A stretch of 34,555 bases of DNA from a virus: positions 1-34,555 of the IMG/VR virus record IMGVR_UViG_3300019093_000034; one strand, 5' to 3'. Below the pieces are notes generated by a model. The model was not told where the DNA came from. It saw only the letters and a list, made by a program, of their open reading frames with translations, and made no database searches. Shown here in pieces: positions 1 through 34,555 of the stretch; positions within the stretch are counted from its first letter, which is position 1; every line of letters starts with the position of its first letter. The position numbers and the translations under genes were made by a program.

Positions 1-2043
1 CCTGTATATACATCAACTGGTTCAATTTATGTAGGTAATGCTGCTGTAGCCAATATCTTAAATGCAGGCAATACCAGCACACAGCAAGTTGGATTTGCGG
101 CCAATGATCTAGGAGGCGCTGCAGGTAGCCTACGTTATCAATCAGGTGCTAATGCCAGTACATTCTTATCGATTGGCAGTGCTAGTTCTATATTAGTTAG
201 TAATGGATCTGTTCCTAGTTGGTCCACCAGTCCGACAATTGGCGGCGATCTTACTATTACTGGTAACTTAACTGTACAAGGTACAACCACAGCGGTTAAT
301 TCTACGGTAACTAATGTGTCCGATCCACTTATCACAATCGGCGGCGGTGCCGGTGGTGCTGCTCCTGGAACAAATGACGGTAAAGATCGCGGTATTGCAT
401 TCCAGTGGCATAATGGAACCACAGCCAAAGTTGGCTTCTTTGGTTACAAAAACAGCACAGGCAAGTTTACATTCATTCCAGACAGCACCAATGCTAATGA
501 AGTTGTTAGCGGAACTAAAGGTGCTATTGACGCCAATTTAGCAGGTGGTACAGCAGGACAACTACATTATCAAAGCGCCGCAGATACAACCGCCTATGTA
601 GGTCCAGGTACAGCAGGACAAATTCTAGTCAGCGCCGGCACAAGTGCTCCTGTATATACCAATACTGGTAGTATCTACGTCAACAGTGCAGTTAATGCCA
701 ATAATATAATTGGTGGTGCAACTAATCAAATTCATTATCAAACAGGTGCAGGCGTAACTGGTTTTATAACAGCACCGGTTAGTACTAGTAGTACATATCT
801 AGGGTGGAACGGTAGTAGTTATGTTTGGTCAGCTACTACTGGGCCTCAAGGAGCCACAGGCACTCAAGGAGCCACAGGCCCACAAGGCACAACTGGTGCT
901 CAAGGTACTGCTGGAACCAATGGTACCCAAGGAACAACTGGTGGCACAGGTACTCAAGGTACTGCTGGAACCAATGGCACCCAAGGAACAACTGGTGGCA
1001 CAGGTACTCAAGGTACTGCTGGAACCAATGGCACCCAGGGTACTGCTGGAACCAATGGCACCCAGGGTACTGCTGGTACCAATGGCACCCAGGGTACTGC
1101 TGGAACCAATGGTACCCAAGGAACAACTGGTACAACAGGTAGTACAGGTTCTCAAGGTACTGCTGGAACCAATGGTACCCAAGGAACAACTGGTACAACA
1201 GGTAGTACAGGTGCTCAAGGTGCTACCGGTCCGGGTACGCTTAATAGTGGAACAGCCGGTTATGTACCTTATTACACAGGGGCTACGGCATTAAGCGCTC
1301 CTACCAGTGGTAATTTGTTTTGGGACAATACCAACACAAGACTAGGCATTGGAACGGCCAGCCCGGCATATTTATTAGACCTTGCTAGCTCGGGCGGAAC
1401 CCCGACTATTAGGGTAATTGCCAACAGCTTAGGATATGCCACACTTCAATTAAATGCGCAGACTAATTATACTAACTATAGTAGCTATTCTACCTACAAT
1501 CAAATCGTGGGTAGCGTAAACGTTGTTAGCAATTACGTAGATTTTAACACACATTATTTTAGAAATAATGCGGCTTCTACTACATATGTTACCATAAACA
1601 GCAGTGGTCTACAAAGTGCTTCTTTAGGAGTAGGTACCGCTCCAAGTGGCACAGGTGGTGAAATTCGTGCTACTAACGAAATTACAGCATACTATTCGGA
1701 TAGAAGACTTAAGGAAAATGTCCAAATCATTTACAATGCTGTAGAAAAAGTGCTACAATTAACTGGTATTACATACACACCTAATGCTCTAGCAGAATCA
1801 TATGGGTATGATAGAACTAAGAAACTAGTAGGATTATTTGCTGATGAAGTTAATGCAGTATTACCAGAAGCAGTTCGTCCAGCACCATTTGATGATGACG
1901 GATCAGGTAACAGTAAATCAGGAGAGAACTACCTAACTATTCAATACGAAAAATTAATTCCGTTATTAGTGGAGGCCATTAAAGACCAACAGCAGCAAAT
2001 TAGTGAACTGCGTGATCTTGTAAATACATTATCTAAAAAATAA
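1..2043 (+). CDS. Collagen-like tail fibre with C-terminal S74 intramolecular chaperone (5' partial)
   Basis: The frame is open from the first base of the window, so the N-terminus lies upstream; a GTG at 316 is internal, because beta-rich fibre sequence continues before it. The visible part begins with repeated GG-x-x-G-x-L-x-YQ / ILVS-x-G modules, followed by a Gly-Thr-Gln collagen-like tract (bases 841-1236), a globular part, and a C-terminal peptidase S74 domain. That domain shows SDRRLKEN with Ser at 1696-1698 and Lys at 1711-1713, five residues apart as in the Ser-Lys dyad of this family, then a GLFADEV-x-x-VLPE motif and an IQYEKLIPLLVEAI helix ending in a Gln-rich coiled coil. The S74 domain helps trimerise the fibre and then cleaves itself off. 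Likely a host-recognition fibre or tail tip. Family confident; exact receptor role unknown. Confidence 0.88.
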   Translation, partial: PVYTSTGSIYVGNAAVANILNAGNTSTQQVGFAANDLGGAAGSLRYQSGANASTFLSIGSASSILVSNGSVPSWSTSPTIGGDLTITGNLTVQGTTTAVNSTVTNVSDPLITIGGGAGGAAPGTNDGKDRGIAFQWHNGTTAKVGFFGYKNSTGKFTFIPDSTNANEVVSGTKGAIDANLAGGTAGQLHYQSAADTTAYVGPGTAGQILVSAGTSAPVYTNTGSIYVNSAVNANNIIGGATNQIHYQTGAGVTGFITAPVSTSSTYLGWNGSSYVWSATTGPQGATGTQGATGPQGTTGAQGTAGTNGTQGTTGGTGTQGTAGTNGTQGTTGGTGTQGTAGTNGTQGTAGTNGTQGTAGTNGTQGTAGTNGTQGTTGTTGSTGSQGTAGTNGTQGTTGTTGSTGAQGATGPGTLNSGTAGYVPYYTGATALSAPTSGNLFWDNTNTRLGIGTASPAYLLDLASSGGTPTIRVIANSLGYATLQLNAQTNYTNYSSYSTYNQIVGSVNVVSNYVDFNTHYFRNNAASTTYVTINSSGLQSASLGVGTAPSGTGGEIRATNEITAYYSDRRLKENVQIIYNAVEKVLQLTGITYTPNALAESYGYDRTKKLVGLFADEVNAVLPEAVRPAPFDDDGSGNSKSGENYLTIQYEKLIPLLVEAIKDQQQQISELRDLVNTLSKK
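841..1236 (+). repeat. Collagen-like Gly-x-y coding repeat
   Basis: Within the fibre gene, DNA repeats encode Gly-Thr-Gln-Gly-Thr-Ala-Gly-Thr-Asn and Gly-Thr-Thr variants. Units of 18 and 54 bases recur almost identically, for example copies of ggtactgctggaaccaatgg. This gives an extended collagen-type triple helix in the fibre shaft. High identity between units makes the length prone to change by slippage or recombination. Confidence 0.9.
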
Positions 2044-2063
2044 ATGTACAATAGGAAATAATC

Positions 2064-2261
2064 ATGGCAATCTTACCAGCAACAGGATCGGCAATAACAA
2101 TGGGAAGAGTATATACATCGTATTCTAATTCTGCTCCTACTGCTGGTGCTAATATTAGATTGAGTGCTACTCTTGGTGCAAATTATGGCGGCAAAGCTGC
2201 TGGGGCTTCAATTAGTTTTTCAAGTACGTTTGGTGGTAAGACCACACCTTATACATATTAA
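2064..2261 (+). CDS. Small Gly/Ala/Ser-rich virion-like protein (65 aa)
   Basis: Begins 20 bases after the fibre stop, with an AGGAAA ribosome site before ATG. The 65-aa product starts MAILPATGSAITMGRV, resembling the N-terminal segment of many phage tail structural proteins (MA-x-P-x-x-G-x-I-x-M), and ends in a Ser/Gly-rich low-complexity beta-type tail. It contains no cysteine and few charged residues. Position next to the fibre suggests a fibre accessory or minor virion protein. I do not recognise a defined family, so the function is open. Confidence 0.6.
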   Translation: MAILPATGSAITMGRVYTSYSNSAPTAGANIRLSATLGANYGGKAAGASISFSSTFGGKTTPYTY

Positions 2262-2272
2262 AAGTTAATTAC

Positions 2273-2743
2273 ATGAAAAAACAAGATATAGATCAAATCC
2301 TAGATCTGGCCGCATCTGGCCCTAGTCGTTGGGAACTAGACAATATTACTTGGCATGATCGCCATAGCAATCCCGAAACCCTATTAAATTTTCTTAATAG
2401 AATTAAACTGTTAGCCGACAATAAAAATTCAACTTCAGCCGAACAACAAGAACTTGAAATATTATTGGATCTTGCCAGTGAAATGGAGAGAGATGAATGC
2501 GAAGAATTGCTCAGCAACAATGAAGAAGTTGTTCGTCAAAACTTTATAGAGAATCTTGCTAGACAAAGTGCTCTAGAGGTTCTGTGTAATAACAAAGTCA
2601 GCATAGAAACCATGCGTACCACTTGTAAACTTAGCCCTGGAGATTTTGTTCTCACTGCCAAACGTACACAAGACTTAATTAATTCTATTCAAGAACTGGT
2701 TATACAAGGTGAAACTCTAAGTGATGATGTGGCAGGGGCATGA
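2273..2743 (+). CDS. Conserved phage protein of unknown function (156 aa)
   Basis: A predominantly helical, acidic protein with many Glu and Leu residues (for example LEILLDLASEMERDECEELL) and no signal peptide or membrane segment. Its TGA stop overlaps the ATG of the glycosyltransferase (ATGA at 2740-2743), so the two are probably translationally coupled. It starts 11 bases after the 65-aa gene, so all may be one transcript with the fibre. Not recognised; it could be a partner of the glycosyltransferase or a fibre assembly factor, but nothing in the sequence decides this. Confidence 0.6.
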   Translation: MKKQDIDQILDLAASGPSRWELDNITWHDRHSNPETLLNFLNRIKLLADNKNSTSAEQQELEILLDLASEMERDECEELLSNNEEVVRQNFIENLARQSALEVLCNNKVSIETMRTTCKLSPGDFVLTAKRTQDLINSIQELVIQGETLSDDVAGA

Positions 2744-3393
2744 AAAAGAGTGTATTTGACAGCAGCAAATGGATCATTAAAAAAGGCAAATTAGCCATAC
2801 TGATTCCTACTAGAGATTTCCTTCACAGTGCTCATGCACAATGCCTGACTGAAATAGTAAAACTGAACACCATGAGTGGCCTGGATACTCAGGTCATTAT
2901 GGATGCCAGTACTATTTTACTAACACAAAGAGAAAGACTGGCAACTTTTGGGTTAGAAACAGGAGCAGATCATCTACTGTGGTTGGATAGTGATATTGTT
3001 GCACCGGCAACTACCGCACTAAGACTATTGGCTCATCGAGAGCCTGTAGTTGCTGCCAATTATGTTCGAAGACAATTACCAGCAAAGGGTGTGGCCTATG
3101 AAGTCATTGGCGATTGGCAAAATCCTTTACCATTTGAACCACAGGATGATCTAGTACCTGTAGAAGGTGTAGGCATGGGCTGTATGTTAATGCAAGCCGA
3201 TATCTTTAATCAAATACCCAAGCCTTGGTTTGAGTTTGGATGGACACCTAAAAGCAATGACCATTTAGGCGAAGATATGATTCTTTGTCAAAAGATAGCC
3301 GAAGCCGGTTATACCGTTAAAATTGATACAAATCTCAGTATGGACTTACGACATTTAGGAACATGGGCGTTTGGTCCCGATTTAATTGATTAA
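2740..3393 (+). CDS. GT-A-like glycosyltransferase
   Basis: The product opens with a beta-strand AILIPTRD like the nucleotide-binding first strand of GT-A enzymes. At residues 79-87 it carries LLWLDSDIV, a DxD-type metal/nucleotide-sugar motif (DSD at 83-85). Later come VEGVGMGCMLM and a GEDMILCQK segment resembling the acceptor-side acidic motif of family-2-like transferases. At 217 aa it is a single catalytic domain. Similar short glycosyltransferases occur in T4-like marine phages, where they may modify virion proteins, DNA or host surface sugars. It lies far from the heptose genes of this window, but ADP-heptose is one conceivable donor. Fold likely; donor and acceptor unknown. Confidence 0.75.
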   Translation: MKKSVFDSSKWIIKKGKLAILIPTRDFLHSAHAQCLTEIVKLNTMSGLDTQVIMDASTILLTQRERLATFGLETGADHLLWLDSDIVAPATTALRLLAHREPVVAANYVRRQLPAKGVAYEVIGDWQNPLPFEPQDDLVPVEGVGMGCMLMQADIFNQIPKPWFEFGWTPKSNDHLGEDMILCQKIAEAGYTVKIDTNLSMDLRHLGTWAFGPDLID

Positions 3394-3401
3394 ATTAAAT
3401 C
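3379..3401. terminator. AT-rich perfect inverted repeat at convergent gene ends
   Basis: GATTTAATT (3379-3387) and AATTAAATC (3393-3401) are a perfect 9-base inverted repeat with a 5-base loop, placed where the glycosyltransferase (+) and Nudix (-) genes end tail to tail. It could act as a weak bidirectional terminator or RNA 3' end stabiliser. It has no GC stem and only short T runs, so this is tentative. Confidence 0.3.
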
Positions 3402-3830
3402 TAAAATAACTTCCAGTTTGGCTTTAATAGTTTTATTACTAAAACTTCTTTTAACTCCTTGATGCAACGGTCTCGGCCACATTCCATAATTGCACCATGC
3501 ATAACCTTCGTGTTCGTCGTTTAGTGTAGGAATAAATTCTCGATCTATTAACAGCACATAGGTATTGTATTGAAAATTTTGATCGTTGCTGGTATATAAT
3601 TCTAGCGGTACAATTTTTCGTATGATAGGAGTGCGTCCTACTTCTTCTTGAATTTCTCTAATTAAGGCATCAACGGGTGTGAGATCACTGGGTTCTTTTT
3701 TACCACCTACAATTCCCCAAGTTCCGGCAGTTTTTCTATGATTTCTCAGCAAAAATAACAGTCTATGAGTGTCTTTTGCCAAAAATAGACCACCACTGCA
3801 AACTACCTGATTCACAATACCAACCGCCAT
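3390..3830 (-). CDS. Nudix hydrolase
   Basis: Contains a Nudix box: GGKKEPSD followed by ALIREIQEEVG, with the REUxEExG core intact and about one extra residue between the glycine and glutamate halves. The 146 aa are typical for a single Nudix domain, which hydrolyses nucleoside diphosphate-linked substrates (oxidised dNTPs, ADP-sugars, NADH or RNA caps). The start overlaps the end of gp15 by 19 bases on the same strand, so it is the last gene of a gp14-gp15-Nudix operon. Its 3' end meets the glycosyltransferase from the other strand. Substrate cannot be told from sequence. Confidence 0.85.
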   Translation of the reverse strand: MAVGIVNQVVCSGGLFLAKDTHRLLFLLRNHRKTAGTWGIVGGKKEPSDLTPVDALIREIQEEVGRTPIIRKIVPLELYTSNDQNFQYNTYVLLIDREFIPTLNDEHEGYAWCNYGMWPRPLHQGVKRSFSNKTIKAKLEVILDLI

Positions 3831-5209
3831 AATGCCTTGTCGTATACGCCTTCAAAACTTTTGCTCCAGGTGCCATTATTCCATTTGTACTGAACTCCGG
3901 TATATGAATTGGTTATGTAAATTATATCTGTTGCAGAGACCGAACTGAAAATAGTTGTCCATTTGCTACCATCCCACTCTATTATGTCATTGGCATACAG
4001 TTGAGTATCTATACCGTCGGCATTTTTCCAAGCGTCCGGACCGTCATATCCGGGATCGTTATAATGACTGTTGACATTGATATCTTCCAATATAAGATAT
4101 CTTGTACCTGCTCCGCACCCGGCGGGATTAAAAGTTTCTGGATTTACTATGGCATCAACGGTGCCTCTGCCTGAAATAACAGTGTTGGTAGGAATAGTGT
4201 CTGTGTCAATGCTCATTAACATTCTACGCTCGTCCGTTGGATCCAAACTTATATAGGCAACTATTTCTGTATTATCTTGTTTGGTTAATCTAAGTTGGCT
4301 AAGACTAGGACGAAAACTTCCAGGATACCGATCTAATATGGTTCTCCAGGAGTTTTGATAAGCAGGTACGGTGATATCTAAAATATCAGTTTGCCCATTA
4401 CGGGAAATCAGTGTAGCAGAATTGTCTAACACCAGTAGGTCATAATCTCCCGGGGTGACTACAACATTGGCCAGTGTGTCTCCCAACGATCCTAATACAG
4501 CATCGGCATTGCTGAGATCATCTCTAATAACTCCTTGATCTGTACTGAATGCTGTAGTGATAATTTTAGTAATAATACCCAACTTCTTGACCTTAACCGG
4601 CGGCGTAATCCAAACATGTGTATCAAAAACCATGTTTAAAATGTCTATATCTTGTTCTAAACCTTGGGGCACACTACGACTTGTGAATACTTGACTTTTA
4701 AGAGTCAACACACTGATACTGGTCCAGTCAATATAGTTGTCGGTAGTCTGTAATTCTAAACTGGGATTGAACAGCACAGAGATCTGTTCCCATAACTGTA
4801 ATTTTTGATCCGTGTTAGTAGTCCAAATGTCAGCAGCAAAATCTGCTAGATATGGAACTGGCATCATACGTTCTACAGTAAAATTGCTACCTTGTGTGTT
4901 GAGATATTGATTACCGTTGGCATCTATTGCACGTTCTCTTATATTTACAGTGTTGACAAAAGTAGGTTCCTGCATTCTAGCGCGATCATATTGTAAATCT
5001 TTAATATAGCAAGCAATAAACGGCGCACTGGGAATGGTATTTTCCGTGTTTTTCTTTAGTATTTGAGATACTTGTCGATTCATGTCTCCATATTTTACCG
5101 GAACGCGAGTTAATCGTCCTCGAGCATCCTTTACACTGAAGTTGCTCATTACGCGCATAAATTGTGTCAGGTATCTTTTGACCTGACCATCATAAAACCA
5201 ATCACTCAT
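3812..5209 (-). CDS. gp15: gp15-like tail sheath stabiliser / neck-tail completion protein
   Basis: The N-terminal 220 residues follow the T4 gp15 pattern: WFYDGQVKRYLTQFMRVMSNF, then TRVPVKYGD, PFIACYIKDLQYDRAR, VPYLADFAADIWTTNTDQKLQLWEQI, LFNPSLE and HVWITPPVK. gp15 forms the ring that caps the sheath and tube and binds the head-side neck. The protein is 465 aa while T4 gp15 is 272. The extra C-terminal part, about 240 residues, is beta-rich and includes two aromatic YxWDGxxW-type segments (DIIEWDGSKW, VQYKWNNGTW). It follows gp14 by one base and precedes Nudix with an overlap. Family assignment good; the extension has no known role. Confidence 0.8.
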   Translation of the reverse strand: MSDWFYDGQVKRYLTQFMRVMSNFSVKDARGRLTRVPVKYGDMNRQVSQILKKNTENTIPSAPFIACYIKDLQYDRARMQEPTFVNTVNIRERAIDANGNQYLNTQGSNFTVERMMPVPYLADFAADIWTTNTDQKLQLWEQISVLFNPSLELQTTDNYIDWTSISVLTLKSQVFTSRSVPQGLEQDIDILNMVFDTHVWITPPVKVKKLGIITKIITTAFSTDQGVIRDDLSNADAVLGSLGDTLANVVVTPGDYDLLVLDNSATLISRNGQTDILDITVPAYQNSWRTILDRYPGSFRPSLSQLRLTKQDNTEIVAYISLDPTDERRMLMSIDTDTIPTNTVISGRGTVDAIVNPETFNPAGCGAGTRYLILEDINVNSHYNDPGYDGPDAWKNADGIDTQLYANDIIEWDGSKWTTIFSSVSATDIIYITNSYTGVQYKWNNGTWSKSFEGVYDKALWRLVL

Positions 5210-5210
5210 A

Positions 5211-6416
5211 TTAGTTGTCTGCCTTAGGACGTAGTGCTTTACTTAATGCTTGTCTTTCAACCACAACTTCGCCATTGATAGTGGCTGTGTTGGTATTGTT
5301 AATAAATGACATTTTTTGTGTTTGACGTACCTGACGTCCAGCATAGGTACCACTGGCGGCATCTTGATTGCCTACATTAGTTAGTGTCATGCGTACATTG
5401 TCTTCAAATTTGATCCAATGTCTGCCATCATATCTATACAATCTGTTAGGCAAATAATCTGTACGAAGGAAAAATTGTCCTAATGTAGGAGTTGTAGGAA
5501 ATGAAATACCAAACCCATAGGCCGCACCGTTGGGAGGAGTACCATCTCCTTGCAAATATCCCAAATAATAATTGTTGTTGGGTGTTTGCAGCACAACACT
5601 GGCATCTAATATCGATAATTCAGCGCTGGCATCAGCGTACTCTATGCTGGCATCACCGGTATTTTCTCTATCGTTTTCTCTTGTAGGAATAACGTATAAA
5701 TTTTTAGTATCAAAACCACTAGCCGGAGCGTCTTTTTCTGCTTCGGCAATAATTTGATCATTGATTTCTATACTGCGTTGATAAGTGCTGAGCAGATCCC
5801 GTAGAGTACTTCCATTTCCTGCCCCTGCATCACTATCAAGAATTTCCTTAAACTCTTGACTATCAACTAGAGGAACGCATTTAGCACGAAGCAAATGTGG
5901 ATACCAAGTTTGACTAAATCCTACAGACGGTCTGCTTACATCTTGTATAACATAAAATCTTTTTAATGCTATTAAACTGTCATCCAGAGCATACTCGTCT
6001 CGAAGATGGGGTAATTCTATCACATCACCGGGCATGACTTTTCTTTGAATGGTATCTACTGTACTGCGCAGATGAAAGTGAACCATGATGTTATCATTTT
6101 GCAAGAACAATCCAAACTGACTTAAATTAAAATCTAGGTCCTGCATAGTGTAGATGCAGCGCATAACATAGACATCAGGAGCATAATGCCTGTCTCTATT
6201 TTCCATAAAAATTAAATCTTGAATACCTAATTCTGGAATAGGATTGGTATTTACAGGAACCGCAGGAGTACTTTCACCATCTGCAGGATCTACCGGACCC
6301 AAATATTTGTGCAAATAAACATCAGTTCCGCCTACTTGAAATTCTTCATTGATGATTCTATCTAGAAATCGAAAATCTTTTCCTTTTTCTGGACGATATA
6401 AACTTAAACGTGGAAT
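5211..6416 (-). CDS. gp14: gp14-like neck protein, apparent ATT start
   Basis: The product contains ENRDRHYAPDVYVMRC, FNLSQFGLFLQNDNIMVHF, PGDVIELPHL and RFYVIQDVSRPSVGFSQTWYPHLLRAK, the pattern I recall for gp14 neck proteins of T4-like marine phages. A TTG at 6314 has no ribosome site. The frame continues upstream as clear coding sequence (KIPRLSLYRPEKGKDFRFLD) to an in-frame TGA close to the promoter. An AAGGAG at 6424-6429 (minus strand) lies 7 bases before ATT at 6416-6414, and no ATG, GTG or TTG precedes that codon in frame, so I take ATT as start (401 aa). The C-terminal part has LPNRLYRYDGRHWIKFED, a module also found in gp15 and the sheath. First gene of the gp14-gp15-Nudix operon. 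Confidence 0.72.
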   Translation of the reverse strand: MPRLSLYRPEKGKDFRFLDRIINEEFQVGGTDVYLHKYLGPVDPADGESTPAVPVNTNPIPELGIQDLIFMENRDRHYAPDVYVMRCIYTMQDLDFNLSQFGLFLQNDNIMVHFHLRSTVDTIQRKVMPGDVIELPHLRDEYALDDSLIALKRFYVIQDVSRPSVGFSQTWYPHLLRAKCVPLVDSQEFKEILDSDAGAGNGSTLRDLLSTYQRSIEINDQIIAEAEKDAPASGFDTKNLYVIPTRENDRENTGDASIEYADASAELSILDASVVLQTPNNNYYLGYLQGDGTPPNGAAYGFGISFPTTPTLGQFFLRTDYLPNRLYRYDGRHWIKFEDNVRMTLTNVGNQDAASGTYAGRQVRQTQKMSFINNTNTATINGEVVVERQALSKALRPKADN

Positions 6417-6436
6417 TTTAGTTCTCCTTGATCTTA

Positions 6437-6444
6437 TATTTATC
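6437..6444 (-). promoter_or_regulatory. Late promoter GATAAATA for gp14-gp15-Nudix
   Basis: On the minus strand the octamer reads GATAAATA, matching the NATAAATA late promoter of T4-like marine phages. It stands 20 bases before the ATT start of gp14, with AAGGAG in the leader. It is back-to-back with the gp13 promoter, two bases apart. Confidence 0.65.
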
Positions 6445-6446
6445 GA

Positions 6447-6454
6447 TATAAATA
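6447..6454 (+). promoter_or_regulatory. Late promoter TATAAATA for gp13
   Basis: Exact T4 late promoter consensus TATAAATA, with only 5 bases (ctcac) before the gp13 ATG at 6460. By T4 geometry (octamer at -13 to -6) transcription would begin at the A of ATG, giving a leaderless mRNA. No ribosome-binding site is visible. Confidence 0.75.
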
Positions 6455-6459
6455 CTCAC

Positions 6460-7218
6460 ATGAGCGACACAATAACCGAAAGACAACAGGTCATAGAATA
6501 TATCCAAAGCATGCTAGGCGGCAGCATGGTTGATGTGGAATTAGAACCCAAAGACTATAATATTGCTATAGATCGAGCCCTGGCTAAATTTCGTCAGCGT
6601 AGCAGCAACAGTGTTGAGGAAAGTTTCGGGTTTATTACAACCATAACTGATACCAACGATTATATCATGCCCAAGGAAGTGATGAATGTTCGCCAGTTAT
6701 TTCGTCGCAGTATTGGTAGTCGCACAGGTGGCGGAGATGGCGGTAGTTTATTTGAACCATTTAACTTGGCTTACAGTAATACCTATTTGTTGACCTCCAC
6801 ACATATGGGCGGATTGGCTACCTATTACGCCTTTGCCAGTTATCAAAAACAAGTGGGCAAAATGTTTGGTAGTGATATCAACTTTACCTTTAATGCTACA
6901 ACTAAACTGCTGACCCTAATGCAGCGCCCGCGCAACGAAGAAGAGTTGTTGGTATGGATGTATAATCATCGCCCAGATTTCAATCTATTACAAGATCCGT
7001 ATGCAGGCCAGTGGTTAAAAGACTACAGCCTAGCCACTTGCAAACTCATGTTAGGTGAGGCACGAGAAAAATTTGCCAGTATTGCCAGTCCACAAGGCAG
7101 TACACAGTTAAACGGCGGCGCATTAAAAAGCGAAGGCAAGGCCGAAATTGAAGTATTAGAACAAGATTTAATCAATTACAAAGACGGCGGGGCCCCGTTG
7201 ACCTGGGTCACTGGCTAA
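6460..7218 (+). CDS. gp13: gp13-like neck protein
   Basis: Start is ATG 6460, directly after a consensus late promoter; an in-frame ATG about 37 codons upstream would run through the promoter and oppose the gp14 start, so it is rejected. The 252-aa product has VIEYIQSMLGGSMVDVELEP and YNIAIDRALAKF at the N-terminus, matching the T4 gp13 opening (a short helix, then VELT-x-x-Q and an RALE helix). It also has a GQWLKDYSLATCKLMLGEAR segment like the WVKDYATALAK region of gp13, and an ILEQDL-type helix near the end. gp13 forms the upper collar ring that receives the completed tail. The usual 13-14-15 order is split here, with gp14 and gp15 on the other strand. Confidence 0.82.
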   Translation: MSDTITERQQVIEYIQSMLGGSMVDVELEPKDYNIAIDRALAKFRQRSSNSVEESFGFITTITDTNDYIMPKEVMNVRQLFRRSIGSRTGGGDGGSLFEPFNLAYSNTYLLTSTHMGGLATYYAFASYQKQVGKMFGSDINFTFNATTKLLTLMQRPRNEEELLVWMYNHRPDFNLLQDPYAGQWLKDYSLATCKLMLGEAREKFASIASPQGSTQLNGGALKSEGKAEIEVLEQDLINYKDGGAPLTWVTG

Positions 7219-7278
7219 ATTGAGATTGATTTTTTAACTGATCTGTAATACACTATTACTATCTAACGGAGATTGCAT

Positions 7279-7974
7279 ATGATCGTAGGATTTGTGGGCT
7301 TTATATCGGCTGGCAAGGATACAGCGGCAGACTATTTGGTAAATTACCATGAATTTAGACGAGATAGTTTTGCCAGCACACTGAAAGATGCTGTAGCAGC
7401 AGTATTTGGATGGGATAGAACACTGCTAGAAGGTCGAACCAAAGAAGCCCGAGAATGGAGAGAACAGGTTGATGCATGGTGGGCCACCCGATTGAATATC
7501 CCCCATCTTACTCCTAGGTGGGTTCTACAATACTGGGGAACCGAGGTTCTACGCGGCGCATTTCATGACGAAATTTGGATTGCCAGTTTAGAAAATAAAA
7601 TGCGTAAAACACGCGATAACATTGTTATCAGCGATGTTCGTTTCCCAAATGAAATTCTAGCAATTAAACGTGCCGGTGGCATAGTGGTTAGAATTCGTCG
7701 TGGTCCTGAACCCGAATGGTATGAGTCTGCGGTAAACTACAACCGCGGACCCAACGGAAATATGAATTGGGCACACGGACGTAAGCATTTAGAAGGGTTA
7801 GGAATTCACGCCAGTGAAACCGCATGGATTGGACAGCCAGTGGACGTTGAAATTGCCAACGACAGTTCGATAGAAAATTTATTCTTACAACTGGAATCAG
7901 TGGTTAAAAGTCAGGAACTAGATCTCCCTGCCGCCATTGAACACCATCACGATGTAGAATTCTCTGGCAATTAG
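7279..7974 (+). CDS. gp1: Deoxynucleoside monophosphate kinase (T4 gp1-like)
   Basis: Starts at ATG 7279 behind a CGGAG ribosome site; an in-frame TTG at 7273 is less likely. The first strand and P-loop read IVGFVGFISAGKDTAADYL, the GxxxxGKDT form used by T4 gene 1 dNMP kinase. LQYWGTEVLRGAFHDEIWI and NIVISDVRFPNEILAIKRAGG match the LID/NMP region and the VxDxRxxxE segment of that family. It phosphorylates dNMPs to dNDPs to feed phage DNA synthesis. Its last 71 bases overlap, on the opposite strand, the zinc/HNH-like gene. It sits alone among structural genes rather than with nucleotide-metabolism genes. Confidence 0.85.
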   Translation: MIVGFVGFISAGKDTAADYLVNYHEFRRDSFASTLKDAVAAVFGWDRTLLEGRTKEAREWREQVDAWWATRLNIPHLTPRWVLQYWGTEVLRGAFHDEIWIASLENKMRKTRDNIVISDVRFPNEILAIKRAGGIVVRIRRGPEPEWYESAVNYNRGPNGNMNWAHGRKHLEGLGIHASETAWIGQPVDVEIANDSSIENLFLQLESVVKSQELDLPAAIEHHHDVEFSGN

Positions 7975-8239
7975 CACAAACTGTTTTGAGATTAGCAATT
8001 CTGTTATTGGTTAAATTGCCGTCGACATAAAATACGTTGAATATTTCTGGATGACGGCTTTTGAATCCGCAACGATCGCATTGATCTCGTTTACAATAGC
8101 CGCCTAGGGCCCACATGGGCCTTTCTGTTTTTAATCCCCTAGCACAATGGTCGCATTTAGATCTATAATAAATTTTGCCTTCTTTACAATAGTTGATTGC
8201 AACCGGTCGTTGTTGACAATTTTTACATAATTTACGCAT
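7904..8239 (-). CDS. Zinc-ribbon / degenerate HNH-like protein
   Basis: A 111-aa basic protein with four CxxC pairs (residues 5/8, 29/32, 54/57, 88/91). Its C-terminal half, FNVFYVDGNLTNNR-x-x-NL-x-x-VCANCQ, has the layout of an HNH nuclease core (HHxDGNxxNNxxxNLxxLCxxCH). However, the catalytic histidine pair is replaced by FY and the final His by Gln, so cleavage activity is doubtful. A close homologue is, from memory, common in T4-like marine phages as an unknown protein. It has its own late-type promoter on the minus strand and an AAAGGG ribosome site. Possible roles are nucleic-acid binding or regulation. Confidence 0.7.
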   Translation of the reverse strand: MRKLCKNCQQRPVAINYCKEGKIYYRSKCDHCARGLKTERPMWALGGYCKRDQCDRCGFKSRHPEIFNVFYVDGNLTNNRIANLKTVCANCQRILHRDGVQWRQGDLVPDF

Positions 8240-8266
8240 ACAACTGCCCTTTTTGTGCCCTTTTCT

Positions 8267-8274
8267 TATTTATT
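8267..8274 (-). promoter_or_regulatory. Late promoter AATAAATA for the zinc/HNH-like gene
   Basis: Minus-strand octamer AATAAATA lies 27 bases before the ATG at 8239, with an AAAAGGG ribosome site in the leader. It fits NATAAATA. Confidence 0.5.
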
Positions 8275-8299
8275 AAGCGGGAGATTTTTTATCTCTGCT

Positions 8300-8307
8300 G
8301 CTAAATA
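8300..8307 (+). promoter_or_regulatory. Late-promoter-like GCTAAATA upstream of sheath
   Basis: GCTAAATA matches the TAAATA core but not the preceding A of NATAAATA. It lies 30 bases before the sheath ATG, and an AGGAG at 8325-8329 gives a normal leader with a ribosome site. Confidence 0.45.
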
Positions 8308-8337
8308 ATCTAAAGTAATCCATCAGGAGATCAAACA

Positions 8338-10818
8338 ATGGCAACACTACAATCACCGGGCGTACAGGTAAATGTTATCGACGAAAGTTTTTATAACCCT
8401 ACCGCTCCTGGAACCACACCAATTATTTTTGTAGCAACAGCGCAGGATAAAACCAATCCTGGTGGCGGAATTGCACAAGGAACAACCGCTGCTAATAACG
8501 GCAAAGTATGGATCATAACCAGTCAACGAGATTTGGTAGATACATTTGGCAGTCCTGAATTTTATGTTGATAATCAAGGCAATTCAGTTCACGGCAGCGA
8601 ATTAAACGAATATGGATTACAAGCCGCTTATAGTTTATTGGGTGTTAGTTCCAGAGCATATATTGCCAGAGCAGATGTTGATTTAGGTCAATTGGTTGCC
8701 GATACAAGCATTCCTACCGGATCGCCAAAAGCCGGATCTTATTGGACAGACAGCAACGACAGTTTATACGGTGTGTTCGAATGGGATGCAACTGCAAAGA
8801 ACGGTGTAGGAGCATTTGTCGCCAAAACTCCTAAAATTATCGATGACACCAATGTAGCAACTGTTGCAGATACTAATTTAATACCTATAACAGGCGGGTT
8901 AAACGAACAGGCAGGCGATTATGCCATGGTAGTTACTTCCGACAACCAAAATGCATTATGGTACAGAACAACCAGTACATGGGTAGCAGTAGGTAGTACC
9001 GGGTGGACTGCTATTGCCAACACAACTACCACAAAAACACTACAAATAAGTCCTCACACTGACTATCCTAATTTTACTGCGTCTACTCCAACTGGCAGTG
9101 TATGGGTTAAAACAACCACACCCGGACGTGGCGCAAATTGGGCTGTGAAATACTATAGTGGTTCTACACAGACTTGGAATACCGTATCTGCTCCTATCTA
9201 TGCCAGCACTCCCGAAGCCCTACAAAAATTAGATTCAACTGGTGGAAAAAACATTCCGGTAGGAACACTCTTTATCGAAACCGACTACAATCATGGGGTT
9301 AGAAAAGAAGCCACATTTAAAATTTATAGACGTGTTGCCTCTGGCTTAACAGTTGCTTCCTCTAGTGCTGGATCGGTAACTACCAGCAGTACAGTTACTC
9401 AAAACTTTAGCATTAGAGCAACCGTTCCTGGTAGCAGTGCATGGAGTAGCTCGGCTACCATTACTGTTTCTGCATGGAACACTACTACCACTACCAGCAT
9501 TGCCGAAAGAATTCCAGCAGCAGTTAGTGGACGTTTAACTAATGTGGTTGCCAGTTACAACGAAACAACTAAAAAAGTTACATTTACACATTTAACAGGT
9601 GGCGACATTGAACTAAAAGATGGAACTGATACTCCATTATCAAAGATCAACTTTACTACTGCGTCGGCTAATGTTTATGCCGCTCCGACCGGACACAATT
9701 TTGATTTTCTAGTTTCTAACTGGAAGCCACTGCAAAATACTACAAATGCACCGTACGGAGCCCAACCCAATGCTCTTTACACATTGCCTGCTAATGGCAC
9801 ATTATGGTACGATGCGCGACTACAAGATGTAGATATCATGGTTCACGACGGTACTGGGTGGGTTGGTTATCTAACAGCATACCCTGCAACCAATCCTGCT
9901 GGTCCTATCATTGGTGCATTAGAGCCAGTTGACGGCGATCGGTCTGACAAAGGCAGTTTGGTTACCGGAGATATTTGGATTAGTACAGCAGATGCTGATC
10001 AATATGGTAAAAAAGTCTACGTATATAATGGAATAACCTCTACCTGGGATCTACAAAACACCGCGGACAACAATAGTCCTGATGGATGGGTGTTTGCCAA
10101 TGCTCGTTGGTCAGACAATGGTGTTGATGGTCCTGAATATGTAACTCCAATTACTGATTTATTGGTCAGTGACTATGTTGATCCTGATGCGCCCAATCCT
10201 GCACTATATCCAAAAGGTATTAGATTATGGAATCTACGCAGAAGTGGATTTGTAATTAAGAAATACATTCAAGGTGCAATTGATAAAACCGCACTTAATG
10301 TTAGATTCAATGATGAAAGTATGGAAGGGTACAACGCCAATCGTTGGAGTTGCGTCAGCGGAACTAACCAGGACGGTAGTGGAGTTTTTGGTCGTCTAGC
10401 ACAGAGAAGGTTTGTTGTTAGCGGATTGAAATCTTTTATTGACACCAACACTGCAATCAGAGATACAGACACATTGATATTCAATCTAATTGCCACTCCT
10501 GGGTATCCTGAAGCCATAGTTAATATGGTTGCTTTCAATACCGAAATTGGTCAAACAGCATTTGTTGTCGGCGATGCTCCTTTTAGATTGCAGCCAAATG
10601 CCACTGATCTAACGGCATGGGGAATGAATACCGCCAATGCCTACGACAACGGTGATGCAGGATTGGTAACACACAATGAATATCTAGGTGTTTTCTATCC
10701 CAGTGGTTATACCACAGACAACAAAGGTAAGAATATTGTTGTGCCGGCTAGCCACATGATGTTACGCACTATTATCAATAGTGATGCCAAGAGTTATCAA
10801 TGGTTTGCACCAGCATGA
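8338..10818 (+). CDS. gp18: Tail sheath protein gp18, main part up to an in-frame TGA
   Basis: Begins MATLQSPGVQVNVIDES, the standard sheath opening, with AGGAG upstream. Sheath features include EYGLQAAYSLLGVSSRAYIARADVDL and, near the end, FIDTNTAIRDTDTLIFNLIATPGYPEAI. The reading stops at TGA 10816-10818 right after SYQWFAPA, where family members continue AGTRRG. Downstream, the same frame carries the rest of the sheath. The middle (roughly residues 115-620) is a large beta-rich insertion made of repeated GxxW...YxxxxxxW segments, so the full-length protein would be about 1002 aa against 659 in T4. The sheath contracts around the tube to drive DNA injection. Identity is firm; the stop makes this copy either defective or dependent on read-through. 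Confidence 0.93.
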   Translation: MATLQSPGVQVNVIDESFYNPTAPGTTPIIFVATAQDKTNPGGGIAQGTTAANNGKVWIITSQRDLVDTFGSPEFYVDNQGNSVHGSELNEYGLQAAYSLLGVSSRAYIARADVDLGQLVADTSIPTGSPKAGSYWTDSNDSLYGVFEWDATAKNGVGAFVAKTPKIIDDTNVATVADTNLIPITGGLNEQAGDYAMVVTSDNQNALWYRTTSTWVAVGSTGWTAIANTTTTKTLQISPHTDYPNFTASTPTGSVWVKTTTPGRGANWAVKYYSGSTQTWNTVSAPIYASTPEALQKLDSTGGKNIPVGTLFIETDYNHGVRKEATFKIYRRVASGLTVASSSAGSVTTSSTVTQNFSIRATVPGSSAWSSSATITVSAWNTTTTTSIAERIPAAVSGRLTNVVASYNETTKKVTFTHLTGGDIELKDGTDTPLSKINFTTASANVYAAPTGHNFDFLVSNWKPLQNTTNAPYGAQPNALYTLPANGTLWYDARLQDVDIMVHDGTGWVGYLTAYPATNPAGPIIGALEPVDGDRSDKGSLVTGDIWISTADADQYGKKVYVYNGITSTWDLQNTADNNSPDGWVFANARWSDNGVDGPEYVTPITDLLVSDYVDPDAPNPALYPKGIRLWNLRRSGFVIKKYIQGAIDKTALNVRFNDESMEGYNANRWSCVSGTNQDGSGVFGRLAQRRFVVSGLKSFIDTNTAIRDTDTLIFNLIATPGYPEAIVNMVAFNTEIGQTAFVVGDAPFRLQPNATDLTAWGMNTANAYDNGDAGLVTHNEYLGVFYPSGYTTDNKGKNIVVPASHMMLRTIINSDAKSYQWFAPA

Positions 10819-10835
10819 ACACGCCGGGGCGGCGT
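10816..10835 (+). other. In-frame TGA followed by GC-rich hairpin in sheath gene
   Basis: TGA (10816-10818) is followed after two bases by ACGCC (10821-10825), loop GGGGC, and GGCGT (10831-10835), a perfect 5-bp GC-rich stem in an otherwise AT-leaning gene. Such a stem directly 3' of a stop can favour read-through. Alternatively it merely reflects the Arg-Arg-Gly-Gly codons used here. Confidence 0.5.
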
Positions 10836-11346
10836 TGACAATGCTTCATCCGTAGGATACATCGATGGCGAGGGCGAATTTAAAACCACAGCATTACATC
10901 AAGCATTACGTGATATTCTGCAAAATGATACCAATAATATTGCAATTAATCCCATAGCAACGTTGCCCGGGATTGGATTGGTCAATTATGGACAAAAGAC
11001 ACGTGCCAAGAACGCCAGTGCGCTGGATCGTATCAATGTAGTAAGATTAGTTGCTTATCTACGTAGACAATTGGCTATGTTAGCTAAACCGTTCTTGTTT
11101 GAACCAAACGATACTCAAACAAGAAGAGAGCTTAAATCCGCTACGGAAAATCTCCTAATCGAATTGGTTGGACAACGTGCTCTATATGATTTTATCGTAG
11201 TATGCGACACAACTAATAATACTCCAGCACGTATTGATCGTAGTGAATTGTATATGGACATTGCTGTAGAACCAGTTAAAGCAGTAGAGTTTATCTATAT
11301 TCCTCTGCGTATTAAAAACACTGGCGATATTGCAGCCGGCAGATAA
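10819..11346 (+). CDS. gp18: C-terminal part of tail sheath gp18 downstream of the in-frame TGA
   Basis: The frame runs on without shift from the TGA as TRRGGVDNASSVGYID, then INPIATLPGIGLVNYGQKTRA, SALDRINVVRLVAYLRRQL, AKPFLFEPND, LYDFIVVCDTTNNTPARIDR and AVEFIYIPLRIKNTGDI. This is the conserved sheath C-terminal domain that forms the inner layer and the linking arm to neighbouring subunits. There is no good start of its own: the only in-frame candidate is a TTG at 10963, inside the conserved domain, without a ribosome site. I read this as the rest of one sheath gene, so an independent protein is unlikely. Confidence 0.85.
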   Translation, partial: TRRGGVDNASSVGYIDGEGEFKTTALHQALRDILQNDTNNIAINPIATLPGIGLVNYGQKTRAKNASALDRINVVRLVAYLRRQLAMLAKPFLFEPNDTQTRRELKSATENLLIELVGQRALYDFIVVCDTTNNTPARIDRSELYMDIAVEPVKAVEFIYIPLRIKNTGDIAAGR

Positions 11347-11348
11347 TA

Positions 11349-11356
11349 GGTAAATA
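11349..11356 (+). promoter_or_regulatory. Late-promoter-like GGTAAATA upstream of tail tube gene
   Basis: GGTAAATA contains the TAAATA core and lies 22 bases before the gp19 ATG, with AAAGGAG in between. It would give the abundant tube protein its own transcript with a normal leader. Confidence 0.45.
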
Positions 11357-11378
11357 CAAAGAATAAAGGAGCATATAG

Positions 11379-12014
11379 ATGCCAATCGCAAGTTTAAATA
11401 GATTTACAGTACCATTATCAACAAACCAGAGTAGTAATACTCAAGGTTTGTTAATGCCTAAATTAAGATATCGCTTTCGTGTTACCTTAGACGGGTTTGG
11501 TGTAGCTGGTACTCCTAGCACAGAAATGACTAAACAGGTTATGAATGTATCCAGACCACAGGTTACATTTGAAGAGATCAAGTTGAATGTCTACAACAGT
11601 ACAGTTAAACTAGCAGGACGTCACAGTTTTACCGATGCCAAGTTGGTACTACGCGATGATGTTACAGGTGCGGTGTCTAGAAAGGTTGGCGAACAACTAC
11701 AGAAACAATTTGATTTCTATGAGCAAAGCGGTGCAGCATCTGGTATTGACTACAAGTTTAGAATGCGTGTAGAAATTACCGACGGTGGCAACGGCGCCTA
11801 TGAACCGACCAGTTTGGAAAGTTTTGAATTTTTAGGTTGTTTTGTTAAGATGGCAGAATACCAGGGCGGCGATTATAGCAATAATGAACCAATGGATATT
11901 ACACTAACGATCACTTATGATAACGCAATCCAACTAAATCGTCCAGGTGGCGATCGTACTGGATTAGGAGTCGATGTTGGACGTACCGTCCGTACATTGG
12001 CATTAGGCGGTTAA
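11379..12014 (+). CDS. gp19: Tail tube protein gp19
   Basis: 211 aa. The sequence MPIASLNRFTVPLSTNQSS, GLLMPKLRYRFRVTLDGFGV, TKQVMNVSRPQVTFEEI, AGRHSF, QKQFDFYEQSGAASGIDYKFRMRVEITDGG, YEPTSLESFEFLGCFV and DITLTITYDNAIQ matches gp19 tubes of T4-like marine phages throughout. It polymerises into the inner tube through which DNA passes. It has AAAGGAG seven bases before the ATG. It follows the sheath, as in T4, and is closed by a strong terminator, which fits separate high-level expression. Confidence 0.93.
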   Translation: MPIASLNRFTVPLSTNQSSNTQGLLMPKLRYRFRVTLDGFGVAGTPSTEMTKQVMNVSRPQVTFEEIKLNVYNSTVKLAGRHSFTDAKLVLRDDVTGAVSRKVGEQLQKQFDFYEQSGAASGIDYKFRMRVEITDGGNGAYEPTSLESFEFLGCFVKMAEYQGGDYSNNEPMDITLTITYDNAIQLNRPGGDRTGLGVDVGRTVRTLALGG

Positions 12015-12033
12015 TACAATTTCAACTAGCTAC

Positions 12034-12061
12034 AAGCCCGAGATTATCTCGGGCTTTTTTT
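12034..12061 (+). terminator. Rho-independent terminator after tail tube gene
   Basis: Perfect 10-bp stem: AAGCCCGAGA (12034-12043), loop TTA, TCTCGGGCTT (12047-12056), ending in a run of seven T. The next gene restarts with its own late promoter. Confidence 0.92.
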
Positions 12062-12065
12062 AACC

Positions 12066-12073
12066 AATAAATA
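12066..12073 (+). promoter_or_regulatory. Late promoter AATAAATA, 5 bases before ATG
   Basis: AATAAATA, spacer tcagt, then ATG at 12079. No ribosome site. T4 spacing predicts transcription starting on the A of ATG. Confidence 0.7.
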
Positions 12074-12078
12074 TCAGT

Positions 12079-13179
12079 ATGAGTAATGCTTTTTCAAATT
12101 TTTTAAGTGGGGTAGCATCGGGTATATTGGGCAAAAGCGACGGTGATCTCAGAGATTATCAACATGCCGATAGACTTTATGTAAAGAATAACTACGCTCG
12201 TGCTCCTAAAGCAGGATTTTTGTATTTTATTGATTTTGATATTAATCCAGATGCAATTCCGGATAAAACTTATAGAGAAAAAGGCCTTAAAGATGTTGGT
12301 TTATTGGTAAAGCGTGCCGAACTTCCTAAATTTAAAATCAGTACCGAAACCCTTAATCAATATAATAGAAAAACCGTTGTACAGACTAAAATAACCTACT
12401 CTTCTGTTAATATAGATTTCCATGACGATAATAGCGATATTACAACTAATCTTTGGAAAAATTATTACAACTATTATTATATGGATGGAGTATATGGACA
12501 GGTCAAGGAAGGACTTGTACCCGAATTTGCTGATACAAAATTTGGTACAAAAGATTATTCTTATGGTTTAGACAATTTTCAAAATCAACCATTCTTTAAC
12601 AGCATAAACATTTATGTACTGCATCAACGTAAATTTACACAATTTATTTTAATTAACCCAAAAATATCTGACTGGACACATGATACATTGGATCAGGGTG
12701 AATCTAATAAAGTTTTAGGAAACAAAATGACATTGGACTATGAAGGTGTATCATATAAACAAGGAAAAATTGTTAGAAATAAACAGCCACATGGGTGGCT
12801 TCCGGTCTATTATGATAATACTCCGAGTCCATTGAGAACCGGTGCCGGCGGACTACTGGGTGCTATAGCAGGTGCTGATGCTATTTTTGGAGAGGATGGA
12901 TCGTTGGCTAATGCAAAAACCCCATTGGACTATTTAGGAGTAGCATTACAGTCTAGAGATCTTTATAAAAATGTCAGACAACTTACCAAAGGCGGATTAC
13001 GTCAAGAAGGTTACAGTATACTATCCGGTGTATTAGGAAATATAGCATCAACAGGTAATCAACCTGGGGGTGTTAGAGATGATATTAATCGCGGAATCAA
13101 TATGATAATCCCTAGCTCACAGAATAGTGTTAGCCCTAGCACCCTAGCTAAACAGGTAGTACCAGGAAGCGGTCAATAA
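12079..13179 (+). CDS. Tail-tube-fold structural protein, possibly tube initiator
   Basis: A 366-aa protein directly after the tube gene. It has LYFIDFDINPDAI, DVGLLVKRAELPKFKISTETL and a YNRKTVVQTKITYSSVNIDFHDD segment, then INIYVLHQRKFTQFILINPKISDWTHD and NKMTLDYEGVSY. This order of a strand pair, a fitted loop and a late YEGV strand resembles tube-fold proteins (gp19, gp48, gp54). The C-terminal 120 residues are low-complexity Gly/Ala/Ser-rich. It may be a gp54-like tube initiator or a minor tube or baseplate protein. It is expressed from its own late promoter and its stop (13177-13179) shares one base with the next ATG. Fold inferred; identity with gp54 not established. Confidence 0.65.
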   Translation: MSNAFSNFLSGVASGILGKSDGDLRDYQHADRLYVKNNYARAPKAGFLYFIDFDINPDAIPDKTYREKGLKDVGLLVKRAELPKFKISTETLNQYNRKTVVQTKITYSSVNIDFHDDNSDITTNLWKNYYNYYYMDGVYGQVKEGLVPEFADTKFGTKDYSYGLDNFQNQPFFNSINIYVLHQRKFTQFILINPKISDWTHDTLDQGESNKVLGNKMTLDYEGVSYKQGKIVRNKQPHGWLPVYYDNTPSPLRTGAGGLLGAIAGADAIFGEDGSLANAKTPLDYLGVALQSRDLYKNVRQLTKGGLRQEGYSILSGVLGNIASTGNQPGGVRDDINRGINMIIPSSQNSVSPSTLAKQVVPGSGQ

Positions 13180-13553
13180 TGAACAACGTCTATACCAACT
13201 TACCTCCTAAAAATACAAACAATCAAAATTCTACACTATTGGCATTTGATACTTACTATACAAAACCTTTAGAAGTAGATGTTGCAACATTTGATATTAT
13301 GCGAGCATTTTTTACCAGCAGAGGATTTGAAAGGGAATCTGCTGAATCGGTTTCTATTGCTATTTTTAAACAGGCTAAACAAGACGGATATAACCCTTTA
13401 CAAATATTAGATACTTTAAAAGGTCTAGATAATGTTGAAATAAGTGCGCTGGTAGCAGAAATTGTAAATTATAATCGATTAAAAACTAGTTTCTTAGGTT
13501 ATGGATTAGCATTTCAGCCCAACATGGAAATTTCTAGAAATATTATGCCATGA
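13179..13553 (+). CDS. Conserved phage protein, putative virion or assembly protein (124 aa)
   Basis: The start codon shares a base with the stop of the tube-like gene, and the TGA stop overlaps the gp4 ATG (ATGA at 13550-13553). The product has a disordered Asn/Pro N-terminus, then FDTYYTKPLEVDVATFDIM, FFTSRGFERESAESVSIAIFKQAKQDGYNPLQILDTLKGLD and VAEIVNYNRLKTSFLGYGLAF. I recall similar proteins as conserved unknowns in T4-like marine phages. The mainly helical fold and position between tail and head-completion genes suggest a structural or assembly role. Function unknown. Confidence 0.65.
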   Translation: MNNVYTNLPPKNTNNQNSTLLAFDTYYTKPLEVDVATFDIMRAFFTSRGFERESAESVSIAIFKQAKQDGYNPLQILDTLKGLDNVEISALVAEIVNYNRLKTSFLGYGLAFQPNMEISRNIMP

Positions 13554-13996
13554 GCATGAAATTTGCTCAAGGAATATTTACACCTAAAAATCCTGAAAAA
13601 TATGCCGGGTCTCGGCTACCATACTGTCGCAGCAGTTGGGAAACTACTTTCTGTATGTTTTGCGACAACAATCCAGCAGTACAACAATGGGCTAGCGAAC
13701 CCGTAAAAATACCTTATCGTGATCCCTTAACCGGTAAACAAACTGTTTATGTTCCGGATTTTTTAATATCCTATATAGATCGTAATCAAAAGAAACATGT
13801 AGAAATGGTAGAGATTAAACCAGCCAATCAAATGTTAAAAGAACGTGTAGGAAAGAATCCTTATAACCAAGCACAGTTTGTTAAAAATCAAGCAAAATGG
13901 GCTGCTGCCTCGGCCTGGTGCCAGCAACAAGGTATAAAATTTAGGGTAATCAATGAGCACGACCTTTTTGTCAGTTCTGGAAATAAAAAGAGATAA
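13550..13996 (+). CDS. gp4: Head completion protein gp4-like (nuclease fold)
   Basis: The 148-aa product has FAQGIFTPKNPEKYAGS, YCRSSWETTFCMFCDNNPAVQQWASEPVKIPY, VPDFLISY and VEMVEIKPANQ, ending QAKWAAASAWCQQQGIKFRVINEHDL. This is the gp4 (gp50/65) head completion family, whose PD-(D/E)xK-like core is seen as E in RSSWE, PDF and EIK. gp4 acts on the filled head before tail joining. The start overlaps the preceding gene by ATGA; a second ATG two codons later is possible. Confidence 0.85.
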   Translation: MSMKFAQGIFTPKNPEKYAGSRLPYCRSSWETTFCMFCDNNPAVQQWASEPVKIPYRDPLTGKQTVYVPDFLISYIDRNQKKHVEMVEIKPANQMLKERVGKNPYNQAQFVKNQAKWAAASAWCQQQGIKFRVINEHDLFVSSGNKKR

Positions 13997-14004
13997 TTAA
14001 AATT

Positions 14005-14484
14005 ATGACTAAAAGATTAGAAGAAATTTTGAACATCGAACCCGATAATACACCTTATATGGATCCCAAGGATGTTAAACCAATTGAAACTCCGGTAATC
14101 AGCCTGGAAGATCGACTGGAAGAATTTGACAAAATCGCTGCTGCACTGCCCAGGGTCAAAGGACTAGGCGATATCAGCGACGCCGAACTAGACGGGTTGG
14201 CAGGCAAAGCAGAACAGGCCTATGATGACTTAATGGATCTAGGAATGAATGTGGATCCGCGATTTGGCGCTAGAATGTTTGAAGTAGCAGCACAAATGAT
14301 GAATGCTGCCATCACTGCCAAGACCAACAAGATTGATAAAAAACTAAAGATGGTGGATCTACAGTTGAAAAAACTGGCCATAGAAAAAAAGCATGGCGGG
14401 GAAAGTGCTACTGTAGAGGGCGAGGGCTATATTTTAACCGATCGTAACAGCATCTTGGAAAAACTTAAGAATCTGAATAAATAA
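14005..14484 (+). CDS. gp16: Terminase small subunit gp16-like
   Basis: 159 aa. A disordered Pro/Glu-rich N-terminus is followed by helical DLMDLGMNVDPRFGARMFEVAAQMMNAAITAKTNKIDKKLKMVDLQLKKLAIEKK, matching the coiled-coil core of gp16 proteins (helical hairpin, AKTxKIxKKLKMxDLQLKK). gp16 oligomerises and stimulates gp17 in packaging. The gp17 gene is 1.9 kb further on, separated by two extra genes, unlike T4, where 16 and 17 overlap. Confidence 0.85.
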   Translation: MTKRLEEILNIEPDNTPYMDPKDVKPIETPVISLEDRLEEFDKIAAALPRVKGLGDISDAELDGLAGKAEQAYDDLMDLGMNVDPRFGARMFEVAAQMMNAAITAKTNKIDKKLKMVDLQLKKLAIEKKHGGESATVEGEGYILTDRNSILEKLKNLNK

Positions 14485-14488
14485 TATT

Positions 14489-15082
14489 ATGTCTAAATCA
14501 TTCAAAGCCTATCTTTCTGAAAGCAAAAAGCAGTACGATTTCCGGGTCAAAATCGCCGGTGATATCACTCCCGACCAAGAAGATCAACTAAAGTCACTAT
14601 TAGGTAGATATCAACTGATCAGTTTTAAGAAGACAGCTAAAACTCCTATTCAAGAACTACCATTGGATTTCCCTAGTATTAAAAATACCGAAGTTAATAT
14701 CTACGATATCACACTGGACTATCCTACTACACAGCAGGAACTCTCAGAATACCTTGCTACTGAGTTAGGTGTAGGTAAGCCTAGATTGGTAGTGCGTCGT
14801 CCGGGAGAGCCCAGTGAAGAATATCAAGTACCGGCAGAACCACGTGAAGGCGCACTGTTAGATGATCCTGATTATAAAGAAGCAGGAAATGCCCAGTTCG
14901 AAGACTATTACGGCGACAAATATAACAGTGGGTTTGTCAAAGAATTAAACGATATACTAAAATTACAACGCAGGGCCCGTGGTGAAGAAATACCCACTAC
15001 TGAATCAGCCAAATTCAATACAGATACCGAAGAAAAACAGCCCAGTATCTTAAAATTTCAGGCACAAGATCTAAGGAAATAA
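14489..15082 (+). CDS. Putative virion-associated protein of unknown function (197 aa)
   Basis: Starts MSKSFKAYLSESKKQYDFRVKIAGDI; a short FxxYLxE helix at the N-terminus is frequent in T4-like head-associated proteins. A ferredoxin-like pattern follows (FRVKIAGD...VNIYDITLDYPTTQQELSEYLATEL), then an acidic linker and a C-terminal VKELNDILKLQRRARG helix similar to helices in the flanking large proteins. It lies 4 bases after gp16 and 2 bases before the next gene, so they are coexpressed. No family recognised. Confidence 0.6.
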   Translation: MSKSFKAYLSESKKQYDFRVKIAGDITPDQEDQLKSLLGRYQLISFKKTAKTPIQELPLDFPSIKNTEVNIYDITLDYPTTQQELSEYLATELGVGKPRLVVRRPGEPSEEYQVPAEPREGALLDDPDYKEAGNAQFEDYYGDKYNSGFVKELNDILKLQRRARGEEIPTTESAKFNTDTEEKQPSILKFQAQDLRK

Positions 15083-15084
15083 TC

Positions 15085-16329
15085 ATGCAGATGATCGATG
15101 TATTAAAAAGACTAGCAGAATTGGATTCCGCTAATCCTAATGTAATTCGCGAAGGACAGGGTAGCCCTGAACTACAACAATTACTAGCCATGCAACAGCA
15201 ACATCGTGGCGGACGATACGAACAGCAACTAAACAAACGAGTTGCTGATCAACAGTGGAGAGAAGCCAACGGTAAAGGCGTTCCTGTTGATGCCTCCGGT
15301 CGCCCTGTTCCTGTGTTGAGCCCAGAGGAATTTGAAAAAAAGAATCCCAATTATCTTAAACCCAGTGCTGCGCCCGGCACCGACTACCAGAATACGTTGA
15401 GAGAAAACCTAGATTTAGCAGAGTGCGGAATGATGCCTATGCCAGGAATGGGCGGACAATCGCATACACCGGCCAGTATTTCCATGACAGCCAGCAGCGG
15501 TCCAGAACTCAGTGGCATGCTAGCAGATATTATGAAACTAGCAGGTGTTCATAAAGTTGAACCGGCCCACTTGGGAATTGAACCAGCACATGACCATAGC
15601 GACATTGAAGTGATCTCCGCAGAACCTACACCATTAGACGGCGGTGACGAAACTGAAATCATGCGCAGTATGATGGATCGTATGAACGGTGAGATGGACA
15701 GCGAGGAAGAAACAGACGAGGGCATGTATGACAATAGCCCCAATAGTCCCGAGCCTCAACAATCATTTGATGCCAATGAATTTGCTCATCGTGAGAATCA
15801 ACCTGGCCAAGGTGATCGTATGGATGGCAACATGCCCCGAGCATTTGCTACCATGGAAGAGCGACTAATGTCAGAGTGGAAACAGTTTGTGACTGAAAGC
15901 CACCATCACCATCGTGCGATTTCAGTTAATGGTAAAGAAGTTGATACTGACTCACTAGAAATAGATGGTATCGATATGCGAGATGCTCCAGATTTTGTAG
16001 ACGCATATTTTAGTGACGGTCAGTTTATGGATGGCACACCATTGAGCCAAGATGAATTAGATTATCTAGGAGATCACCATGGTGAATTGCTTTACGATAA
16101 GATTCAAAATCGGTTATATGAAAGCAGTCAGAATGTAGCGGAGGGTGACAGCGGAGCAAAATACCGTGTCAAATCAGTTGGTAATGATGTTAACCCAGCA
16201 ACTGATGAAAGATGTGATTACTATATTAATCCTGTAACTGACAAAAAAGTTTACTGTAAGCCTGGACAAAAAGTCAGCAAAGGCGACCATGTAAACCCTA
16301 CCACAGGCAAAGTTACACCTAAAGTTTAA
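15085..16329 (+). CDS. Large acidic phage protein, probable head or internal structural protein (414 aa)
   Basis: Starts MQMIDVLKRLAELDSANPN, behind AAGGAAAT. It is rich in Met, Gly, Pro, Gln and acidic residues and mostly disordered, with a Met/Gly-rich stretch GMMPMPGMGGQ, a SGPELSGMLADIMKLAGVHKVEP helix, an EEERLMSEWKQF-type helix, and a compact C-terminal basic domain (CDYYINPVTDKKVYCKPGQKV) with two Cys. The MLADIMKLAGV element recurs as ENILKLAGLK at the end of the 654-aa protein downstream. Position between the two terminase genes and the strong terminator after it suggest a late virion gene. Function unknown. Confidence 0.6.
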   Translation: MQMIDVLKRLAELDSANPNVIREGQGSPELQQLLAMQQQHRGGRYEQQLNKRVADQQWREANGKGVPVDASGRPVPVLSPEEFEKKNPNYLKPSAAPGTDYQNTLRENLDLAECGMMPMPGMGGQSHTPASISMTASSGPELSGMLADIMKLAGVHKVEPAHLGIEPAHDHSDIEVISAEPTPLDGGDETEIMRSMMDRMNGEMDSEEETDEGMYDNSPNSPEPQQSFDANEFAHRENQPGQGDRMDGNMPRAFATMEERLMSEWKQFVTESHHHHRAISVNGKEVDTDSLEIDGIDMRDAPDFVDAYFSDGQFMDGTPLSQDELDYLGDHHGELLYDKIQNRLYESSQNVAEGDSGAKYRVKSVGNDVNPATDERCDYYINPVTDKKVYCKPGQKVSKGDHVNPTTGKVTPKV

Positions 16330-16345
16330 TGAAATACCTGAGTAT

Positions 16346-16372
16346 AAAAAAGCCTCTTCGGAGGCTTTTTTT
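16346..16372 (+). terminator. Rho-independent terminator with TTCG loop
   Basis: AAAAAAGCCTC (16346-16356), stable tetraloop TTCG, GAGGCTTTTTT (16361-16371), ending in seven T. The following gene starts again with its own late promoter. Confidence 0.92.
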
Positions 16373-16373
16373 A

Positions 16374-16381
16374 TGTAAATA
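16374..16381 (+). promoter_or_regulatory. Late promoter TGTAAATA, 5 bases before gp17 ATG
   Basis: TGTAAATA, spacer aaatt, ATG at 16387; begins one base after the terminator T-run. One base off NATAAATA. No ribosome site, so the transcript would be leaderless. Confidence 0.55.
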
Positions 16382-16386
16382 AAATT

Positions 16387-17973
16387 ATGGCAAAGAAAGA
16401 CAACGAATACAAACTGGTTAAAACACCATACAGTCAGATTCAATACACTGAACAGATGATTGAAGAACTGGCTCAGTGTAAGGACCCTGTCAACGGGCCG
16501 CATTACTTCCTAGACAATTTTTTCTTCATACAACATCCAGTTAAGGGTAAACTAAAATACGAAGCATTTGATTATCAACGCAGACTGATTGACAGTTATC
16601 ACGATCATAGATTTAATGTAAACCTACTACCCAGACAAACAGGTAAAACTACAACAGCAGCAGGCTATTTACTGTGGTATGCCATGTTTGTAGACAACAG
16701 CACCATACTGGTAGCAGCACATAAACACACAGGTGCTCAAGAGATCATGTTGCGTGTTCGGTATGCCTATGAATTATGTCCCGATCATATTCGCGCGGGT
16801 TGCACTAGTTATAACAAACAAAGCATTGAGTTTGACAACGGCAGTCGTATTGTAGCACAGACCACTACAGAAACAACAGGTCGAGGTATGTCATTATCAT
16901 TACTATATGCAGACGAGTTTGCGTTCGTGCCGCCTAACATCGCCAGTGAATTCTGGACCTCCATCTCCCCTACACTGGCCACTGGTGGTAAGGCTATTAT
17001 TACATCAACTCCTAACAGTGATGAAGATCAGTTCGCACAGATTTGGCACGAAGCCAATAAACGATTTGATGAACATGGTAACAGCACCATAGTGGGTAAA
17101 AACGGATTCTTCCCATTCAAAGCACATTGGAGCGAACATCCTGAACGAGATGAAGCCTGGGCCGAAGTAGAACGCAGTCGCATCGGAGAAGAACGATTTA
17201 GACGAGAACACGAAGTTGAATTTTTGGTATTTGATGAAACTCTAATCAGCAGTCTCAAACTAGCCGGACTAGAAGGAAAAGAACCCATAATGAAAATGGG
17301 TCAATGCCGTTGGTATAAAAAGATCAACCCCAAACACACTTATCTGGTAGCATTAGATCCCAGTTTAGGAACCGGTGGAGATCCGGCGGCCATACAGATC
17401 TTGGAATTGCCCAGTTTTGAACAGGTGGGCGAATGGCATCATAACCTTACTCCTGTGCAGGGACAAGTGCGAGTATTAAGAGATATTTGCAACTATATCA
17501 GCGCCGAATGTGCAAGAAAGGGTGCTACACCCAGTTTATATTACAGTATTGAAAACAACAGCATAGGTGAAGCAGCACTGGTGGCCATGGATGAAATAGG
17601 CGAAGAAAGTGTTCCGGGATTATTTTTAAGTGAACCGGTTAAGCGCGGTCATGTACGCAGATTCCGTAGAGGATTCAACACTACACATAATAGCAAGATA
17701 TCGGCCTGCGCCAAGTTAAAGCATTTAATCGAAAGCAATAGAATGACCATCAATAGCAAACCGTTAATTAGTGAATTGAAAACCTATGTGGCCAAGGCTC
17801 TTACCTTTGTCGGCAAATCTGGAACGCATGACGATCTAGTCAGCAGTTTGCTATTGGCCATACGCATGGCCATGACACTGCAAGAGTGGGATCCCAGTAT
17901 CTATGATAAAATGCGAGAAGAATCCGAGGACGAATGGATCATGCCCATGCCTATCTATGTAAATACATTTTAA
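16387..17973 (+). CDS. gp17: Terminase large subunit gp17
   Basis: 528 aa. The ATPase has Walker A LPRQTGKTTT (residues 81-90), Walker B LLYADEF (172-178) with the catalytic Glu following Asp, and coupling motif STPN (207-210). The RNase H-like nuclease has acidic residues at D324 (VALDPSLGTGGD), E389 (YSIENN) and D482/D483 (HDDLVSSLLLA), matching the three metal-binding acids of T4 gp17 (D401, E458, D542). It cuts concatemers and pumps DNA into the prohead. It is slightly shorter than T4 gp17 (610 aa). Own late promoter after a terminator. Confidence 0.96.
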   Translation: MAKKDNEYKLVKTPYSQIQYTEQMIEELAQCKDPVNGPHYFLDNFFFIQHPVKGKLKYEAFDYQRRLIDSYHDHRFNVNLLPRQTGKTTTAAGYLLWYAMFVDNSTILVAAHKHTGAQEIMLRVRYAYELCPDHIRAGCTSYNKQSIEFDNGSRIVAQTTTETTGRGMSLSLLYADEFAFVPPNIASEFWTSISPTLATGGKAIITSTPNSDEDQFAQIWHEANKRFDEHGNSTIVGKNGFFPFKAHWSEHPERDEAWAEVERSRIGEERFRREHEVEFLVFDETLISSLKLAGLEGKEPIMKMGQCRWYKKINPKHTYLVALDPSLGTGGDPAAIQILELPSFEQVGEWHHNLTPVQGQVRVLRDICNYISAECARKGATPSLYYSIENNSIGEAALVAMDEIGEESVPGLFLSEPVKRGHVRRFRRGFNTTHNSKISACAKLKHLIESNRMTINSKPLISELKTYVAKALTFVGKSGTHDDLVSSLLLAIRMAMTLQEWDPSIYDKMREESEDEWIMPMPIYVNTF

Positions 17974-17981
17974 CATAAATA
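17974..17981 (+). promoter_or_regulatory. Late promoter CATAAATA, 4 bases before ATG
   Basis: CATAAATA begins right after the gp17 stop; spacer caag, then ATG at 17986. Good NATAAATA match; no ribosome site. Confidence 0.65.
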
Positions 17982-17985
17982 CAAG

Positions 17986-19950
17986 ATGAAAGCTATTCAG
18001 ATAATTTCACAAGATGTCTTTGACAAAGTACGCAGTCGTTTCTCCAATCTAGAGATGGGCGACGAAACCGGTGCTGTGACCATCGACCCAGCAGCAGCAC
18101 GTTTTTTTGATTTTGACTTTATCCACGAAGGCAATAACCTAGGTCGTGTCAGCATCAGCCTAAATGACCTAGGCAGTCTTAAAGTGTACTATAGTCAAGG
18201 CATTACAGAAAATCAAGATACTCCTGTTAAACAAACATGGTATGATTTTTTAAAAGAAATGCGTTTCTTTGCCATGCGTAGACTGTTGAGATTTGATACC
18301 AGAGACATTGCCAAAAACAATCTTGATCGAAATGATTTCCAGCATCTAGCTGCGACCCAAGGCCCTAAGGAAGAAGAACCTATGAATACTGTAAATGAAA
18401 GCCGTTGGAACCACAAGAGTTCGCGCAAAACCAGTCGTGCTGTCCAAGGACGCACCGAAGTCATTGTAAGACATCACAAACCGGTAGATGAAGATTTTGC
18501 TGGTAGTCGTAGCCAACGTAAAAACATCAAGGCAATTTTTATTCAAAACAGAGATGGTGAGCGTTTTAAATATCCGTTCATTCATCCAGCAGGCGCATTT
18601 GCCATGGCACAACACGTAGATCACGGCGGCATCCCACATGACCCAGCAGGCCGTGCTATTATTAAAATGAGTGAGGAAATTGCTCAACTAGGCGAATTTC
18701 AAAGAAAAGTACAACATCAAACACTACACGATGACGCCACAGGAATAACAGAGAGGGCCGTAGGCCGACTTACAGAGTTGAAAAATAAAATAGCCGCAAT
18801 AGGCAAGCGTCAATATTACGAAAATTGGTTATCAGAATTTAACGAGCAAGAACAACTAGACGATGACATGGCAGAATTAGATGCTGTCACTATGGAAGAC
18901 TATAAGAGTAAATTTACACAGAAAAATTTCCAAGAAGAACTTACACAATTCTTTCCCTTAATACATCGCATCATGAGCGAAAAGATTGAACTAGAAGATT
19001 TAGTCAGCGAGGATGACATTGATGATTTCGATGATGAGGATACGCCTGTCAAAGAAGGCATATTTAGAGAATTTGAAGAGTGGGCAGACGCTACAGAAAA
19101 GGGCGAACTGACCGACGATCAAGTCGAGGCATTAAAACAGGCATTAGAACAATTACCAGAACCATTACAATTAGGTCCCGACGGAGAAACAGCCATAAAC
19201 TTTTTTAGCGAATTAGGTTTAGATAACGAAGAACTAAATCAAAACTTTGAAGATGAGGCAAGAATTGACAGCGAAGCAGATCCAATGGAAGATGTATTCA
19301 TTCCTTGGGCCAAAGAAAATCAACCAGGCTTATTAGACAAATTAGGCATTAATTATACGGATGCGGAAGGCGAATCGCCAGAACCTGTGACAGCGGCCGG
19401 AGCAGAGCAACCACCGGCACCTGCCGCACCAGCAGCACCACCCCCTCCTCCGGCAGGAGTAGAACAACCTACTACGGAAATGACACAACCGGAAGGACGT
19501 GGGACTGCCACAGTACATGGCATCATGACAGCAGAAAGTCGATCGGGCATGGTCAAGAAAATTGCTGAGATTGTCAAGAGTCGCTTTAACGAAGACAATC
19601 CCGATGTGGGCGCATTTAGAGATCCAGAAAACATTGCCACCGAAGTTAAGAAAGAAATTTCTGACCGATACGGTGAAGAAATGGGCGAACGTGCCCGTGA
19701 GATGGCCGAGCAGTTTATGGAAAAGCTCACACGTCGTTGGGCCAAAAAACATGGTAAAGTTAACGACGTAGATGGATTGGCTAGAATTCGCAAACTCAGC
19801 GGAATGCCAACAGAACCAGAAGAACCGTATGCCGATGATTATGCTCCAGGGCATGGTGACGGTGCCCACGATGATATGGATCACGAATTTGATAAATCTC
19901 GTGAGCGTGGTGAAATGGAAAACATATTGAAATTAGCCGGATTGAAATAA
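17986..19950 (+). CDS. Large multidomain phage protein of unknown function (654 aa)
   Basis: N-terminal domain (residues 1-120, SQDVFDKVRSRF, FFDFDFIHEGNNLGRVSISL, WYDFLKEMRFFAMRRLLRFD) is globular. A basic segment (NESRWNHKSSRKTSRAVQGR) and an IKAIFIQNRDGERFKYPFIHPAGAFAMAQHVDHGG domain follow. Next come helical acidic regions, a Pro/Ala linker (APAAPAAPPPPP, around residue 485), and a C-terminal helical domain ending MENILKLAGLK. The stretch from RTEVIVRHHKPV to IKAIFIQNRDGE is reminiscent of proteins I recall only as unknowns in marine T4-like phages. Late promoter at the start and terminator at the end make it a single-gene late unit, so a virion or packaging-associated role is likely. Confidence 0.65.
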   Translation: MKAIQIISQDVFDKVRSRFSNLEMGDETGAVTIDPAAARFFDFDFIHEGNNLGRVSISLNDLGSLKVYYSQGITENQDTPVKQTWYDFLKEMRFFAMRRLLRFDTRDIAKNNLDRNDFQHLAATQGPKEEEPMNTVNESRWNHKSSRKTSRAVQGRTEVIVRHHKPVDEDFAGSRSQRKNIKAIFIQNRDGERFKYPFIHPAGAFAMAQHVDHGGIPHDPAGRAIIKMSEEIAQLGEFQRKVQHQTLHDDATGITERAVGRLTELKNKIAAIGKRQYYENWLSEFNEQEQLDDDMAELDAVTMEDYKSKFTQKNFQEELTQFFPLIHRIMSEKIELEDLVSEDDIDDFDDEDTPVKEGIFREFEEWADATEKGELTDDQVEALKQALEQLPEPLQLGPDGETAINFFSELGLDNEELNQNFEDEARIDSEADPMEDVFIPWAKENQPGLLDKLGINYTDAEGESPEPVTAAGAEQPPAPAAPAAPPPPPAGVEQPTTEMTQPEGRGTATVHGIMTAESRSGMVKKIAEIVKSRFNEDNPDVGAFRDPENIATEVKKEISDRYGEEMGERAREMAEQFMEKLTRRWAKKHGKVNDVDGLARIRKLSGMPTEPEEPYADDYAPGHGDGAHDDMDHEFDKSRERGEMENILKLAGLK

Positions 19951-19983
19951 TCTGGCTACTTTTGAGGTTGCGAGATAAATAAA

Positions 19984-20016
19984 GTTAGCATACAATAGCT
20001 GTATGCTAACTTTTTT
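19984..20016 (+). terminator. Rho-independent terminator before gp32
   Basis: Perfect 10-bp inverted repeat GTTAGCATAC (19984-19993) / GTATGCTAAC (20001-20010), loop AATAGCT, then TTTTTT. It separates the late structural block from the replication block. Confidence 0.9.
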
Positions 20017-20080
20017 CTTTTAGTCAGTGGGCTAGAAGAAATGGCATAAAATAGGCACATAAACATCAAGGAGAAATATT

Positions 20081-21067
20081 ATGGCTACTCTCGCAGAAAT
20101 TCGCGCAAAACTTCAACAATCCAGTCAACAAACAGTCGGTACTGGTGACAACGCAATTTATCCACACTGGAATATCCAAGACGGGCAAACTGCCACCGTT
20201 CGATTCCTTCCAGACGCAGACTCAAACAACACTTTTTTCTGGGTTGAACGCAACCTAATCAAACTGCCTTTTGCTGGCGTCAAAGGTGAAACCAATAGCA
20301 AACCTGTACAGGTCCAAGTGCCTTGTATGGAGATGTGGGGAGAGACTTGCCCTATTCTTACCGAAGTTCGTCCATGGTTTAAAGACAAGAGCCTGGAGGA
20401 AATGGGACGTCGCTATTGGAAAAAGAAATCATATCTGTTCCAGGGCTATGTAGTTGACAGCAAACTGGCCGAAGACAAAACACCAGAAAATCCCATCCGA
20501 CGCTTTATCATCGGCAGCCAAATCTTTAACATTGTTAAGAACGCACTGATGGACAGTGAGATTGAAGAACTGCCCACCGACTATGTTCGTGGACTAGACT
20601 TTAAGATCGTTAAAACCAGCAAAGGTGGCTATGCTGACTACAGCACCAGCAACTGGGCTCGTCGTGAACGAGCACTGAATGAAGCAGAACAGGCTGCTAT
20701 CAAACAGTATGGACTGTTTAATCTGTCAGACTTCCTGCCTAAGAAGCCAGGCGCAGTTGAACTCAAAGTCATGAAAGAAATGTTCGAAGCCAGTGTCGAT
20801 GGTGAAGCATTTGACATGGATCGTTGGGGCTCTTACTTTAAACCCGCAGGTATGGGCGGTGGCGGAACTGCTACCGGATCCAAAGGTGGGGCAGCAGTAG
20901 AGGACACTGACATCCCTTTTGAGGCTGCGGCAGCAACACCCGCTAAAGTTGTTGCTACACCAAAGCCAGAGGTCAAAGAAGAAGAACCTGCCGCTGAGTC
21001 GGGTGCCGAAGCCAGCAGTCGTGCCGCAGACATTATTGCTATGATTCGCAAACGCCAATCAACTTAA
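20081..21067 (+). CDS. gp32: Single-stranded DNA-binding protein gp32
   Basis: 328 aa, AAGGAG upstream of ATG. The core has YPHWNIQDGQTATVRFLPDAD, FFWVERNLIKLPF, PCMEMWGETCPILTEVRPWFKD, YLFQGYVVDS, IRRFIIGSQIFNIVKNAL and LDFKIVKTSKGGYADYSTS, the OB-fold order of gp32 in T4-like marine phages. It coats ssDNA in replication and recombination. Only two cysteines (C82 and C90) occupy the region where T4 gp32 has H64, C77, C87 and C90, so zinc binding as in T4 is doubtful. The C-terminus is Gly-rich, then acidic (EVKEEEPAAESGAE), but ends in a basic RKRQST. It heads the recombination gene run. Confidence 0.92.
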   Translation: MATLAEIRAKLQQSSQQTVGTGDNAIYPHWNIQDGQTATVRFLPDADSNNTFFWVERNLIKLPFAGVKGETNSKPVQVQVPCMEMWGETCPILTEVRPWFKDKSLEEMGRRYWKKKSYLFQGYVVDSKLAEDKTPENPIRRFIIGSQIFNIVKNALMDSEIEELPTDYVRGLDFKIVKTSKGGYADYSTSNWARRERALNEAEQAAIKQYGLFNLSDFLPKKPGAVELKVMKEMFEASVDGEAFDMDRWGSYFKPAGMGGGGTATGSKGGAAVEDTDIPFEAAAATPAKVVATPKPEVKEEEPAAESGAEASSRAADIIAMIRKRQST

Positions 21068-21079
21068 TAGGAGATTGAT

Positions 21080-21289
21080 ATGACTAAAAAAACAATCTCT
21101 AAGATTGGCGATAAAATTGACAAGATAAGCGAGTCATTCACTGTGAACATGTATGACAATGGCTACATGTTTGAAGTGGGCGGTCGAGACAGCGACGGTG
21201 ATTATAAGAGTGTAAAAATTCTTGCTCCGACTACGGAACAACTGGTACTGCTGATCAAAGAAGCGATCGAAATGGAAAGGGACGACTAA
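21080..21289 (+). CDS. Conserved small phage protein (69 aa) between gp32 and uvsX
   Basis: ATG with AGGAG six bases before. The product has SFTVNMYDNGYMFEVGGRDSDGDY-type beta strands, then TTEQLVLLIKEAIEMERDD. I recall a similar small protein next to gp32 or uvsX in marine T4-like phages. One base separates it from uvsX. A recombination accessory is conceivable; function unknown. Confidence 0.75.
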   Translation: MTKKTISKIGDKIDKISESFTVNMYDNGYMFEVGGRDSDGDYKSVKILAPTTEQLVLLIKEAIEMERDD

Positions 21290-21290
21290 T

Positions 21291-22343
21291 ATGAGTAAGG
21301 CTTTTGATATTACAAAATTTCGCAAAAGCCTTACCAAGTCTATTGACGGACTTGGTATTGGTTTTAATGATCCAACTGATTGGGTCAGCACAGGCAACTA
21401 TGCTCTTAACTATCTAATCAGTGGGGACTTTTTCAAAGGCATTCCACTGGGCAAAGTCACTGTGTTTGCTGGCGAAAGTGGTGCTGGTAAGAGTTATATC
21501 TGCTCTGGCAACATTATTCGACACGCACAAGAACAAGGCATTTATGTTGTTCTTGTTGATACAGAAAACGCTCTGGACGAAAAATGGCTACTGGACTTGG
21601 GTGTTGATACACACGAAGATAAACTGCTTAAACTCAATATGGCCATGATTGATGATGTGGCAAAAACCATTCATGAATTCATGAAAGAATATAAGATCAT
21701 GCCGGATGATGAGCGTCCTAAAGTTCTTTTTGTCATTGACAGTTTGGGAATGTTGTTGACTCCGACTGATATTAATCAGTTTGAAGCAGGTGACCTAAAA
21801 GGCGACATGGGTCGTAAACCCAAAGCACTGACAGCACTGGTTCGTAACTGTGTTAATATGTTTGGCAATTACAATGTAGGCATGGTTTGTACGAATCATA
21901 CCTATGCTAGCCAAGACATGTTTGACCCAGATGACAAGATCTCGGGTGGTCAAGGCTTTGTCTACGCTTCCAGTATTGTTGTTGCTATGAAAAAACTCAA
22001 ACTCAAAGAGGATGAGGATGGCAACAAGGTTACAGATGTGTTGGGCATCCGTTCGGCCTGTAAGATCATGAAAACTCGTTATGCTAAACCTTTTGAAAGT
22101 GTTCAGGTTAAAATTCCCTATTCAACTGGCATGAGTCCTACCAGTGGGCTTGTTGATCTTTTTGAAAAGATGGGGATCTTGACAAAGAGCGGAAATAAGC
22201 TACAATATGTTAGCAAGAAGACCGGGGAAATCAGCAGTGAATTCCGTAAAAACTGGACAGAAGATAAATTAATGACAATCATGTTGGAATGGGACAATTC
22301 AATTGTAACCGCTCCTGTAACTGTTGAAGAAACTGAGGAATAA
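21291..22343 (+). CDS. uvsX: RecA-like recombinase UvsX
   Basis: 350 aa. Walker A GESGAGKS at residues 61-68, a VVLVDTENALD segment, Walker B VLFVIDSLGML, MGRKPKALTALVRNCV, MVCTNHTYASQDMFDPDDKISGGQGFVYASSIVVAM (DNA-binding loop L2 region) and KTRYAKPFESVQVKIPYSTG are the standard UvsX sequence. It forms filaments on ssDNA, displaces gp32 with UvsY help, and starts recombination-dependent replication. Starts one base after the 69-aa gene; three bases precede the next. Confidence 0.96.
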   Translation: MSKAFDITKFRKSLTKSIDGLGIGFNDPTDWVSTGNYALNYLISGDFFKGIPLGKVTVFAGESGAGKSYICSGNIIRHAQEQGIYVVLVDTENALDEKWLLDLGVDTHEDKLLKLNMAMIDDVAKTIHEFMKEYKIMPDDERPKVLFVIDSLGMLLTPTDINQFEAGDLKGDMGRKPKALTALVRNCVNMFGNYNVGMVCTNHTYASQDMFDPDDKISGGQGFVYASSIVVAMKKLKLKEDEDGNKVTDVLGIRSACKIMKTRYAKPFESVQVKIPYSTGMSPTSGLVDLFEKMGILTKSGNKLQYVSKKTGEISSEFRKNWTEDKLMTIMLEWDNSIVTAPVTVEETEE

Positions 22344-22346
22344 AAA

Positions 22347-22607
22347 ATGGAAGAAGATCTCATTATTGAAATTTGGGACACATTTAAAGAATATGTTCCG
22401 GAAAAAACTCGTGATCAAGTCGCAGCACACTTCATAGATTTTCTCATCGGCCGTGATGTGGAAATGAGTGTGATTGAAAGTCTGTCTGGCTTTGATCCTC
22501 ATCTTGATGTTGCCATCGAAACTGTCATGGACGAGGAAAATGGCTATGTTGATGACAAGATTGATGACGCAGATTGGGATAGATACGACGACGATGAGGA
22601 TCATTGA
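22347..22607 (+). CDS. Small very acidic conserved protein (86 aa)
   Basis: The product begins MEEDLIIEIWDTFKEYVPEKTRDQVAAHFIDFLIG and ends in an Asp-rich tail (DDADWDRYDDDEDH). Its TGA shares one base with the ATG of the UvsY-like gene (TGATG). It is a recurrent neighbour of uvsX in marine T4-like phages from memory. The acidic tail could mimic DNA or bind gp32 or UvsX, but this is speculation. Confidence 0.75.
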   Translation: MEEDLIIEIWDTFKEYVPEKTRDQVAAHFIDFLIGRDVEMSVIESLSGFDPHLDVAIETVMDEENGYVDDKIDDADWDRYDDDEDH

Positions 22608-23062
22608 TGACTTGGTATAGCCGAGTTAGCAAAGACATCGCACACCTTCCAGACTGTTTAACGCACTTTTACAACGAACTAGATCAAGCCCGCAAAGAAG
22701 TCAAAATCCACGGTATTGTGGAGCGGGCTTCGGCGGCCTTGCCTGGTATTGTTGAACAAAGATTCAATCAACTTCAAGAAATTGAGGCTGTGCTGGAATA
22801 TCTCAATATCGAATTACGCCGCGTACGATCTAAGGCATTTAGAAAGTATTTGGAAAACTATCAACGAGCCCTCAGCAGCAGAGATTGTGAAAAATACGTG
22901 GAAGGCGAGGCAGATGTAGTTGATATGGAAAAAATCATCAACGAATTTGCCATGTTGAGAAATCAATGGCTGGGCATTATCAAGGCGCTGGACATCAAAG
23001 GTTACCAGATCAACAACATTATCAAACTGCGAGCCGCCGGTCTTGAAGATATTGCTCTTTGA
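22607..23062 (+). CDS. uvsY: UvsY-like recombination mediator
   Basis: Start chosen at ATG 22607, coupled with the preceding stop (TGATG); the TTG at 22604 is less likely. Helical 151-aa protein. The C-terminal WLGIIKALDIKGYQINNIIKLRAAG follows the pattern of the T4 UvsY end (GI...ALDAIKSRGFAIKHIQDMRA), and the middle LEYLNIELRRVRSKAFRKYLE helix fits the oligomerising helical core. UvsY loads UvsX on gp32-coated ssDNA. The position after uvsX and before uvsW supports the call. Similarity is modest. Confidence 0.6.
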   Translation: MTWYSRVSKDIAHLPDCLTHFYNELDQARKEVKIHGIVERASAALPGIVEQRFNQLQEIEAVLEYLNIELRRVRSKAFRKYLENYQRALSSRDCEKYVEGEADVVDMEKIINEFAMLRNQWLGIIKALDIKGYQINNIIKLRAAGLEDIAL

Positions 23063-23080
23063 TCAAATCTCGTGTATAAT
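23052..23080 (+). promoter_or_regulatory. Sigma70-type promoter TTGCTC-17-TATAAT
   Basis: Perfect -10 TATAAT at 23075-23080 with TTGCTC (weak -35) at 23052-23057 and a 17-base spacer, inside the 3' end of the UvsY-like gene. Only six bases separate the -10 from ATG 23087, so transcription would begin at or within the start codon. Likely an early promoter for the HARP-like gene and uvsW. Confidence 0.55.
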
Positions 23081-23086
23081 AAACTC

Positions 23087-24277
23087 ATGAATATTGAAGA
23101 TCTTGTCATCTTTTCTGTTAGAAACAGCATCCCCTTGAATTCTTGGGATACTCGGCTGGTACACAGTATATACGAGCAGATCATTATTAAAAATAGCCTG
23201 ACCGAAAAGCAGGGTGCTGCCATGGTAAAGATCCTAAAGCGATACCATTCAGCAATTTCTGCCCACGCAGGACAGGATATTTTACAATATTTGGAAAATC
23301 CCTCATATCGACTGGGGATTAGAAAAATCAACACTGTCAAACGCATCACCGTTGTTGACCATGACTACTATGGTAAAGCAATACAAGTAGAATTTCCGTT
23401 TGACCAAAAAATTATCGAAGATATAAAAAGTAAAAAAACCATTAATCATTTGGGTCAATGGGATTCTGAGAAAAAATCATGGATTTTTCCTCTAAGCGAA
23501 TACAGCATTGCTCATTTGAAAAACATTGCCCAAGAAAACGCATTTGAAATGGATACAGAATTTCGATCCTATGTCGAACAATATAATAATATTGTTGAAA
23601 ACATGGAGCAGTACATACCTATACTAGTGGCAGAAAATGATGGGGTAAAAATTCGCAATTTTTCACAAAATTCTCCAATTTTTCCGTCTGAAAATATACT
23701 AAAATCTGTCTTTGAGGCAAGAAAATTAGGAGTTTTGACCTGGGGTGAAAACATTGAGGAATACCTTGAAACCGAAGAAATCAATCAAAACACTAGAGAT
23801 TTTGTAAGAAGCAATCCCAGCGAAGATTTCCATATCAACAGTGAAAAATACGACATTTTTTCACTGACTGATATAGTAAAATATATGACGCCGACTCTGT
23901 TTATTATTCCTGGCGGTAGTGAACTGGAAAAATTACAGGCCTGCTGCGAATTCCTAAAAAACATCGGTATTGATTCTGCAGAGGTCAGTGTGATGTTTAG
24001 GCTACCCAAAGAAACTCACGAAAATTTCAATAATTTTGTGAAAAATTCCGGTTTTAACAATCCCATCACAGATACTACTCGTGCTGTGTTTGTTAGCGGC
24101 AAGTTTCCTAAACCTGTGCTTAAATCTGGAATCAAATTTCACACGGTGGTCAATTTAGGTTTTGATAATGTACATTACAGCCTGAGAGATTTTGTGAAAA
24201 ATCACGAAAATTTGGTCTACTACACCGAAAAAATCAACCCCACGCAAACGGAATTTACATGGCTTCTTGCAAGGTAA
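23087..24277 (+). CDS. HARP-like domain protein preceding UvsW
   Basis: Start ATG 23087 is preferred over GTG 23072, which lies across the -10 box. The 396-aa product has a helical N-terminus (LVHSIYEQIIIKNSLTEKQGAAMVKILKRYH). Then at residues 98-150 comes AIQVEFPFDQKIIEDIK, GQWDSEKKSWIFPLSEY, IAHLKNIAQ, which resembles the HARP domain of SMARCAL1-type annealing helicases (F-x-V...L-x-x-x-F-K...Y-x-x-x-x-x-x-W-x-F-P-L-x-x-Y). The remainder is unrecognised. Its last 19 bases overlap uvsW, so the proteins are probably made together. It may target or assist UvsW on branched DNA. The HARP assignment is inference from a short pattern. Confidence 0.6.
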   Translation: MNIEDLVIFSVRNSIPLNSWDTRLVHSIYEQIIIKNSLTEKQGAAMVKILKRYHSAISAHAGQDILQYLENPSYRLGIRKINTVKRITVVDHDYYGKAIQVEFPFDQKIIEDIKSKKTINHLGQWDSEKKSWIFPLSEYSIAHLKNIAQENAFEMDTEFRSYVEQYNNIVENMEQYIPILVAENDGVKIRNFSQNSPIFPSENILKSVFEARKLGVLTWGENIEEYLETEEINQNTRDFVRSNPSEDFHINSEKYDIFSLTDIVKYMTPTLFIIPGGSELEKLQACCEFLKNIGIDSAEVSVMFRLPKETHENFNNFVKNSGFNNPITDTTRAVFVSGKFPKPVLKSGIKFHTVVNLGFDNVHYSLRDFVKNHENLVYYTEKINPTQTEFTWLLAR

Positions 24278-25719
24278 TAATCAAAGACGAAGTCAATGTT
24301 AAGATTGAAAATCTTGATCTCGACACTCGCAAAGCACTGGTTAAAAAATTCAAATATGAGGACCCTAGTGCCCGTTTTCGCCCCAGTTATCGCCTGGGTA
24401 GGTGGGATGGCAGCATCAGTTTCTTTGGACTGGGCGGAACCACCTATATGAGCATGTTGCCCCAGGTATTGGAGTATCTAGAAGGTAGAAACTTCTATAT
24501 TGAACTAGAAGATCACCGCAATCCTATCAATCTAGATTTCGAGTCAATTGACACTGATTTTTGGGGTGATTTGACCTGGCCAACAGGACATCGTTTTGCT
24601 GGACAACCTATTAGATTACGCGAAGATCAAGTTGATGTTATCAACATGTTTCTCAAACACCCGCAGTGTATTCAAGAAATTGCCACCGGTTTTGGTAAAA
24701 CCATTACCACTGCAACACTGAGCAAAATCTGTGAAAAATTCGGTCGTACAATTACTGTGGTTCCTAACAAAAGTCTAGTGGAACAGACCGAAGAAGATTT
24801 CATCAATTGCCAATTAGACGTAGGAGTCTATTACGGAGACAGAAAAGATCTGGATCGAACTCACACAATTTGTACTTGGCAAAGTCTCAATATTTTAGAC
24901 AAAAATAGCAAGAATTATGACGAACTTGCCTCGGCTCGATTAGAAGAACTATTAGACAATGTTCAAACTGTTATGGTAGACGAAGTACACATGGCCAAGG
25001 CCGATGTGTTGAAAAACCTACTGACTCGCAACTTGTCCCAAACTCCGATCAGGTGGGGGTTGACCGGAACTATCCCCAAGGCCGAGCACGAATTTCAGGC
25101 CATCAAAGCCAGTCTAGGGGAAGTGGTAAATCGTGTTCAGGCACATACTCTGCAGGAGTCCGGCGTATTGAGTCAATGTCATGTAAATATTGTTCAGACT
25201 GCCGAATGGAAAGAATTTCGTAGCTATCAAGAAGAATTAAAATACCTGGTCTGCGATGAAGTCAGAATGACTTATATTGCTGGATTAATCAGTCGTATTG
25301 CTGAATCTGGTAATACACTGATTCTAGTAGACCGAATTGAAAGTGGTAAGTTTTTAGTTGAAAATTTACCAGATAGTGTTTTTGTATCCGGCGAAGTCAA
25401 AACAAAAAACAGGAAAGAACACTATGACGAAATTAAAACTGCCGACAATAAAATTATCGTGGCCACTTATGGCGTTGCTGCCGTCGGCATTAATATTCCC
25501 AGGATTTTTAATTTGGTCTTGCTGGAACCAGGAAAAAGTTTTGTGCGAGTTATTCAAAGCATTGGACGAGGAATTAGAAAAGCCGACGACAAAGACTTTG
25601 TACAGATCTGGGACATAACGGCCGCAGCCAAATATGCAAAACGACATCTCACAGATCGAAAACGTTTCTACAAAGAAGCACACTACCCCTTTACCATAGA
25701 AAAAGTCAAATACCAATGA
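24259..25719 (+). CDS. uvsW: UvsW-like ATP-dependent DNA helicase
   Basis: 486 aa superfamily 2 helicase: N-terminal domain with FKYEDPSARFRPSYRLGRWDGSISFF as in UvsW, Q-motif-like RLREDQ (119-124), Walker A ATGFGKT (142-148), DEVH (241-244), motif III LTGTIP, motif V VATYGVAAVGINIP, and motif VI QSIGRGIRK. UvsW rewinds and branch-migrates forks and R-loops and switches T4 from origin- to recombination-dependent replication. It overlaps the HARP-like gene by 19 bases, and its stop overlaps the next ATG (ATGA at 25716-25719). Confidence 0.95.
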   Translation: MASCKVIIKDEVNVKIENLDLDTRKALVKKFKYEDPSARFRPSYRLGRWDGSISFFGLGGTTYMSMLPQVLEYLEGRNFYIELEDHRNPINLDFESIDTDFWGDLTWPTGHRFAGQPIRLREDQVDVINMFLKHPQCIQEIATGFGKTITTATLSKICEKFGRTITVVPNKSLVEQTEEDFINCQLDVGVYYGDRKDLDRTHTICTWQSLNILDKNSKNYDELASARLEELLDNVQTVMVDEVHMAKADVLKNLLTRNLSQTPIRWGLTGTIPKAEHEFQAIKASLGEVVNRVQAHTLQESGVLSQCHVNIVQTAEWKEFRSYQEELKYLVCDEVRMTYIAGLISRIAESGNTLILVDRIESGKFLVENLPDSVFVSGEVKTKNRKEHYDEIKTADNKIIVATYGVAAVGINIPRIFNLVLLEPGKSFVRVIQSIGRGIRKADDKDFVQIWDITAAAKYAKRHLTDRKRFYKEAHYPFTIEKVKYQ

Positions 25720-26219
25720 GAATATTAACACTTGATAACGAATTGTTCAGCCTTAACGATCTACCCGACGAAATTGAAGAAGATCTACGATTTGCGGTGC
25801 TAGACAACAGCGATAGCAGCAATCCTGATCATTTTTTCATTCCCTTAATCTTTTTGGAAAGTTTCACAGGTCCGGCTGTGGTATTGAAGATTGGAGATCA
25901 TGAATTAACCATGCCACTGGATTGGTGTACAATTGTAGGGGATCCCGAAGGACCGGAAATGGAAGTACTGCCATTGACCAGTTTGAACGATCGAGGATTT
26001 CAAACATTTTGTTTTAATCCATTAGGCAGTTATAGACCAGAATTTCTTGATATTGATATCATTGATGTTTATCAAGATGTCAAATGGTATTTTCCCAAGA
26101 TGAAACCGGGACAACTACTGTGTACTCCGCTGCATGAAGGTCCCAATCCTGCCTGTGCTTATTTCGTCAAAGAAGTCAGTCGTCAAAGCGAACTGGTCAG
26201 TTATTCAGCCTGCTGGTAA
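25716..26219 (+). CDS. Conserved phage protein downstream of uvsW (167 aa)
   Basis: ATGA overlap with uvsW. The product has ILTLDNELFSLNDLPDEI, HFFIPLIFLESFTGPAVVLKIGDHELTMPLDW, LTSLNDRGFQTFCFNPLGSYRPEFLDIDIIDVY and VKWYFPKMKPGQLLCTPL. I recall close relatives as conserved unknown proteins of T4-like cyanophages in the same place. The beta-rich, strongly conserved fold suggests an essential core function, but none is known to me. Confidence 0.8.
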   Translation: MRILTLDNELFSLNDLPDEIEEDLRFAVLDNSDSSNPDHFFIPLIFLESFTGPAVVLKIGDHELTMPLDWCTIVGDPEGPEMEVLPLTSLNDRGFQTFCFNPLGSYRPEFLDIDIIDVYQDVKWYFPKMKPGQLLCTPLHEGPNPACAYFVKEVSRQSELVSYSACW

Positions 26220-26223
26220 AACT

Positions 26224-26469
26224 ATGACCTACGTATACGAAAGCCCGGATAACGGCGATACTGTATATCGAAGAAAAATTGGCGATCCAGAACGAGAAAA
26301 ACATTTGGTGAGTGAACGAAGGAAAGACTTACTCAACGAAATAAGAGAAAGTCAGTTGTGGGGTGATATTCATCGTGCAGCACTAACCAATCCTGCTTTA
26401 CAAGAAGCCCTGGACCGTGTTAAAGTAATATACTACTTGAGTAAAGAAAATGGCCGCAGCAAAACTTGA
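26224..26469 (+). CDS. Conserved small phage protein (81 aa)
   Basis: Starts at ATG 26224, four bases after the previous stop; an in-frame start 90 bases earlier would lie inside the previous gene. The product has YVYESPDNGDTVYRRKIGDPERE, then basic helices (ERRKDLLNEIRESQLWGDIHRAALTNPALQEALDRV). It overlaps the next gene by 20 bases. Similar short proteins with YESPDxGxTVYRR occur in T4-like marine phages from memory. Function unknown. Confidence 0.75.
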   Translation: MTYVYESPDNGDTVYRRKIGDPEREKHLVSERRKDLLNEIRESQLWGDIHRAALTNPALQEALDRVKVIYYLSKENGRSKT

Positions 26470-26914
26470 TATCAAACGCGAACTGGCAGCGGTAGACACG
26501 AGAAATTATGATTTCTATGATAACCTCACCTCTGAGGAAAAGAAAGCATTCAGCCCGTATATACTAATGCGTTATGTATCAAATACCACAGGCGATCGAG
26601 ATATACAGGAGTGGTATTTAGAAAACACCAACGAGTTTGTCAATAAAAATCATTGGACATTGAGTAAAAATCACAAGGCGCTGTTGTGGAAATTGTTTGC
26701 CGCAACCGGGGGCGGATCTCCGACATATCATCCCTACATGGCAGCGGGTAAAAAGGAAAAAGTTAACAAATTTGAAAATCTACTGGCAGAAACATACCCT
26801 GCTAAAAAGATCGAAGATATTAAATTGCTGGCCAGTTTAATGACCGCAGAGGACCGACAAGAACTGTTTGATAATCTAGGGTTTGATCGTAAACAACGCA
26901 AAGAGTATGAGTGA
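26450..26914 (+). CDS. Putative sliding-clamp loader small subunit (gp62-like)
   Basis: 154-aa helical protein: YDNLTSEEKKAFSPYILMRYVSN, WYLENTNEFVNKNHWTLSKNHKALLWKLF, KKEKVNKFENLLAETYPAKKIEDIKLLASLMTAEDRQEL. The N-terminal FSPYILMRYVS pattern followed by HxxLLWKL resembles the short gp62 clamp-loader subunits of T4-like marine phages. gp62 with gp44 loads the gp45 clamp, but neither gp44 nor gp45 is in this window. It overlaps genes on both sides (20 and 8 bases). Moderate to weak confidence in the specific function. Confidence 0.55.
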   Translation: MAAAKLDIKRELAAVDTRNYDFYDNLTSEEKKAFSPYILMRYVSNTTGDRDIQEWYLENTNEFVNKNHWTLSKNHKALLWKLFAATGGGSPTYHPYMAAGKKEKVNKFENLLAETYPAKKIEDIKLLASLMTAEDRQELFDNLGFDRKQRKEYE

Positions 26915-27605
26915 TTTGATCTTGGCACAACCATACAAGTGTGTTCATTGCAACACCAGTTTTATGAAAGAGCGGACTCTCATGGCTCATATGTGTGAGA
27001 AGAAACGCCGTGCTATGCAACGAGATGAAAAACGAGTACAGGCCGGGTTTATGGCATTCAATCGTTTTTGGCAATTAACACAAGGTGCTAAAAAACCCAA
27101 GACCTATGAGGAATTTTGCGAAAGCAGTTATTACAACGCCTTTGTAAAATTTGGCAGTTTCGTCAACAATGTCAACCCACTATATCCGGATAAGTTTGTA
27201 GATCATGTGATCAAGAGCGGAGTCAAACTGGATCACTGGTGTAGAGATGAACTTTATGATGCATATCTATATGACATGCTGAAGATTGAACCAGTGGAAA
27301 GTGCTGTGGAGCGTAGTTTAAAAACCATGATGGAATGGGGTGATGCACAAAACGCTGAGTTTGCACATTATTACAACTATGTCAGTCTAAGTCGTGCTGT
27401 TTACGATATACGCAATGGAAATATCAGTTGCTGGATCACGCTAAATTCAGTAAGTGGAAAAGAAATGATTGGTAAGATGAGCGATGAACAATTGGAAATG
27501 ATCGCCCCGGCTTTTGATTTGCCATATTGGATTACAAGATTTAAACAATTACCGGCAGATGTTGCCCTGGTACGAGAAATTTGTGAAGAGGTAGGAATAA
27601 AATGA
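26907..27605 (+). CDS. Conserved phage protein with N-terminal C2HC zinc finger (232 aa)
   Basis: Start ATG 26907 overlaps the previous stop by 8 bases; an earlier in-frame start lies inside the previous gene and is not conserved-looking. Residues 10-36 hold YKCVHC...TLMAHMC, a CxxC-x12-HxC finger. Then come AGFMAFNRFWQLTQGAKKPKTYEEFCESSYYNAFVKFGSF, VIKSGVKLDHWCRDELYDAYL and SCWITLNSVSGKEMI. I recall a highly similar unknown protein across T4-like cyanophages. The zinc finger suggests nucleic-acid binding. Its TGA overlaps the cupin ATG (ATGA), so it is read with the sugar genes. Confidence 0.8.
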   Translation: MSDLILAQPYKCVHCNTSFMKERTLMAHMCEKKRRAMQRDEKRVQAGFMAFNRFWQLTQGAKKPKTYEEFCESSYYNAFVKFGSFVNNVNPLYPDKFVDHVIKSGVKLDHWCRDELYDAYLYDMLKIEPVESAVERSLKTMMEWGDAQNAEFAHYYNYVSLSRAVYDIRNGNISCWITLNSVSGKEMIGKMSDEQLEMIAPAFDLPYWITRFKQLPADVALVREICEEVGIK

Positions 27606-27958
27606 GATTGGAAGGGTTTGTAGAAAAGGGTTGGGGATCGGAATTAATTTGGGCCACCAATGACAAGTATTGTGGAAAATTATTAAAGTTCAACAAAGGC
27701 GCCAGATTCAGCATGCACTTCCATGCTGAAAAAGATGAAACTTGGTATATATTAGATGGACGATTTGAAGTTCGATGGATTAATACCCGAGATGCTACCA
27801 CAGATAGCCGTACACTAATTGCCGGAGATACTTGGCGTAATGAGCCGCTATTCCCTCACCAAGTAATTTGTATTGAGGCAGGTACAATAATTGAAGTCAG
27901 CACACCCGATAGTGTAGAAGATAACTATCGTGTAGGCAAGGGTGATAGTCAGAAATGA
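27602..27958 (+). CDS. Cupin-fold protein, sugar-phosphate isomerase-like
   Basis: 118 aa, single cupin: KGWGSELIWATNDKYCGKLLKFNKGARFSMHFHAEKDETWYILDG contains the G-x5-HxH-x3,4-E metal motif 1, and the later GDTWRNEPLFPHQVICIEAG is motif 2 with His. It resembles the cupin domain of type II mannose-6-phosphate isomerase/guanylyltransferases. It overlaps both neighbours by ATGA and heads the ADP-heptose gene set. It may isomerise or epimerise a sugar phosphate for that pathway, but the substrate is not shown by sequence. Confidence 0.8.
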   Translation: MRLEGFVEKGWGSELIWATNDKYCGKLLKFNKGARFSMHFHAEKDETWYILDGRFEVRWINTRDATTDSRTLIAGDTWRNEPLFPHQVICIEAGTIIEVSTPDSVEDNYRVGKGDSQK

Positions 27959-28728
27959 AAATTTTAATTACAGGGCATCGAGGCTTTATCGGAAAAAATT
28001 TAGTAGAATATCTAAAAGATCACGAATTGTCTTTTTATGAACCAGGTGATGCTGTTCCGTCAGTAGATGGGTTAGATTGGGTAATTCACCTGGGTGCGTT
28101 AACATCCACTACCGAAACAAATGTAGAATTGGTACTTGAAAACAACTATGACTTTAGTAGATGGTTGGTTAATGAATGTTTAAAACACAATGTAAATTTT
28201 CAATATTCCAGTTCTGCCAGTGTATACGGACAGAATAAAGATTTTAACGAAAATTCTCCTGTGAATCCCCAAAGTCCCTATGCTTGGAGTAAGTATCTAT
28301 TTGACAGATATATAACACACACAGCAGGTAATTGGCCTATTAAAGTACAGGGATTTAGATATTTCAATGTATATGGCCCCCATGAGGATCACAAGGGCAA
28401 TCAAGCAAGTCCTTATCATAAGTTTGAAAAACAGGCCAAAGATACTGGTGTAATAAAACTGTTCAAAGGCAGTGACAAATTCTCCAGAGATTTTGTGCCA
28501 GTTGAAACAGTTTGTAAAATACATAAACATTTTTTAGGTGTATCAGAAACTGGAATTTGGAATATAGGTACCGGACAGGCTACCTCGTTTGAAAATGTTG
28601 CAAGAATGATTGCTGACAAATATAATGCACATATAGAATATATTCCTATGCCTGAAAATCTAAAACACCAATATCAGGAATTCACCTGCGCAGACGTGGG
28701 ATTATTAAGAAAGCATTATGATATATGA
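27955..28728 (+). CDS. hldD: ADP-L-glycero-D-manno-heptose 6-epimerase (HldD-like)
   Basis: 257-aa extended SDR: Rossmann GHRGFIGKN (7-15), HLGALTSTTETN (45-56), QYSSSASVYG (83-92), catalytic Y-x-x-x-K as YAWSK (109-113), then GFRYFNVYGPHEDHKGNQAS, KLFKGSDKFSRDFVPVE, GIWNIGTGQATSF, and IEYIPMPENLKHQYQEFTCAD. This order of motifs matches E. coli HldD closely, including STTE, the HKG loop and YQ-x-FT-x-AD. It converts ADP-D-glycero- to ADP-L-glycero-heptose. It is shorter than the 310-aa E. coli enzyme, lacking part of the N-terminal half and the last helix. Overlaps neighbours by ATGA. Confidence 0.88.
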   Translation: MKILITGHRGFIGKNLVEYLKDHELSFYEPGDAVPSVDGLDWVIHLGALTSTTETNVELVLENNYDFSRWLVNECLKHNVNFQYSSSASVYGQNKDFNENSPVNPQSPYAWSKYLFDRYITHTAGNWPIKVQGFRYFNVYGPHEDHKGNQASPYHKFEKQAKDTGVIKLFKGSDKFSRDFVPVETVCKIHKHFLGVSETGIWNIGTGQATSFENVARMIADKYNAHIEYIPMPENLKHQYQEFTCADVGLLRKHYDI

Positions 28729-29120
28729 AAATATTTGTCAATGGAACCTTTGATATACTACATATAGGGCATTTAGGACTTTTAGAATACGCATATGATT
28801 TAGGCAAGATACTAACCGTTGCCATAGACAGTGATCGTCGTATTCGAGAATTAAAAGGTCCCAATAGACCCATACACAACGAACATGAACGCAAAACCAT
28901 GTTGAACTGTCTATACATGGTCGATAAGGTATATGTGTTTGACACTGACCAAGAACTGGTAGAACTGATTAAAAATCACTGCGATATCATGGTCAAAGGC
29001 AGCGATTATCGAGGACGACCTATCATAGGTGAAGAATATTGTAAAGAGGTAAAATTTTATGAGCGAATTGAAAAATACTCAACCACCGACACCATTCAAC
29101 GTATTATTGATCGGCGATAG
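28725..29120 (+). CDS. hldC: Heptose-1-phosphate adenylyltransferase (HldE C-terminal domain-like)
   Basis: 131 aa. NGTFDILHIGHLGLLEYA contains the cytidylyltransferase-type HxGH motif (13-16). TVAIDSDRRIRELKGPNRPI, ERKTMLNCLYMVDKVYVF and VKGSDYRGRPIIG (90-102) match domain II of HldE/RfaE, which adenylylates D-glycero-D-manno-heptose 1-phosphate. Here it is a stand-alone gene before the kinase, the reverse of the fused bacterial order. Overlaps hldD by ATGA and the kinase gene by 62 bases. Confidence 0.87.
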   Translation: MKIFVNGTFDILHIGHLGLLEYAYDLGKILTVAIDSDRRIRELKGPNRPIHNEHERKTMLNCLYMVDKVYVFDTDQELVELIKNHCDIMVKGSDYRGRPIIGEEYCKEVKFYERIEKYSTTDTIQRIIDRR

Positions 29121-29829
29121 TTGTACCGATGAGTACTATATTGGGCACTGCGACAGACTAAGTCCCGAAGCACCTGTTCCGGTGATGAAAATTATTGAGC
29201 ATTACAATTTGCCCGGCATGGCAGGTAATGTAAGATCTAATTTTACTGCACTTGGCATCGATGTTGAATATATTACCAATAACGAAAACATTGTTAAAAC
29301 TCGTTATATAGATCAAAGGTCAGGACAACATTTATTACGTGTAGATTCTGAACCATATGTCCGCGAATGGGACGGCCTTACCTTGTGTAAATTATTTGAA
29401 TATGACGCTATTGTTATTTCAGATTACAATAAGGGATTTATCAACTATGAACAAATTGGAATCATACTGAAAGAATGTCAAGTTCCGGTATTCATAGATA
29501 CTAAAAAAACCGAACTGGCTAGAATGAATGGCGCGTTTGTAAAAATCAACAGCAAAGAACACAGCCTGGCAAAAAGTTATTCCGATAATATGATCATCAC
29601 ACTGGGGGATCGTGGTGCCAGTTATCAAGGTAAAATCTATCCTGCTCCGCGAGTAGAAGTCAGTGATGTGTGCGGTGCCGGGGACACATTTCTTGCTGCA
29701 CTGACCTATCAATATCTCATAACCGGCAATATAGAATCTGCTATAGAGTTTGCCAATATTGCAGGCAGTATCACTGTACAACATCGCGGAAACTACGCAC
29801 CTACCTTAGAGGAAATACGTGGACATTGA
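29059..29829 (+). CDS. hldA: Heptose-7-phosphate kinase (HldE N-terminal domain-like, PfkB family)
   Basis: 256-aa ribokinase-family protein: LLIGDSCTDEYYIG (16-29), DRLSPEAPVPV (32-42) as in HldE, LPGMAGNV (51-58), TRYIDQRSGQHLLRVDSE (81-98), ISDYNKGF, and anion hole/catalytic GAGDTF (206-211, Asp209). It phosphorylates heptose 7-phosphate at C1. It is shorter than the roughly 310-residue E. coli domain. ATG 29059 has AGAGG upstream and lies inside the end of the adenylyltransferase gene. The next gene starts 11 bases before its stop. Confidence 0.87.
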   Translation: MSELKNTQPPTPFNVLLIGDSCTDEYYIGHCDRLSPEAPVPVMKIIEHYNLPGMAGNVRSNFTALGIDVEYITNNENIVKTRYIDQRSGQHLLRVDSEPYVREWDGLTLCKLFEYDAIVISDYNKGFINYEQIGIILKECQVPVFIDTKKTELARMNGAFVKINSKEHSLAKSYSDNMIITLGDRGASYQGKIYPAPRVEVSDVCGAGDTFLAALTYQYLITGNIESAIEFANIAGSITVQHRGNYAPTLEEIRGH

Positions 29830-30385
29830 TATTGATTTTGCAGATCGAAATTCTGTATTAAAAATTATCCAACATATTCCTGCCAGTCTTGACGGTAATA
29901 AACGACACAACACTGGAGTATATTGCCATGCCATACCTGTCAATCCCCTAACCGGTGTAGCCAGTATTGACTATAAGACTGCAGAATCAAGAGGATATTT
30001 TAAAATAGATTTTCTCAATGTCAGTGTTTATCAAGGCGTTCGAGATAATGATCATTTAGAGTCATTAATGAATACCGAACCACTATGGGATTTATTAGAA
30101 CAGGATGAATTTGTTAATTTGCTGTTTCATGTCAATGGACATGGATCAATACTGCGTCAAATGAAACCAAAAAATACAGAACAACTAGCTGCGGTATTGG
30201 CAATGATCCGTCCTGCTAAACGCTATCTAATTGGACAGGATTGGGATACTGTAATGAAGGAAGTATGGGTCAAACCTGCCAACGATGAATATTATTTTAA
30301 AAAAGCCCATGCACTAAGTTATGCTATGGTAGTTATAGTACATATGAATTTAATCTGCGAGAGCATTAGTCACGATTATTCTTAG
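29819..30385 (+). CDS. Miniature DnaE-like (DNA polymerase III alpha) palm protein
   Basis: GTG start behind AGAGG, overlapping the kinase stop. The 188-aa product reads like a condensed C-family polymerase core: DIDIDFADR (2-10, like PDxDxDF holding D401/D403 of E. coli DnaE), KRHNTGVYCHAIP (28-40), YFKIDFLNV (60-68, like KFDFLGL with D555), LLFHVNGHGSILRQMKPKNTEQLAAVLAMIRPAK (101-134, like vFQlES-G-M...kP-x-x-fedliAlvALyRPG), and FKKAHALSYAMVVIVHMNLI (160-179, like KSHAxAYAxxSYQxAxLK). PHP, most of the fingers, the clamp-binding and OB parts are missing. Polymerase activity is unproven. I recall similar short proteins in marine phages. Confidence 0.72.
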   Translation: MDIDIDFADRNSVLKIIQHIPASLDGNKRHNTGVYCHAIPVNPLTGVASIDYKTAESRGYFKIDFLNVSVYQGVRDNDHLESLMNTEPLWDLLEQDEFVNLLFHVNGHGSILRQMKPKNTEQLAAVLAMIRPAKRYLIGQDWDTVMKEVWVKPANDEYYFKKAHALSYAMVVIVHMNLICESISHDYS

Positions 30386-30749
30386 GTGCTCGTACTAATT
30401 GAATGCTTTTTCTTTTCACTCGTTTTTCTGCTATTTCACTGAGATTTACTGTAGGTCCAAAAATTACAGTAACATCTTTACTATTGAATGTTTTAATAAT
30501 ATAACGAAATACTGCCATTTCTTTTTTTAAGAAAATGTTTATGGGTATACGCCTGTTGCTTTCCCACCACCAGATCTCGCCTAGTTCTAAAAATTGATTT
30601 TTTTCTTCAATATCCTTGATAATCGATATGTCATAAATGCTGGCTACATGTGAGTCAAAATTAATGACAATGCCGACATATTCTGTTTCATTGGATTTAA
30701 TGCAGGATACAAAAGGATAATTTTGTTGAAATTGGTCAGGTAGACTCAT
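30366..30749 (-). CDS. Conserved phage protein of unknown function (127 aa)
   Basis: Reads on the minus strand and ends within the last 20 bases of the DnaE-like gene (convergent). The product has YPFVSCIKSNETEYVGIVINFDSHVASIYD, NQFLELGEIWWWESNRRIPINIFLKKEM, KDVTVIFGPTVNLSEIAEKRVKRKSIQLV. ELGEIWWWESNRxIPINIFLK is distinctive and, from memory, conserved among T4-like cyanophages. The basic C-terminus could bind nucleic acid. Function unknown. Confidence 0.78.
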   Translation of the reverse strand: MSLPDQFQQNYPFVSCIKSNETEYVGIVINFDSHVASIYDISIIKDIEEKNQFLELGEIWWWESNRRIPINIFLKKEMAVFRYIIKTFNSKDVTVIFGPTVNLSEIAEKRVKRKSIQLVRAPKNNRD

Positions 30750-30758
30750 TGATTAAAG

Positions 30759-30766
30759 AATAAATA
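30759..30766 (+). promoter_or_regulatory. Late promoter AATAAATA, 5 bases before ATG
   Basis: AATAAATA, spacer tcatt, ATG at 30772. No ribosome site. Same geometry as the gp13, tube-like and gp17 promoters. Confidence 0.7.
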
Positions 30767-30771
30767 TCATT

Positions 30772-31815
30772 ATGCAAAATTTGCCAATCTATTTATATGA
30801 CAATCAACTGGACGTAATATTAGATTTGGATGCTAATACACCCGGAGTCTATCAAATAATGTATCAACGAGATCTCAACATTCAAAAAGGTGTTAAAAAC
30901 CAAATACGTATACAGTTTAAAAACAGCGATCAGAAAAAAATCTCTGTATCGAATACTGCTACCTATGTATTCAGCATGTTTGATGCTGTTAACCGTAGGC
31001 TGCTCATAGAAAAACCATTAACCATTCTTGATGACAGTCAAACTCTATACACCAGCGCCACACAAGCAGATATTGGTACGGTATTGAGTTTTAATGATAC
31101 ATCTGTTTTAAACATCGGACAAACTGTTACTGGATATGGAATCGCTGCCAATACAGCAATCGTAGGTATTACTACCACAACCGTTACTCTTAACCACAGC
31201 AGTATTTTTCCTGTGTCTTCGGCAACTGGTCTAACGGTTTGTACACCGAGACTAAAAGGCATAGGGGAATTGTTTCTTACTGAAAGCGATACCATGGATC
31301 TTGATATTAGCGAATATCAATTCACTGTAAAATATCAAGATCCTGTAGACGGGACTTATCTTCCTGCTTATGCCAATACCTATTACTCTGTGGCAGGAAC
31401 TTTACGAGTTTTACAAGACATGTATCCTGTCCTACAGCCCAGTCAAGAGATAGTGTCCTTTAAATCCAGTTTCAATGCTAGCAGCAATCTCTATGAGCAC
31501 AAAAGTGGAAACGTTTACGCCCATCCAGAATTCAACAGCAATACCGGACTACACACAGTTGCCATGTATATGACTGGGTATCGCGGAACTGTTTATATAC
31601 AGGGCACACTGGACAATAGCCCGGCTAGTTTTGGTAGATATGCCACTGTAGCCACTAGAACTTATAACGGATATACAGGTGTTGATTATGTTAACTTCAA
31701 CGGCGTGTACACCTATGTTCGTATCATGTATGTACCTGCGGTTGCTCCTGCCGAATCGACCAACAACAATCCTGCTTTCTTCGGAAGTTTTGACAAAGTC
31801 CTGTATAGATGCTAA
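30772..31815 (+). CDS. Virion structural protein, putative baseplate or tail component (347 aa)
   Basis: The product begins MQNLPIYLYDNQLDVILDLD and PGVYQIMYQRDLNIQKGVKNQIRIQFKNSDQKKI, typical beta-rich phage structural sequence. Then GYGIAANTAIVGITTTTVTLN (a repeat type frequent in tail proteins), and a C-terminal half with many Tyr and Gly residues (GTVYIQGTLDNSPASFGRY, VYTYVRIMYVPA). A late promoter just upstream supports a virion role. It lies isolated between replication genes, with primase starting 8 bases after its stop. Exact place in the particle unknown. Confidence 0.7.
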   Translation: MQNLPIYLYDNQLDVILDLDANTPGVYQIMYQRDLNIQKGVKNQIRIQFKNSDQKKISVSNTATYVFSMFDAVNRRLLIEKPLTILDDSQTLYTSATQADIGTVLSFNDTSVLNIGQTVTGYGIAANTAIVGITTTTVTLNHSSIFPVSSATGLTVCTPRLKGIGELFLTESDTMDLDISEYQFTVKYQDPVDGTYLPAYANTYYSVAGTLRVLQDMYPVLQPSQEIVSFKSSFNASSNLYEHKSGNVYAHPEFNSNTGLHTVAMYMTGYRGTVYIQGTLDNSPASFGRYATVATRTYNGYTGVDYVNFNGVYTYVRIMYVPAVAPAESTNNNPAFFGSFDKVLYRC

Positions 31816-31823
31816 AATAGCAT

Positions 31824-32819
31824 GTGGACTTCTCAAATACAATATTATCTCTAATACCAGGTCGTCGTAAAACCACGCCCAGTGGGTGGATCAGTTTTGA
31901 CGCTGTTTGCTGCCACCATAGAGGACAGGCAGCAGATACTCGCAGCCGAGGCGGTATATTGACCACAGCAGAGAGCGGGTTCCAATATCACTGCTTCAAC
32001 TGCGGATTCAAAGCCGGATGGAGCCCAGGACGATTGCTCAGTGCCAATACCAAGCGACTTTGCCAATGGCTAGGTATGAGTGCTGATGAAATCAGCAAAT
32101 TGAATTTTGAACTGATGCGTCAACAGCAAAACGCTACACCTGTGCTGAAAAGCCTGGCTAATCTCACATTAGAAGATCGAGAATTACCCAAGGATACTCG
32201 AACACTGAAAGAATGGGCACAGGCAGATCTTGAAGAGTCTGTGATAAAAATGTTTGAGTATTTGGTCATGAGAGGTATGAACATAGATTGGTATCCTTGG
32301 ATGTGGTCTCCCGCTGATGGATACAGGGATAGACTGATTATACCATTCTACCACGAAAAAAGAACAGTGGGGTTTACTGCTCGTAAAATTACACCAGGTA
32401 AACCCAAATACCTAAATGTCAGTCAACCTGGATATGTTTTTAATCTCGACGCACAAACTGCCAACTATGACAGAAAATACTGTATAGTTGTTGAAGGACA
32501 ATTTGATGCTGTTGCTGTGGACGGTGTGGCCATAATGACCAACGAAGTCGGCAAAAATCAAGCGGCGAGAATCACTGCGTTAAATAGAGACACCATTGTT
32601 GTGCCCGATAGAGATGCCGCAGGTGCTGCCATGATTCAATCCGCGTTGGATCATGGGTGGTCAGTCAGTATGCCACCTTGGGAGGCTCATATTAAAGATG
32701 TTGCTGATGCTGTATGTCAATACGGCAGACTCTACACAATGGCCACCATATTACACTATAGAGAAACCAACCCTATTAAAATTCAACTACTACATAAGAA
32801 ACTGTCTAATGCTAACTAA
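31824..32819 (+). CDS. gp61: DNA primase gp61-like
   Basis: GTG start (31824) 8 bases after the previous stop; the overlapping ATG at 31822 is out of frame. N-terminal zinc module with CCHH (29-32) and CFNC (57-60). A TOPRIM core carries VVEGQFDAVA (Glu224) and VVPDRDAAGAAM (Asp262, Asp264), with RLIIPFYHEKRTVGFTARKI before it. This is the gp61/DnaG-type primase layout, 331 aa (T4 gp61 342 aa). It makes RNA primers with helicase gp41. It overlaps gp41 by 11 bases. Confidence 0.93.
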   Translation: MDFSNTILSLIPGRRKTTPSGWISFDAVCCHHRGQAADTRSRGGILTTAESGFQYHCFNCGFKAGWSPGRLLSANTKRLCQWLGMSADEISKLNFELMRQQQNATPVLKSLANLTLEDRELPKDTRTLKEWAQADLEESVIKMFEYLVMRGMNIDWYPWMWSPADGYRDRLIIPFYHEKRTVGFTARKITPGKPKYLNVSQPGYVFNLDAQTANYDRKYCIVVEGQFDAVAVDGVAIMTNEVGKNQAARITALNRDTIVVPDRDAAGAAMIQSALDHGWSVSMPPWEAHIKDVADAVCQYGRLYTMATILHYRETNPIKIQLLHKKLSNAN

Positions 32820-34257
32820 AACACTCAAGCCCAACTATAATTTTGATGTACAGAAAGAATTTCTGGAACTGTTTTTAGGTGATGCTGAAACTTTCATGCG
32901 TTGTCAAAATATCTTTGACTCGGCAAACTTTGATCAGAAATTACACCAGGCTGCTGAATTTATTAATTTGTATGTGGACAACTACCGAGTCATGCCCACA
33001 GTATCTATTGTGAATGCCAACTGCGGAACTGATTTCAAAGCAGCCAGTGTAGCCAAAGAAAACTATGAATGGCTGATGGATCACTTTGAACAGTTTAGTA
33101 GACACAGAGCACTGGAGCGGGCCATTTTGTCCAGTGCCGATTTGTTAGAAAAAGGTGATTATGGTCCTGTGGAAAAACTGATCAAAGACGCTATCCAGAT
33201 CAGTTTGAACAAGGACATGGGCACTGATTACTTTGAAGATCCTAGAGAACGACTGACTAAACTCAAAGATGGTAATGGACAGGTCAGCACTGGTTGGCCT
33301 ACTATGGACAAAAAACTCTATGGCGGATTCAATCGTGGAGAACTGAATATTTTCTGTGCGGGATCAGGTGGCGGTAAAAGTTTGTTCCTGGCCAACCTTG
33401 GAGTGAATTGGGCACTGTCTGGACTCAATGTGTTGTATCTAACTTTCGAACTTAGCGAAGGGCTGGTCAGTATGCGACTGGATAGTATGACCACAGGCAT
33501 CAGCACTAGAGAGATTTTTAAGAACATTGATGATGTTGAACTCAAGGTCAAAATGGTAGGAAAACGTGCTGGAAACCTACAAGTCAAGTATATGCCCAGT
33601 GGAAAAAATTGCAACGATATTCGCGCCTATTTGAAAGAATATCAGGTGAAAAAAGGTGTAAAACCCGACGTATTGTTAATAGATTACTTGGATTTGATGA
33701 TGCCTTTAAGTGTGAAGGTCTCGCCCAGTGATTTGTTTGTTAAAGACAAATATGTGTCGGAAGAGATTCGTAACTTGGCCATGGAGACACAATGTGTCAC
33801 AGTCACAGCCAGTCAGTTGAATAGATCGGCAGTAGAAGAGATTGAATTTGATCACAGCCATATTAGCGGTGGACTCAGTAAGATCATGACAGCAGACAAT
33901 GTGATTGGTATTTTTACCAGTCGTGCCATGAAAGAACGCGGCCGCTATCAAATACAGTTTATGAAAACTCGTAGCAGCAGTGGTGTGGGTCAAAAGGTAG
34001 ATTTGGAATTCAACTTGGATACACTGAGGATCACTGACCTAGGTGAAGAAGCTAGCGAGCCTAGTTTTCGAGAACAACAGGCTACCAGTGTAATCAACAA
34101 TCTCAAACGAACCAGTGTGGTTACCACTGCCAGTGGAGGATCGGATGATGTTGATCCCACAGTGGGAATAGGATTCCGCAAACCGGTCGCTAAGGCATCG
34201 GCACAGGCTCCGCTGATTCGTTCTATGATGACCAAGTTAAATCCCGAGAAGGATTAG
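32809..34257 (+). CDS. gp41: Replicative DNA helicase gp41-like (DnaB family)
   Basis: Start ATG 32809, inside the end of the primase gene; an earlier in-frame start would lie entirely in primase. 482 aa. The N-terminal helical domain is followed by STGWPTMDKKLYGGFNRGELNIFCAGSGGGKSLF with Walker A at 184-191, LYLTFELSEG, VLLIDYLDLMMP (Walker B), VTASQLNRSA and HISGGLSKIMTADNVIGIF, then RSSSGVGQKVDLEFN. This is the hexameric 5'-3' helicase that unwinds the fork and supports primase. Gly-Gly-Ser-rich tail at the end. Confidence 0.95.
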   Translation: MLTKTLKPNYNFDVQKEFLELFLGDAETFMRCQNIFDSANFDQKLHQAAEFINLYVDNYRVMPTVSIVNANCGTDFKAASVAKENYEWLMDHFEQFSRHRALERAILSSADLLEKGDYGPVEKLIKDAIQISLNKDMGTDYFEDPRERLTKLKDGNGQVSTGWPTMDKKLYGGFNRGELNIFCAGSGGGKSLFLANLGVNWALSGLNVLYLTFELSEGLVSMRLDSMTTGISTREIFKNIDDVELKVKMVGKRAGNLQVKYMPSGKNCNDIRAYLKEYQVKKGVKPDVLLIDYLDLMMPLSVKVSPSDLFVKDKYVSEEIRNLAMETQCVTVTASQLNRSAVEEIEFDHSHISGGLSKIMTADNVIGIFTSRAMKERGRYQIQFMKTRSSSGVGQKVDLEFNLDTLRITDLGEEASEPSFREQQATSVINNLKRTSVVTTASGGSDDVDPTVGIGFRKPVAKASAQAPLIRSMMTKLNPEKD

Positions 34258-34266
34258 ATGTAAAAT

Positions 34267-34555
34267 TTACCAACTGATTGTATCAGAGCCGCCGGTGAAT
34301 TTATAAACACGGTATCCACTGCGAGTGGTTGTGTCAACTGTGTAGGTCAATCCGCCACTTATTGTTGTGATTGGAGCATAAGAACTAGGATAGGCAATAA
34401 TAACTACTCCATCTGCACCGGAACCGGCACTATATAATATGTCTTCAGAATCTGTAGCAGCCATACCACCTCCACCGGAACCGGTATTAGGTGTTCCATT
34501 ACTGCCTGCACCCGAGTTAACTCCATAACTACCCCCTGCACCACCTATACTAGAC
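34267..34555 (-). CDS. C-terminal end of glycine-rich tail fibre-like protein (partial)
   Basis: Open on the minus strand to the edge of the window, so the gene begins outside. The visible end has SSIGGAGGSYGVNSG, GGGGMAATD, GADGVVIIAYPSSYAPI and TYTVDTTTRSGYRVYKFTGGSDTISW. GxGVVIIAYP...YRVYKFTxGxxTI is the typical closing beta unit of Gly-rich fibre or adhesin proteins of cyanophages. It is convergent with gp41, nine bases apart. Likely host recognition; an internal ATG at 34464 is not the true start. Confidence 0.8.
   Translation of the reverse strand, partial: SSIGGAGGSYGVNSGAGSNGTPNTGSGGGGMAATDSEDILYSAGSGADGVVIIAYPSSYAPITTISGGLTYTVDTTTRSGYRVYKFTGGSDTISW

Follow-up and report, generated by a model that had tools for sequence, protein, structure and literature searches.

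An in-frame TGA at an invariant glycine codon of a jumbo phage tail sheath gene is probably a single-base consensus error

The tail sheath gene in the stretch of DNA analysed here, a 34.6 kb virus record referred to as the window, is interrupted by an in-frame TGA, which we consider to be probably a single-base consensus error, introduced when this metagenomic contig of a jumbo myophage was sequenced or assembled. The G-to-T change that creates the stop is confined to this record, and elsewhere the gene shows the usual constraint. The true genome would most likely carry a glycine codon at position 827, like its relatives, and a single full-length sheath of 1,002 residues would be made; the TGA is most likely not a new route to two sheath lengths.

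When the gene is translated with TGA as X, an uninterrupted sheath of 1,002 codons results, which is closed by a TAA and in which X827 is the single internal stop (Table 1). The first-pass annotation had described an in-frame TGA without frameshift, flanked by SYQWFAPA-X-TRRGGVDNA, and the frame is indeed unbroken on both sides. In PHROGs, both the part before the stop and the part spanning and following it match the tail sheath family phrog_10581 (E 4.6e-127 and 3.8e-93, respectively), and the C-terminal domain PF17482 lies 3' of the TGA (residues 894-992, E 1.5e-15). With a sheath profile across the gene, C-terminal domain included, the product belongs to the T4-type tail sheaths. It resembles the gp18 family (phrog_10581, PF17482) in sequence, in its C-terminal domain and in the invariant glycine of WxxPAGxxRG, but differs from T4 gp18 in its length (about 1,002 vs. 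659 residues, the extra length preceding the C-terminal region) and in that this copy contains an in-frame TGA.

Table 1. Positions of the features discussed, in the window and in other sheath-carrying contigs.
Feature	Position	Strand	Basis
Tail sheath gene, 1,002 codons, one internal TGA	8338..11346	+	phrog_10581 tail sheath; PF17482 residues 894-992
Open frame as read: truncated sheath, 826 residues, ending at TGA	8338..10818	+	
In-frame TGA at invariant glycine codon 827	10816..10818	+	GGN in relatives
Conserved motif YQWFAPA-x-TRRGG around the stop	10795..10833	+	relatives' sequences
175 codons after the stop, purifying selection	10819..11343	+	dN/dS 0.078 vs L084; only synonymous differences vs L398
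Phage_sheath_1C C-terminal domain (PF17482), missing from the truncated product	11017..11313	+	profile match
L112 sheath, in-frame TAA near contig end	L112:21-23 (sheath strand)		
L043 sheath, in-frame TAG	L043:1190-1192 (sheath strand)		
L080 sheath, frameshift	near 326-329 (sheath strand)		
L064 sheath, frameshift	near 4921 (sheath strand)		

Among annotated DNA, the nearest matches come from RaK2-like Klebsiella jumbo phages and are their sheath genes. The neighbours of the sheath gene in the window include genes for a sheath stabiliser, tail tube, head closure, terminase, UvsX and a helicase. As in T4-type contractile tails, the gene adjoining the sheath matches a tail tube family. Two adjacent genes at 11379-12014 and 12079-13179 (+) match the tail tube families phrog_4542 and phrog_13438, which suggests a duplicated or extended tube protein. 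Elsewhere in the window, overlapping small frames occupy 26134-26450 (+), between 25716-26219 and 26450-26914, and the gene model there is uncertain.

An alignment of the sheath genes of close relatives at codon 827, as the first-pass annotation had called for, gave GGN throughout. When viral DNA was scanned with a degenerate pattern for YQWFAPA-x-TR that allowed any codon at x, at least 119 loci were retrieved, and among the matches listed, not counting the two copies of the window itself, 119 of 119 carry GGN (73 GGT, 23 GGA, 22 GGC and 1 GGG). The same holds for all 80 of the nearest relatives in a similarity-ranked protein search, whose best 80 loci lie on contigs partly shared with the pattern-scan set. 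Closest among these is L398, with 95.2% identity over 6,090 bp (9850-15927) and 99.2% protein identity over the searched part, which has GGA at codon 827 within flanking DNA identical to that of the window. GGA is also present in L084/L399, L069/L402 and other near relatives, and it was correctly noted at the outset that the TGA stands exactly at a glycine codon, one base from GGA. When L399 is used for polarisation, the G-to-T change maps to the tip branch that leads to the window. Two targeted scans of viral contigs for TRR at this codon, a strict one and a more permissive one, gave no other case, with the proviso that such scans may omit records closely resembling the window; bacterial genome contigs scanned for the sheath motif gave no match. 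All 111 distinct sheaths that were aligned have this glycine, and it recurs in solved gp18-type sheath structures (approximately residue 493 in 9mkb, WMSPAGYNRG). The first-pass annotation had named, as what would speak against it, relatives that all have a glycine codon together with a single low-coverage base in this record; the part concerning the relatives is what we find.

The 175 codons past the TGA had been described as free of decay, and this is borne out by the substitution pattern. Compared with L084, dN/dS amounts to 0.154 over codons 1-600, 0.132 over codons 601-826 and 0.078 over codons 828-1002, and compared with L398 the last segment shows four synonymous changes, one of them on the window branch, and no amino-acid change. 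Taken together, the low dN/dS and the exclusively synonymous differences indicate that the stop, if it is real at all, arose extremely recently.

Besides that of the window, 4 of the 119 sheath genes among the matches listed are broken (approximately 3%; Table 1), which is close to a published benchmark in which about 3% of the protein sequences from 10x Illumina metagenome contigs contained single-base errors (PMC3277595). The lesion in the window consequently lies within the background. Like the spurious interruptions known from genes of metagenomic contigs, it is a solitary base change in a gene that is conserved elsewhere, its frequency fits both the other contigs of the set and the benchmark, and it is private to one record and absent from close relatives; from this we infer that it belongs to the same class. 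Further broken genes would have suggested an error-rich contig, but no second in-frame stop or frameshift was found in the genes compared with relatives, at about 2.2-25 kb; profile searches alone covered the fibre-like gene (1-2043) and the region of 25.7-34.5 kb. The contig is thus not obviously error-rich, which counts against a consensus error, and a lone substitution that happens to create a stop is also compatible with a real mutation. In favour of a consensus error stand the glycine codon in all relatives listed, including L398, the lack of another TRR in the scans, the purely synonymous differences after the stop and the other broken sheaths. Isolated in-frame stops or frameshifts in otherwise intact genes of metagenomic phage contigs amount here to a few percent per long gene, and a comparison with close relatives should precede any proposal of recoding or read-through.

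Among the three options originally offered, sequencing or assembly error and a fresh nonsense mutation are both supported by the evidence, which speaks against regulated read-through. A recent genuine nonsense mutation, carried by some or most of the viruses sampled, would truncate the sheath at residue 826 and make the affected genomes defective, except where they are rescued by a host suppressor or a co-infecting intact phage. From our point of view this is possible but rather unlikely. One G-to-T substitution along the tip branch would suffice, and the lack of decay after the stop is to be expected of a very young lesion. The truncated product would end at about residue 492 in T4-type gp18 numbering and thus lack domain IV altogether and domain III in part. 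Since residues 1-510 of T4 gp18, a longer fragment, do not polymerise (PMC3004832), the mutation would probably be null. The sheath of a different phage still self-assembles undisturbed when as many as about 100 residues are removed from its C-terminus (PMC6357053), compared with 176 that are lost here. A null mutation in an essential virion gene should, however, not reach the consensus of an assembled population, and the similar breakage rate in the other contigs (again among the matches listed) points to a technical cause, although some of those lesions may be real. Regulated or constitutive UGA read-through, in which translation would mostly stop after 826 residues and sometimes continue, yielding a short and a long sheath, is very improbable, even though the tail sheath is an abundant structural protein and the frame is open and conserved past the stop. 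The stop occurs in this record alone, with no counterpart at codon 827 in the relatives listed or in the 95%-identical L398, and it lies on an invariant glycine within the conserved WFAPAGTRRG motif instead of at a domain boundary; insertion of the near-cognate Trp, Arg or Cys would therefore alter an invariant residue. Moreover, the short product would be devoid of the C-terminal sheath domain. A downstream hairpin, as suggested by the GC-rich ACGCCGGGGCGGCGT, was considered and rejected, as the RNA shows no unusual fold (z = -0.21, 65 nt) and the DNA following the stop is identical in relatives with GGA. Neither a stop conserved among the relatives compared nor a stimulatory downstream RNA structure, as programmed read-through would have, is thus present, and the regulated read-through that the first-pass annotation offered as an option is very unlikely. 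A literature search on read-through in tail sheath genes returned nothing apparently relevant as judged by titles and abstracts. The window, which is only a fragment, holds no tRNA gene, and a suppressor could conceivably be encoded by the rest of the phage genome or by the host; that a newly arisen leaky UGA and host UGA suppression would give a minor full-length sheath next to the truncated form has, in our estimation, only a very faint chance of being correct.

A change of the genetic code would fit a TGA that stands exactly at a glycine codon: in code 25, used by Gracilibacteria, Absconditabacteria and some of their phages, TGA is read as glycine. The window shares with stop-codon recoded phages (TAG=Q, TGA=W, or TGA=G in code 25) an in-frame stop in a late structural gene, but in contrast to them it holds one such codon, uses TGA as a normal terminator and has no suppressor tRNA in the fragment. 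Code-25 phages are described as dense in in-frame TGA (PMC10746230), whereas one true case was found here in about 10,400 codons that include 681 GGN glycine codons. In agreement with the initial reading, 11 of the 35 window genes end in TGA, several of them in ATGA overlaps. The earlier judgement that a general TGA-to-glycine code is unlikely is upheld by these codon counts and terminators, which rule out code 25 or another general recoding of TGA to the extent that we regard its probability as practically negligible. A second in-frame TGA that had been counted, at 6456-6458 (-), lies upstream of the conserved N-terminus of a phrog_11591 gene and hence outside that gene.

Two further observations concern gene starts in the window. 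In the phrog_11591 virion structural protein gene, at 5211-6416 (-), the conserved N-terminus PRLSLYRPEKG begins at an ATT (6416-6414), which is preceded by AAGGAGAACTAAA, a strong Shine-Dalgarno sequence, in the context AAGGAGAACTAAA-ATT-CC. No ATG, GTG or TTG lies between the upstream stop and this ATT in the window, and the gene apparently starts at AUU. The same arrangement occurs in 118 viral contigs. Among 254 homologous starts, many of which were fetched by an ATT-containing pattern, a Shine-Dalgarno-like motif is present at 138 of 138 ATT starts and absent at 104 of 111 ATG starts; 89 of these 104 have an octamer resembling the T4 late promoter directly upstream. In the similarity-ranked set, which provides a fairer count, the motif accompanies all 15 ATT starts and 2 TTG starts and is lacking at 61 of 62 ATG starts. 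These sequence patterns point to a conserved and possibly regulated AUU start in this phage structural gene.

Octamers resembling the T4 late promoter (NATAAATA) are also found at 6447, 12066, 14476, 17974 and 30759 (+), where the ATG of a gene follows after 12-13 nt. In the related loci as a whole, the distance from ATAAATA-type octamers to ATGs that open a gene peaks sharply at 13 nt, with control octamers being flat, and in the nearest set a second peak is seen at 15 nt. As the T4 late promoter element is located at about -13 to -6, the 13 nt peak suggests that late mRNAs in this group of jumbo phages may be leaderless.
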